From: Erythrobasidium yunnanense | Taxonomy: Eukaryota > Basidiomycota > Cystobasidiomycetes > Erythrobasidiales > Erythrobasidiaceae | Length of the DNA: 64,000 nt | Direction of reading: 5' to 3' | NCBI GenBank assembly: GCA_001600175.1 | Contig: BCJC01000002.1 | Location: 1 to 64,000, forward strand | The notes under the pieces: generated by a model | Database searches by the model: none | What the model saw: only the letters and a program-made list of their open reading frames with translations | What the model was told of the DNA's origin: nothing | Made by a program: the position numbers and the translations under genes | Part shown: piece by piece, positions 1 through 64,000 of the stretch | Position numbering within the stretch: the stretch's first letter is position 1 | Layout of the letters: each line of letters starts with the position of its first letter

Positions 1-1
1 G

Positions 2-2132
2 GTATGGAGTAGCTCTGCAAGCAGCCCCAGCAGCGCAGCGTCTTCCCCTTACGGTTTCGAGGGAGGCTCGAGGTCTATTAAGTCCTCATTACCGAGCGAA
101 CAAGCTGCCTCTCACCATTGGGAAGCCTCACCTGTACATTTCTACGATGAAAATCTGAGGCAACCCTGCATGCAGGATTACCTCACCCCGACTAGGGGAT
201 TGGGTCTCGTCGATCTGGTACCGGCGAATTCTCTACAAGCTCAGTCCTATTCACAAGTTATAATTCGGGACCAAAACAACTCCTCGACCATCCCCCAACC
301 ATACACGCCTTCAGAATACGTCCATGCAACAGGCAAGGGATATCTGGGCGAAGGCAATTCCACTCAATGTCATGTCGCATGTACCGGGTCAGTAGAAGGA
401 TGTCACGCGGAGTTCGCACTCTCTGGAAGCCAGAAACTCCGTCACCCGGTCCCGCGTTCTCATTCCACACGTATGCCACCAGTAAATCCAGGTCATCGTC
501 ATCAGCATCCCACAGAGCGTTCCACATGTCCTCCTGGCACTTCTCCTTGCGACCACGACCCGCTTCAGCCAACCTTGCGAGCACCCCCGGCCACCCCTCA
601 TCTGTTACAAGCCCCATTTGCCTTTAGTCTACCGAGCGACTGCAACTTCGCTGTGGGCTCTACAGGTATACCCCATGATAACGACCCTGCTTCAGTCGGG
701 CATGCGACACACCTGGAGGATATGTTCCGGACCTCCATGTATACATCCTTACCGGAAGAGATGTCACTATGGCAAGGTGCTCCCTGCCTGGGTTTTCAGC
801 AACCATGGACAATACCTGCGGTCCTTCCTCATCTTCTGCAGGCACCGTTCGGCTTTAGTCCAGAGAATGACGGTCACCTCGTTGTGGGTGCTATGAACGC
901 ACCTCATGAGTACGAGCCTGCGTTGGTCGGGTGTGCAATGAACTCGGAGGAGCTATATAGGGACTACGTCCCTACCTCATCATCGGAAGATGCGACACTA
1001 TCGCAAGGCACGTCCAGCCCGTACTCCCCTTCTCCTCGCTTCGACTGTGGCGATTGTGGACATCCATCTATCACGAACGAATATACAGAGCCTGGCTACA
1101 TCTCTCTTGAAGCTTTACATCATCTGGAGATATCTCACGATCCACCAACACCTGCATCCTCCACTTTGCTTGTGAGCATCGCACATCTGTATACGTTTCA
1201 CCTCATAGCAATTGTTGAAATTAAGTTCTCAGTTTCATCAGCCGACACCTTCGATACATGTGTCGGCTCTGGCTACAAGTATCTCTCGTCACCATCTGTC
1301 AGAATGTGAGGAGGTATTCGAGGAACATGCTGGCACATATAGGTCGCCCCCTGGTACCCGCATACGCCATTCTTTCGAACCGCACAGCACTGCTCCTCGT
1401 CAAGAGTCCTTCTCCGGCATGGCTTCTTTAGACGGATCTGGCCAAAATCAGCTATCTCAAGGACGATCGAAAGGTCCCCTCGTCTCTCAACGCCGGAGAT
1501 TCGGAAACCATTCTTACAATCTGCGGGAGAAGACTGCACCTATTCATGCTTACAAAAGTGCTTCACTTCCTTTGACAAATCTTCCGTGTGAGTATCTAAA
1601 GAATGGTGCGGAAGAGAAGGATGAGGGACCATATCAAGATGCAAGAGCCGAGACTGCTCTTCTGGGTGCAATCGGGACCACTAGGAAAGGCCCGGCTCCC
1701 GCCTTGAGAGATTTGACGCTGAGACGGTCTACATCTGCACATACCTTTGTGCTTGAAGCGAAATCGAAGTTACATTCGTGCGATTTCGAAGGATGCGACA
1801 GGTTTTTCAGAAGACTTGAACATAAAAGAAGGCATGAGAGGTTAGTTTGATTCGTTTCAAATCTCCACTCATCTGACAATAGCTTTACAATGGCTTGTTC
1901 TGCTGTCAGGTCCCACACTCAGGAGAAACCATTTGCTTGTGATGTACTAGGCTGTGGACGCTTCTTCTCCCGAAGTGATAACCTTGCCCAGCATGTATGT
2001 CAAAGTCCTGTCTACGAAGCATGGCTCTTCTGAACAGTCTCCCCACACCAGAAACGTACCCACGCCAAGAATGGCCGAACGAAGCGCGTCACCAATGCCA
2101 ACTTGTCCAATCCATCGGCCCAACAGCGCTAA
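2..2132 (+). CDS. Two-finger C2H2 zinc-finger transcription factor, 3' part (5' end outside window)
   Basis: A likely nuclear DNA-binding regulator of the Msn2/4-like class. The frame is open from base 2, so the true start lies upstream of the window. Exons read: to 1171, 1233-1840, 1910-1994, 2052-2132; the introns are 61, 69 and 57 nt. The C-terminus carries two fingers joined by a TQEKPF linker: a first finger with CDFEGC and FRRLEH...H, split by an intron, and a second with CDVLGC, FFSRSDNLAQH and KRTH. The last His pair is restored only by splicing at 1995-2051. The protein ends 24 residues after the second finger. The long N-terminal part is Pro/Ser-rich, has no recognised domain, and contains two similar Pro-His-Leu-Leu-Gln-Ala-Pro-Phe stretches. 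The family is confident; the target genes are unknown. It could equally be a SEB1-type or other general-stress factor. Confidence 0.85.
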
Positions 2133-3662
2133 AACAAGCCTTTTGTTCTTAGACATGCATGTGAGGTCTATGAGCTTACTTTGTGCCTTACGATGCTCAT
2201 CCAGATAGTTACGTGTCCAAATAGATGACATCTCGATCTTATCAGGAAATTCTCTGTAATCCTATTTCGTGCGCACAACTCTCACAGCAGGCTCTGGCGG
2301 TAGTGTGCAGAATGCAACCCCCTCCCCCCCCTCCCTTTCTTTTTTTCTTGCTCTTCTTGCCATATGTCCTATCCTCCTTGCCTATAGACGCGTTTGTAGA
2401 ACGGACAATTCGGGATGGATGATCACAATATGAGGAGAGACGATTCCCAGCTGTTGTGGACATGTGCCGAGCTGGATGCGAGCAGTAACAAAACGATTGA
2501 GGTGCGAGACTGCGGGTGTTACAGAGCACATAACCCAGGCAGAATTGTACTTGAAGCAAGATACTATTTACTCTGAGCCTCAATTTGTGCCCTCTGTTAA
2601 GTGCATCAGCCTGTATCCTATCGGGCATTGACCGAGCCCAAATGTCATTCATAATGTATTTAGGTGTGTTAACGTCTTTCCCTTCTAATACATACGATCC
2701 GCTAGCGACTTTGTGACACCCCGGAAAGCAGCCTCTTCATCAAAAAGTGTGTAGCCGCTTGCCCAGTACAGCCCAACGGCGCAAGAGGGAAAGGAAAGGT
2801 CCAGCTGGAGCCAGCAAGCAATGGAAACTGGTTCAGCAAATACCGGCTCACATGTGGAAATGGTCAGGTTCGCAACGATTGTTAAAATGAAGGTACTCAA
2901 GAATGGCAAGAATGTAAGAGGCAGATGGCGCAGAAATGGACTCTCCCGCTGCCGGATTCAATGCTCCTGCTTGCGCCCATGATCTGCTGTTAAGTTGGTC
3001 TTTCCGCTGCACTTTGGGTGCGCGAGCATTTCAGTCCAGTTACAAGTCTTTTTCTCCAAACAAAGGCGGCACCAGAGTATTGGGGCTGCTAGCACGACAT
3101 TTTTGCGGTGCATGCGACCAATAACACTTGCCAATAGGCTTGATTTCCGACTTTTTGCTCCATTCAAATTGCAGACATACAAGTAGAGAAGCGGGTAGGC
3201 ATTTTGTATGGAGCGAAGGTCAAGATTATTAGTCCCGGTCGGATCAGACTGGATGTCTCTCCTTTGCGTACTAAGGAAGCATCACGTTCTGATAACATCG
3301 AAAGCCTTCCGTCACCCATAACTCCCCAACTGGATGCCTCAATGCTCAATATGGCCAAAGGTCAGCACTACTCTTGCTTCGTACCATTTGCTAGACGTAC
3401 GCGTGCCAAGAGTCATACCCCATTCACAGATGTCCCCGAGCTCCGAGCACTCGCTGAACGTCTAGAGGTTTCTGCTTCGTTAAGTGGATGTGCTTAAGCT
3501 TGGGACGACCACGCTCTTCTTGAAGAATTTTATCGATTTTTTTAGCTACATCACAAGGACGCTTGAGAACAACCTGCCGTGTTTCGGGACATGAAGCGGC
3601 TTTATCCACTTCCAAGCGATGGCAAAGCTACATCAAACTTTGAGTATGATCAGTTCGTTTAA
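2133..3662. other. No gene recognised
   Basis: Several short open frames occur on both strands, but none shows a domain, a consistent splice pattern or a plausible start. A C-run followed by a T-run lies around 2320-2350. Nothing else stands out. Confidence 0.5.
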
Positions 3663-4693
3663 ATGCTCCAGGCTTGTTGCTCTGCGGGACGAATGGATTA
3701 CTCAGTTTACACAGACGATCTTATGGTCTCAAGTACCGCTCTTAGCAATGTTCTTCCGAACGAAGCTACAAGGAATGCGCAGGAGAGTATCGAGGTTCAC
3801 CGCTCGCTTCATATCCAAAGTAGGAGTGGACATGCAAAAGCTGTGAGATGTTATGCGCAGCGCCTCCGCGAGAGTGGCCTATTCGCAGAAGCACTCATGC
3901 TTATACAAGACAATGTGGCCCCTTTGATAACATCTTTCGAGGGTAATCCCGAGGCGTATATCGAGGATTTGACTCTGTCCCTTCATGAGCTTTCGGAACA
4001 GCCAAGAAAGCTGGTCGACACGAGGAAGCTCTCGCCCCATTGAAAGAGGTGGTCCAGCTAAGACGATCGCTGTATCAGAAGAGTAGATACGCATGGGCCG
4101 AGCTTTTGGAGTGGACTCCCAGTTTAGCTGCATCTCTCGATAACCTGGCCGAATACTCCAGTACCGTGGAAGGCAAAGAAGACGATGATTTGGTAGCAAT
4201 CAACGAAAGCAATGAACTCTATCGCTCTCTAGGTCGTCGAAGGCCTCTCCTCGACGCCGGGCCCGTTTCCAATGCCCTTTATCGGGTGGCGACAGTGTTG
4301 TGCAAGAAAGGCCTTCATGGAACGGCTTTGCCTCCTGCTCAGGAAGCTGTTGCTCTGAGGAGACAAGCATGTCAATAATGAGGCCACACGGCCCATAAGG
4401 GCCTGGCGGCAATACTCAGTACACTTGCTGCAGTACTGTCAGAGTTGGACCACCTGGAGAGGGCTTTAACGACATTCACAGAAAGGGTCGAGATTCTCAG
4501 TTCACTTGGCGACATCCATATTGCAGATATCCCGCCCATGAGGCTCAACATCCTGGGAAATTTTTCGGCACTGAAGTTTTATCTTGCCCGTTTCACACAT
4601 GTAGGGGCCATCATCATCATAAAAGAGCTTGAGCCAGTAGGTCAGCGAGAGAAAATTGCGGAAATGCTTCGGAGCGCACAAATCATCGATTGA
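3663..4693 (+). pseudogene. Decayed TPR-type (tetratricopeptide) gene
   Basis: Three adjoining open pieces look like consecutive TPR helices. The first piece (3663-4020) has helix pairs such as the CYAQRLRESGLFAEAL stretch. The next has GRHEEALAPLKEVVQLRRSLY and, further on, AQEAVALRRQAC. The third (4400-4560) has LSTLAAVLSELDHLERALTTF. The pattern (G-R-H-EEAL...A-x-x-LRR) is that of the large TPR families found in basidiomycete genomes. The GRHEEAL repeat is read in a frame shifted by one base from the piece before it, at about 4005-4030, and two stops (TAA TGA, about 4375-4380) separate the second and third pieces. No intron with good signals bridges either break. I call it a broken host gene. 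An intact gene with odd introns is less likely, and no NB-ARC or catalytic domain is visible. Confidence 0.5.
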
Positions 4694-6452
4694 CAATCGA
4701 GAACGAGGGCATCGATGAAACGGAGTTCCCAAATTTGACAGAGGCGATCTCACATACTCAATTCACTAGGAGTCAAAGGTGGACCTTCTCCGTATCTGCT
4801 ACAAATCTGTCGACCCCGGCGTATGGAGCACAAAGCGAGCGTACCGGATTGCGGTACGGTCACGCGCATTGGAGACACTCGCGATGGATGCGCTTGCATC
4901 GACAACCTCCATGGGTTCATGCGCATCACTCTTTGGAGCTGGCCTTTGCAGGCGCGGCAGTATTGGTGCTCTGGATTGTATATAAGCATCGCATATCAGG
5001 GCATGGCACAAAAGTATCGGCAGCGTGCTGGCTGATAGTCGCTGTGCAGTATCCCTGTCACGTTATGTAGTCACACCTCTTTGATCTTTTCACCCTGGAA
5101 CAATGAGCTTACTGGCTCCGAAAGTGACTTTGTTGCTGCTAGGACTGGCTTTTGGCTGCGAGACTCACCGCTCTTCCATCAAGATTGTTTCGAAGGCGAT
5201 CCTCGAGTACGTCTCTGGAACCGGTCTTCTAGCTAACCTTCCAGCGCGTTCCCAGTCCGCTGACAAGTTTCTTCCTCCATATTACCACTCTTTCCTATTT
5301 AGTAGCTAGACAGCAACTTTGCCTCAGATGGCCCTCAGGTTCTCAGATTTGTGCGGTTCCAGGATTAGAGGTGAAAATGAATACGGCACTGGGAAATCTC
5401 CGGGATCTGTGTGAATGATCAGAGGAGGTTTATCCAGGGTACAAGGAGATACACGAACCGAATAAGTGGGATCCGACCCAGCTACAATGCGTTACAAAGG
5501 CTTCTTTCACGAGAAGACTGAATATGAATTAAAACGGTTGTATGACCCATAGAATGCAGTCATCAGGGAGACCTACAGGTTCTACGGCAGAAAAGGCAGG
5601 GATTACTACAGTCGGTGTACCATTCGATCGATAGGCACCTCGACGATACATTTCGGCTAGTGTCCCGCTGCTGGGCGAGTTCTGAGACATATGCATATAG
5701 CGAGAGTGTCTATTCAGGTATCATAGCAAAATAAACAAAATGCTCCGCGATACTACCAGAACACCCAGTCCTCAGTCATGTTATATCGATGTGAGCGAAC
5801 AAAACAAGCTAGCTATAGGAAGAGAACAAGGGGTGGTTGCGCTGTAACGGGCAGGAGCTTGCTATTCCGTAGAGGTGTCCATAGCTCAGTGCACCATCCT
5901 CTGGTATGATTAACAGTCAGTCACAAAGAGACTGGACTGACAGATGGAGATAGGACTGGAGGTATTACTGAACTTGACCTCCAATCGCTGCCGATCTTAC
6001 ACAACTGGAGGCTGCGTTGCCCCCCGTGTGCGGTCTCTTCCTTGGATTCGCTTGATTCGCCGATAGCTGGAGGCTCTTCTTCCCCTGCCCTGGACACTCC
6101 GACACTCAGCGCTACACCAGCTAATAGTAGCAGTACGTTGAGCAACCGTAAAAAAGAATCGCTCTCGTCAGTAGTAGTAGTATGAATCGCTGCAAGCAGG
6201 CCAGTCAGCCGAGCGGGGTGGCTTGCTGCTTTCCCCATATTCTACGATGGTCATTATTAATGACAGCTTATCGATGGTATATCCCTCTGCTTGTTCTCCT
6301 TCCCTTCTGTTCTTTACTCTTATACTCCCGCCGTTCCGCATTTCGCATCTAACGTTCCTTCCAGCACATCCTTCCGTGACGCTTGCTTTGCTTCACCCCG
6401 AAGGCTCAGTCCTCCTCTGTCACGCAAATCCTACAACTCTCTGATTCCATTA
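4694..6452. other. No confident gene
   Basis: After the TPR remnant there are only short, unconvincing frames. 5310-5920 is free of long frames on both strands. A minus-strand frame at 5921-6238 has one hydrophobic stretch of about 20 residues but no other support. 6241-6452 is the upstream region of the RRM-like gene. Confidence 0.45.
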
Positions 6453-7349
6453 ATGGACCCGTCAACGTCCAAGTCCTCAATGACGGACGCGCTACCGGTG
6501 AAGGGCAAAGCCGAAAGCGGCACAGAGCGAGCTGTTCGGGTAGCAGCAAAGCCGCTTAAGTTGCATCCAGCACCAGGTGGTGGTAAGAATACTCTCCTCG
6601 CACATTCTCTCACTGCATCAGTATTCGCTCATCCTGGAAATTCAGTAATCGACAGACCGCCTCATCGCACGACTAGCCAATCCGATCCCGTGCATGTACT
6701 GGAATCCAGCTGTCAAGTTGCGGCGCCATCCGTTCGCGCTGGGCTGAAACGAAGACGTGAGGCAACCCTCGATGAGAATGCCAGAGCACCGAAGATACCG
6801 TGGCGTTCTGGGCATCATCGAGAGTGCAAAGCGGAAGTTCGAAGAGGTTGGTTCCCTTTTATCTCGTTCGAAAAGGCTACCAAACCGATTTCCTTATAAT
6901 TGATAGGTGGCCCGCAGCCGGAGGTAGAAGCTGGGCTTCTTGACGATAACGTTCTTGGCACAGGAAAGCACTGTAAACGCCATCAAGCGGGCCGGATCGA
7001 AGTGATCTACACGTCCGCTGGCCGGTACAAGGGCCCAAGAAACAATCACGCTGTTACGACTAAGCACGAGAAAGCCGTCTTTGAAGAAACCAAGGATCCA
7101 ACCGCTATCACAAGTTCGGCCACTCTGGATCTGCATAGCGATCCTTACATTGTGGTAATCTCCGGTCTGCCGAAGGCTATCATATCGGTTCCTTGGATTC
7201 ATGCTACTTGCCGGGATTTCGGACACATCGTCCGCATACAGATAGATCACAAACAGGGAAGCGCTCGACTACACTTCAAACTCCCGCCCGATGTCGGACA
7301 AATTGGCAAAAAGATCAGAGGTCACCTCAACTTTGAGACAGTATCCTGA
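6453..7349 (+). CDS. Uncharacterised protein with RRM-like C-terminal domain
   Basis: Two exons, 6453-6846 and 6907-7349, give 278 residues. The 60-nt intron (GTTGGT..GATAG) is phase 1 and removes an in-frame TAA. The start is the first ATG after an upstream stop-free region; a second ATG lies nine codons on. The N-terminal half is basic and Ser/Pro-rich, probably disordered, with a nuclear-signal-like GLKRRREA stretch. The C-terminal 90 residues look like one RNA-recognition fold: strand 1 VVISGLP, a helix ending before FGHIVRIQI, then GSARLHFKLP as the strand-3-like segment. The aromatic RNP1 core is weak, so it may be a degenerate RRM used for protein contacts. No named orthologue is recognised. 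It ends directly after the putative domain. Confidence 0.6.
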
Positions 7350-7576
7350 CTCCAACGGTGGTAGCGGGATGCCGTTCTTCTGTACAAGCCTGGGTACGCC
7401 GCCTGACTATCTCCCACGAGCTTCTACTGACCGCAACTTCTAGACAGGTTCTACGCGAGCTTCTTCTTGGCGCAGGGATAGAAGCTTTGGCTGCAGCAGC
7501 CCTATAGGATTCGACCCAGCTCAGGCTCTTTCCGTCATGGTTCGTCGGCTATGATGTACGGACTGCATGAATTGAA

Positions 7577-7883
7577 ATGTCATCGGCTCGCTCGGTCTGT
7601 ATGATACTGTCTGTTTCGAACTACGGATGATACCGTAGAAAATATTCAGTACGGCAGCAGCCCTTTTCTCTCTCGCGCTTCGTGCTCTTGACAGCTAGAT
7701 GTCCCAGTTCAGACACTTGTCGATGGCCTTGCGAGGCCAGTCATGCCAATCGGTACGGCCGATTGTACCGAGCAGATCTTCAATTTCTGGCGCGAACAAC
7801 TCTCATCTGGACAATATACATACATGATGCGAGGCATCGCCATAGGGCTATTGCGGGCGAAGGCGAAGTTCTTCGCGTTGTGA
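7577..7883 (+). CDS. Possible small two-exon protein (68 aa), unrecognised
   Basis: The second exon, 7695-7883, is the better supported part. It is an open frame of 63 codons that starts at a clean TTGACAG acceptor, with a natural-looking composition: amphipathic, with NFWREQL and a basic, aromatic C-terminus ending in FFAL. A short first exon, 7577-7594, beginning ATG and ending at GTCTGT, joins it in phase 0 through a 100-nt intron. The donor is weak, so the true first exon may be elsewhere. No domain is recognised. A small mitochondrial or membrane-associated protein would fit, but that is a guess. Confidence 0.3.
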
Positions 7884-8197
7884 ATAGCGATCATTCATAC
7901 GGACTCTCGTTCCTTAGCATGTTATATTCTCGCTCTTTAGCAATCCATCATTTTACCGGTATCGGTGCACGACGTATGCGTATCCATCATATAGACCAAT
8001 TACGAGGGAGACGGGGACTTGTGAGGACTTCCAATACTTCGTGTGAGAGTTCTATCGCAAGTCTAGCTACATGCATAGCGCAATCGAATGGGCTTCAAGC
8101 TGTCAATTTACGGTAAGGCGAAAGATCTGTACGAAGCTCATATGATCTGGTTCTCAAACTACAAAGTCCTCGAAGAGCCTACGGTCTACAGTCCTTC
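7884..8197. other. Convergent intergenic stretch
   Basis: Lies between the 3' ends of two weakly supported small genes. No domain, repeat or RNA gene was seen. Confidence 0.5.
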
Positions 8198-8510
8198 TTA
8201 TTTATTCTTGGCATGATCGGCAAGCTTTCTCTTGAGGAGAGCTTCAACAGCTTCGGCGAAGCGCCTAGGAAGAGCGTCTCAGTCAAGTCTAAGGTAGCGT
8301 AACACTAGATAATAGATGTTGATGAACTTACTTGTCTCGCTTCGATGGACCACGAGGCCGACCCTTGATTGGGCTACGGGACTTCTTTCCGGGAGGAGGC
8401 ATTTTAGGAGGAACTCCGGTCGATGGCGGTGGATAGGTATAGCTTAGGAGATGCCCATGAGGATGCAGTGCTCGCAAGCCTCGCATCCACCAGCTTGTCC
8501 ATATTGTCAT
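8198..8510 (-). CDS. Small basic protein with AT-hook-like motif
   Basis: The last exon, 8264-8198, encodes RFAEAVEALLKRKLADHAKNK and stop. It joins an exon ending at 8332 (GTAAGT donor, CCTAG acceptor, 67-nt intron) that carries Pro-rich sequence followed by SPIKGRPRGPSKRDK. The GRPRG core flanked by Lys/Arg resembles an AT-hook. An additional 50-nt intron (GTGGAT..CTAAG) may remove a Trp-rich stretch near the start. With it the protein is about 65 residues, without it about 82. ATG 8510 is the first usable start below a TATA-like box at 8711-8716 and a CT-rich stretch. A nuclear or DNA-binding role is inferred only from the basic motif; no orthologue is recognised. Confidence 0.4.
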
Positions 8511-8710
8511 CCTGAATTCGATGAGCAGGCCTGGAAGTCAGAGCCAGCGTGACGCAAGTCAGTCTTCATGAGGTCATGTTGCCATAGCTGGACGATGTCG
8601 CTTACGTTATTGAGGGGACCTGGAGGATCGTGAAATGTAAGGCAGCTTCTGTTGAAGCTGAGGGCGGATGAAACGAGAAGAGAAAGAGGGAGTAATGCTG
8701 CACCGCCTCA

Positions 8711-8716
8711 TTTATA
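8711..8716 (-). promoter_or_regulatory. TATA-like box
   Basis: TATAAA on the minus strand, followed by a pyrimidine-rich stretch near 8660-8690, about 200 bases upstream of the small basic gene. This arrangement is usual for fungal promoters. Confidence 0.35.
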
Positions 8717-9383
8717 GCCTGGCGTCTCTGCATGAGCCCTTTGCTTAGGACCAGCATTACTCGGCAGTCTGGGCTCGAGGCCGCCCCGATTCCTGTGCGG
8801 TAGGAGTTCCTGGGAGTGAGTAATGAACCTTCATGCGCTCGGGCAATACTTTCAGGCCGCACTTGCGACAGTGCTTAGCATCAAGTAGCCCCGAGCACAG
8901 GGCAAAGAGGCCCGTACTGCGGAGGCAAGGGTATCGAGCTCGAGGAGGAATATCGCATAGGCGGGCCTGATAGCTAGCGGCCAACAAAAGAGCGCACAGA
9001 GGACGCCTCGGCCAGTTATAGGAGTGCCTTGTGCCATACGGACCATCGAGAACTTTGAGCAAGCGATATGGGGCAGCACGCATTCCCGACGAACGGAGCA
9101 TTCTTGAACATATCGGCTTGACAGTGAGGTGGAGAACCGTCAACAAGTATCTTAATTAGCCTTTCAAGCTTGATTCGAACTCAATGATGGCTTCCAAGAC
9201 GGGGCGGGAGCGTAAGGAGATCTCAGCTGTGTAGACTTACTGATGTAAACGAGCATCCCAGCTTCAGCGTTTGAAATGACAAAGGTACGCTACACCTTGA
9301 GGAATGCAAGCTTTGGCCAGCGGACAGGTGCTTCTGGGCTGTACGCCCTTGCCAACCACCCAATCCACATCTGCTTCTCATCC
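8717..9383. other. No confident gene
   Basis: A minus-strand frame (9146-8757) contains one KHCRKCGLKVL stretch with a CxxC pair but nothing else recognisable. The 3' half of this interval is probably the upstream region of the AP-1 sigma gene. Confidence 0.4.
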
Positions 9384-10224
9384 ATGCCTGTAAGTTGCGA
9401 TGCTCGTGAAAGCAGAACGCCAGAGTGTCTTGCGAGCTGCTGGATAGCTGACGGTCACTCGGTCAGGTCAGCTACGTGCTGCTCGTGTCGCGGCAGGGCA
9501 AAGTGCGCCTTGCGAAATGGTTCTCTACGATGCCTGCAAAGCACAAGGCCAAGATTGTCAAGGACGTTACTCAGCTAGTACTGGCTAGAAGGACGAGAAT
9601 GTGCAATTTCCTCGAATACAAAGGTCAGTCCCGGAGAGCTGAGCTTGCTGGCAGCTCGAGCCTTGGCCAGGCATTTGTTGCAGGCTATTGCTGATGATTT
9701 GTGTGACTGCACAGATACTAAGGTGGTCTATAGGCGCTACGCATCCCTCTTCTTCATCACTGGCATCAGCGCGACCGATAACGAGCTGGTCACGCTCGAA
9801 GTTGTGCATCGCTACGTCGAGCTACTTGACAAGTACTTTGGCAACGTATGTCAGATTGATACCTACTAGAACGCCTGTGCTGTGCTGACGGCTCTCAATC
9901 GGGTTCACACAGGTCTGCGAACTGGATCTGTAAGGCCCGCGTCTCTCGACAAGCAAACAAAGCCAGCTGACCATGTCACACCTGCAACTAGCATCTTCAA
10001 CTTTCAGAAAGCATTTGCTGTGGGCTTTTCTTCTGTTCTGATCCGTCAAGGAACGACGAAGCTAAGATTGTGTATATCAGATGCTGGACGAACTTATCAT
10101 GGCGGGAGAGATGCAGGAGTCGAGCAAGAAAAGTGTTCTACGCGCTATAGGTCAAAGCGACTCTATCGAAGAGCAGGAGAGCAGTGAAGATTCGCTGTCG
10201 AGACTAGGAAGTCGTGGGCAATAG
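9384..10224 (+). CDS. APS1: AP-1 clathrin adaptor complex, sigma subunit
   Basis: The small sigma chain of the AP-1 adaptor, which recruits clathrin and cargo at the trans-Golgi and endosomes. Six exons (9384-9389, 9467-9623, 9715-9845, 9913-9929, 9992-10019, 10081-10224) give 160 residues, the usual family length. Hallmarks run in order: [17 protein letters not shown] at the N-terminus, [65 protein letters not shown] (read in pieces over three exons), then SKKSVLRAI. The SFLEW/CNFLEYK and YFGNVCELDLIFNF signatures mark AP-1 rather than AP-2 or AP-3. The first exon encodes only Met-Pro before a strong GTAAGT donor. An alternative start with ATG ACA AAG and a GTACGC donor near 9276 is possible and changes only the first residues. 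Exons of 17 and 28 nt are notable. Confidence 0.92.
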
Positions 10225-12097
10225 AGCAGGTCTCTGACGCTTCGATGTATATTACTTTGGCATGCAGAATTTTATTTGGTATGCGTACTCGAAATGCCGT
10301 TCGGCGGCGGGAGCTGTGCTCTTCTCGTCGGTATCGAGACACCCTTTGACAGTATACAAGCTGTTTCGCGCGGTGCTTGGCTCAAGAGCATCTGAAAATA
10401 GGCCAATCCAGACATCTATTGCAACATGCATCCATGCTATGTCATATGTGCAACCTTCTCCACCAGGTGCGACTGCTCGCTTTGGCATTGATGTCAACAA
10501 GGCGCATCGGGAGTCTCACTCTGTAGCGTAGAATCTGCATCGAGGTGATGGTACTCGAAGATTCCATTAGCATTTCTGGGCCTGTTGTGTAAGGGACGGC
10601 CAGTCAAGAAGCATACATGCTGCTGCTCTCGATGCAAGCCGTAGATGAGCCAGCCAAGTCAGCGTGGAAGATAAAGATCAGATGTGAAGTATCAATCGAC
10701 ACCGTCGCCATTGGCATCGCGAAGAGGTCGCAGGTCATTGATTAGCAGAAAGTGGCTTTGACAGAAGCAGTCCGTGTTGGCGACGGGCAGCGGGCCCCCA
10801 GACAGATTGATCAAGGTTGTATCGATGTTGTATATACAGTGAGGTGGTGCGGTAGCAGTATCTATGGCTAGGTGTACTGGCGTGATGTCAGCAGAAGCAG
10901 AAGCGTGAGCATTGGCCTTCAAGCGGGGCTTGCGATACGTGAGATAGCATAGTGAAGATTGTTTGACAATTGTGTACCATGAGGAATGTTCCCATCCTCT
11001 GGCCTCCAAACGATACATGCCTATTTGCGTCTGGCTTGTTGGCGCGGCGTCTCAGCAAGCATGTATGATAAGCTTGCTATTCGCGCTCGTCATAAGGCTG
11101 TATAGAGATTGTTGCGTTGAGAGTTTGCGCCCTAGCATGGCTTCCTGTCCAAGCTGCGAATTGCGATTTGAAACGGCTGGATTTTGGAAGCATGCAGAAC
11201 GTTCTGATGCTTGAACATCAGGTTCTTTCCTCTCGTTTAGCTGGCTGAAGGCGACAGATGGGAGTACTGGTAGGAGGGCAGCCAGCAGCGATCGTGCTGA
11301 TGAGAACCGTTCTGCTCGACTTGTTCGGGATGTAACGCCGGTGTCATCTTCGTAAGCCTTTGCGATGATGCGTGGGTCTGGTAGCCTTGGTCAATGCCAG
11401 CTGATTTGGATTGGAAGATAAGGTGTTTATCGCTGGGCTAGGGCAGTCAATAGCATTGTTTTTACGCTGTGATCTTGCCCCAATGGTGCAGAGATTGCTC
11501 GCAGTCGTGCTTGACATCTGCTGGCTTCAACGAGACCTTCTGAAGTGCTTGGCATGTTCGAGCTGGTTGTTTCGCCGACTTGCTACGATGCCAGGAGATC
11601 TAGAAGCATTGCTACTCCTTCATATACGCGTTGAGATTGCCAGCTGGGCTGTTCAAGCTGTCGGTAGGGAACAGAGCTGAGAGTTTTAGCCCTGAAACGG
11701 CGTAAAGGCCGCGACTTGCACTAGGACCACTCGCTCTGACATACTCAGGGATGAATGTGCACCAGACCAGCAGTGGATCCAGCAGAAGACGATGCTTCAG
11801 AGGCCTGAACGCAACGAGCGACTTCGATTTCCATCCAGCTCCTGGCCGTTTTGGCTGTAGGATAGCTCGAGGGACTGGTGCTAGCTAGCTGCAGTGTTTA
11901 AGCATCTACAGCATCACTTTGCAAGCTTCTCTGGCCCTTCCTGAACGCTATCAGCGATGACTAGACATTCACGTGTTGAAGCACGCGGCTGCAATCAGTC
12001 GTGATTGAAGACCGAGCGACAGCTTTCTTTTCCTGTTCATCATCTGCTTAACACTACTGTTCATCACGGTACACGCTAAGCCTGGTGCGCTGTCGCC
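10225..12097. other. 1.9-kb stretch without a recognised gene
   Basis: The largest gene-poor gap in the left half. A minus-strand frame at 11018-10692 contains an ankyrin-like ADITPVHLAI fragment but no complete repeat, and a plus-strand frame at 11411-11680 is Leu-rich without a known domain. The last 200 bases are presumably the promoter of the ABCC gene. I see no RNA gene or repeat. Confidence 0.4.
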
Positions 12098-15000
12098 ATG
12101 AGCGCTTCAAGCGCCTGCCCGCAAGATTCGGCTTTCGTGCGTTTGAGAGCATGGCTCTAAGCAAGTCCGAGCATCCAGGCTGATGAGCAAAGGTATGTTT
12201 TCTAGGGCCCTGTATCTACATGCCGACCTTTCGACTTCACTGTAACCTTCGAGCAAGCGATATTGGCCATTCTTCCGAACGCAATCTTCTTCCTTCTTGC
12301 ACTCTATCTCCTCTATGATCTTACTATCAAACGGACAACAAGGCTCATAACCAGCTTCAAATACCTCCCGAGATTGGGAAAGACCCTTCTGGCAGCAAAG
12401 CTGGGAGTCGCGGGATTGTCGCTAGTCTTCGACATCCTAGCACTGGCAGCATATGCAGGGAAGAACGGTGGAGATATAGTGACCGCTTCATTGGCTACAA
12501 GCTTCATCGCCTCAAGTCTGATTCTCCCCATCCTGCACCTGGAGTTCTTTCGAAGGCTACGCGCTTCACCTCTCATCACGCTATACCTTACGATATCAAC
12601 TCTTTGCAACGCCGCTCGCATACGGACATTCGCCATAATCGGCCTGCCTTCGTCCAGATCCTTCTTCTTCTCCACTTTTGTCGCTGGTTTTACGAGCAGG
12701 ATAATCTTGTGGGTCTTGGAGACAGCGCCGAAGGGCGCATTCGTCGAGATGGCAGAGGGCGATAAGCCTTTGGCACACGAAGAGACGTCCTCCTTCGTTG
12801 CTAGACTGCTTATCACTAGCGTCGACCCTGTCCTTTGGAAAGGCTTCAGGAGCAACCTTACAATACAATCTCTGGGATCAATCCATTCACAGTACGACTC
12901 GGAGATACTTTTCGATGACGGCTTCCCTTACTGGCAAAAGCACCTGGCTACGAATCGGAAGAATCCCCTGCTGAGAACCATGTTCTCATGCTTTGGTGGC
13001 GTCCTCTTAGCACCTATTGTTCCGTGCATCATCTATTCCTCAGCACAAGCGACCCAGCCAACCCTCGTTTCGGACGTAATTCGCTTCATCGAAAGCTATA
13101 GAACAACGAATCCTGCACCCGTTGAGCATGGATGGGGCCTGGTCGCAGCCTATGGACTCGTCTTCCTCATCTCTACTTTCTCTTGGGGTCTCTTCCAGAT
13201 GAATGCTCTGCGCTGCTCCGTCGCAGTTCGTGGCTTTCTCGTCCAAATGGTCTACCGTAAAGCGCTGCGCGTCAATATCGACATTGCCAAGGAGATCGGA
13301 ACGGGGCAGTCTACCTCTCTTATGAGCGTCGACATCGAAAGAATCGTCAATCAGACGGAGTCGCTGCACCTCCTCTACTCGTCCTTTATCATTGTTCTGA
13401 TCGGAATGATCATCCTATACTATACGATTGGAGCAGTCTTTGTCTCGACAATTATCGTAGCAGTCATCTTCCTCCTCAGTATACCATGGCTTGCAAGGAA
13501 CGTCCCGTCCTATCAGAAAGCATGGTCTGCGCGAACAGACCAACGAGTCAGACTGGTCAACTCCATCCTACGAAACATCACAGCAGTCAAACTGAGCGGC
13601 TACGAAGACATTCTGGTCAAGAAATTGATAGAATTGAGAAGGATGGAGCAGTCTAGACAAGCTGCCTACCTGAAAAGGGTACTTGTGATTTCGGGTCTTA
13701 CGAACTGGCTTAAAGGACTGCTAAGCTTAGCAACGCTCATCACATATACAATCGCATCACAACTCTCAGATAGTCACACGGTCGATACAGCTGTCTTCTT
13801 CACCGTGATAGCTGTTCTGGGAGTTGTGACGGATCCTCTCCTTATCGTGGGGCAAAGATATGCAGCTATCATGGCTGCTCTGGCGTCTTTGCGAAGAATA
13901 GAGGAGTTCCTTCAACAGCCGGAGAAGGTAGACTATCGGCTCGAGAACGAGAGGATAGAAGGAAAGGATTTAAGCTTCGGCCCCACATCGGACACGGTCT
14001 TGTTGAAGGAGATGTCCTTCTCGCTGCCGGTCGATGCCCTTACGATGGTCGTGGGACAAGTCGGCGCGGTGAGCATACCTTGTCCTATCTCAGCTACTTC
14101 GGCTGAGCGCGTAAATTCTGTAGGGCAAATCTACGCTCCTACATGGATTACTCGGCGAAGCAAACAAGCTGGCTGGCGAACTACATTTTCCTACCAATAT
14201 TTCGATTGGCTACTGTTCGCAAGATGCGTGGCTGAAGGTGAGTCAGCATTCCGCGCACTGAATATAGTCGCTGACTCTGGTCCAGCCCGGTGACAGCATA
14301 CGGGAGAATATCCAATTCACAAGTCCTTTCAATCCAGCCTTGTATCGCTCGATCGTCAAGGCTTGCTCTTTGGACACCGATTTCAGAGTAAGAAGATAGT
14401 ACACGACCCACTCATGCAGTAGTCCTTACCGTGCATCTACCAGGTCTGGCCGCAGGGAGATCGACAAAAAGCACAAGGGCTCTCAGGCGGGCAAAAGCAA
14501 AGAATAGCGCTCGCTCGAGCACTGTATGCACGACCAGATCTGCTCATCCTGGACGATGTCTTCTCGGCCTTAGACAAGCAGACAGAAGAGCACATCTTCC
14601 AATCTCTCTTCGGCCCGCAAGGCTTGCTGAACAACAAGACTACCATTCTAGCCACCAATGGTGTACATCGACTGCCTAGAGCGGACTACGTTATAGCTCT
14701 TGGCGACCGAATGATCGCGCAGCAGGGCACATACGAGGAGATCTGCAACTCACCAGGAGCTGTTCAGCAACTTCTGGCTGTTGTCGACGCGACTGAGTCG
14801 GGCAGTAATGCAAAAGCTGTCAAAAGGGACTCTCCTCTTGAGCGGTCCGATGATGCAACCAGTTCCTACATAGCCTCCGTTCACGCCAAGGTCGACGACA
14901 TCGAGGACGAGATGGCAGCTGTCTTATCCACGAAATCTCCCAGTCGCGTGTACTTCACGGCCGGAGGCATCTTTTCCTTCATACTCGTACTGCTCTTATG

Positions 15001-17275
15001 CATAATGTTCTCGGTCGTGCCAGGAATCGTCCCGGTCTACATACAGGCTTGGACTACTTCTGTAAAAGTCAACCAAAGCCATATGTATGCGTATCTGGGT
15101 GGCTAGTAAGCGCGAGCGGTTTTTAACAGAGATTCGGCTTACTGACCAATTTTGGACAGCATCGCACTAGAGATGGCATTTGCCATTCTCTTTGTTATGG
15201 CGCTCTTCTACTACTTTATCGTATACATTCGCGATGCAGGACGAAGATTACATGCTCGGGCGGCTCAAAGTCTCATGCGGTAAATCGGCTATCATGTTAC
15301 ATTGAGGCCGCTACTCATAGCTCCGCTCCACAGGGCGCCCATCTCGTATTTCCAGGACAAGCCTATCGGACGACTGCTGTCGCGCTTCTCGCAAGATCTT
15401 TTCGTTATCGACTTTGAACTTCCGAATGCCTTCACAAACTGTTTCTGCCTGATAGTGGAGATGCTTGTCATGAGTGTTATTATCACGGTCGCAGGTAAGC
15501 CGAGCAACACCTGGCCAGTCAGATCGCTTCTGAACCCTTTATCAGCACCCTATGTGGGCATCGTTCTGCTCTGTACCTTGATTATGGGCATCGCTTTACA
15601 GAGGTTTTACGTCGTAAGTGGCATATGCACGCGCAGATATCGTTAGTCTAATTTCTTACCTAGCGTACGAGCCGTCAAGTCCGGAGAATGGATTTCATAG
15701 CCAAATCACCGCTATATACCCTTTTTGCGGAGACGTAAGTTTCTTCTGCATTCTGCAGGACAAGTTCACTAACACTGGGGGTTCCAGCATCGCAACGGAC
15801 GGCCTCAAGACGATAAGAGCGGTACGAGCTGAGCCGGACCTCATTCGTCTTGCCATCGATAAAGGAAACACTTCGCAAGTGCCATATTGTGAGCTTCAGA
15901 TGTCACAAATGCTGTTTCAAGCTCATATTGGTATTCGTCTTGATAGACATCATGCAAGCAGTCAAAAAGTGGCTCAATTTGGTAATGGGTTTGGTAGTGA
16001 CCATTATCAATGTCATGCTGGTACTGCTAGCAGTCATCAATCGGAGCAGCACCTCAGCTGGATTGCTGGCTGTTGCGCTAGTCCAAGCGACTTCATTGGT
16101 CTTTACACTCAACCTAACGATCGTCTCGGCAGCAGAGGTGAATATCAGACCTTTGGGATCGATCGCAGCTGACATCTATCCAGTTCGAAACATGTCTCGT
16201 AGCCGTCTCTCGTGTCCAAGAGACCATTGAGACAGAACCAGAAGAGGATGAAAAGATGCAAAACAGTTTCTCCCAGATCGACGACGATGTTACCAAGGAG
16301 CTAGAGCTCAAGAAATTGAAGACACCAGACCAAGCCAGACCTGATCATTGGATCACAGCTGGATCGGTCCGCTTCGAGGATGTGACCATGAGGTATCGCC
16401 CTGACCTGCCTCCCGCGCTGGCAAACCTTAGCTTCAAGGTCGCCGGAGGCAAGAAGGTTGGGATTGTGGGTAGATCAGGCTGCGGAAAGAGCACTTGTCT
16501 CGCAGCCTTGTTTAGGATGGTGCGCATTCCCCTGTCGAAACATCGAGAGCTAGCTAATATCGACCTCTACTCGTAGACCGAAGTCGAAAGCGGCGGTATA
16601 TACATCGATGGTGTCAACATCAAAGATCTTCCTCGGACGATGCTGCGTAATGCAATGACTGTTATTCCGCAAGATCCCCTTGTGCTAGAATTGTCTGTCC
16701 GAGAAAACCTAGACCTCGAAGGCGTCTGCTCAGATCAGCAAATATGGTCTGCTCTCGAACGGACGCAGTGCAAAGCGTTGATCGAAGGTCTCCCTAGCAA
16801 GCTCGACACTATCGTTTCAGGGGATGGTGGGGACTTCTCGTAGGTCTCCAGTATACCGTTCTGCTACTCTATCGGCTTACGCTGCGGTGCAGGCGTGGTG
16901 AAAGACAGCTGCTTGCATTGGCACGTGCGCTGCTGCGTAATCGCAAACTCTTGGTTCTCGACGAAGCCTCATCATCGGTAGATGTTGCTACGGATGCTGT
17001 TATTCAGCAAGTCCTCAGGACCGCATTTTCGAATTGCAGTAAGTTTAGAATAGTTAGCTCGTTGATCACAATAGCTGACATTACCTGAAGCCATTCTAGC
17101 GGTAGCCCATCGCCTCAACACCTTGCTGGATTATGACGAGATCATTGTCCTATCACAAGGCCACATTGTGGAGCAGGGTCCACCTAGCGAACTTATGGCG
17201 AGACCCCAAGGCGCATTCAGCCTTTTGCTGAGAGGGCTGAGCCAGGACAAGGGCGAGGAGATAACAGCAGCATAG
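12098..17275 (+). CDS. ABCC-family (MRP/YCF1-like) full ABC transporter
   Basis: A membrane ATP-driven exporter of organic anions or conjugates; substrate unknown. Fifteen exons (12098-12136, 12206-14068, 14124-14237, 14286-14387, 14444-15105, 15160-15279, 15334-15494, 15546-15613, 15664-15734, 15788-15888, 15947-16137, 16184-16519, 16577-16839, 16893-17038, 17100-17275) give 1470 residues, normal for fungal ABCC. Exon 1 supplies [13 protein letters not shown], joined to the family-typical [20 protein letters not shown]. Then come the N-terminal helices (TMD0 type), TMD1, NBD1 (Walker A completed across a splice at about 630-638, LSGGQ at 719-723, LLILDD near 740-744), TMD2 and NBD2 (GRSGCGKST 1260-1268, SRGER 1364-1368, LLVLDE to Glu1388, then AHRLN). 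NBD1 has Asp instead of the catalytic Glu, as is usual in this family. Every junction keeps phase, so the gene looks intact. Confidence 0.93.
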
Positions 17276-17595
17276 TCTTTATTATATACAAGCTGAGTGC
17301 AGGGTTGTAGTTTATCATGAGTCAGACGTAGTCCTGGCAGCGAGGAGCCGTCGATACGCTGAAAGCAGCTTGTATGTATCCGAAGTATGATGTAGCCATT
17401 CGTTAGAATGAGATAAAAGGATTTGGGTTCATATAGAAATGAAGTCGAGCAAGTCAACGCAACTCATGTTGAAGAGGCCGACTGGAATGCAGTTGATTAT
17501 TGTCTCAAGCTGTCATTAGACGCGTATTTAGCAAGCACAACGATTCAATCATTTTAAATGCTGTCTCCGCACTGCAGCACTACAAGCCTTTCCGC
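17276..17595. other. Convergent intergenic stretch
   Basis: Holds the 3' ends of the ABC transporter and of the amino-acid transporter, which face each other. No further gene seen. Confidence 0.6.
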
Positions 17596-19936
17596 TCAAG
17601 CATTTGCTTTGCAGCCAAACGATGTGGCCTGTCCGACCTCGAAGGCCGACTTTACGCTTTCTCCTGTTCCGTACATTCCCATAGCCACAGTAGCGAGACA
17701 GGCCAAGAAGTAGCATAGCATGACTATCTTCCAGCCGAAAGACAGCATGCCTCCACCAAACCAAGCGCGAGTCCATCTGGCCATCGACTTCCACGACTCG
17801 CTGGGCGTCCATTTGGTGCCGTACCCACTGAAGTGCTCGTCTTCCTTGCCAGCGTCGGTCTTGAGATGGTAGCACAGCATGAGGAGGGGTCTGCACTGGA
17901 ATGTCAGTAATTTTCGCCAATTCATCGAAACCCAAACGCACGGGAAAGTATAAGTGAACTGGAAGATACAGACAGCACCGACAAGACCTAGAAGTCGATA
18001 TGAACGTGAGCTCAGAATACGGCCTTGACGGGATGGAGCGACTTACCTGTCATAGCTCCAAGAGCCGGAACGGAGCTTCCAATGACGAAAGCAATCGCCC
18101 AGTAGCAGGGAATAAAAGCGGTCCAGCAAATGCGTCCTTTCCTCGTGTTCAAAGGCGGGAATCCGAGCAAGTCCTGGAACACGTTGATGTAAATGACTGC
18201 AAGCAAATTGGTCAGAGGATAGGAACATGATGTACAAACGGGGTTCTGCTGCGTACCTTTCACCCCGATATTGCCGTACAAGCATGCGGCGATGAGGCCG
18301 GTGATGATGGCCAGGATGTTGCAGAAAGTTTGACTCCAATACGGTACGAGGCCAAAATAGGACTGTGCTTGAGTGTACTGTCCCTGCTGGGTGTACCAGA
18401 CTATGCCATAAACCATATACGCGATCGTAATGATTGTGTCCGCAAGAAACATGCCTGGAGTGGAAGAAAAGTCAAAGTCAGCTCGGAGACAGGAGACACA
18501 AATCGGCAGTCGTAACAATAGCCTCGTACCTTTCCAGAAATCCATTGGACGACGCACTGTTGACTAATGTCAGTGACGGCCGCTCAGCTGGACCGGACTC
18601 AACGCACTTTCAGAGATCATCTCGGGGAAAATCATAGCCCCGCCGTATGCAAAGACGATGTTGAACATTCCGTTGATCTGAGCTTCAATACTTCCAGAGT
18701 TGAAGGCTTTGACCACCACGGGACCGTCGCCCAGTGTCGAGTCTGCAGCATTGGCGACCGCATAGTTTGGCCCGGTGTTACAGACGACACCCAAAGATAC
18801 GAAGATGACTGCAAGTCCGTCAGTGACGCTACGTTGACTATCATCTGAGGTACTCACTGAGGAAATTCAGGAAGACCGACATCTGCCCGATGACTCCAAA
18901 GTTTCGCAATGAACGAATCTGACCAATGAGCATTCCAGCAAGTGCCATGATGAGTACACAAACTGAGAAGCAGAGGTTGCCCTTGGCGACTTGGTAGAGG
19001 GACTGGCCATTAGAGAGACAGATGATTCCGACATTGACGATGAGCTGGATGGATTGGAGGATGGTAGCAAAGTATCGCAGAGGCTTGCCCACGAGTCTTT
19101 CGCAAATATCACCGTCTGTTCTGTACTTTCAGCTAGAAGTCTCGATCAAGCAGAGTTCTCACGCACAAGTACGAATAGGGTAGCGATCGGAATCCAGTCT
19201 GTTGTAGAGGAAACCGATAAAGTATGCAGAAATGCTTGCGATAACACCAAAGAAGAAGTACTGAGACAGGGGTAAGCATTGTATCCGAATGGTAAACCAA
19301 ACAACCTACACAGCAGACGCCCGGGACCATCCCCATGTTTGCAATGGCATAAGGTGCATTGAATGGTCCCAAGATGTCTGTCGTGATTAAATAGGTGATG
19401 GTAGTCCAGCCAGCGATTCTGAGAGCTCGTTGAGCGGTCAACCGCTCTGCCTCGTCTTCCGTGAGTCCGTCATATTCCTGGCCCCTTCGCAGGGTCGTGA
19501 CTGTGATGTCAATATTGGGTTCGCGCTTCTTATCCTTCTCGCCGTCTATCGCTTGATGGGCATCGTCTGGTAAAAACAGAGTGGGAGATTTGCGATGGCC
19601 GTCAGCAGCAGTTGGCCTCGGGGCAATCCTGCCTCCATTCTTGATGAGCTTGAAGATATTGGGTCTCTCGTCTGCATTGTACACCATCAGTGCGCCGTCT
19701 CTGCCAATGGAGTGCTGCTCACATTCATTGCCCTCCGCATCGACGCCATTCCCGGAGGTGCCGTCTCGCTCGCTCTGTCGCTTCAGGTCGGCCCAATAGC
19801 GGTATTCAGAGAAGGTAGGCTTGAGACGCTGAGCAGCAGTGAATTGACGAGGGTGGTTTTCCGCATATTGACCTCGCTCGGCACCGATGGGATCGATGGG
19901 CTCGCTGCCTGCAAGATTAGCTGCGTTGACTGCCAT
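17596..19936 (-). CDS. AAAP-family amino-acid transporter
   Basis: A multi-pass permease of the amino acid/auxin permease family, probably in the plasma or vacuolar membrane. Nine exons on the minus strand (19936-19310, 19260-19167, 19115-18858, 18808-18608, 18556-18530, 18454-18257, 18196-18047, 17987-17942, 17890-17596) give 631 residues. About 160 hydrophilic residues (charged, with a TEDEAERLTAQRALRIAGW stretch) precede the first membrane segment, TTITYLITTDILGPFNAPYA, where the family usually has its gapped first helix. Later segments include GMFNIVFAYGGAMIFPEM and FTYTFPPLLMLCYH, both typical. The last exon uses an acceptor TGCAG rather than the CCAG four bases earlier, the only choice that keeps phase. 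The substrate cannot be told. The N-terminal extension resembles those of fungal Mtr- and Avt-type carriers. Confidence 0.88.
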
Positions 19937-20598
19937 GGCGTTTGCAAGCTGTTTGATAGGACAAGGGAGAAGAACCTCAAGATGCTCAGGTGAGCTTTAT
20001 GTCTGGCGTCTAAATTTAAGGCCAATCCCAAATTAGTGCTCGCAGTCTGCCCGGCCTGCGATAGGCTTGATAGTGAATTACTCCGCTGTCTGCGACAGCC
20101 GGTCTGTGCATGTGGGTGGGCATGTCATATGGAGCGAAACTTCCAGGAAGAGTTGATTTTCGGCAGGGAGCACGTCGAACTTGCGCAGTAGCACTTTGTG
20201 CGCAGTAATTTCACCATAGATAGCGATTTTGCGTTATAGCAGACTATGCTGATACCGGAGCTGCCGAGAGACTGCTTATCGCAAATCGCGAGAGACGCAA
20301 GAGCCAACTGGCAGGCTGCATTATATCAGAAGTGGATGTCGAGCTTGATCGGTGTCGTCTATATGCGATATAGCTATATATCGTGAAAGCAAGCTGCTAC
20401 ATATGCCAAAGTCGCGGAGATCGGGACGTCGGCGTGAAGGAAGAGCAGATGTCCATTTCATTGCTGGCTGCTTTGTAATCTGCTAGATACACTATTTGAC
20501 TGATTGCATTAATATAACTCGTCCTTCTTTGCTTGTTTGAAGCATATCGCTTGTTTCATCTTCTTCCCTCCGCATCTGCGCGCTGCCCGCTTGAAACA
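19937..20598. other. Promoter region of the amino-acid transporter
   Basis: An intergenic region of 662 bases upstream of the minus-strand transporter and downstream of the sedolisin gene. It includes an AT-rich near-palindrome (CGATATAGC...TATATATCG) around 20366-20384. No gene seen. Confidence 0.45.
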
Positions 20599-22994
20599 CT
20601 ACGGCAAGGCAAGGACCTGCTCTAGCATAGGCTGGAACACAGGCGCACCGAAACCTGTTGCAGCATCCCAGCCTTCTAGAGCGGGGAAGCCAAGGGTATA
20701 GTTACAGCCTTCTGAAAAGGCCGGGTTGCTGCCTACAGTGGTATCTTGAAGAGCATCTCCTGAAAGTTTGCCGGAATAAAGCAGTGGGTTGAGGAAACCA
20801 ATTGGGGTCTTGTTGGCAGCCAGGCGACCGTCGTTGAGCAAAGTCAGGAAGCCGGCCAATCCAGGGGCAGAAGCACTTGTTCCAGAAATTCGCACGTTGG
20901 AACCGTTGAAGAAAATGGAAAAGTTGCGTCCATTGAAGCTGATGTCCGGGTAGGCACGGCCTTCCTTGTTGAAGGGCAAGATGCGGTACTTCTCATAATC
21001 GACCTTGTTCAGGTAATTATCAATAGTGTCCTTGGGCTGATAAGATGGTCTAGAGAAGTAGTTGCTGAATCCACCTCCTCCACTGCCTCCTCCTCTGGGG
21101 AAGATAGTGACATCTAGAATACCGATCAGCTTTCCTGTTCGAACGCATCGAAGGCTGGGGACTCACATCTGCTGTTACCAAAACCAGTGACACCTCCGAC
21201 AGCAGTCACGTATGGACATGTAGAAGGGAAAGCCGGTAGGAATTCATGCCGATTAGAGCCATCATTCACAGTGCAGTTCGTCTAGGGCGAAAACGAAAGT
21301 TCAGCTAGGCATAGTCGTCACGCACATTAATACGTACAGGTTGGACACCTCCTGGCCCGAAATCTCCAGCAGAGAATAGAAGAGTCACGCCGCGGGCACC
21401 CAGTTTGGCGAACTCTCCACACACACGAGTTGCGTACGACTAAGAGACAGTCAGTATATTACGGTCAGTATCTTATTGTCTTGTGAAGTTCAGATCAGAC
21501 AACGACCTACGAATGGCACCGACTGCTCATCGTCATCGTAAGAAGTCGAGATGACATATGGAACCGACTTCTGAGACAGAACGTATTGAACCCAGGCGAG
21601 ATAGTCCTCGTTGCCCACTGGTTGGAGAGAACATAAGTAAGTATATAAGCGCGACTGACTGGATGTGACCAAATGGGGTGCTTACTCATTGCGGAATTTA
21701 AAGCAGAGGTGGTTAATTCATCGGGGTTGATTGGCGGTACTCCAGAGGTCGACCAGAAGGTGCCCTTAGCGGGATACGCGATGCCCAGAGCCTCTGTGAT
21801 GCCATGTCAGCGCGAGCAGCGCGAGCACTTTGGGGCGTCAACACCAACCTTGCACGTCCAGAGCAGCTTCTCCTTCGCCTTCGTCACTGCATTGACCGTG
21901 TTCGTCAGACCAGGTCCAAGACGCATAAGAGGAGGATGAAAAATCCCGGGTAGGAGGTTGCACTCACGCAAAATCCTGAGGATTGGTGCCGTTATTGACT
22001 AGGACAACAGTGTAGTTGGCCCCTGCAGCTTGCGGTGCAAACTTGTTCAGGAACTGAGACAGATCGGCGAAATTGAGATCTGTGCAGCGGCCTCAGCTGA
22101 GTCCGACAATGACACGAAGGGATAATACTGACGTTCGCCAAGGAAAGCGGTGATTCCAAAGCTGTTCTTGTCGGCTGCCTTCGAGGCTAAAGGAGTTGAT
22201 GTGATCAGGAACGTAAATCAAGGAAGGAGGGGAACAGCGACCTACTATAATTTTCGTAGCCGTAATCCTTGGCTAAGCATTCCAATGTTACGTTTGTACT
22301 GTTGCACAATCCGCCATATGCGAGCTGTGGCTCTTCATATGGGAACGAGGGTATATCGCTGCTATCTAGCGCTGACGCCGACTCGTCCATGATGGTGCTA
22401 GAAAGAGCTCTACCTGCTCGTCCGAAGTAGATTGTTGGCGAGACAAGGTCTACATGTTCGTGCAGTCTGGCTGGCAGCGAGTATCCCGTAGTTCTGACAA
22501 TCTGGGCTTTGCCATCGGTATAGACGTGATACTCTGCTTGGAGCATTTCCTCGGCTAGACTGATAGGGATTCGCACATTGACCCAATTCGAGTCGGTGTG
22601 CGCCTTGGTTATGCCGTGAGATCGTAGCCATTCTTGCACCAGCCCGTACGTTTCGGTGCTTGCAGAGGTAAGATCATCTATGTCCTCTTTCGTGAGCTGA
22701 TGAAAGCGAAATCAGTGCTATGCGAGCGGACTCTCCTGGACAGGGACTGACATGCTGCCCGTATCTTTCGTGATTAGGGTCCGCAATCTCGTAAAGATGC
22801 TGTGAGATATCTCCACTCTCTCGAAGGGCAATGCGGAGATCGATGAGTTGATCCGGATGTGCTCGGTCCACAATTTGCCAGTCTTCACGGGAACCTGGGA
22901 TCGATTCGAAAGCTTGGTGCTGTCTTGTCCAATGACGAGGAGCAGCTAGAGCTAGGCTAAAGCCTGCTACGAGCAGGGTGGCAGAGAATTTCAT
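20599..22994 (-). CDS. Secreted sedolisin-family protease (S53, tripeptidyl-peptidase-like)
   Basis: An acid-active secreted serine carboxyl protease. Ten exons (22994-22752, 22696-22246, 22186-22133, 22079-21968, 21886-21849, 21793-21686, 21617-21511, 21439-21338, 21281-21167, 21113-20599) encode 614 residues. A signal peptide ([17 protein letters not shown]) is followed by a pro-domain (about 20-190) and the catalytic domain. The catalytic Glu and Asp are in GEAALD (Glu293, Asp297), assembled over splice junctions. The oxyanion-type region includes SAGDFGPGG, and the nucleophile Ser523 lies in GTSASAP. The C-terminal GWDAATGFG is the calcium-binding motif (Asp593). All junctions keep phase. 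TPP1-like versus endopeptidase specificity cannot be told. A GGAA-rich tract lies in its promoter. Confidence 0.93.
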
Positions 22995-23538
22995 GCTTCA
23001 AGGAGGTGGGAGAAGGAAGGAAGGGAGCAGTCAAGGAAGGAAGGAAGATTGGCTGTTCGCATCGTTGATAGCATTACGCGCTAATGAGCTTTCTTGCTGT
23101 CAACGCATGCGCAGGTCTGATAATAGCGACGGTCTTTTCTTGACAGTCGTGCCGGACTACTTGCGCGCTCACTGTAACGATAAGGTGGCCGCAGCAGATG
23201 CATGTAGTATCGCTATCAGCTGAGGTTAGCAAAAGAGCTACTTAGGCAGGTTGCAGCACATGGGTTTGCGCAAGAGCTCGAAAGTATCCGCCTTCTCGGA
23301 GTAGCATCAAGTCCAGTGGGTCTGCAGCGCATGCTGATTCGACTTCGGCTGTCAGAAGCCGCAGTCTCAATATTCTCTTTGCGGCGGTCACCATTGCAGC
23401 GCAGTCCGTACAGGCGGCCTGGTCGTGTTCATCCGCGAAAGGGAAAAAGCAAGACAAAAAGGTGCAGGCAGCTCATAATCAATACTAAGAATGTATTATA
23501 TTAGAGCTATGCTATCTACGCTGTTTATCGCCATGCAA
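22995..23538. other. Upstream region of the sedolisin gene with a purine tract
   Basis: Immediately upstream of the protease start there is a run of GGAA/GGAAG units (about 23001-23050). The rest shows no gene. Confidence 0.5.
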
Positions 23539-24854
23539 CTATTGGGTTTTTGCCTTGTCTTCGATCGGCTCATCGTCGTCGACTTCATCCTCCTCCCTAG
23601 TGTCGGTAGCATTCGAGCCAGTCAAGATTCTGCAGACGATGCATCAGCGAAGGTTGTTGCGCCGAGAGCGGTACTACTTACCTGAAGACTATCCTCCACA
23701 TCAATGCATACCAGAACAGATTGATCGCTTGCAGCGCAACGAGCGGCGCAAAGACTTGATACTTCATCCATCCACTCAGAGCTATCCCTTCCCATGGCCG
23801 GAAATGCCGGGCTTCCATCGGCACATATTGGTCGTATTCGACCCAGACAGACCAGAGTATCCTGAGATTCTGATAGTGTCGGAAGTATGTCCATACACAG
23901 AGGAAGAAAGCAAATGCGATTTCGGATGTGCGTTGCAGTTGCAGATAATTGAGCATTTTCGATAGAGCCAAGAAGACATCTGCGATGTCCATGCTGAAGA
24001 AGACGGCGACGCCAATGTCTGGATCGCATATCAGTATGCTATATGTGACAATTCATTCGTGACTCACAAGTCAAATTCAGGAAATAGCTCCATCCGACAA
24101 GCCACAAGGTAACGATGTGCTGCGACGCGGCATCAGCAACGTCGCATCGCAGAGGAAAGAGTGATACGCACATGACATGTAAGCTCGAAAAAGTCGCTCC
24201 GCGGCTTCTCTATGCGCAAAACGAGCACTAGCAGCTGCTGCAGCCAGTAGGAGAATTGGAGGAGGTAATAGACCTTGAGCTCAGGAAGCATTCGCCAGTG
24301 CGGATATCCTATCCAGAAGTGTTTGGTGTCGTACCACCAAGTCGGCTGCTTCGACATGACTGCCTAAAACGTCTTTCAGCGGCAATCCTACAAAAGAAAG
24401 CAAACCTCGCTCACCAAGCCTATCAAGCTGGACGTTGACCAGTAGATAAACGCATAGCCTTGCTCCGTGAATCTCTCGAGCTTGCGGGCGCCCTTGATGC
24501 CTCCTGCCAGTGCGAGCGGCCAGACGACATATCGCACCGCGCTCTGTCGGATAAAGCTGAAGACGACAATGTAGAAGGCCAGAAATTGCAGATCTCGCCA
24601 GCCTTTGCCGTAGCGCAATTGGCCTTCATCGTTGGCTTGCAGAGGCAGAGGGTAGGATATCCATAGATAGCCAGTCAAAGGGTTGTGAGTGGGAAGGAGT
24701 TCGCACAAGCCACAAAGTGCAATGGTAGCAAGGATGATCCGACCAGAAGAAGCTGTTTAACGAGTGTCAAGATGAGCACGAGCGCTGTGGTAATTCGAGC
24801 AGTAAACATACCCGGTTCCCGCATCCATTGCAGAGTAGTAATGTCCTTGAGCAT
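23539..24854 (-). CDS. LAG1: Ceramide synthase, LAG1/TLC-domain
   Basis: An endoplasmic-reticulum enzyme that N-acylates sphingoid bases. Six exons (24854-24812, 24752-24415, 24363-24172, 24119-24068, 24018-23682, 23629-23539) give 350 residues. Family hallmarks: WMREPASSGR near the N-terminus, PTWWYDTKHFWIGYPH, the catalytic His pair at 191-192 (CH|HIVTLWLVGWSY, the two His split by an intron), DIADVFLALSKMLNYL, and the FFLCVWTYFRHYQNLRIL helix, followed by an acidic cytosolic tail (EEDEVDDDEPIED). The start is uncertain: ATG 24854 is the first in frame after a stop, and 350 residues is a little short for fungal LAG1. An upstream exon joined at the CTTGTAG acceptor near 24868 is therefore possible. 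The nearby SCP2 and P450 genes do not form a shared pathway with it. Confidence 0.9.
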
Positions 24855-25363
24855 CGTGAGATGCCTTGACAGCTACAAGAGCTTCTGCTTGCCGCCGTAC
24901 ACCTCTTTTCGCGCGAGTCCGAGGAAAGTCAAGCTGGCACGGCCGAGGCGTTTGCGCGTCGCTTACGAAAGCTACCTCGACAGACCTCCTGTATCTGTGC
25001 TTGAGTATGCGCAGAGAAACAGCTTGCCTAGAGCGCACTAAAATGCGAATACAACAAAACCTGACATCTCAAGCGACAATACAGCTTTGTGTGCATCTGG
25101 CGTCTGACGGTAAATGCTTTACTGCTTCTATACGATGTACTGGATGAAGAGGAGATAGCGCAGAAGGGAAGCCGGGCAGATTCTGCTCGCTCTATGTCGC
25201 GCTAAGTCTCTGAGTCGGTAGCGCTTCTGCGTAACAGTTTTGATTGCTAGGGTGTGCTTGTTACTTGCTCCTAACTTCTTGACACAATAAAGCAGCACTG
25301 CAGCTGACATTGTTAGGCGGCCAGCTGGCAGCAGGAACTTCTGAATATCTTCCGATCGCTGGC
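24855..25363. other. Intergenic stretch, possible extra LAG1 5' exon
   Basis: Lies upstream of the ceramide synthase and downstream of RAE1, on the same strand. A minus-strand frame with a non-ATG start runs through 25038-24757 and could contain an additional exon. Nothing else seen. Confidence 0.4.
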
Positions 25364-26664
25364 TTAGACTTTAGGCCGCTTCTTGACTTCGTCGTCCTGG
25401 TCATGCGGATAGACAGAGGAATCAGTACGCATCATCATAGGCAGTTTCATCATGCAAATTACCTTGCAAGCGTGAACCTTGACAATATTTGGATGGTCAG
25501 GCGTGTTACCATTGATCCCGTGCGCCCAGTCATACGAAATAGCATAGGCGAATATACTAGAGCCGTTTGTACGACTGAATGCGGTCGCCGCAACCGGTAG
25601 GGAAGCAGCCCCGCTATTACTGTCTTTCAAGTTGAAGGACTTTAAACGAGTCTTGTTTTGCTTGTCCCAGAAGCTGATCGTGCCGTCAGAGCCTGCTGTT
25701 GAGAATGTACCATGTACCGGGTGGAAGGAAATAGCATTGACTGCAAACAGTTGCGCCTTTGTGTCGTCTGTCGTTAAACCGGTCCCGGCTTTCGGTTCGT
25801 TGGCTCGATGACACTTGAAAGAGAAGTTTTCGCTAGACAGATCATGTTAGCAGGTACGGGCAGGTTGGCCAGATAGGCTTACTTTTTCGCTCGAGTCTCG
25901 TCAATGTACCTGCGCGTAGATGTTAGCGCAAACAAGCAGACTTCCGAAGACATTGTACTTACTGAATGGCGACTCTCCCTTCTATACTGCCTATTGCATA
26001 ACCCGTTTGATCCGGAAAGCATGCAAGACTACGCGTCTGGAATTTGAGCGGACTTTCGATTGTGTTGCCAAACTGCTGCGTAGGGTTCTGCATGTTGAAT
26101 ATTTGTATCTTCCTTTCTGCCGTGGCTGCCACTAAGAGCTGTCCACATAGATCCATCGCATAACAACGTTCTTCAAGCTGGACGACAGCTGCCGGCGAGC
26201 TTGACCGCATGTCCCAGTACTGTTGCACAAATTGAGCTGGGTCTCTGGGGAAGGCATCATCACCTTACTCGTATGGTCTTGTCCCAGCTTCCTGTAACAA
26301 GCATATTGACAGACTCCGCCCACCGTACGCAGCGTATTCCAGCATCATGCGCAGCGACTTGTTGAGAAGATTGTTTCTCTAGATCGTGTGCTTTCGCTGA
26401 TCCATCTACGCCAGCACTGATCAACACACGCCCGTCTTGCGTCCAGCATGTATCGAGAACAGGAGCTCCATGGTCGAATGCAGCGCGCCCAGCGATGTTT
26501 GCTCCTACTTCATAGACGCGCACGTTGTTGTCCCAAGAGCTGACAGCCAAATAGTCTGCAGTGGGAGAAAAGCATAGGGAGGAGACGCTGTCTGTAGGAC
26601 CGGGTGGAAGCTGGACGTCTTGAGCAGCAGGATCGCTCGAATTAGATTTATTCAGGAAGGACAT
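25364..26664 (-). CDS. RAE1: RAE1/GLE2 WD40 mRNA-export factor
   Basis: A beta-propeller protein that works with NUP98-type nucleoporins in mRNA export and at the spindle. Five exons (26664-26269, 26219-25963, 25909-25883, 25832-25463, 25396-25364) give 360 residues, the family length. WD repeats are clear: VSSLCFSPTADYLAVSSWDN, DTCWTQDGRVLISAGVDG, then GSWDKTIRYWDMR. The GYAIGSIEGRVAIQYID segment, followed by FSFKCHR and AVNAISFHPVHGTFSTAGSDG, is diagnostic of RAE1 rather than the related BUB3. The C-terminus is the short basic-acidic tail DDEVKKRPKV. One exon is only 27 nt. The gene is divergent from a small gene with an 83-base gap. Confidence 0.95.
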
Positions 26665-26747
26665 CGTAACATAGAGGTAGAAAGGTAGAAGGTAGTGGAG
26701 GGAGCAAAGACAAGAGAGAAAGCAGCGGTCTCGTTTCGCTCAACTCT
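26665..26747. promoter_or_regulatory. Very short divergent promoter
   Basis: Only 83 bases separate the RAE1 start codon from the start codon of the next gene on the other strand, so both must share control sequence or be transcribed from overlapping starts. The interval is purine-rich on the plus strand. Confidence 0.5.
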
Positions 26748-27092
26748 ATGGACTCGTTTGTCGAGCTAGCAGACGCGCTCCTTGCAGACGATACCGACAA
26801 AGATCCAGTCAAAGAAGCTCGTAGGCTGCGCGTAGAAGCTGCTCTCGCTGAGGGCAAGACATACTCGCCTAAAATCGAAAATGCCGAATGGTTCATGGTC
26901 GTCAAGAATCCCAATCCATCCATATGCCTTCTAGCTATGCAAAGACTCTACCGTAGAAGGGACTATGAAGAATGCTGTACTGTGGCAGCTGCTCTCATCG
27001 AAAGCGGGAAAGCATCCAGTACCGAACTCAGAGAAGCGCAGGATATCGTATTGCGTGCACAGAGCCACTTGAGCAAGCAACGCACAGCCTGA
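26748..27092 (+). CDS. Small helical protein, unrecognised
   Basis: A single-exon frame of 114 residues with an ATG start directly opposite RAE1. The sequence is highly charged and helical. Near the middle AMQRLYRRRDYEECCTVAAAL is followed by ELREAQDIVLRAQSHL, giving a TPR-like pair of helices, but one repeat alone is not enough to name the family. No signal peptide or membrane segment. It may be a conserved small fungal protein; composition and position support a real gene. Confidence 0.6.
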   Translation: MDSFVELADALLADDTDKDPVKEARRLRVEAALAEGKTYSPKIENAEWFMVVKNPNPSICLLAMQRLYRRRDYEECCTVAAALIESGKASSTELREAQDIVLRAQSHLSKQRTA

Positions 27093-27784
27093 GGTGATCC
27101 TATAGTCGCTCAATGTCTTGACAGAACGCTGACTTGCCATTTGATCAGGCATTACAAAGGGCGAAGCTCTCCCATTGAAAGACACCTGGGCAAAACTTAC
27201 GTCACAGATCCTGCACAGCAGACAGAAGGTTCACCCTCCACCTAGTGGTAGCTTGCACAGTGGCCTTACTCTGGAAATCTGTCCAGCTACGAGGTCGCAG
27301 GATGTGCACCTTTTGCAATTCCCTTCCTGTACAAGACATGGTTGAGCAGGAGCTAGCACCATCTTTCCTATTCTTCTACCTGTATGGCCAGACAAGGGAC
27401 AGCCGCCGTCTCCATGCAGGAAAGATCGATGCAGGCAGGCAGGCAGATAGGCGATCTCTGCCACAAGCAGACGGAGAGAGAGAGAGAGAGAGCTCTGGAA
27501 GGTGGATGCTGTAAAGGTATCGACACTCACTTGGACGTGCGATTTACCTATTGTAAGACCTTGAGCAACGGCATACGATTTGTTGACGTCCGTAGAGCTC
27601 TTGAATTGTGTTGTGATGCGGCGCAGATACAAAGTATATAGTGAGTAGTATATAACCTTCGTCGGCGAAAGAACCGTCACTAGGCATTCAGACAGATTTG
27701 GCCTTTCTCGAACGCCAATCTGTTTGCTCGACCACGCGAAGGACCCTTCTGCAATCGCTCTCGCTCTACAACTTTGCCCATGTA
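27093..27784. other. Intergenic stretch with short repeats
   Basis: Contains CAGG units (about 27431-27445) and a GA run (27474-27492). A long minus-strand frame here overlaps the next gene and shows no domain. Confidence 0.5.
27474..27492. repeat. GA dinucleotide microsatellite
   Basis: Nineteen bases of uninterrupted GA repeat, upstream of the APC8 gene. Confidence 0.9.
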
Positions 27785-29868
27785 ATGGCCCTACAAGACA
27801 ACTCGGTGCTGGATGGAAGCTGGTCGACCGTCGAAGAGCTTGCAGACCGCGGCCTGAATAACGCTTCAAGATGGTCAGCTCTTCAGCTCCTCCGAGAATT
27901 GGATACATCAGCCTAATATGCAAAGAACAGGCTAGCCGAACTACTCCTCTCGCGTCCAGATTCTGGCGAGGCACAATCTATGCCTTCGAAACAGTTTCAG
28001 CCAATCTACGTGCTGGCAAAGCGACATTTTGACTGTCACGAGTTCAAGCAATGTGTCAGAGTCCTCCGCAACAGCAAAGATCCGAAGGCAATATGGCTGC
28101 GGCTTTACTCGCAATATCTGGTAGGACAAACGCGCTTCCTGCCATTGATTAAGCTGAATCAAGATTGTAGGAATCTTCTCGACTACGAGGAGCAGAGCCT
28201 CCCGAACGCGAGCTAGTCTCAGAAGGCTCGCAGGGCCATAAAATGTTAATCGAGATACTTGCCGAGTTGAAGACAACAAGCGATCCTTTCCTGCTCTACC
28301 TGTGAGCTCTTCGATTTTATTACTGCTACCTGTGCTGACAAAAGATCCAGGCGCGCTCTGGTGCTAGACGATATTGGGCGACGCCTCGAAGCCATGGCCA
28401 GCTTGGTCGAGTCTGTTAATGCCTTCCCGTATAATTGGTCTGCCTGGCTACATCTCATCAAGCTGCTCGACGGTGAAGAAGAGGTGCGCTGCTGATACTC
28501 GCCTTACAACTTCGAAAACTGAAAGAAGGCCGTTAATCAGTTGCTAGCCATGTTCCCGCACCTGCCAGAAGAGCATGCTATGACCAAGCTCTTCCACATA
28601 AGCGCGACTATCGAAGTCCACCGCGCCTCCGACGACCTGCGTGTGCTGATTGATCAGCTGCTGGTCGAGTTCCCTTCATCTGTACATTTGAAATCGCAAA
28701 GCGCTCTCTTGGAATATCATCTGAGAGGTGTGTGTATCTCACTTGAATGTAAAGTGCAAGCTAATTCTGGGCTTATTCTAGATTTCGATCTCGCAGAAAA
28801 GCTCTTTGATGAGATCGCTGAGGAATACCCAAACCGCTTAGACGAGATCGATACATACAGCAATATTCTCTATGTCATGGGCAAGCGGGCTAAACTGTCT
28901 CAGCTGGCTCATCGCTATGGACAAGTAGACAAGGACAGGCCGGAAACCTGTTGCTTGATAGGTGCGTTTTCTCAATGATCAATGATTACGAAACATTCCT
29001 GACTGAACATGTCTTAGGCAATGTATACTCGATACGCAGCGAGCACACGAAGGCCGTAGCATACTTCCGGCGTGCTATCAAGCTAGATCCAGGGTATCTC
29101 GCTGCATGGACACTGATGGGTCATGAGTTCGTGGAGCTATCGAACACCCATGCAGCTATAGAAGCATATCGCAAAGCATGCAGTAAGTACGAGCTCTTTT
29201 CTCCGCATTGCCTGGCTAATCACTCGAAACAGCCGCCAACAGCAAGGACTACAGGGCGTGGTACGGCTTAGGACAGGCCTATGAACTTCTTGGAATGCAT
29301 GCGTATGCCCTCCGCTACTATCAACGCGCGACCGCGTTGCGGCCATTCGATGCAAGAATGTGGCAGGCTGTCGGAAATTGCTACACCCGCACATCTAAGT
29401 AAGTGTAGCCACGCAAGGTGTCTCCAACTACTCTAACACGTTCACTAGACCTCATGAGGTGCTCAAATGCTTCAAGCGAGCTCAGCTGTTCGTGGACCCT
29501 GACGATGTCACCATGCTGAAACGGCTCGCAGACCAATACCTGTCGATGAGTATGTATCAAGAAGCAGCTCTCTATTGGGGTAAAATGGTGGAAGTTGGGG
29601 AAACGCACCAGATACCGCCGGCCGAATACCTGGGAGCGTACAACAACCTGGCTGCTTTCGAGATGGGAGAGTACCATGTTACGAATCGCAAACGACGGGT
29701 CGTTGGCGATTTGGCGCTTGCAGAAGTTTACTTGAAGAAGGTTATCAGCAGTAATGGCGATGTAGGTCTTGGCATCGGAGGTGAAGTTGAATGCAAGCTG
29801 ATGCTCTGTATTAGGATGTCGATTACGCAAAGCGCCTGTATCAGACGCTGCGCAGCCTGCAAGTCTGA
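27785..29868 (+). CDS. CDC23: Anaphase-promoting complex subunit 8 (CDC23), TPR protein
   Basis: A scaffold TPR subunit of the APC/C ubiquitin ligase. Ten exons (27785-27873, 27931-28120, 28171-28301, 28351-28483, 28526-28727, 28782-28961, 29018-29182, 29233-29398, 29449-29761, 29815-29868) encode 540 residues. Diagnostic segments: [15 protein letters not shown] near the N-terminus, then [89 protein letters not shown] and [12 protein letters not shown], matching APC8 repeat order. The final exon ([17 protein letters not shown]) is short. Intron 4 ends in a tandem acceptor AAGAAG, so one residue (Lys) may be present or absent. The start is the first ATG in the open frame; the N-terminus is slightly shorter than in yeast. 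Confidence 0.93.
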
Positions 29869-30017
29869 CCATTTGACTCGAAGCTGCCTGAAATGTCGCA
29901 ACACGCTTCGCCTGTCGTAAGTACAAACTACTTTCGGTGAGGGGCAGGAAACACAGTAAGATACCTAAAACTGCTACGTAAATACGCCACGCGCAAGACA
30001 AGGTCTATGTGACGCAA

Positions 30018-31084
30018 CTAGGGGAAGAACTCTGTCTGGACCCACCGGAACGATTTCGTAGAAGGAAAGTAGTGCTTGGTGTTGGCAGGCTTGGCGGAAT
30101 CAGAGTGTTGTATGAGGAACTACGATCCATAAGCGTCAGTCACAACTCTAAAAAGACAGATCCGCTACACTCACCTGCATGACTGTTCCTAGAGGACCGA
30201 CTTCCCCTTGATGCTTCTCGTAAGTCTTACTTTTCTCCTCTCTGATGACGTTGAAGGTCTCTTTGAGACTAAGTGTATCTCCAGTGAGGGGTACTACCTT
30301 GCCCTTGAAAGTCTCATCATAATTTTCGGAGCCGGTTGTAAGGATCGCAGCCACGGCTTTGCCAATGTCGCTCAGTGCGACTTGGTCGAGGAGCTCAGAC
30401 TCGTAGCCGACCGCAAGGACTGCTGATGGGTAGACCGGCCAATAGAAGTTGTCCATGAAAGCTGCTGGACGAATGATAGTAAAGTTGAGATCCGACATAC
30501 TCTCGATAATGTGCTTTTCGATGACTATCTTGTTCCCGAAGCTGGATCGAAAGCTAGTGAGCCAAGTTACGCGCAACATCTGTAAATCCAGGCTCCTCAC
30601 TTGGCTACGGGGTTTGGAAAGACGTCGGCATGCGCAGACGCGGAGTAGACGAAGCGTACAACTCTGTACTTCTTTGCTAAATCAGCCAATAACTTGCCTG
30701 TGGAGCGACATGTCAGCTCAGTCCAGATACTTTCCCGCGACATCCTACCTTGTGCAACCTCGTCTTTGACAAAGTGATCTTGCACTGAAAAGACTCCATC
30801 GAACTTCTCTGCCGCGAAGACACCTTCGATGGCCTGCGCATCGTCCAAATCGCCCTTCTGCAGCTTGACATTTTGGAGTGACGCCAAAGCTTTGGCCTTT
30901 TCTGAAGTGGGATCTCGAGTCAAGGCTACGATCGTGATGTTCTGTTGGAGAGCTAGCAAGGCCTAGCATATCGTAAAACCAGGTTGGTAGGTGCCGAAGA
31001 TGAAACGGCTTTGGCGTAGCCTACCTTTATGACTGCACCACCTTGTTTACCAGTAGCACCGGTGACGAAAACATGCACAGTCAT
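30018..31084 (-). CDS. NmrA-like NAD(P)-binding protein
   Basis: An atypical short-chain dehydrogenase-like Rossmann protein; such proteins sense or reduce with NAD(P). Five exons (31084-31025, 30962-30749, 30697-30601, 30553-30175, 30119-30018) give 283 residues. The dinucleotide-binding loop VTGATGKQGG lies at the N-terminus, then NITIVALTRDPTSEKAKAL, KGDLDD, and a RFVYSASAHAD strand before the IIRPAAFMDNFYW motif typical of the NmrA/HSCARG group. No catalytic YxxxK Tyr is evident, in keeping with NmrA-like regulators. At the fourth junction an acceptor eleven bases further on also keeps phase with a shorter product; I chose the one giving FRSSFGNK. The 3' end faces the APC8 gene 150 bases away. 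Confidence 0.85.
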
Positions 31085-31616
31085 GCTGGAGTACCGTACG
31101 CGGGAAAGGGAGTTGAGCAGTGATTCGGGGATGTTATGGATGAATTGGGAAACAAGATGGAGGCATCCAGAAAGGTAGTTATATAACAAGCTGCTTAACA
31201 ATAAGGATGCCATCTTTAGGAAGGTAAGATTGCTCATCGACCTGCTCAGGGCTGACACAGCGGATAAAATGGGTGGGAGCAGGCTGTTAGATGTCTTCCA
31301 TCAGCATTTTCCTTAGACGGAGATGGGCATCGCGTAAGCTGTCAGCAGTATACACCCTTCGCAGGCAATTGCTTTATACAGTATTCTTGCTGAGCAAGCA
31401 GACCAAACGAGCAGAGCTAGTGAAGGAAGTGCGATGTCTTTAGCAGAAGAGGAATCCTTTGATGCTATGAGATCCAGTCGCTGAGTAGTGTGAGTTATCG
31501 AGCATGTGCTTCTGTGTTCCCTATGACCTTTCGGGTCGCCATAAAGCTCTGCCTGCAAGAGCTTTCTCTAGGTAGGAGCGATTGCTTGATAGCCTCATCA
31601 TCGATACTCATGTCAG
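31085..31616. other. No gene recognised
   Basis: An intergenic stretch upstream of the NmrA-like gene. Only short frames without domains were seen. Confidence 0.5.
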
Positions 31617-32080
31617 CTACCTGACGACGGAAGCGGTGACGAGAAGGGTCTCCATCGGATTGTTTGTGCGGTCTTGCAGGTCCGGATCATGAGGCAAAGC
31701 TTCCAGCACATGGAGCATTGCATTGTTGTAGATACGAACGAAAGCATTGGATTCCACCGGTGACCAGCTTGTTTTCACTGTCTCGACTTGACGTGTTTCT
31801 TTGCCTTCGACCGGGTCGTTTGCATAGGTCTGACCGTTCAACATCCCCTTGCGCAATGCCAGCTTCACCGTCGACCTTCTGCTTCTCCTCAACTTATCGT
31901 TCTCATCTGCTCAGCTTCACTGCTGTCGAAGCTGATATACTGACATTGACGACCGTCCAAGCCAAGCAGCAACTCGTTCCAGGAAAGACCCGTATTCGCC
32001 GTCCTTGCGGCTCGGGAGACCTCTACGTAGAAGAGTCTATAAGCATAAGGCCACATCGCATGAAGCATGGCTGCGCCCAT
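31617..32080 (-). CDS. Possible small protein (141 aa), unrecognised
   Basis: Two minus-strand frames join through a 38-nt intron (31944-31907; GTCAGT..GAGCAG) in phase 1. The N-terminal part is aromatic and hydrophobic (HAMWPYAYRLFYVEV, SWNELLLGLDGRQ); the C-terminal part is basic and then ordered-looking (SNAFVRIYNNAMLHVLEALP). No family is recognised. Its start lies 30 bases from the start of the plus-strand YbjQ-domain gene, and a plus-strand frame overlaps all of it, so either one could be the shadow. The 38-nt intron is near the lower limit seen in this window. Confidence 0.35.
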
Positions 32081-32110
32081 TGTAAGCGCACTGGTCACGA
32101 AAAGGAACAA

Positions 32111-34226
32111 ATGACGAGACAGCCGACCCGCTTTCTACACTCTACACAGTCAAGAGGAGGTCTAACACCTGCGCCTGATGCTCCCGATGACATTATCAAG
32201 CTGCGAGCGGAGGTTCAGGCACTAGAGCTCAAGGATGCTCAGTCCCAATCTCAGTAGGTACGCTCTATCTTGCTCAACTCTGCAGATCTAAACTATGAAT
32301 CTAGGATGGCTCTCTTTCGTCCGTTGGGATCTGTAGCTCCCAAAGCTATGTCACCCATCAAGCAACAGCAAGCGGCTCTGGCTGCAGAAAAGCAGCGATT
32401 GGTCCAGCAGTACCAACTGAAGCTGAACATGGAGAAAGAGCAACTGCAAAAGCGCTATGAGCGTGAGATTGCGATGTGCGAACGTGAAGATGCACTCACT
32501 AAGCGCGCTATGGAAGGCCTTGTCGCAAAGCATGGTTTCTCTGGGTTTGGTCCAGTCGACAAAGCTGCGCTATCGAAGGAAGCCAGAGCGAACTTCGTAT
32601 ATGTCACTACCGACTATAGTCAGTACAAGCCATTTGCATATCTCAAGACTGGCTGACGACTTCTGTTAGTTCCCTCCTACGTGGTCGTCAAATGCCTAGG
32701 TGCTGTTAGCGGAACAGCTATTCGCAGGTCAGAAATGTTGCTCCTGCTACAGCTGGTTGCTGAGTCTCGCTCTGCGACAGCTCCGACGAAGCAGAAGACG
32801 ATAGGTCTGGACAACTAGCCAAGAAGAATCAGCAGGAGGCGACGGAGCTACGTAGGTCAGTTCCCTATCTCGTGTAGCTGAAAGCTATAGCCGTGTACAG
32901 TTATACAGAATTCGATCGAACGTGGTGCTAATGGCTGTCTGGGAGTCCGATTCGATTCGAGCGCACCTGTCGGCTTAGGCCACGTCGAATCAATAGCTTA
33001 CGGAACCGCAGTAGTCATCAAGAAAGATGGAGGGAAGAACAAGCAAGGGCAAGATGGTAATCAGGAGGGACAAGGGAAAAACAAAGGCTCAGGCAAGCAG
33101 GAGAAGGAGGTGAGTCGGATGGTGAGAAATTCAGACTGCTTAACTGACGTCATTGCAGGAAGGACCAATGGAGCTGCTACGTAAAGCACTTGCTGAAGAC
33201 GGCTCTAAGAAAGGCCACAAGAAGAACAAGTCTGGCGATGGCAAAGGCGATCTTGTTGGCTACAACCAGATAAGGGCTGTAATGCAGCTCCTCGAACAAG
33301 GACCGCGGGGTAACAACAACTCGAACAATAGCTGGGGCAGCTCTGGCGGGTCAGGCTGGGGAGGCAACTCTGGCGGTAACAATTCCTCTGGTTGGGGCAA
33401 TTCAGGCAACAACGATAACTCATGGGGCAATTCATCCTCTACCAACAATAACGATAGCTGGGGCGCCAGCAATAATTCCGGCGGCGCAGGCTGGGGCGAT
33501 AACAATAATACAGGGGATACGAGCTGGGGCGACAATGCATCCTCCGGAGCTCAAGGAGGATGGACTGCAGGACAAGGAGACAGCTCGTGGGGAGCTGATG
33601 CAGGCGGTGGGTCCTCAGGAAATGATGGTTGGGCTGGCAATCATTCAGGCAGCAACGACTGGTCCAGCAACAGTAACGACAACAATAACAAAACGGGCTG
33701 GGGCAACAATCATGGATCTGGATCTCGCAGTAATCGCAATGGGCAATCTGGTGGTTGGGGTAATTCGGACAACGGGCGCGGCGATGGAGGGTGGGGAAGC
33801 CAGTCGGGAAGTAATGGGAACCAGAGGCGGAAGAACAATAACAACGGATCGTGGAATAACGATAACGGCTCCTGGGGTCACAACAATCAGCAATCAAATT
33901 CGAACTGGGGTCAAAACAACTTCAACGATGAGGACGATGAAGACGAGGACTCGGACGATGATCAAGGATACGGCTATCGACAGAGGCCCTCAAGACGCCG
34001 GTCTCGAGTAAGCTTACGTTCATCACTCGCAGCCAATTTGCCTGACGTACTTTGGCAGAGGCCGCGCCGCAATTCCTTTTATGACGAACGTGATGATGGC
34101 ATCACGAGAGTCATCGCTGAGGCTATCTCTAGAGGACTCACAAGCGTACAACGTTCTCGCGAACCGAGAGAGCAGCACAGCAGGACACACCACAACACAC
34201 CGATGTTTGGGTGGGAGCACGCTTAG
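32111..34226 (+). CDS. YbjQ/UPF0145-domain protein with Trp-Gly-rich tail
   Basis: Seven exons (32111-32253, 32305-32618, 32670-32727, 32781-32851, 32901-33109, 33159-34007, 34059-34226) give 603 residues. Residues 60-130 form a charged coiled coil rich in Gln/Glu/Arg. Residues about 144-235 match the YbjQ (putative heavy-metal-binding, UPF0145) fold: FVYVTTDYIPSYVVVKCLGAVSG, an acidic insert, ATELLIQNSIERGANG, GVRFDSS and AYGTAVVI. A Lys/Gln/Gly-rich spacer follows. Then about 200 residues of Gly/Asn/Ser with 17 Trp, nearly all as WG or GW, then an acidic patch (DEDDEDEDSDDD) and an Arg-rich end. Conserved YbjQ motifs were reached only after splicing, which supports the exon choice. The last intron (51 nt) is in frame without stops. 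Function is unknown; the tail suggests RNA granules or Argonaute binding. The start is uncertain: ATG 32060 is also in frame. Confidence 0.8.
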
Positions 34227-34364
34227 CGCGATTGATGTTGTAGTGGTATCTGTGTATCTTCTGCTTTCCCCTTTCACTTACCGCCGAACGAAGATGTCGC
34301 CGTGCACCGGTCATAGCATTGCCGTCCCTTGTTCCTCTCACTCCAACTCAAACAACTTCGCAAC

Positions 34365-35321
34365 ATGCAAGCTGCCGTCGTAGATCTCAACAAACTCGTA
34401 CTGATGGATTGGCTGCAGGACACTTGCAAAGGAGGGCTTTCCATCATCAAAGACCTTTGAGGTCATATCCCAGAGTCTGAGCAAGGTTCGCAAAGTCGGA
34501 AAGCATAGATTCTGCGACTGGCATTATCTAATCTACTACATCTAACACAGGCTAGCGACGCTGAGCGCAAGGATATGCTCAAGAAGGTCCGGAGTCGCCC
34601 ATTTCACGCGACACATCTGGCTGACACCGAAAGAGCAGGTCAATGGTATATTCGAGATGCGCTTAACCAACTCCAAGAGCGAGACTGTCTCCTACCTTCT
34701 CGACTTCAAGGCAAGCAAGATCAACGATGGTCCAGGCGTAAGCTGATGTAGCCGGATGTCCAGAAAAAGGGAGAAGTCTTCGAAATCACCAAAGACTCAC
34801 CTAAGGTCAAGCCTGACGTTACTATCAACCTCACCGACGAGACTTTCCAGAAGCTGGTGCGCTTAAGACTCGTACATGCCGCTTGAGGTCTGACATTGAT
34901 TATACCCTCAGGCCGATGGTAGCCTGAATGGTCAAAAGGCATTTATGTGAGTTCTCATTAACCGTTTAGTTTGAAGCACTGTGAGCTAAGAATCCTACTG
35001 TTGAAGGACTGGAGCGTTGAAAGGTATTTACTCCCTTGCGATTTATAAAAAACCCGAAACTGACCTGATCTTCTGTTATGTTTATAGTCAAGGGGAACAT
35101 TGTGAGTAACGTATACGCAGTATCAATATGCGGACCTGTCTGATCATCCTTCGTCGCAGATGTCGGTGTTTACAGGCAGGAAGAGGTTCGCACAGTACTA
35201 ATAATTGGTCGTAGGCTCGCTACCAAGCTCGACACCGTACTCAAGGTGAGCTTGCTGCACTTCATTTCCAAGCGAAAGCTTAAGCTGATGTGTTCACCAG
35301 AATGCCAAATCGAAGCTGTAA
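34365..35321 (+). CDS. SCP2-type sterol/lipid carrier protein with SKL peroxisomal signal
   Basis: A small soluble lipid-binding protein of the sterol carrier protein 2 family. Eleven exons (34365-34379, 34432-34485, 34551-34586, 34639-34710, 34764-34856, 34912-34946, 35007-35023, 35088-35101, 35160-35161, 35215-35245, 35301-35321) total 390 nt for 129 residues, the normal family size. Motifs in order: VEGFPSSKTFEVISQSL, AERKDMLKKVNGIFEMRLTN, LLDFK|KKGEVFEITKDS, KPDVTINLTDETFQKL, ADGSLNGQKAFMTGALKVKGNI|M|LATKLDTVLK, NAKSKL. The C-terminal SKL is a classical PTS1, so the protein should enter peroxisomes. The DFK|KKGE junction needs a GC..AG intron, and the KGNIML junction needs a 2-nt exon (AT). 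Both are required to keep family motifs in frame. Confidence 0.88.
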
Positions 35322-36810
35322 AATCTTCGTCTATCCGTTGCGTATCGTGTAGCATCATGTTGCTTACAGCTGGCCAGTATTATCAACACGCCCTTACTAT
35401 CGTCTGGCCTCCCGCGAGGCTTCCCGCATAAGTCCACTAACATCCCATGACTCAATCGGGGTTCCAACAGCATTCTAACCCCTTTTAAAGGGTTAGTTAT
35501 CCTTGACGTGCTGCTGGAGATTTTGACTACGAAGTGGCGAACCAATCCGGTGACTGGGCGTGTGAAAGGGTGTGTGAAAACTGCTGTTGTCTCCTCCCTG
35601 ACTAGCTGCAGGCATGCTAGCATGTAGGTGAGCATTTAAACTGTTGGGCTTGAGATCTATCTGACGGCATGAGTGTTTAGATAGGGACCTGCAAGCGCGA
35701 CACTGGTCAGCTTGCCAACCTTGTCTGGCATCATCCGCCTGCACAATGTCAAGCGCTCAGATTCTATAGATGAGCGCAAGCGACAAGGACTGAGCGGCAC
35801 GCGTATACACATATTAGGTACACACAACTTCAGCAAGGCAGGATATGGGACAGCACAACTGATCTTACTCCCTTTGTTCCTGAATTTAAGTAGACCCCCT
35901 CCGTTGGCTACATCTTCGGTTACAAGGCCACCTGGATCCAAGGACCCATCACCAAGATCCCTCCAATGGATGATGTCGTGTATGCGGCTACAGGACTGCA
36001 ACTCAAGACATCCTTCCCCTTCATTTGTCCGGACTCCCGTAGACTGGCCGTTCCGATATGCACCATCACTTGATAGTCATCTACTTCAGTGATAGGGCAC
36101 GGCGAGCGAAGTGTTTGAGCCGACGCGCCAGCGGCGGCGATAAACACGCAGCGAGTGTGCCAGAGCTCATGCCTCAGCAAAGACTTACTCATCCAGCTCA
36201 GTCAAAGGGCAACCGCTCTTCCCTTCTCTGAATATGCAAGAGCGTATCCGGCTGATCAAGCTAGTCCCTGAATATGCAAGAGCGTATCCGGCTGATCAAG
36301 CTAGTAACTGCCTGCGACAACACCATACGACAGCCGGGGTTGGTCCTCTCCGCCCGGCGGAGCCCTCGAATACACGCGTAGCGCAGACTCCGATGTGACT
36401 TCGCATCCTGGAAGCCGAATTTATGTTGGGTTGCGCCATATGCGAACCGGGCCTTACTTCAGGACGTTACGATGCCCTGGAATCAACCAAACAGCTTGCT
36501 GGCATCCGAGACATTCCAACGATTTGGATCGCGAACACCTCATTCTCACCTGTCACAAGGTCTCGTCCATAAATTCCGCGCAGAAGAGGCCGGATGGCAA
36601 GCGGCCCCTTCTTCCGCTTCGCCAATTACCGGTAAAAGGGCACACAATGCACCAAAGGCTTGCTGCTCTCTTGCTTTCTTTACTACCCCAAGCCTACTCC
36701 GTCCAATCCTTCCCTACAGTCACTCTCCTTACAAACACCCTCTCTTGTGCCTTTATCTCTGGTCCTTCCTTATCCTCATTCCGCGGATCCCTTCAGCAAT
36801 TCAAGTTGAG
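35322..36810. other. 1.5-kb stretch without a recognised gene
   Basis: Overlapping short frames on both strands, none with a domain. It contains a recent 40-base tandem duplication (36229-36306). The last 150 bases are CT-rich and form the upstream region of the DUF1996 gene. Confidence 0.45.
36229..36306. repeat. Tandem duplication, 38-bp unit
   Basis: Two identical 38-base copies (36229-36266 and 36269-36306) separated by CC. Each begins CTGAATATGCAAG and ends GATCAAGCTAGT. No differences between the copies, so the duplication is recent. Confidence 0.95.
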
Positions 36811-38818
36811 ATGATGAGGTTGCTTCTAGCCAGCGCCATCTTGCCTATCTGTCAGGTAGTGGCCGATTGGTCTTTCACATCGTCCACTTTGCTCGTGGCT
36901 AGATATGAGTGAGTATGCATTGAACCGGATTCTGCTTTAGCTAACATCTATACTCAGTCCTATCATGGCGGCAGGTTGGTCCCCAAAATCAGCTTTAAAA
37001 TCAGCTTTTCCGGTTAGAGATCTTACGTGCTCTTTGTTAGGTACATTCGATACGCATGCGCATTGCTTCTTCGGAGCGAATGTTATAGAGTGAGCGAAGG
37101 AACACGAAGTGTACAGGAGCACAACTGACTACTTGATAGACGCACATTCGATGCTGCCAAAGTCGCCAAGTCGGCTTGTACCTCTATCGAAGTTCAAGCA
37201 AACAAAAGTCTGTACTGGCTACCGCTACTCTTCTATCAAAAGAGAGACGGAACCTTCGATGGTGTCGAAGGATGGGCCGAAATTCACTACCGTCAACGCA
37301 ACCACAAAGATGAGAAGATAGTAGCCTTTCCGCCCGTAAGTACGCATACATAGAAAACGTTCTCTTGCCAAGACATACAAATAGGGCATCAAAATGATCG
37401 GTGGCACACCTTTTCGTCGAGTTTATAATGCTTCGAACGAAGGGGATCGTGCTGGTAAGCTTTGCCCATGGAGGATGCTCTAGCGTGTACTAATCATTTG
37501 GTATTCGTGCAGTTTCGTATGTATACGGTCTCGAACATGTAAATAATACATCTAACGCAGCTTGCAGATACCAATGCCTCGACTACTCCCGTGGCGATTC
37601 CGCTCCAACTACTGTCTTCCCAACTCGCGGATGTCCAGATGGCATGATTAGCTCTGTCTGGCTACCTAGCTGCTGTCAGTGCCTTCCTTAGCAGTCCTCG
37701 CGGGTCGGCGCTGATTTGCTCAGTCTCTCAACAGGGGACGGCAAACGACTGGAATCACCAGACTTATCGCATATCGCATATCCAGTGGGCGGTCCAGAAT
37801 ATGGCAAATGCCCTCCAAGCCATCCGGTCCGGTTCATCAATATTCTGGTGGAGGCTTACTGGGAGGCAAGCTTCAACCCATTCGTGACTCGAGTAGTTAC
37901 TCATTTTACATGTTTATAGACTCAATGGTTCGATTATCGAAAGGATGCCCTGACCTGGGCCTTCGGAGATCAGACTGGCCTCGGCTTCCACGCTGTAAGC
38001 GGGCGTACACCATATTTGCGCAGGCTTTACTGATTCCATTAGTAGGACTTCATAAATGGATGGGATACAAAAGTGCTGCAAGCTGCGATCGACACTGTGA
38101 GCCTATGGCGCGTTCTACTTCGCCAGGTGCCGCGCTGATATGCAAATTGCAGTGCAAGAGCGGACTCGATAATTGTGCACCATTCAAAGCATCCAGAGAT
38201 GACGCTCTTGCTGAATCCTGCCGGCCTGTGATGCCAAGTAAGCCGCGATGGTCGACGAACCGCATTCTGCCTCTGACACTGTCACAGTTCCCGATGAGGA
38301 CTACGGCTATGGTCCTGCTATCCCTGCATTATTAGGCGACAATATTGTCTGGCGTGGAACGGGACCCAAGCCTTCCTACCCTACAGGTCAAAAGCCCTTA
38401 GATCCTCCTACAATTATGCCATCCAGTCCTCTAGCAAGCGGATTCATTAGGTCTGGATGCGTCTCCAGTAACGCTCTGAATGGTGCAAGCTATGAGGATG
38501 AGGACGATATGTCTGGCGAGCGATGCACCGCTTACTGTGCTCGAAAAGGCTTCAAGCTGGCTGGCACTCGCGACGGGACCGCTTGTCATTGGTGAGTACG
38601 TGATCTCGAGGGAAGCAATCTGTGCTGAATATGTGTTTAGTGGGAATTCCTTCACTTCAAGCAGCGCTGGCGCATCAGTCGCTATTTCCAAATGCAATGT
38701 TCGCTGTTCCGGCCAGTATTACGAGAACTGCGGCGGTGAACGCAATCTCAGTCTATATACCAAGGTGTCATCTGCTCGAAAACGACATATGAAGGCCGAA
38801 GGTTCGGCCAGGCATTAG
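36811..38818 (+). CDS. Secreted DUF1996 + WSC-domain protein
   Basis: A probable secreted or wall-associated protein. Thirteen exons (36811-36908, 36958-36974, 37041-37089, 37140-37335, 37385-37454, 37513-37516, 37568-37674, 37735-37883, 37920-37994, 38046-38096, 38153-38237, 38288-38591, 38641-38818) give 460 residues. A signal peptide (MMRLLLASAILPICQVVA) precedes the DUF1996 region: ARYDPIMAAGTFDTHAHCFFGAN, VSYQCLDYSRGD, GCPDGMISSVWLPSCWDGK, CPPSHPVRF, FGDQTGLGFHADFINGWD. A Cys-rich WSC-type carbohydrate-binding module follows (RSGCVSSNALNG, CTAYCARKGFKLAGT, CNVRCSGQYYENCGGE). The YSRGD region needs a 4-nt exon (TTTC), and one intron is only 36 nt. DUF1996 has no settled function; WSC modules bind glycans. 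The weakest junctions are around 37500-37570 and 37884-37919. Confidence 0.82.
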
Positions 38819-39049
38819 GGTAGGGGAAGCAGCTATGAATGAAGCGTGCTTTCTAAGCGACTTTCTTTGGGACGCATAAGGTCATATGATATATTGATTC
38901 GGGTTATGGGTGTAAGCACTCGGAGTAGCATTAAGGTCTTTCGTTGTACAGGTGGTTGCGAGCGACTTATCACGCTTCCACCTACCTACTTGCTGAGCAT
39001 TCTGCGACGTGCATTTGCGACCGTACTTCACCTATTCCTAGTAGTCTCG

Positions 39050-39559
39050 ATGGTCACGACCACTAGCTGGTCGTCGTTTGCTCGCGAGGCCAAGCTGTTG
39101 GCGAAAGAAGCACCTGAATCCGTTCGTCAATGAGGACGCCCAGTCGTGCCCTAGACTGATAGATGTCCACAGACACGTTTTCTTATACACTGGAATCATG
39201 CGGCAGGGACTCTTATGCTGCAGGTTGCGACCGGCTCTCAGGTGCGAAACGTCCAACCAGTACGAGTGTATATTGAGGAAGGCTGACGACAACGCTATTC
39301 TCCTTCCACCACTACTCAGTCCCTGAAATACAAATGCACTTCGACCTCTACGCTAAACCGAGTTGAGGCCCTCCAACGAGAACTTACCTCCATCATGGCT
39401 ACATCCTCAGAAGCTGCAGCAACACCGCCTGTACCATCAGCAGCTGGCGATACAGTCACACAGCAGTCGGAAGAGTCTGTTCCTGTGCCAGAAGCAGGCT
39501 CAGACAAAGCGCAGAATGCAGGGACAGGCAGCCAGAAGAAACCCCGCAAGAAGCGGTAG
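39050..39559 (+). CDS. SRP21: Signal recognition particle SRP9/SRP21 subunit
   Basis: The Alu-domain protein of the signal recognition particle. Three exons (39050-39121, 39173-39241, 39320-39559) give 126 residues. The fold region is reached only after splicing: SWSSFAREAKLLAKEAPES|TRFLIHWNHAAGTLMLQVATGSQ|SLKYKC, then STLNRVEALQRELTSIM. This matches SRP9 (SWxxF, P-x-x-TR, L-x-L-x-V-T, LKYK, EKL). A disordered Ala/Pro/Ser/Gln tail of about 60 residues ends in a basic KKPRKKR, longer than animal SRP9 and more like yeast SRP21. The central intron (78 nt) and first intron (51 nt) keep phase 0. Confidence 0.82.
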
Positions 39560-40035
39560 CAGTAATTCCAAGCTCTATGTGAGTATTCTAGCTCCCCTTT
39601 GGAATAATCTTTGGCTGGACGGCTGAACTCGCTTGTGAGTAATCAGTTCTGCGAATCTCCGGACGACCACTGTTCTCTTTGAAGAGCGCAGCATGTATGC
39701 AACGCACATAAAGGCTCTCTTGATTACGTATGAAAATAGCTGGCCTATATCCCGAAGGAACAGCAGCCTCATCAGACAAGATGCTTGCAATTTACTGGCC
39801 GAAGTTCGGGCAAATTCAGATGAAAGACTGGATTTCTCGATGTCATGATGCGCATGTCTGGCACGTTCACTTCCAGAGTTGTTGTACTTGCCAAAGAATC
39901 CGCATACAGGCTTCTTCAGCCTGCTTATCAGCCTCGCCCCGTGGCCTACTTCTGCGAAATAGTTCTCGATTGTATCCTAATGGCATCAACAATTGAAAAG
40001 AGAATAATATTGCAGCTTATTCCTGCGATACAACG
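39560..40035. other. Convergent intergenic stretch
   Basis: Lies between the 3' ends of SRP9/21 and the tandem-PH gene. No gene or repeat seen. Confidence 0.5.
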
Positions 40036-42332
40036 TCAAGCTTTGGCCATTTTGCTGAAAGACCGCTCTACATCCCTTATAGCACCTAAAGCCACTTCCG
40101 TCGCACTCCGGGTCCTGGTATGGCCTGGCGTCCCTTTAGCCTCCACTTGAGGGCGAATAGCACTGTTCTCGCCTTCAAGCCTGGAAGACTATGTAAGCGC
40201 TAGTACTCGTGCAAGAGGAGCTGTACATACTTGGATTCAATGCTTGGATAGTTCGCTCCTGTACTAGGCGTTGCTGCTGCTAGTACTTGCTGACTACCGG
40301 ACGTTGGCAGAGGCGCAACCCGTGCCTCTTTAGCCTGAGGTGCGGCTGCTGATGCTGACGGCCAACCCGATGTAGGCTCGAGGGGAGAACCAAGAGGTTT
40401 GCGCTTGGCAGCTATGAGCACTCGAAGTGCAGATAACCACTTGATCTCGTCTTCTTCGGAAGGTGCGCATACCAAGAAAGTCCTTGACGGGGTGATGATC
40501 TTAAAGCAATTCGCTAAGGGACGCTTGCCTTCGGAAGTAGGAGACATCGGTACTTCTCCTTGGCCAAGCATAGGTGATAGTTGGCCAGTTAAAGTCCTGT
40601 TCCGAGCAGGAGGTGTGTATTCCATAGCATCTAGGATCTGTTCAAGCGAGATCTCCCGATTCACTTTGGTATCCTGCAGGAGGCAGAGATCCTGTATCAG
40701 CTTAGTCGAAGACCAGGCTTATATAGTAACTCACGATATGTGAGCGCGAGTACATCAACCGGTGGCTGGTCAGCATGAACCATCGCTTTCTCCAGTTCTT
40801 CCGCTTAGTAGCCTTCATGAGATAGCCGCTCATGACAATGCGATGCGGATCAGCAGCTTGTATTGCTACTTTCAAAGGTGGCTTCGGCGTTGATGTCGAC
40901 GCCGCCGCTGGCGTAGGCAGATCTGGGATCTGCGGCGATGATTGTGAAGCGAAAGGAATGTTGATGTCGTCCTCATCCTCAGACGATGACGCCGCATCTA
41001 GAGCAGGAAAGTAGCCTCCTTCTTGATCGCTACCAGAGGCTGGCATCGACGTCTTTCGAGCGCGTCGCGGTTGGAGGCTTCCATCGGCAGCTACTGCATC
41101 ATCTCCGCCTACTGTACGGAAAGGTATCTTATCCATCCTTGCTGACAGAGCAGGAGGAGAGCCTTCAAAGGCATCTGAGGACGAGGCATTCGAAGCAAGG
41201 GACGACGATAGGAATGTATCCTGCCCTCTATTATAGTCGCCAGCCGTAGAATACGAAGAACCAGCTGTATTGAAAGATGCGCCTGCAGGATACGCAAAAC
41301 CCGTAGGTGCAGCTTTGATCGGGATTGCCTTTGTTGCAGTTGGTTGCACCGCAGGAGGTGAAGTACCAGGAGCGTTTGCAGGAGCTACGACGCCAGTCCC
41401 AGACGAACCTGGAAGCGGGGTCGATACCTGCGTATGAAGCGGAGTAGAATCGCCTGATTCGCCAACGGAAGCTTGTCGCTTGAGATCCATCTCGCTCCTT
41501 GCATCGTTGATCTTGTAGACCCAATCATTCACTTCCCTCTCGTCTTGCGCTCGCACATAGTAAGTCCTTCTCGGCGTAACTATTCCGAAAGCATTGTCGT
41601 GTCGCTTGACTTCGATGCGCGCACAGGCATGGACTTCGTGTACGGCTATACTTCGCAAGATTTGGTATTCCTGCTCATCGCATCAGAGCCTGCTGAAACA
41701 TGGACTGAATACGCTTCTTACCTTGTCATCCTTGTAGTAGCATAGCCGGTCTGGCCTCAAGACAAAGAAGCGTTTCTTCCAGTTCTTGCGCCGCTCTCCC
41801 TTCTTCAGTAGGTATCCGCTCTTCAGAACCATCTGATTCAGCATGCCGCCTCCGATCTGCTTCATCTCTTCCGGGTCTGCCAGATCTTCGTCTGTCTCGT
41901 CTGCATTGTCTTCTGTTTCGCTGATGGATGTGAGTGCCCAGGGTTGATTCTGAGCCTGCTGAGATTGTTGCTGTTGTTGCGAGTCCCGCCGCATCCGGAG
42001 CCCTTCGTCTTCGGTATCAGTCGATGAGGGCGAGACAGACTGGCCCTACATCATAGAAGACATATGTCAGTGTCAAGTCTAAGGAAAATTGCCCACAGCC
42101 ATGGCCGCTCGAGGTCCTGGCTAGCCGGTCGCTGGCTGGAATGAGAGCTCACCCGAATCGTCGCTGAGGATTGACCCGCTACATTAGGGTGTACGTTTAC
42201 TGGTGCAGGCTGTTCTTGCGACAGCGACCGTTGATGTTGTAATTGCTCGGTATTGTCTCCCGCTACTGCCTGAGGACGCCCAGAGCGGGCATCGCTGGGA
42301 GCTGGTACAACAGCGGCACTACTGCTGGCCAT
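40036..42332 (-). CDS. Tandem pleckstrin-homology (PH) domain protein
   Basis: A likely membrane phosphoinositide-binding adaptor. Five exons (42332-42153, 42045-41722, 41670-40735, 40673-40231, 40180-40036) give 675 residues. The N-terminus is Ser/Gln-rich and disordered. The first PH domain starts near residue 134 (LKSGYLLKKGERRKNWKKRF, FFVLRPDRLCYYKDDK) and ends with DEREVNDWVYKINDA. A long Ser/Pro/Ala linker of about 200 residues follows. The second PH domain starts near residue 445 (MSGYLMKATKRKNWRKRWF, MLTSHRLMYSRS) and ends with EEDEIKWLSALRVLI. Both carry the K-x-n-R/K-x-R basic loop that contacts phosphoinositides. A basic tail follows. The two-PH layout recalls fungal Opy1-like and animal TAPP-like adaptors; orthology was not tested. 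The first intron (107 nt) is long for this genome. Confidence 0.85.
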
Positions 42333-43238
42333 ATTGGTGGTATCGCTCTCCAATCCGAAGGTGTCTCCTTATGCTGATGGCTGTTTGTCCTGATCTTGAA
42401 TGTGACGGGCCTCTGTTGCTGACGGACAGCCTTGTTTTCGAAAATGCTGTTCGCAAGCAGCGCAAGCTGACGACTACTCCAGTGTGGACTGCGATGAAGC
42501 CGTTTATTGTGCGAAGTCGACGAAGTTCAATATTTGATGGCGTATGCCAGAACCAGCCTGGCCTGGCTGCAATTCGATGTAAGCATCGGGGAAGGTAGTA
42601 ACGCAGCACGGGCATCAATTACTACTAGCATACAGGCATAGAGTGATGTCCGCGATGCCGGCTACTGAAGACTTGCCATCAGTCCCAGCCCAAATTACTC
42701 TTTACAGAGTCAGTGAGTAAGCGAGCCCCGATAGCTTCCTCCGCATACATCAACGAGACAGAACTGTCCGGAAGGGTGCTCGTCGCCATGCCGGTTGGGT
42801 GTGAGCTTTCCCAGATATCAAAGCTGAACTCTTTTTATGCCTAAGTGCTTTGCAGTCAAACGAAGACAATTGGGTCTCCTCCTTCAGATAGGCATATGAA
42901 TGACTCGTGTATTGTGTGCCGCATTGTCTTGTGCCGATCCCTGTAACCTTTAGGCGACGTACTGTCATGCCAAAGGAGAAATGCTGACTTTCTCTGCGTA
43001 AGCTGGTGTCTAGCTGCGTGAGGTATGTCATAGGAGCTCCTTCGTATGACGGTTGTGGTATAGGGTATAAAGGAGATGCTTGTGTACGCATCGGAGATGA
43101 TCAGTATCGAAGCCAGAGTATCATAGACCAGTTAATCCGGCATGCCGTTCTGGCACCTCGGTCGTTCCATTTCCTGTATTCCTAAGGCGCTGGTGATACA
43201 ACAACCGCTGTCTTGCATCGATGAGGGGAACTGAGCGA
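42333..43238. other. No gene recognised
   Basis: 906 bases upstream of the tandem-PH gene and downstream of LSM7. Short frames only, without domains. Confidence 0.5.
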
Positions 43239-43923
43239 CTACACGAACGGATTCTCGATGGCTCCGAACCTGCATAGAAAGAACAAATCAGCGAGAGAAG
43301 TAGACAGCTGTAGGAAGCTTCAACGTACCCTTCCACTGGATTGATAACCACTAAGGACGTCCCTCTAACTACTATAAGACCGACCATCCGCCTTTGCTCA
43401 GGATTCAGAGGTAGCATTGTGTCCGGATCTGTGGAGATATAGAGAAGGAGGGGAAGAAGGAATCCAATCAATATCGAGTGATAGACGAGAGCTGGCCAGC
43501 GCCTCACCTCTCAGAAGCTCTTCGGTGTCATCCAGCACCAAATTCAGTAGTTGATCCCAGCCTTTGAGCGTTCCCTCAACTGATGAACAAGAAGGAGAAG
43601 GAAGAGTGTGCACATTCAGATCTTTTTCTCCGTCGATTTAGTACCGCCAGACAGGCCTACCTTCTCGACCCCCTCCAAACTTGACGCGGACTCGCTTGTC
43701 TGCGTACTTTGCGAGATCCAGTATCGCTTCACGTTTTCTGTCGCTTCCAGCATCCCGAGAGCCTTGTCCAGCGTGGCCTCCGCGACCTCTTGCAGAATCA
43801 GAGCCTCCTCGTCCTCGACCGCCCTGCAGAAAGAACAGAGAATCCAGAGCGATTAGGGCCGGTTCTTGACGCAAATCATCGAGGTGTATTGTCGCAGCTC
43901 ACACGACCTCCTCGTTCAGACAT
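43239..43923 (-). CDS. LSM7: LSM7, Sm-like protein of the LSM1-7/2-8 rings
   Basis: An RNA-binding ring subunit acting in mRNA decay (LSM1-7) and U6 snRNA stability (LSM2-8). Five exons (43923-43903, 43823-43661, 43579-43508, 43428-43329, 43269-43239) give 128 residues. Sm motif 1 is REAILDLAKYADKRVRVKF with GGGREVEGTLKGWDQLLNL, and Sm motif 2 is GLIVVRGTSLVVINPVEG. The LSM7-type DDTEELLRDPD segment lies between them, and the protein ends AIENPFV. Unlike most LSM7 proteins it starts with about 35 residues of RGG/RG repeats (first exon MSERGGR spliced to GGRGRGG). Four introns of about 80, 81, 79 and 59 nt are longer than the local average. Confidence 0.93.
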
Positions 43924-44085
43924 GATAACAAAGAATCGATAGGTGTCAAACGTCAAGTCACGAGTATACGAACAACTTTGATTGCATCTCTCTTTGCTAA
44001 TTCCGTCATATCGATATACTAAGAATCTACCACACGACCTGTATACCGCAGGAGAGGAGTCTGAGCCTCTGTCACGAACAACCGC

Positions 44086-44901
44086 TTATGCAGAAGTCGG
44101 TACTTCGGCATCAGCTGTTGCGTCTGCACCAGCTGCTTCCAGCTGTGATAGTCATGTACCCGTCAGTACGCTTCTCATCAGTACGCTTCTCAGTACTCCT
44201 CGAGTGCAGGCGGAACTCACCTCTTCGAGGTACTTCTTGGCTTCGTCAGAGTCGCTGTTTTGCAGGACCTATAATGCAAATACATTAGATATATAAGTTT
44301 CGCAGATGATAAACACGAGTAAACCTACTGCGGTGAGCTTCTCAGCGTACTTCGCCTTTGCGTCTTCTTGGGATGTTCCCTTCAGCTTGTTCCAGGCGTC
44401 CCTGATTACGCGCACTCAGCATCACAGTCTGTTGCACTGTAGTGATCTCGCATACCACTTGGCTCTGCCTGAGAAGTCCATGATGCCAGGTCGTGACGTG
44501 GTGACATCGCCGTTTGACGCTCTGAAGCAGAGTAGATCAGCAACTTTTCCGCGAGTTAGCTAGACTATCATTTACTGCTTGAAGAATGCATAGAACTGAA
44601 TACGGAGGCTGCATCAGCAGGGAAAACGGCTATTGCGAACCATGATGGGCCCGCCTGACCTCGAGCTGGTCCTTGGTGTCTGGCTTGACGGGGCCATCCT
44701 TGGGCAGAGAGTTTACGATGGACACTGTCAAGAGGAAAGTATAGTGTTAGCGAGCTCATTCAAGAAACCGCCAGCTCGGTCCTGCTGGCAGCCGGGACCT
44801 TCGATGGTCGGAGTTGCTCTGGCAGCAAGGACACGATGGAGCAGCTGTCATATGGATGAGTGTAGCTTGCCTGCTTTGTCGAATTTGGCTTGAGCAGACA
44901 T
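44086..44901 (-). CDS. ACB1: Acyl-CoA-binding protein
   Basis: A cytosolic acyl-CoA carrier. Seven exons (44901-44871, 44724-44660, 44595-44576, 44521-44456, 44401-44329, 44268-44221, 44142-44086) give 119 residues. The four-helix ACBP fold is clear: [67 protein letters not shown] and EDAKAKYAEKLTAVL. The ligand-binding Tyr and Lys positions of the K-x-x-W and Y-x-x-F-K motifs are present. A short Ala/Asp-rich tail extends beyond the usual 90 residues. The first intron is long (146 nt) and starts with GC (GGCAAGC), with no GT donor in phase nearby. A 15-base tandem repeat lies in the last intron. Confidence 0.92.
44163..44192. repeat. Perfect 15-bp tandem repeat in an ACB1 intron
   Basis: TCAGTACGCTTCTCA twice in direct succession, inside the last intron of the acyl-CoA-binding gene. 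It lengthens that intron to 78 nt. Confidence 0.95.
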
Positions 44902-45103
44902 GTTGGTATCGATAGCCGGTTTGTTGAGAAGGCGAAGGGCAACTTGGCACTTGCATCACAGAAGTGCGCAGAAGGTACTGTAGCGTGTTTCTTTCCCAAG
45001 TGTATATCTAGTTAACAAATCAAACAGAGATGGCCTATGTATACAACCAAGATACAGGAACAAGTACGGGATAAGCAGGTCTGAAAACAGTAAAGCATCG
45101 CGC

Positions 45104-47029
45104 CTAGGTCCTTCTCTCCAAGTTGGCCATCATCTTGCCTTCCGCTACGCAGGCAGTGTAGAAGTCGCGCATGGCCATGCCCTTGGTAGAGGTCAGGATT
45201 TCGCCATCGAAGTTGCGCAAGAAAGCTGCAGCGCCAAGGTACAGCTCGAGCCATGCAAGCTCGTAGCCTACACATCGGCGGTGGCCTATTGAGAAGCTGA
45301 AGAGCTGCGGTCATCCAAATTAGCGTTTCAAATCGAGGCTCAGAAAAGAACAATAGCCTTACAGTACGAGACATAAGATCGACAGATGCGACATCACCCT
45401 GAAGATAGCTAAGCGTTAGGTTTTTTTTGCTACCCAGCAACTGAAACACCAAGACTTACAAGCCATCGATCGGCATTAAAGACTTCGGCATCTTGACCAT
45501 AGATAGCCTTGTTACGATTGATGGTGTACGGCTGCGCCGCAATCTGGGTACCGGGAGGTAGGACAAACTGCTCTACTTGCATGTTTCTTCCGGGAGCAGT
45601 ATAACGAGGAAGAAGTCCAGGAATCGGGCACCAGAATCGAAGGACTTCGCGGCAAACGGCGGTAAAGACAGGAAGAGTAGAAGCCAACTCGAAGGGAAGA
45701 GTGGAATCGCGATCTGGCATTGCGGAGTCTAGTTCGGCTTGAACGCGTGCCTTGAGTTGCGGATCCCGAAAGACCTCGAACACGATGTAGCTTAAAGCCC
45801 ACTGGGATTTCAAATGCAAATCAGCTATGGCTTGTTGGCTCAGTAGATAAGCCTCTCTCACCTTGGTAGTATCGCCGCCTGCGACAATCATGCTGAAGAT
45901 CTCGTTAATGACTGCTGCATCCCGCATGTCCATGCTCTTAGCATCTTCCAGCATCCGATGCATAACGCGAGCATCTTCTTTGTCTTCTTGCGACTTGTTG
46001 CGATAGTCTGCGATCAGCTTATGGCCGTGCTGCGAGACTTGTATGTCAGCAAAGAATCGTCGGAACACCCGCAAGGCATGTTACTGACATAATGGAGACG
46101 TTCGTAAGAGCGTACAACCCATTGAACAGAGGGAACTGGGACTCTTCTCAGAACAGCGTATATCTTGGGGAAAGAACCGAGGAATCCATTGAGGCCGCCA
46201 ACTATAGCGTCCTTCATGATGACATCGCCTTCTCCAGCTTCGATGGTAGAGGCAGGATGTCCGCTGGAGAAGATGGCAAAGTCAGATTCGGTTTCTTCGG
46301 TCATGCAGCAGAACGGCAGGCTTACGTGATGACGCGCACAACTACATCGTGAGTGTAGAATGCCCAATGACTAGCGACATCAAATGGTCCGCTCTTACTC
46401 CGCTTTGCAGCAGCTTGAACAAGAGCGTCACAGCGATCTTGGACGATATGCTGTTGAGCCAGGATGTTCGGGCGAGCCATAGGTCTAGCATAGAAGGCGC
46501 GGCGTTGAGCATGCTTGTGGTTATCCATTGTAGACATCGCTGAGCTGTCGGATGGATCGAAGGAAAATGCAGTGTAGAACTCGGTCTTGTAGCACTGGGT
46601 TTGGTGACCGTAGACCTGCGAAGACCGATGTAAGCGTGGTGTGATAGTGAAAGAAAATTCGCATACCTCTTTGACATATTTAGGATCAGCAAAGACCACC
46701 AGATTTGGCTCCACCCGCACGACAGGCCCATACTTCTCGAAGAAGCCGTGCTGGCAGAAGACTAGATGTCAGCTTTCATAGCATGTGAGTTCGAAAGAAA
46801 GCCTTACGATGGTATAACAGCCTCTTCCGAGTAGTCCATCGATTAAGCGGGGTGTAGGCGAGAGAGACCATAAGAAAGGACCTGGGATTTTGGCCAGAGG
46901 CGAGAAGACCCTCTCTCTGACAATGATGACTGCCCAGTAGAGGACAAAAGCTGCGAATGCATAAGCATAAAAGGTTGCAGAGGTAAAATCAAAGGATGTG
47001 GAAGCGAAAGGGATAGTGAAGGTCCACAT
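45104..47029 (-). CDS. Cytochrome P450 monooxygenase
   Basis: A membrane-anchored haem-thiolate oxygenase; substrate unknown. Eight exons (47029-46808, 46750-46667, 46615-46326, 46263-46089, 46029-45862, 45801-45460, 45398-45363, 45304-45104) give 505 residues. An N-terminal membrane anchor (AYAFAAFVLYWAVIIV) precedes the KIPGPF hinge. The I-helix oxygen-binding motif is AGGDTT (307-312), the K-helix ExxR is EVLR, the PERF-like motif is FNADRW, and the haem loop is FSFSIGHRRCVG with the axial Cys at 450. The 60-nt segment 45861-45802 has GTGAGA..CCCAG ends, is in frame, and would insert 20 residues right after the I-helix motif. Removing it restores TTK|WALSY as in other P450s, so I treat it as an intron. 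No biosynthetic cluster surrounds it. Confidence 0.9.
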
Positions 47030-47811
47030 GGTGTCTGAAGCAAATGAGCAGTGAAGATGAAGATGAAGAGAAGAGAGAGCTTGAGGAGAAGCAAAGCCTG
47101 TCTTATACCAGAGCGCTTAGAGCAATTCCGTTCACGCGCAGTACGCGGATATGGGGAGGAGGTGGGCGGCGGTCTGAGCTAGGTTGGGAATGGACCAGGA
47201 GATAGCAGCAGGGCAAGAAGCAGGCGTCATCCATTCCTGCATACATTTCCTTCAGCATCCACCAGCATTCTCAGCCCAGTCTACCCTGCCCATGCATACG
47301 CCGCCAGAAGCTCGAAGGAGTCGGCTCGCAAGGGAGGCCTGCCGAAAGTGCCAGGAAAGAACGCGAAGAAGTGCGAAGACACGCGATACATCGGTCCGTA
47401 TACGATGTGAAGAGTCAGAAGAAGTTGATCTCGTTGCTTTTAGGTGAAGACCTCCTTGTCGGCAGAAGACAAGGGATGTCTTTCATCTCAATCTCATCTC
47501 TTAAGTCCTACTCCGAATCTCATAACCTGTAGCTGAAACACGAATGCCAAGCGAGTAGTGGTGACCTTGAAGTGAAGTACCAGCTAACGTCTTCTAGCTG
47601 ATTCTGCTGCTCTGAAGGTGGGACTCAATAACTGATCCTCACACCCCCTCGAGCGCGACCTCCCCTAGCCCCTGCGTGCGAGTCGCGAGTATAAATTCCT
47701 GACTTTTCTGCTCGTTTCTCTCTTCTCTTTCCTCATTCTCATCCTCCCTCATCCCAGCCTCTTTAGCCCATTATCACACATATTCTCATTATCCCCTGCT
47801 TTTGACACACC
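47030..47811. other. Divergent promoter region (P450 / DUF6533 gene)
   Basis: 782 bases between two divergent genes. The right half has CCCCT-type sequences (around 47644 and 47663), a TATA box and a pyrimidine-rich tract (about 47698-47770) just before the DUF6533 start. No gene seen. Confidence 0.5.
47690..47695 (+). promoter_or_regulatory. TATA box
   Basis: TATAAA about 120 bases upstream of the DUF6533 gene start, followed by a CT-rich initiator-like tract. Confidence 0.5.
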
Positions 47812-49162
47812 ATGGATCCCGCTGCAATGTGGCCGCCTCAAGCTATTGAAGCTGTGAAGAAAGTCCTTACCACGACCCGTACCTATACATCGTGTCTCTA
47901 CACTTTGCTCGTCTGGGAGTTCATCACTACTTGGAGACTCGAGTATTGCAGATTTTGGAAAGCGAAATGGACTCCCTTGAAGGTCGCCTTCCTGGCCTGT
48001 AGATACTGGTGAGTGCTCCTTAAGCTGGTGCTGTCTGTAGACCGGACACTGAGTAATTGCCGTCACAGGACTCTTGGTCTGGTCACCATGATCATGGTCT
48101 TCTTCAACGGTACTATCTCCGCAGAGTCTTGCAAATCAGTAACTCTGCACAGTAGCCTTACATTGAGCTCGACTAACATGCTTACTTTGCAGCTGCACTT
48201 CCTCCTTCCTGGCTTCACGATAATTCTATTCGTTATCTGCAACTGTATCATCGGTCTTCGTGTCTATGCCCTCTGCGAGAGACAGATCTGGATTCTGGCT
48301 GTATTCGGCGTCCTCATCTGCGGCGAGGTGATAATGTCGGCCTATGCTATCGCATACGATGCACCCGTACCTATGCCACCAGGCGAACACGCATGCATCT
48401 CCAACTCGACTGAGCGCAACCTATCCTACTTCTGGCTCTACTGGCTGGCTCCCGTCTTGTTCGACTCCGTGGCTATCGTGCTGATCATCGCGTACGGGTC
48501 CTCCCACCTTCGAGAAAGCTTGTCCGCAACTGACATGTGTGTTTTGTACCGTAGCCGAAGCTTCATATACTACACCAGAGCGAACGACTCCCGTCTTCCC
48601 ATCATCAACATGCTCCTCAGCCACGGAATGTGAGTTGTCACATTGTTTCTCCTGTCTCCTGTTTTGCAGCGCTGACCATTGTCTTCACAGCCTATACTTC
48701 CTCGTCGTCCTTGCTGCAAACCTGTTGAACGTAATCTGGTACCGCACAAGATCGCCAACCGACAATCAAGCTCTTCACTCTCCTCTAGCTATCGTCGTCA
48801 CCAGTGTGGCATGCTCTCGTCTATGCTTCAGCCTCAAAGACCCGAAGAATCTCCAAGCAGGCTCCAATTCTGGCGGCGCTTCTCGCTTCAATACTGTCAA
48901 CGGATCCGGCTCTGGTTCTTCCAAGGTGGTACCTGCTTACACACTTTCGACCCTACGCAAGAACCCAGCCACCGCTAGCACTGAGAGACCTGCCAATGGC
49001 GACTCTTCTGAGCTTCTGGATGGCGTCAACGAGAAGAGCTTCGCAGAGGATGCCGCATCCGACGTAGAGAAGAACGTTCCTTTCAATGTTATCGCAAAGA
49101 ATCGAAAGGAGACTAGCGTTGGGTCCGCTTACCGTGGTGTCGAAGTAACGACTGCTGTCTAG
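47812..49162 (+). CDS. DUF6533-type multi-pass membrane protein
   Basis: A basidiomycete membrane protein of unknown role. Four exons (47812-48008, 48069-48138, 48193-48629, 48691-49162) give 391 residues. The N-terminal helix pair shows the DUF6533 pattern: LYTLLVWEFITTWRLEYCRFWKAKWTPLKVAFLACRYW (read in two parts), followed by several more hydrophobic segments and a lumenal Cys. The last 120 residues are hydrophilic and Ser/Asn-rich, probably a cytosolic tail. The intron 48139-48192 (54 nt) has good donor, branch (GACTAAC) and acceptor but contains no stop and keeps frame. Another in-frame stretch (48519-48553) may also be a short intron. The ATG follows CACC, a good start context. Confidence 0.82.
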
Positions 49163-49556
49163 TAAGTGGTGTGTTCAGCTTGCAGCTGCTCTATATCCTG
49201 ACTTTTATTGATGCAGCCAATCCACAGACTAGTCTGAAAACAACGCTGTACTCTCCCAAGCGAGTCACTCTATTTTCGGGTTAGAAGGGAATGATTACAA
49301 GAGGTCTTGATGATTGTATGCTTGTACTACTACCCCTATCGGGCACTCTGTTAGCTTCTCCGTTGTATCAAGTGTCCTTATCCTTTCAAAATGTTATGTT
49401 AGCTGCTTCAACGTGTTTCAGTCACTACGTGACCAGACCATGCGATTACGTTGTATGTAGACCGGGTATACACTGTGAGACTCTACTATAAAGCAAGTAA
49501 TCTGCCCTAAGCACGCTCCCGGCTGATTCGCGTCCGAGAAGAAAGGCAAAACCTCT
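49163..49556. other. Convergent intergenic stretch
   Basis: Lies between the 3' ends of the DUF6533 gene and the FAD-oxidase gene. No further gene seen. Confidence 0.55.
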
Positions 49557-51548
49557 TTAGAAGATAGTCGCTAACCCCTTCTTGGTACACGTCTGGCTAG
49601 GGAAGACAGGACCTTGCTTGAGCGAGCATTTAGGGTCGTACTTCTCTTTGATAGTCTGCAATCGAGCAACATTGGGTCCCCAAACTCTCGATCCATCCCA
49701 GCCGACTTGTGCTGACCATGCGGGTCCCGCAGGTCCAGGCTTGCTCTTCGATATTCCAGCGACCGTCCGAAGAGAGATGTAGTTGGGATAGTCTGGAATG
49801 ACCTTCTTCAAGGCTGTTTGACGGTCGTAGGTAAGTTTGTTGAGGAGTCCGGTGTACTTGACGAACAAGTCATCGTTCTGTGCTTTGGTCTGAGCGGGAG
49901 AGAAGAGTGTCTGGTGGCCGACAGTGTTGTGAGGCCAAGCTGTATCTGTAGCTGATTTGGGTAGGTTGCCTGACAGGTTCGGGAACATGTATTGCAGGCT
50001 GAACAAGATAATCAGCATTGTTCTCCATTGTTCTCATGCTTGCGACAATACGACAATCACGTACCCCCAAATGCTGCCAGCAGGGAACTCGCCGCGAGAA
50101 ATCGCTTCCTGGACATATTGCTGGAAGATGCTAACACCTGTTTTGATGTATTCGCTTGTGACCGATGGTACTTGTGGGCCTGCAACGGAAGCATGAGTGA
50201 CTGTACTGATCTTGCGCAAGTTGCACTTACCGTAAAATGCGCGTCTGAAGCCATAGACAAAATTGTTGTCCATGATCGCGGTTGCGTGAGTATAGTCCGT
50301 TTGCGATTTTGATGTGAAGGAGGCGGGTGACAGTCCACTGAGCAGCGTGCTGAAAGCCTGCTCGAAGCTTTGCTTGAGCTTGTCATCTGGAGATCCATCG
50401 AATTTGACTAGGAGGTAGACAGGTCGGATAGCGTAGTTTGCAGGGTTTGTCGCATCTTGACCTGGGCCAGGACTGAAGGTAGAGAAGAAGTAGGCTACCG
50501 CAAAGGGATCGTTGTTGTTGTTATACCAGTTGACGATGTTTGCGATTCCTTCATCGTATTCTTCAGGAGCCAGGAAGGTGGCTCCGAGAGTGACGCTCTT
50601 AGGTGTCGGGAGAGTGAGAGCATAGAATTTGGTGACGATTCCGAATTGACCGTTGCCTCCTTGCAGAGCAAAGAAGAGATCGGAGTATGAGTTGGTCTTG
50701 GTCGCAACGACCTGGTCGCCAGTTGGCAATACGACTTCCATCTTGACGATGCGGTCGGTAGCGAAGCCATATTTACCTGATTGGAACCACTCGCGTCAGC
50801 TCTGCTCGTCTCACTGAGCTGACCACCTACCAGATAGGAATCCGATACCACCGCCTGATGCAACGGAAGCTCGTCAGGACTGGCTTCAGCAAGTTCGTAA
50901 AGCGAAAGCGACTCACCAGTGCTGAAGCCTCCGAGACCTACAGATCTTACTCGAGCAGTAATAATGCTTTTGCCAGTTCCGTTGAGTGCATCAAGTACAT
51001 GACCAGTCGTCGCACCGCCCTCAAAGCTTACGACATCCTTCTTTGAACCGTCTGGAAGGGTGTAGCTGGGTAGAAACTCGACTGCATCCATGTTCTTTAG
51101 GTCGATGATGAAGTCGGAAGCACTGCTTGTGTTGACTGTAAAACCCGCAAGAACCCCAAAGAGTCAGTCACTAGGTGGGCATACAATGTTGTGTGATGGA
51201 GAGCTGACCTTGCGAGTGTGCACCTCCAACAAATGTCCAGTCAAAAGTATCCGGTGCCAAAGTCGCAACGACCTTGGTCAGCAAGCTGACATCTTTCGCC
51301 GTAGCAGGCAAAGCTACAATAGAAGCGTTCTTTGCATCGTTCTTGCCCCAGTAGCGGCCAGCGTTAAAGAGTTGGGAAGGTTGGCCTCGACACGAGATGA
51401 TAGCGTCGGCGGATAGATAGCTGCTGACATTGAACCAAGGAATACCCGCTAGACAGTTGCCTTCTATCTTAGCTGCAGATGCTGCCTGCTGCGACAGAAG
51501 GAAGGCAAACAGGCCGGCCAGGCCAGACCGCGGGCGGAGATGAAACAT
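49557..51548 (-). CDS. Secreted FAD-linked oxidoreductase (BBE/PCMH type)
   Basis: A flavoprotein of the berberine-bridge/6-hydroxynicotine-oxidase-like family. Six exons (51548-51209, 51135-50917, 50854-50831, 50776-50231, 50179-50065, 49998-49557) give 561 residues. A signal peptide (LAGLFAFLLSQQAASA) begins the protein. The FAD-binding PCMH domain has SIVALPATAKDVSLLTKVV, FVGGAHSQ (107-114), DLKNMDAVEF and GGFSTGGGIGFLSGKYG. The substrate domain has QGGNGQFGIVTKFYALT. The C-terminal KEKYDPKC is the BBE-type end. Bicovalent FAD attachment cannot be judged. Secretion suggests a role in oxidising sugars, phenolics or secondary metabolites. A longer in-frame N-terminus exists upstream, but the signal peptide fixes ATG 51548. 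Confidence 0.9.
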
Positions 51549-52272
51549 CACCGGGATGAGGATGTAGTTAAGGGAACGTGGGTATGAGATTGATCTCGGA
51601 TGGCGAGGAGAAGGGCAGGATGTCAAATCAGCTTGAAAGTTGGAAGAGAAGAGAGGAGCGACGCTCTCGCTCTGCCTGGGTTGTTCTTTTTCCTCGGAGC
51701 TTATCGACACGGCTCTCCGATCCACCGAAGCATACGGTCGAGAGGTGCTGCTGTGCCGTGCCGGATGCGCTCAGGCCTCAGCCATCGCGAGGAAAGGGCG
51801 GACGGAGGAGGATTCAGCGTATTTGTCAAGCCGTGCACGGTCCTTTCAGCCCAGAAAAGAGAGGAAAAAGGTGGCGGAGACATCAACGCGTCTCTGATGA
51901 GCTCCACAAATAAGAGGAACAAGCGGAGAAGATCGCAGGCCTGGATCTGCTCGATCTTTGCCATCAGCTTCAGTAAGAAAGGGAAGGAAGTCGATCCTGG
52001 AGATATCGGCGCGCTCTGGCACGTTCTGCTGAGAACACCGGAAAACGAACCTCTCTTGCGAATCTCTTTCGCGGCAACGGGTCAGCCTCTGGCTAGAGGT
52101 GCGAGCTGCGCTGCTGCATCGCGCATCAGGTCAGGAAACGAGACAGCTGTTAATTGTCAGTCGAGACTTCTTAAACCATTCATTGCATATAGGTATTTGT
52201 CTAGCGCCTGTTCCTTCCCTTTTCTCGAGGTTCTCCCTTTCAGCCGAGCTTGCGAAGCTGCTTCGTATAGCT
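51549..52272. other. No gene recognised
   Basis: Contains a long plus-strand open frame (51600-52283) of Arg/Ser-rich composition that overlaps the MDH 3' end and shows no domain; I read it as chance. Otherwise it is the upstream region of the FAD-oxidase gene. Confidence 0.5.
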
Positions 52273-53892
52273 CTAAGCGGTGATGAAAGCGGTGCCCTAT
52301 GATTCGACATGACAAAGGAACAGTATGAATGTAAGTTCGTAGTTTGGCGAGGCTATAAAGTGCTACGAAATACGCACCTTCTCGATGTTTCCACGAAGTT
52401 CACCAACACAAGCCTTGAGCAGTTCCTTCTCGTGCTCAGTGACTTGTCCTAGAGAAAGGACGTCCTCGACACCATCTTTGCCGAGCTTGACGGGCAGAGA
52501 AAAGAATTCGATGCCGGAGGTGTCGGAGCCTACGAGACCTTCGAGGGCCTTCTTGGCGTTGGGAGAGGCGGATAGGTGGATGTCTGGGGTCGCATATGAA
52601 CATATCAGCCAATGTATCGATGTTTAGGTGGAAGGCAGACTTGCAGGTATCCTCGACAATGTTGCTCTCGCCTTGGTACCTGGCCTTGATGAGCGACTCA
52701 ACGAAGCTGGAACATTCATAATTAGCTACTGGCTGTGTACTAGAAGCCCGATTCATGACTCACCGGAAGCCAGCGTAAGCCATGGAGAGCTGCATTCAGG
52801 CACCAGGCACATTCAGCTTCACTCCTCAACACGTTCACACGGTAAATGCGGACGCACCGTAGCTGATCCAGCACCATCTTTAGCCTTCACGACCTCATCA
52901 CCACCGAACTGGATTCTATTGATGACTTTATCGACCTCTTCCTTGTTGTTCAATAGCTTGGAATCGATCTTTGGCTCAGATTGGCTGAACAGGGGAACGA
53001 TGGTCGTTCCTGAGTGTCCTCCAACGACGGGGACGGCGTATTTGGCGGCTTCGTTGGGGATACCGAGGGCGGATGTCACGAAGGTGCTCGCTCGTACTAT
53101 GTCGAGGGTGGTGACTCCGAAGAGGCTGTAGTAGAAGAACTCATGAGCGATGTTCTTTGCATGCTGCAACTGCCAGTCTGCGCGTGCGAACCACGTCTAG
53201 GCAGTCGAAGCTGGGTCGACGCGCGCCAGCCCAGACTGGCGGTTCGCACGGCGCTCGAAAGGCTTGAAAGTGCGACTCACCGCTTAGGATCGAATGTTCC
53301 AGCCTTCTTGAACACCTCTGCGCAGATGGGTACGGTCGAGTTTACGGGGTTTGAGATGACACATACGAATGCCTTGGGGCAGTTCTCGGCGATGGCGGTC
53401 GCAAGGTCTCTTACGATGCCTGCGTTGATCTGGTTTCACACGATACATGCAGTCAGCCATGCGAATTGAGGTAGTTTCTCGGGAGAAGGGCAGGTGGAGA
53501 AAGCCGGGAGGTTGAGGAGAACTGGGACCGTACCTTGAACAAGTCGTCTCTAGTCATTCCAGGCTGTACATAGGTAGCGTATCTATTAGTATTCCTTCGC
53601 GGTGGAAGTCTGCGCCGCTGCCTATACGTACCTTTCTGGGTACACCAGCGGGAATCACGACAATGTCTGCGTTCTTGAGCGCCTTTGCCAGACCATCATC
53701 ATCCTTTGTGTATCCAGTGACTACTGATGGAGTATTGACGTGCGAGATGTCGACGGCGACACCCTTGACCACGGGAACGACATCGAAGAGCGCGAGCTCC
53801 GTAATGACCTGGGATTGCTTGAGAAGCAGCGAAAGAGGCTGCCCAATTCCACCTGCTCCGCCTAATACCGAACACTTCAAGGAGGAACTCAT
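52273..53892 (-). CDS. MDH: Malate dehydrogenase (NAD-dependent)
   Basis: Interconverts malate and oxaloacetate. Eight exons (53892-53632, 53563-53534, 53429-53281, 53125-52858, 52789-52764, 52706-52645, 52583-52378, 52296-52273) give 341 residues from ATG 53892. The NAD loop is [12 protein letters not shown] (Gly11-17). Substrate-binding Arg and catalytic residues lie in [36 protein letters not shown] (Asp155, Arg158) and GGHSG (His184). An in-frame upstream ATG (53952) would add 20 residues without acidic residues, which could act as a mitochondrial presequence. The sixth intron starts GC (TGCAAGT). The third intron (155 nt) contains swapped inverted words. Cytosolic versus mitochondrial location is undecided; there is no PTS1. 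Confidence 0.94.
53172..53250. repeat. Paired inverted words inside an MDH intron
   Basis: Plus-strand words A (53172-53180, GCCAGTCTG) and B (53183-53192, CGTGCGAACC) are each followed later by their exact reverse complements A' (53232-53240) and B' (53241-53250), in the order A-B-A'-B'. This is not a simple hairpin: only one pair can form a stem unless they interlock. Confidence 0.9.
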
Positions 53893-54336
53893 TGTTGGTT
53901 TGTTGGAGAGATGGTTTTGGATTTGGGCGATTCTTGAGCCAGTAGTGGTCATGTGCACAAGGGGAGCCGAGGGTAGCTGCAGCAAATAGACACGATATAT
54001 TCAAGTTAATGATTGATTTATTATCAGTCTTAAGTCTGTATATCGCCCAACCCGCTATAGATTTCTTGCTGGGAAGCTTGCGGGCAGATAGGAAAGGCCG
54101 ATGTACCGTGTAGCTCGTCGAGTTTGATGAAGCAGCTGATTGATGTACCGTCAGAGTAGGCGTAGATCCAATGAATTGCTATGAAAACAAGCAGCAAAGG
54201 CCTCAGTAACAGTGTCCTGAAAATGTTACGCTGTGCCTGGATGCAACCGGTGTTTGCGTGAGCCGGACTGCCTTTGACTGACAAACCATCTCAGAAGAGG
54301 GTTGCTTTCAGTCCAATTCAACATCCAGTTTAAACG
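53893..54336. promoter_or_regulatory. Divergent promoter region (MDH / Lon)
   Basis: 444 bases between the start codons of two divergent genes for central metabolism and organelle proteolysis. It includes the possible upstream MDH start (53952). No separate gene seen. Confidence 0.45.
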
Positions 54337-57300
54337 ATGCTCAGACGAGGAGGCAGTAACAGCAACAGCGATGGTCCTATCCCCGGTACACTGGCCGTAC
54401 TCCCATTGCCAACAAGAATCGTCATTCTTCCAGGAGCATCGGTGGTGGGTAGCGGCATAAAACATAGCATATCCAGATGTAGATGATTGACACGTCATTG
54501 CGTAGACCCTCCGCCTCCATCGCAAAGATTCAGTCGCACTCCTGCAGCACATCCTCACATCGAACAGCAACAACAACGGAGCACCCATCATCGCAGCAGC
54601 CCCTTTGAGGATCAAACAGAACAATGACCCAGAGATACAGATCATACGCATCCCGCAGAACGATGGGAGTGGCCAGTCGAATATCCCAGGTGACGCGGCT
54701 GCAAGACCGTCTGTCGACGATATAAACGAGTGTGAGTAGAGCGATACGCTATGTTGAGCATCATACTGACTGCGATCTATACATACAGGGGCTTGTGGTA
54801 CGCCTGCCTACCCTGCAAGAAGCGATAGTGGCGAAGACTGATGCTTTGACATCGCTTGCAGCTTCTCGCATCTCTCGCATCGAGCGCGTCTCAAGCACTA
54901 CAGTCATCAACGGTGTCTCGACATCCCAGCACGACTATGTGATTACTCTTCAAGGCATCTGCAGAGTCCGGATAGATCGATTCACGCAAGTCGGGACGCC
55001 CTTCTTTCAAGCCCTAGTCACTGCATTCCCGTCATCAAGTAGTAAGCTAGCGAACGTACCTGAAGATGCCGCCGAGGCTATTCCACAAGACTTGGTGGAC
55101 CGCATGGCAGATATCGCGAATAACGTGCTTGATATACTAGCTGCAGTAGCCGTATCATCCACTCCTTCCAACAAAGTCTCACGTACTCCTTCTATTCCAT
55201 CACCGGCGCCTCCCCTTCCTGCGTTAGCTATTAAGCGCCTGCGATCCTCTTTGAAAGGAATGACGGTTCAGAACGCAGACGACATCTCCGATCTTCTCCT
55301 CTCCTCACTCTTGCCAGTCAATCGACAAGCTTCCTACCCTGCCAAACTCCACCACTTGAGCTTGTATGCTGGAGCCGAGCGAGTCCTGCATGCTTGTTCG
55401 CAGCTAGAAACGCTCAAGACAGAGTTGGATTCCAGAGAAGCTGTAGGCATCAGATATGCGAACAACATGACTAGGAAGACGAAGGAGATGGTCTTACGAG
55501 GTTTGATGGAAGCTATTCGACAGGAATTACTTGCGCTCAGGAAACAGCAGCAGGACGGAGATGATGATGATTCTTCGTCAAATGGTAGTAATAATGGTAT
55601 AAGAGTCATTCGAGTCGGGAATGGGAATGGTAACAACCCGCTAGGATCGCCTACTTCTTCTGCTTCTGGGCATAATCACGAAGAAGATGAAGAAGAGGAT
55701 GAGCTTGCTGGTCTTGGACAGAAGATCCATGATTCAATCATGCCTCCCGACGCACGCACTATCGCTTTACGCGAGTACAAGCGTCTCAAGACTATTCCTC
55801 CACAGAGCATCGAGCACGGCGGCATTCGGAACTACCTCGACTGGCTACTCGATCTTCCATGGGGCACCTCCTCCAACTCCACCATCTCGAACGATTTCTT
55901 GAATAAAGCGAAACAACAGCTCGACGACGATCATTTTGGTATAGATAGAGTCAAAGAAAGGTTATTGCAATACCTGGCGGTGCTTAGGTTGAGGAATGAA
56001 GCGTTTGAGAATGAGGAACTGAAGTGGAGAGAAGAGGAGAAACGGATCGCTGAAGAGGCGGAGAAAGTTCAGAAACAGCAAGAGCAGGAGGAAGAAGCTG
56101 CGAAGGCGAAAGCGGCTGCGTCTGCAAGACCTGAAGATGGTGTGAAGAGCAAAGCGGTCGTGCCATATGATGCAGAAAAGAATGATAATAACAAGCGCAA
56201 AGCTTCGCCAGCATCGCAGCAGGATGGAAATCGTCTACCTCCTTCACCTACTTCGACAGCGATGATCAAGCAGCAGAAAGAGATCGTTCCAAAAATGCCG
56301 AGACCGCAAAGAAAGGACAAAGGGCCTATCTTGCTGCTAGTGTAAGTCGATCCGTTCGATGAACGGACCATGATGCTGAGTAATCTTCTTTGACGCGACA
56401 GGGGACCACCTGGAGTCGGCAAGACATCTATCGCGAAGAGTGTACGTCCGCTGCGATCGTTTTCTGGTTCTATGCCTGATGTCGATTGTCTAGTTGGCAA
56501 ATGCGCTTGGAAGACCTTATCACCGTATCAGCTTAGGAGGTGTCCGCGATGAAGCTGAGATTCGAGGCTTCCGTCGAACTTACGTAGGCAGTCAGCCTGG
56601 AGTCTTGTGCGTCAAGCTTCACCTTTGCTTTCCGGCTTCAATCAATGCTGATCATGCATCTACCATACAGTGTGCAGGCCCTTCGGAAAGTTAAGGTCAA
56701 CAACCCTGTCTTCCTGCTCGATGAGATCGACAAGCTTACGAGCGGAGCTGGTTTCCATGGAGATCCTTCAGCAGCCATGGTGAGTCGGACCTGAATACCT
56801 GTTAGCAGCTTTGTATGCTGACCTGAAATATGCTCAGCTGGAAGTGCTTGATCCGGAGCAGAATTTCAGCTTCAATGATCACTACATCAAGTAAGCTCGC
56901 CATGTCCTAGTTCAGCTTCCTGGCTAATATTTGCCTGACTTCTAGCACGCCCGTCGACCTGTCTTCCGTTCTCTTCATCGCAACTGCCAACAACCTAAGC
57001 ACTATTCCACCGCCTTTGCTCGATCGAATGGAGGTCATCCATTTAAGCGGCTATGTCGACATTGAGAAGCTCCAGATCGCACGCCGCTATCTGCTGCCTA
57101 AGCAGATCAAAGCGAATCAACTTCAGTCTGGGCATATCGAGATTTCAGACGAAGTCATCCTAGATGTCATCAATCGATATTGTTCGGGAGAGAGTGGAGT
57201 CCGGACACTAGAGAGACAGATGGGCTCCATAGTCCGCTGGAAAGCCGTAGAGTTCGCACGTGTACGAGACTCTTTCAAAGCCGCCGAAAGACCTTCCCTG

Positions 57301-58167
57301 GACGCTACAAGCTTGAAAGGCTATGATCCAGTCGTCAAGAAAGAAGATTTGGAAATCATACTAGGCAATGAGTACCATGAGTTTGAGAAGGTGGAAGACG
57401 ACGAAGAAGCTAGACCTGGTGTAGCGAATGGTCTTGCGTACACTGGATCTGGAAATGGTGATATCATGCGGATAGAAATCACTAGCTTCCCTGGAAAGGG
57501 CAATCTTGTGAGTCTACTACCTTGAGTTGACATGCTGCACGCTAACTGGCGCTGGCAATAGCGCCTGACCGGATCTCTGGGCGACGTCATCTCGGAATCC
57601 AGCCAGCTTGCTCTTAGCTGGATCAGGACAAACGCCTACGAGCTGGGTCTTACAAACGACAAGAAAGAAGACATCATGCGAGACATTGACCTACATCTGC
57701 ATATGCCAGCAGGGTCCATCAAGAAAGAAGGTCCGTCTGCTGGAGTTGCGATCGTCATGGCTATGGTCAGTCTATTCTCTGGACATGCTTTGGACAACAC
57801 ACTCGCTATGACTGGAGAGATCACGCTCAGAGGCAAAGTCACGCCTGTTGGTGGGATCAAGGAGAAAGTCCTCGCTGCGCACCGAGCTGGCATCAAGCGC
57901 GTCATGCTGCCGATGTACAGTCTATGCACCTCTTCCTATATTGCACACGCTGATATACTGTCTTTATACAGTCGAAACAAGAAAGATATCCTCGCAGACC
58001 TGCCTCAGCGCATCAAGGACGATATCCAGATCGACTACGTACAAGACATCTGGCAGGCTCTGGATATTGCATTTGGTGACCGGCTCTGGCAGACTGCTCC
58101 GGACCTGCTTCCTTCAGGAGCACGTCTTCGTCGTCCTGAAGGCTTCCATGTGCCGAGCAGATTGTAA
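54337..58167 (+). CDS. Peroxisomal-type Lon protease (AAA+), SRL end
   Basis: An ATP-dependent protease for matrix quality control in peroxisomes. Ten exons (54337-54444, 54506-54731, 54789-56341, 56402-56441, 56494-56606, 56671-56779, 56838-56890, 56946-57507, 57562-57914, 57972-58167) give about 1100 residues. The N-terminal LON domain starts [34 protein letters not shown]. The AAA core has Walker [30 protein letters not shown], Walker [10 protein letters not shown] and sensor FIATANN. The protease domain has GPSAGVA (Ser) and [17 protein letters not shown] (Lys). The C-terminus is PSRL, a PTS1 variant. A charged coiled-coil insert of about 110 residues sits just before Walker A. Exon 2 (ends ...DDINE plus T) and exon 3 (starts GGG CTT GTG) do not join in frame: one base is in excess. 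Confidence 0.9.
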
Positions 58168-58716
58168 GAGGTAAGATTGGAGACAATGTCTCAATTAGAT
58201 TGTGTTGTTGCGTGATTACGAGCTGTAGGACGCGGATCATCTTTTGTAGCCTTTAGACCCATCCCAAGCAGAACTCTTCTCTTGTGAGTACCTCTCGCAG
58301 ACATCCTTCGACTGCTGGGGGCTGACGTCGTATCCTTACAGTGCGATCGACTGACCTGTCTGACTGGAGACCTGTTATCCCGGTCGTTCTGCCATCGTAA
58401 TTCCGATCCAATCTGCCACGACAATGACATGTTCCTCTGCAGCCAGCGGCCAGAAAGTGTTGCGTAATCTAGACTACCCAAAGTAGATCCGGTCTCTCCA
58501 CTTCCCTCTCACCTGACCGTCTTCCTCCTTGTGGCCAATTGTCCGCGTGCCCGCATGCCTGCCTCGCCGGTCAGGGCGTTCCGTATTTCTGGAGCAGTCT
58601 GTCTGGCTGCTGGCCGAGTGTGGCTGCTACACTTTGTCACAAGATCAATGACTACTTTAGGATAGCGGGTCCAAGTCTCTCTTCTTCGCTCCTGACGATC
58701 AGATTCCAAGTTAGCG
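58168..58716. other. Intergenic promoter region of the ABCG gene
   Basis: Short frames only. Pyrimidine-rich patches precede the ABCG start at 58717. Confidence 0.5.
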
Positions 58717-61099
58717 ATGGCACATCTCGAGTCGGGCATGGAGCAGCAGCTTCGCAACGACTCAGTACACACACTTGCATGGAGTTCATGCAGTGTTCAG
58801 GTACCCACCAGATCTACCAAGCCGGCGTCGAACACCGACGACAAGACCTTCATTCTTCGAGACGTACAAGGCCAAGCGCAAGCTGGTCGACTGCTTGCTA
58901 TGATGGGTCCCTCTGGATCAGGCAAGACTACACTGTTGAACCTCTTGGCGAGACGAGTTGTCGGCAAGAACGTCAAGACTGAAGGGCAAGTCCTGGTCGA
59001 CGGAGCCCTTTGTTCAGACTCAACTTTCAGTAAGATCTCGGCCTACGTAGAGCAAGAGGATGCTCTCATCGGCTCCCTTACTGCTAGAGAAACGGTCGAT
59101 TTCTGTGCTCGTCTGGCTGGCGTCCAGTAAGTCTGCGACTAGCCTCTCCTCCGTACCAGCTGCATCTTCTCTTACCTCTCCTCTTCTGCTCATTCAGTAC
59201 GTCCTCACCTACCACTCGCAAAGCTCTCGTCGATAGCCTCATTACTTCGTTTGGCTTGACAAGATCCGCCAATGTCCTTGTCGGAACACCTTTGCGGAAG
59301 GGACTGAGCGGTGGACAGAAGCGTCGTGTCTCTGTGGCTGCTCAACTCGTCACTGGACCGAAGATTCTGTTTCTGGATGAGCCGACTTCAGGTGAAAAAG
59401 GCTTTCTCCCGTACATCGGCTCAGATCGCAGCTAACGTCCTTCTACCATTTACTGTCAGGTCTTGACTCCCATGCCAGCTACGAGGTTGTTTCTTTCCTC
59501 AAGCAGGTTGCCATGAAATTGCGAATGAGCGATTCTAAAGCCTACTTCTCATGACTATCAAGCTGAGAAGTCTTTCGTCTTGGACAGCTCATCATCATTG
59601 CCAGCATTCATCAGCCATCGACGACCACTTTCAATCTGTTCGATGATCTGTGTCTGCTAGCTCGAGGCCAGACCTGCTACTTTGGGCCAGTGCCAGGCGT
59701 GGTCGACTACTTTGCAAGAATTGGCCATCCAATGCCATCCCAAATCAATCCCGCCGAATACATGCTGGAGCTGGCCAATGCAGATTTCTCTCCTTCAACA
59801 GTCGATTCGGTCGAGAAAGCACCCCTGGACTCCGTACCTAAGCTGCACCAAGCATGGAGGCAAGAGGAAAGCACGAGAACTGCACAGAAAAGTGAAAATG
59901 CTCCTCCTCTATCGGCCAACTCTAGCACGCGTCAGCACGAAAGCCAAACATTCACTGCCTCATCGTCAGCCTCGGGCGGAAGTTTCTTCTCTACGGTCGT
60001 AACGCTACTATATCGCTCCTTCATCAAGAGCTACCGAGATGTACTCGTCTACGGCGTCAGGATAGCAATGTATCTCGGGCTAGCAATTCTGATGGGCACG
60101 GTTTTGGGTGAGGATGTCGCCGACTCAGGACTATATCCAGCCTTTCATCAACTCAATGGTAGTACCTATACCTATCTTCGGAATACTTCGACACCGGGAC
60201 TGACCTTGTTACTATTCTGCTCTGCTCCGAAGTTCTTCGGAGGTGAGCACGGGCATCGTCTGGGTCAGCTTCTCAAGGCTGACAGTCGCTCTTTTGTCAC
60301 CTCGCTGTCCAGGCGCTTTCATGTCCTTCATGGCTGTCGCATACATTCCCGCCTACATCGAGGACTACAGTGTTTTCCGCAAAGATCGTCAGAATGGACT
60401 ATATGGCCCCCTTGCGTTCCAGCTCAGCAACTTCCTCATTGGCCTGCCATACCTGTGTAGGTCGCGTATGACTACGCTTCGTGTTCGAGAGCTGCTGACA
60501 CCGTACCACTCTCACGTTGCTAGTCCTCATCTCTTTCCTCTTCTCTGTCATCACATACTGGTTAAGCAACTTTCGAGCCAGTGGGGTCGCCTTCTTCAGA
60601 TGGATCCTCTTCATCTATCTCGACCTCATAGCGGCGGAAGCTCTGGTGGTACTGGTCTCCTCTATATTCCCTATTTTTGTGGTCGCACTCGCTTTAGTGG
60701 CTTTCGCGAATGGCGCATGGATGGCTACCGGAGGATTCCTGATGCCACTACCTCAGCTCAACCCGTTCTACAAATACGTCTTCCACTGTAAGCCTACTCT
60801 GACTCTCCTAGAGCAAAGCAGCATTGCTGAGGCGACCCTTTGCAGATATTGACTACCAAGCCTACGTCTTCCAAGGTCTCATGGTCAACGAGTTTGCCGA
60901 CAGGACTTACTCCTGTGGCAGTGGATGTCAATGCGCATATCCCACGATGGGATTTACCTGCCAGATTCCAGGTGTCTCCGTCCTCGATCGCTACGGCTAT
61001 CCTACCAACCGGCAAGGCGAATGGATTGGCATTCTGGTAGCCATCGTTGCAGTCTACAGACTGTTGTGTCTATTGGTCGTTTACCTCAAGAAGCATTGA
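58717..61099 (+). CDS. ABCG-family (White-like) half ABC transporter
   Basis: A half-size exporter with nucleotide-binding domain first and membrane domain second; it works as a dimer, often on lipids or sterols. Seven exons (58717-59126, 59198-59391, 59460-59506, 59588-60242, 60313-60456, 60524-60787, 60846-61099) give 655 residues. Walker A GPSGSGKT is at 64-71, the signature is [16 protein letters not shown], Walker [13 protein letters not shown] is split by an intron, and [14 protein letters not shown] is the H-loop region. The membrane half has [34 protein letters not shown] and a Cys-rich extracellular loop (CGSGCQC) before the last helix. The NPAEYMLEL motif is typical. A stretch before FFGGAFMSF (60130-60235) is read through and may hide an unrecognised intron. 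Confidence 0.9.
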
Positions 61100-61569
61100 A
61101 TTACCTTGGCTCGATGTTCTCGCATTCCGGAAACTTTCTGTACCTGCCAATGCAACTTCCCCACTCAATGACGTAGACGGCCTCCGCGTAAGCGTAGTGC
61201 AATTGTTATTGACAGCTAAAAAGCCCTGGAGATCAGTGCTACAATTCCGTACATCGTATGTCTTCTGGTGGTTTCATCATACAGTATTGATGCTCCGCTT
61301 GTCTCTTTCTTCCGTCTGGATATGCAGCACTATCGCCTGCACAAAGTAGGGCGCCATACTGTTCTACGCTGTGAGAAAATGGATGTCTTAATAAGGTCGA
61401 GGCTTGTCAGATCGGGTTTTTCAGGCTGTAATGACGGAGAGAGGGAGACAGTAATATTTCCACGCATGACTTAGGTACCAGCCTGGTCTCTTGTTTGCTC
61501 GCCTGATCAGATATTTGTGCGTAGAGTATCAAGTCTGCCGCAATGTAGAGTGCGAGGCTTCTCGTCTCC
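61100..61569. other. Intergenic stretch upstream of the DUS4 gene
   Basis: 470 bases between two plus-strand genes. No gene seen. Confidence 0.55.
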
Positions 61570-63168
61570 ATGGCTTTTGAAGAGTGTGAAGGCGACAGGC
61601 TTATAGGTCGTGAGATCGCAAGTGGTGGTCCAGCTGATTCACGGTATATCGATACGCGAGAGTGGATGGACGGGTTGGCTTTTGCGCACAAATCGCGCTT
61701 GCTCGTGGATCTTGCTGTCATGGACCATCAATATTACGCTGGAGACCCCTACGACTCGCTGTCGAAGGCAGAGTTGGCCGAATACGAGACCCTGCGGCCG
61801 GATCAACTTCTTCGAGAATTCCAAGGCATCAACGTAGCGGCGCCAATGGTGCGCTATTCGAAGCTCCCAGCTCGCCATATCTTCGCAAGACATTCTGTGC
61901 ATGTTCGTCCTCGAAGCCTGCTCCCTTGCGAAGATGCCGTCTGAGAAGCTGTCCCGACCAGATCACCTATACGCCTATGATGCTAAGCCGCGAGTTCAGT
62001 CGTTCGCGCATGGCGAGAGACTCCGAATTCAGCACGAATGACCATGAAAGAGGTCTCTTCAGTCTGGCTGGTCGAAAGATAAGAGGAGCGCTAGTCGCAC
62101 AATTCGCTGCACGAGAAGGAAAGGAATTTGCAGACGCTGTGGAACTCATCTACCCTTATGTAGATGGAGTAGATCTCAATTGCGGATGGTAAGCAAAGCG
62201 AAACAGCCAGTGCGAAGGTCAGCTAAGAAACCTCACAGTCCACAAGGATGGGCATACAAAGGTCGGCTTCTATCGCTGATACACGCTCAGAAGACTCATG
62301 TATATTCACAGAGGAGATCGGCTCCTATCTGCTGCGACAGCCGCACCTTGTTCAGGACATGATCAGGAGTGCTCGAGCAAGAACATCCTCAGACTACTGT
62401 ATCAGCATCAAGATACGGCTAGATAAGGATCAGAAGTGAGTCTTTCCCTTTCCCTTACGCTGCTGGTCTGACTGCTGCTATTAGGCTCACTTCCCAGCTT
62501 ATCGACACCGCTGTTCAAGCTGGCGCTTCCTATATCACCGTTCATGGCCGTACGCGGCACCAGAAGGACACTGAACCGGTCAATCTAAAGGGCATCAAGT
62601 TTGCGAGGGAAGAAGCCAAGGGAAGGGTTCCCATCGTGGGCAACGGCGATATATTCACCTACGAAGATAGCGAAAACATGAGGAAGGTCACAGGCGTCAA
62701 CTCTGTGATGTCAGCTAGAGGTCTGCTCGAGAATCCGGTATGTGGGTAGCATTCTCTTTGTGGTGCATGAGCTGATTAAACAAGCTAAGGCCTTATTCGA
62801 TGGCTATGCAAGAACTCCGTTGGACACAATAGAGGTAGGTGCAACATCACATTAAGCATGTGGACGAGGCTAAAGCACTTCTGAGCAGAACTTCTTGGAT
62901 ATCTCTACCTCAGTTGGTCTGATCTATCCTTTATTCCACCGTCACATGGCCTACATGCTCGAGAAGCACTTCGTTGACAAGGCAGGCAAGTCGATGCATA
63001 GCATACGTCTTGGAATTGTAAGCTGACTTCTTCCTATTTGCAGAACGAACGCATTTCAATTCACTTCAGTCTCATGCAGCGGTGATGGACTGGTGCGACA
63101 CATTCCTTGACAAGCGAAGAGCGGAAGATGCCAGCGCGGTGCATACGCAACTGCAGGCGCCGAGCTAG
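61570..63168 (+). CDS. DUS4: tRNA-dihydrouridine synthase, DUS4 type
   Basis: A flavin enzyme that reduces uridines in the tRNA D-loop (positions 20a/20b for Dus4). Eight exons (61570-61896, 61962-62188, 62239-62261, 62312-62435, 62485-62737, 62790-62834, 62889-62985, 63044-63168) give 406 residues. FMN-barrel motifs: VAAPMVRYSKLP, ITYTPMMLSREF, VAQFAAREGKEF, VDLNCG|CPQGWAYKE|EIGSYLL with the catalytic Cys at 185, SIKIRLD, VHGRTRHQ and IVGNGDI, then SARGLLENP. The VAAPMVRYSKLP and YTPMML motifs point to DUS4 rather than DUS1-3. About 90 residues precede the barrel, more than in yeast Dus4. The seventh intron begins GC (GGCAAGT). The KLPARHIFARHSITYTP junction is plausible but the least certain. 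Confidence 0.9.
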
Positions 63169-63330
63169 CGCTCGCAGCAAGCGACTGCTTCAACGAAGAT
63201 CATACATATACGTTCAAGCTTGAGCAACCCACTACAACCGTACTGCATAACAGACTGCCAACAAGGAATCCATACTTCAAGTCAGCAAAGCTCCCTGCGA
63301 TCTCAGTCACGCAAGCTGTCCATGGTAAGA

Positions 63331-64000
63331 CTACCAAGCGGGAGGTGGTGCTGAGACAGCATACCTAGATGGGGCAACATATCTGTCAGCAGAAAGCACT
63401 TTGCGATAGGAGCAGCCAAGCTCACCCTTTGGTTTCACCGAGACCTTCGGCAATCTCAACACGAATATCGAATTTGAGGGACGTATCAGGCTGCATCTCG
63501 GCAATACAGTAGTTGCGACGACCTTGTGTGACATTCAATGTAGACTCAGTAATAGTTGAATATGAGCGAAACCTCTCGACTCACCCAAAAAGCAAGGGTT
63601 CTTGAGCTTCTTGCCATCTGTATCTTCGTGGAACATCTCTACCATGTTCTCGTCAATGTTCTCGTGATGAAGAGTCTTGTGTGTCTTGTTGAGCTTTCCT
63701 TGTAGGCCGATGACTGCAGTACAATTTTATCAGTCCAATAGGCCAATTTCTACTTGCGATGACCGGCTTACCTGCCATAGGAGGCGGTGTGTTGACAATA
63801 GCGGACGAAATGACGTTCAGCATGTAGCTTGGGTCTCTCTCAGGCGGGTAGCCTCTCTTGTCGAAGATTCGGCCAACAGCAGCCAGGTGCACATCGCCGG
63901 ACAAGAAGCTTATACGAGTTCGGGTCTCGATGGCAATTTTGCGGCACTCGAGGAGCAGCCAATTACGCTCTACTTTGTGCGTCTTTGCGGTCCAGTGGTC
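63331..64000 (-). CDS. PhoD-like metallophosphatase, 3' part (5' end outside window)
   Basis: The C-terminal part of a fungal PhoD-like phosphatase. Exons in the window: 64000-63772, 63713-63585, 63522-63426, 63364-63331. The frame is open at the window edge, starting DHWTAKTHKVERNWL. The metal-binding motif FLSGDVHLAAVG is present, followed by YMLNVISSAIVNTPPP. The protein ends YAVSAPPPAW after splicing, close to the usual fungal end. The N-terminal catalytic Asp/Asn ligands are beyond the window. One intron acceptor is CAAG. Substrate unknown; the family includes phosphodiesterases and wall or membrane phosphatases. It faces DUS4 with 162 bases between stop codons. Confidence 0.85.

Follow-up and report, generated by a model that had tools for sequence, protein, structure and literature searches.

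A predicted two-nucleotide coding exon in an SCP2 gene of the basidiomycete Erythrobasidium yunnanense

The window, by which we mean the whole analysed stretch of 64,000 nucleotides, covers the first 64 kb of contig C2 in the Erythrobasidium yunnanense genome, whose assembly amounts to 20.9 Mb in 10 contigs. On its plus strand, at positions 34365-35321, lies an SCP2 gene whose 11 exons join to 390 nt and encode a protein of 129 amino acids with an SKL end. The features of the gene that matter here are listed below in window positions, together with the evidence on which they are placed.

34365-34379, plus strand: exon 1 (start, MQAAV), 15 nt; exon model and end-to-end alignment to chain 4jgx
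34432-34485, plus strand: exon 2; exon model and 4jgx alignment
34551-34586, plus strand: exon 3; exon model and 4jgx alignment, with the last 12 nt only in the ab initio model
34639-34710, plus strand: exon 4; exon model, ab initio model and 4jgx alignment
34711-34763, plus strand: intron 4, GC-AG (gcaagc...ccag), 53 nt; 55th percentile of 554 introns
34764-34856, plus strand: exon 5; exon model, ab initio model and 4jgx alignment
34912-34946, plus strand: exon 6; exon model and ab initio model
35007-35023, plus strand: exon 7, 17 nt; exon model and ab initio model
35088-35101, plus strand: exon 8, 14 nt, ending in KGNI; exon model and ab initio model
35102-35159, plus strand: intron 8, 58 nt, gtgagt...cgtcgcag; 95th percentile of 554 introns and of 451 introns (gene masked)
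35160-35161, plus strand: predicted 2-nt exon AT, bases 1-2 of a Met codon; frame, family fit, splice scores, ab initio model and simulation
35162-35214, plus strand: intron 9, 53 nt, gtcggt...tactaataattggtcgtag; 16th percentile of 554 introns, 15th of 451
35215-35245, plus strand: exon 10 (G + LATKLDTVLK); exon model and ab initio model
35301-35321, plus strand: exon 11, NAKSKL and stop; exon model and bounded gene-model path

The product is a member of the SCP2 family by its match to Pfam PF02036 (86.6 bits, with a curated cut-off of 21.3). Its residues 2-128 align with residues 2-128 of the 129-aa chain 4jgx, which we take to be Yarrowia SCP2, with an E value of 2e-25. The protein has the length of a stand-alone family member and ends in SKL, a peroxisomal targeting signal. 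All ten introns are 52-65 nt long, and intron 4 begins with GC, as do 18 of the 451 introns in the training set described below. The boundary of exon 1 is the least certain of all, and the intron that follows it has a donor in the 3rd and an acceptor in the 2nd percentile. The ab initio model opens the gene at 34575 and lacks exons 1 and 2, which are predicted from homology. No relatives of this SCP2 were found in a scan of viral contigs, and a search of the genome with an 18-base string, allowing up to two mismatches, gave no intron-less spliced copy. Upstream, a predicted gene at 32111-34226 (plus strand) contains a long repeat tract rich in Asn, Ser, Gly and Trp with GW and NNSWG motifs. 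Rfam gave no match in the window at gathering scores.

Exon 8 runs up to 35101 as ...GGGAACATT, and exon 10 opens at 35215 with GCTCGCTACC. A preliminary description had placed between them two introns of 58 and 53 nt (35102-35159 and 35162-35214) that enclose the bases AT at 35160-35161, and these coordinates are all correct: both introns are of the GT-AG type, and AG lies directly 5' and GT directly 3' of the two bases, with usable introns on both sides. We enumerated the products that can arise between the fixed codons AAG GGG AAC and CTC GCT ACC by up to three excisions of GT-AG, GC-AG or AT-AC introns of 40-140 nt, with nesting allowed. Among the 27 in-frame, stop-free products a single one leaves two residues, I-M, between KGN and LATKLD, and the next-shortest leaves four. 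The claim that the motif is recovered only by way of AT is therefore borne out, as this product restores the KGN-I-M-LATKL spacing and is also first by splice signals alone. The relatives fit this spacing. At the site the alignment with 4jgx, which carries KGNVMKAA there, is ungapped (KVKGNIMLATKLDTVLKNAK in SCP2 against KVKGNVMKAAAIEGILKNAQ), and so is that with peroxisomal multifunctional enzyme type 2 (6z1x and 1ikt, presumably the human protein), which reads RGNIMLSQKL, i.e. KARGNIMLSQKL. Skipping of AT had been said to shift the frame and to remove the SKL end, and translation of the skipped product agrees: it reads KGNIARYQARHRTQ... / KGNIARYQARHRTQECQ..., runs beyond the normal stop and scores 73.3 bits with the Pfam model. 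Retention of intron 8 or of intron 9 leads to an in-frame stop in either case.

Splice signals were judged with a small semi-Markov gene model trained on 260 kb of contig C2 including the window. Its starting material was long open reading frames plus a generic set of splice motifs, and it uses neither protein information nor a minimum exon length. The first training set comprised 554 introns from 85 genes with at least 450 coding bases, the SCP2 introns included (median 57 nt, 4% of at least 100 nt), and with it the model calls the exon 35160-35161. The same 2-nt exon is called by a retrained version that had the SCP2 region masked and drew its splice-site and length counts solely from introns lying between two exons of at least 30 nt each (451 introns). 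In a run bounded to about 34300-35330, the top path reached 20.64 with the exon included and 16.11 when donor 35162 was disallowed, which is a margin of 4.5 nats. The model has flaws, in that it misses the first SCP2 exons, overruns the stop when unbounded and reports some exons of 0 nt. As the latter are artefacts, its vote carries little weight by itself. On a reversed-sequence decoy it called 0 genes, hence this control yields no rate for false microexons. By summed splice score the path with the 2-nt exon is first of 23 GT/GC-AG paths, with 21.1 against 16.6 and 14.2. The rankings by family fit and by splice signals are independent of each other, and the same path comes first in both.

Intron 8 is the stronger of the two by splice score, with a CTGAT branch candidate 17 nt before its end and a cag acceptor. 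Intron 9 has a CTAAT branch candidate and a tag acceptor; its donor gtcggt (35162) is below average (13th percentile) and is found once among the 451 training donors, while donors of the form GTCNGT number 22 in the same set. A perfect TACTAAT branch site had been emphasized for this intron. The candidate is indeed present, but it is not special in this genome, because TACTAAT occurs four times in the window, both strands counted together, against 4.0 expected and the favoured branch is CTGAC/CTGAT (300 of 554 introns in the last training round).

Several other ways of keeping the frame have to be weighed against the 2-nt exon. An exon of 8 nt at 35160-35167 (ATGTCGGT), with the product KGNIMSVLATKLD, would use the same upstream and final acceptors, stays in frame and ranks third by splice score (14.2). 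We nevertheless regard it as highly improbable, as it inserts two residues into a stretch that is ungapped in the family, lowers the Pfam score from 86.6 to 77.2 bits and needs a donor, gtttac, that scores below all donors in the set and is found in 0 of 451 introns, with the resulting intron at the 0.5-1st percentile. Little credence, too, can be given to in-frame, stop-free products such as those from a donor at 35111 (KGNIVSNMLATKLD) or from one 78-nt intron at 35102-35179 (KGNIEEVRTVLIIGRRLATKLD). They reach splice scores of 16.6 and 1.9 compared to 21.1 and Pfam scores of 75.7 and 74.7 bits, both lower than that of the 2-nt path. The 78-nt intron saves one intron, yet a model charge of 8 per intron leaves the order unchanged, and the product from donor 35111 itself still requires the 2-nt exon. 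A stwintron, i.e. a nested pair with a split donor or acceptor, is the least credible alternative of all, even if such introns are described as numerous in some Ascomycota and are spliced in a similarly stepwise manner. The enumeration admitted nested excision with as many as three introns, and the sole two-residue product arises from two complete introns side by side; no splice signal of an outer intron (donor, branch or acceptor) is split by an inner one at the 2-nt exon. Judged by sequence, frame, family fit and splice-signal strength, all of which can be read directly, no rival product is as good as the one with the 2-nt exon.

The main rival is an explanation of a different kind, namely that a single intron of 113 nt (35102-35214) is removed and that two bases, AT, have been lost from the exon end, either by an assembly error or by a real frameshift in a pseudogene or allele. 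This would need no new exon and would leave the same frame gap, and with gtgagt and tag as usable sites the intron is possible (6th percentile of the 554 and 4th of the 451 introns). Its length is an outlier, however, both in the genome, where 11 of the 451 training introns have at least 113 nt, and next to the other SCP2 introns. When the bounded run was restricted to the 113-nt intron no complete gene was called. The remaining frame is intact and the assembly has 10 contigs, which speaks against a loss of bases. Moreover, the single intron leaves unexplained why a complete acceptor (CTGAT, pyrimidines, cag) lies inside it and is followed by precisely the bases AT and a usable donor. How often this would arise by chance was estimated from 40000 simulated introns of 113 nt that kept the first 6 and the last 20 bases of the real intron as well as the real flanks; they were scored with the 554-intron model, which had the SCP2 introns in training, and not with the masked one. 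The bare stop-free pattern AG-NN-GT, flanked by introns that each have 38 nt or more, is found in 3225 of them (8%) and thus proves little by itself. A 2-nt exon with a summed score at least equal to the observed one, in contrast, occurs in just 3 of the 40000, in one case as AT, and frame-restoring exons of 2, 5, ... 20 nt reach that score in 17. Hence a single intron combined with a 2-base deletion has to treat the acceptor, the AT and the usable donor as coincidence, and we consider it improbable.

We therefore think it very probable that the 11-exon SCP2 gene has a constitutive coding exon of 2 nt at 35160-35161, which supplies the AT of the Met in KGNIMLATKL and keeps the frame through to the SKL end. 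Like the other short exons described below, for which the evidence is likewise drawn from sequence throughout, it is a strong prediction and not a proof. We infer the use of the exon in RNA, its constitutive nature and the order of steps. Most likely, the two short introns would be removed sequentially by intron definition, because an exon of 2 nt could not hold U1 and the 3' splice-site factors together; given their footprints, simultaneous occupancy of a U1 site and an upstream AG two bases apart is impossible. Both introns have lengths close to the mode, which makes intron definition natural. Whichever intron leaves first, AT would thereby become part of an ordinary exon, and removal of the remaining intron could proceed as usual. 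Intron 8 probably leaves first, as its signals are stronger, and the mRNA would be identical in either order. Regulated skipping of the 2-nt exon, by which the peroxisomal signal would be removed, seems less likely. As to the origin of the pair, a duplication left no sign, since the local alignment score of introns 8 and 9 was reached in 446 of 1000 shuffles, and when the genome was searched for further copies of either intron, in line with the idea of introners, only their own locus matched.

The SCP2 exon is embedded in a genome in which ultra-short exons seem to be frequent, as far as can be judged from the sequence of 260 kb. Of 471 internal exons called there, 29 have at most 20 nt and 10 at most 5 nt. 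Four of these ten are confirmed by a family motif (SCP2, GAPDH and two in a PhoD-type gene) and one lies in a DUF1996 match; the rest are three of 0 nt, a CT at C2:64207 that is apparently wrong, and a predicted CAA at C2:222934. Such calls are leads unless a family motif confirms them. The short exons of 4-11 nt called there include the following.

C2:118144-118148, plus strand: 5-nt exon ATTCG of a GAPDH gene (C2:118049-119844), completing GINGFGRIGR
C2:64968-65044, minus strand: consecutive 5-nt exons TCTCA and TTGAT of a PhoD_2 phosphatase gene, with a 67-nt intron between them, completing DDHDLIDGFGSYP
C2:197788-197796, minus strand: 9-nt exon AAACACGAC of a VTC4-like SPX domain, encoding KHD of KKHDK
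C2:120452-120462, plus strand: 11-nt exon of a METTL16-like methyltransferase, ungapped there against psilocybin synthase
Window 37513-37516, plus strand: predicted 4-nt exon TTTC of a DUF1996 gene, inside the Pfam match, flanked by good introns (splice scores 12.0 and 9.6)

In the GAPDH gene there are three in-frame paths, and GINGFGRIGR is obtained only via ATTCG; the product, with one intron joined by eye, aligns to solved GAPDH chains. The double 5-nt path of the PhoD_2 gene has the best score of 99 and is the sole one of the 99 with DDHDLIDGFGSYP, which we take to be a conserved motif. Its Pfam match reaches 141.6 bits over the 308 residues searched. The 9-nt exon of the VTC4-like protein is ungapped against 5ijp and against the VTC4 chain 5iiq, and the best solved relative of the methyltransferase is psilocybin synthase, followed by METTL16-type enzymes. 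Two kinds of call were rejected. The 2-nt exon CT at C2:64207-64208 in the same PhoD-type gene was judged an artefact, as its introns are weak (4.8 and 6.4) and it skips a stretch that is presumably conserved, and the 0-nt exons at C2:35628, 146038 and 224550 are artefacts as well. Besides, a 9-nt exon is predicted at window 54789-54797 (plus strand) in a Lon-like protease and a 10-nt exon at C2:215685-215694 (plus strand) in a 5'-nucleotidase-like gene, both names being assigned by eye from the translated sequence. On contig C1, another 50 kb yielded two predicted internal exons of at most 12 nt in 18 genes. Short exons also occur in strings, such as the 17-14-2-31-21 nt of SCP2 and the two consecutive 5-nt exons of the PhoD-type gene. 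We lean slightly towards the view that in this lineage it is routine for conserved motifs to be assembled from exons of 2-11 nt, and that strings of tiny exons are handled purely by intron definition. If so, the lineage would offer a natural model for splicing without exon definition, and the surrounding genome suggests that ultra-short exons are probably no freak cases there. In genomes of this kind, annotation programs that impose a minimum exon length will cut conserved proteins short or shift their frame, GAPDH included.

If real, the SCP2 case would provide a 2-nt exon in a fungal gene that is short and easily tested, and would allow a compact check on whether the spliceosome requires any exon sequence between two introns. 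It had been placed at the extreme of what is known. It is near that limit but not at it, because 1-nt exons are on record (PMC4674806; PMC12940212). The closest counterpart is the 1-nt exon of the CYP621A P450 genes of Fusarium, reported for 24 genes with RNA reads from two species and described by its authors as the first in any fungal gene (Nelson and Syed 2026, PMC12940212). Both are fungal ultra-short exons between complete introns, betrayed by a conserved motif that cannot be rebuilt otherwise, whereas the SCP2 exon has 2 nt and is read from DNA sequence in one gene of another family. The same report cites exons of 2-5 bp from Arabidopsis, Drosophila and human, which belong to the size class of the SCP2 exon but are not fungal. 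In the portions of the open-licence literature covered we found no 2-nt exon in a fungus. Among plants, 1-nt exons have been confirmed in Arabidopsis APC11 (PMC4674806) and in VPS55 (PMC8831610). Like these, the SCP2 exon is too small for exon definition; unlike it, they are conserved across land plants and confirmed by cDNA, RNA reads and RT-PCR. The APC11 authors suggest that the introns are removed one by one, their methods list a 2-nt-exon construct (A > TT), and they give 3 nt as the smallest exon experimentally characterised before APC11 (PMC4674806, 2015). Short fungal exons that are longer than the SCP2 AT include an 8-nt exon within a conserved motif of a Phanerochaete P450 (PMC12940212) and the microexon of Trichoderma Xlr2, described as alternatively included (PMC11121469). 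Microexons are also mentioned in the abstract of a paper on Phanerochaete P450 genes (PMC1184071). The stwintrons of Ascomycota resemble the SCP2 pair in that two introns are removed by consecutive reactions, but there the internal intron splits a splice signal, while the SCP2 introns are each complete and leave two coding bases behind. Thus, the SCP2 exon is extreme but not unprecedented, being already exceeded by exons of a single nucleotide.
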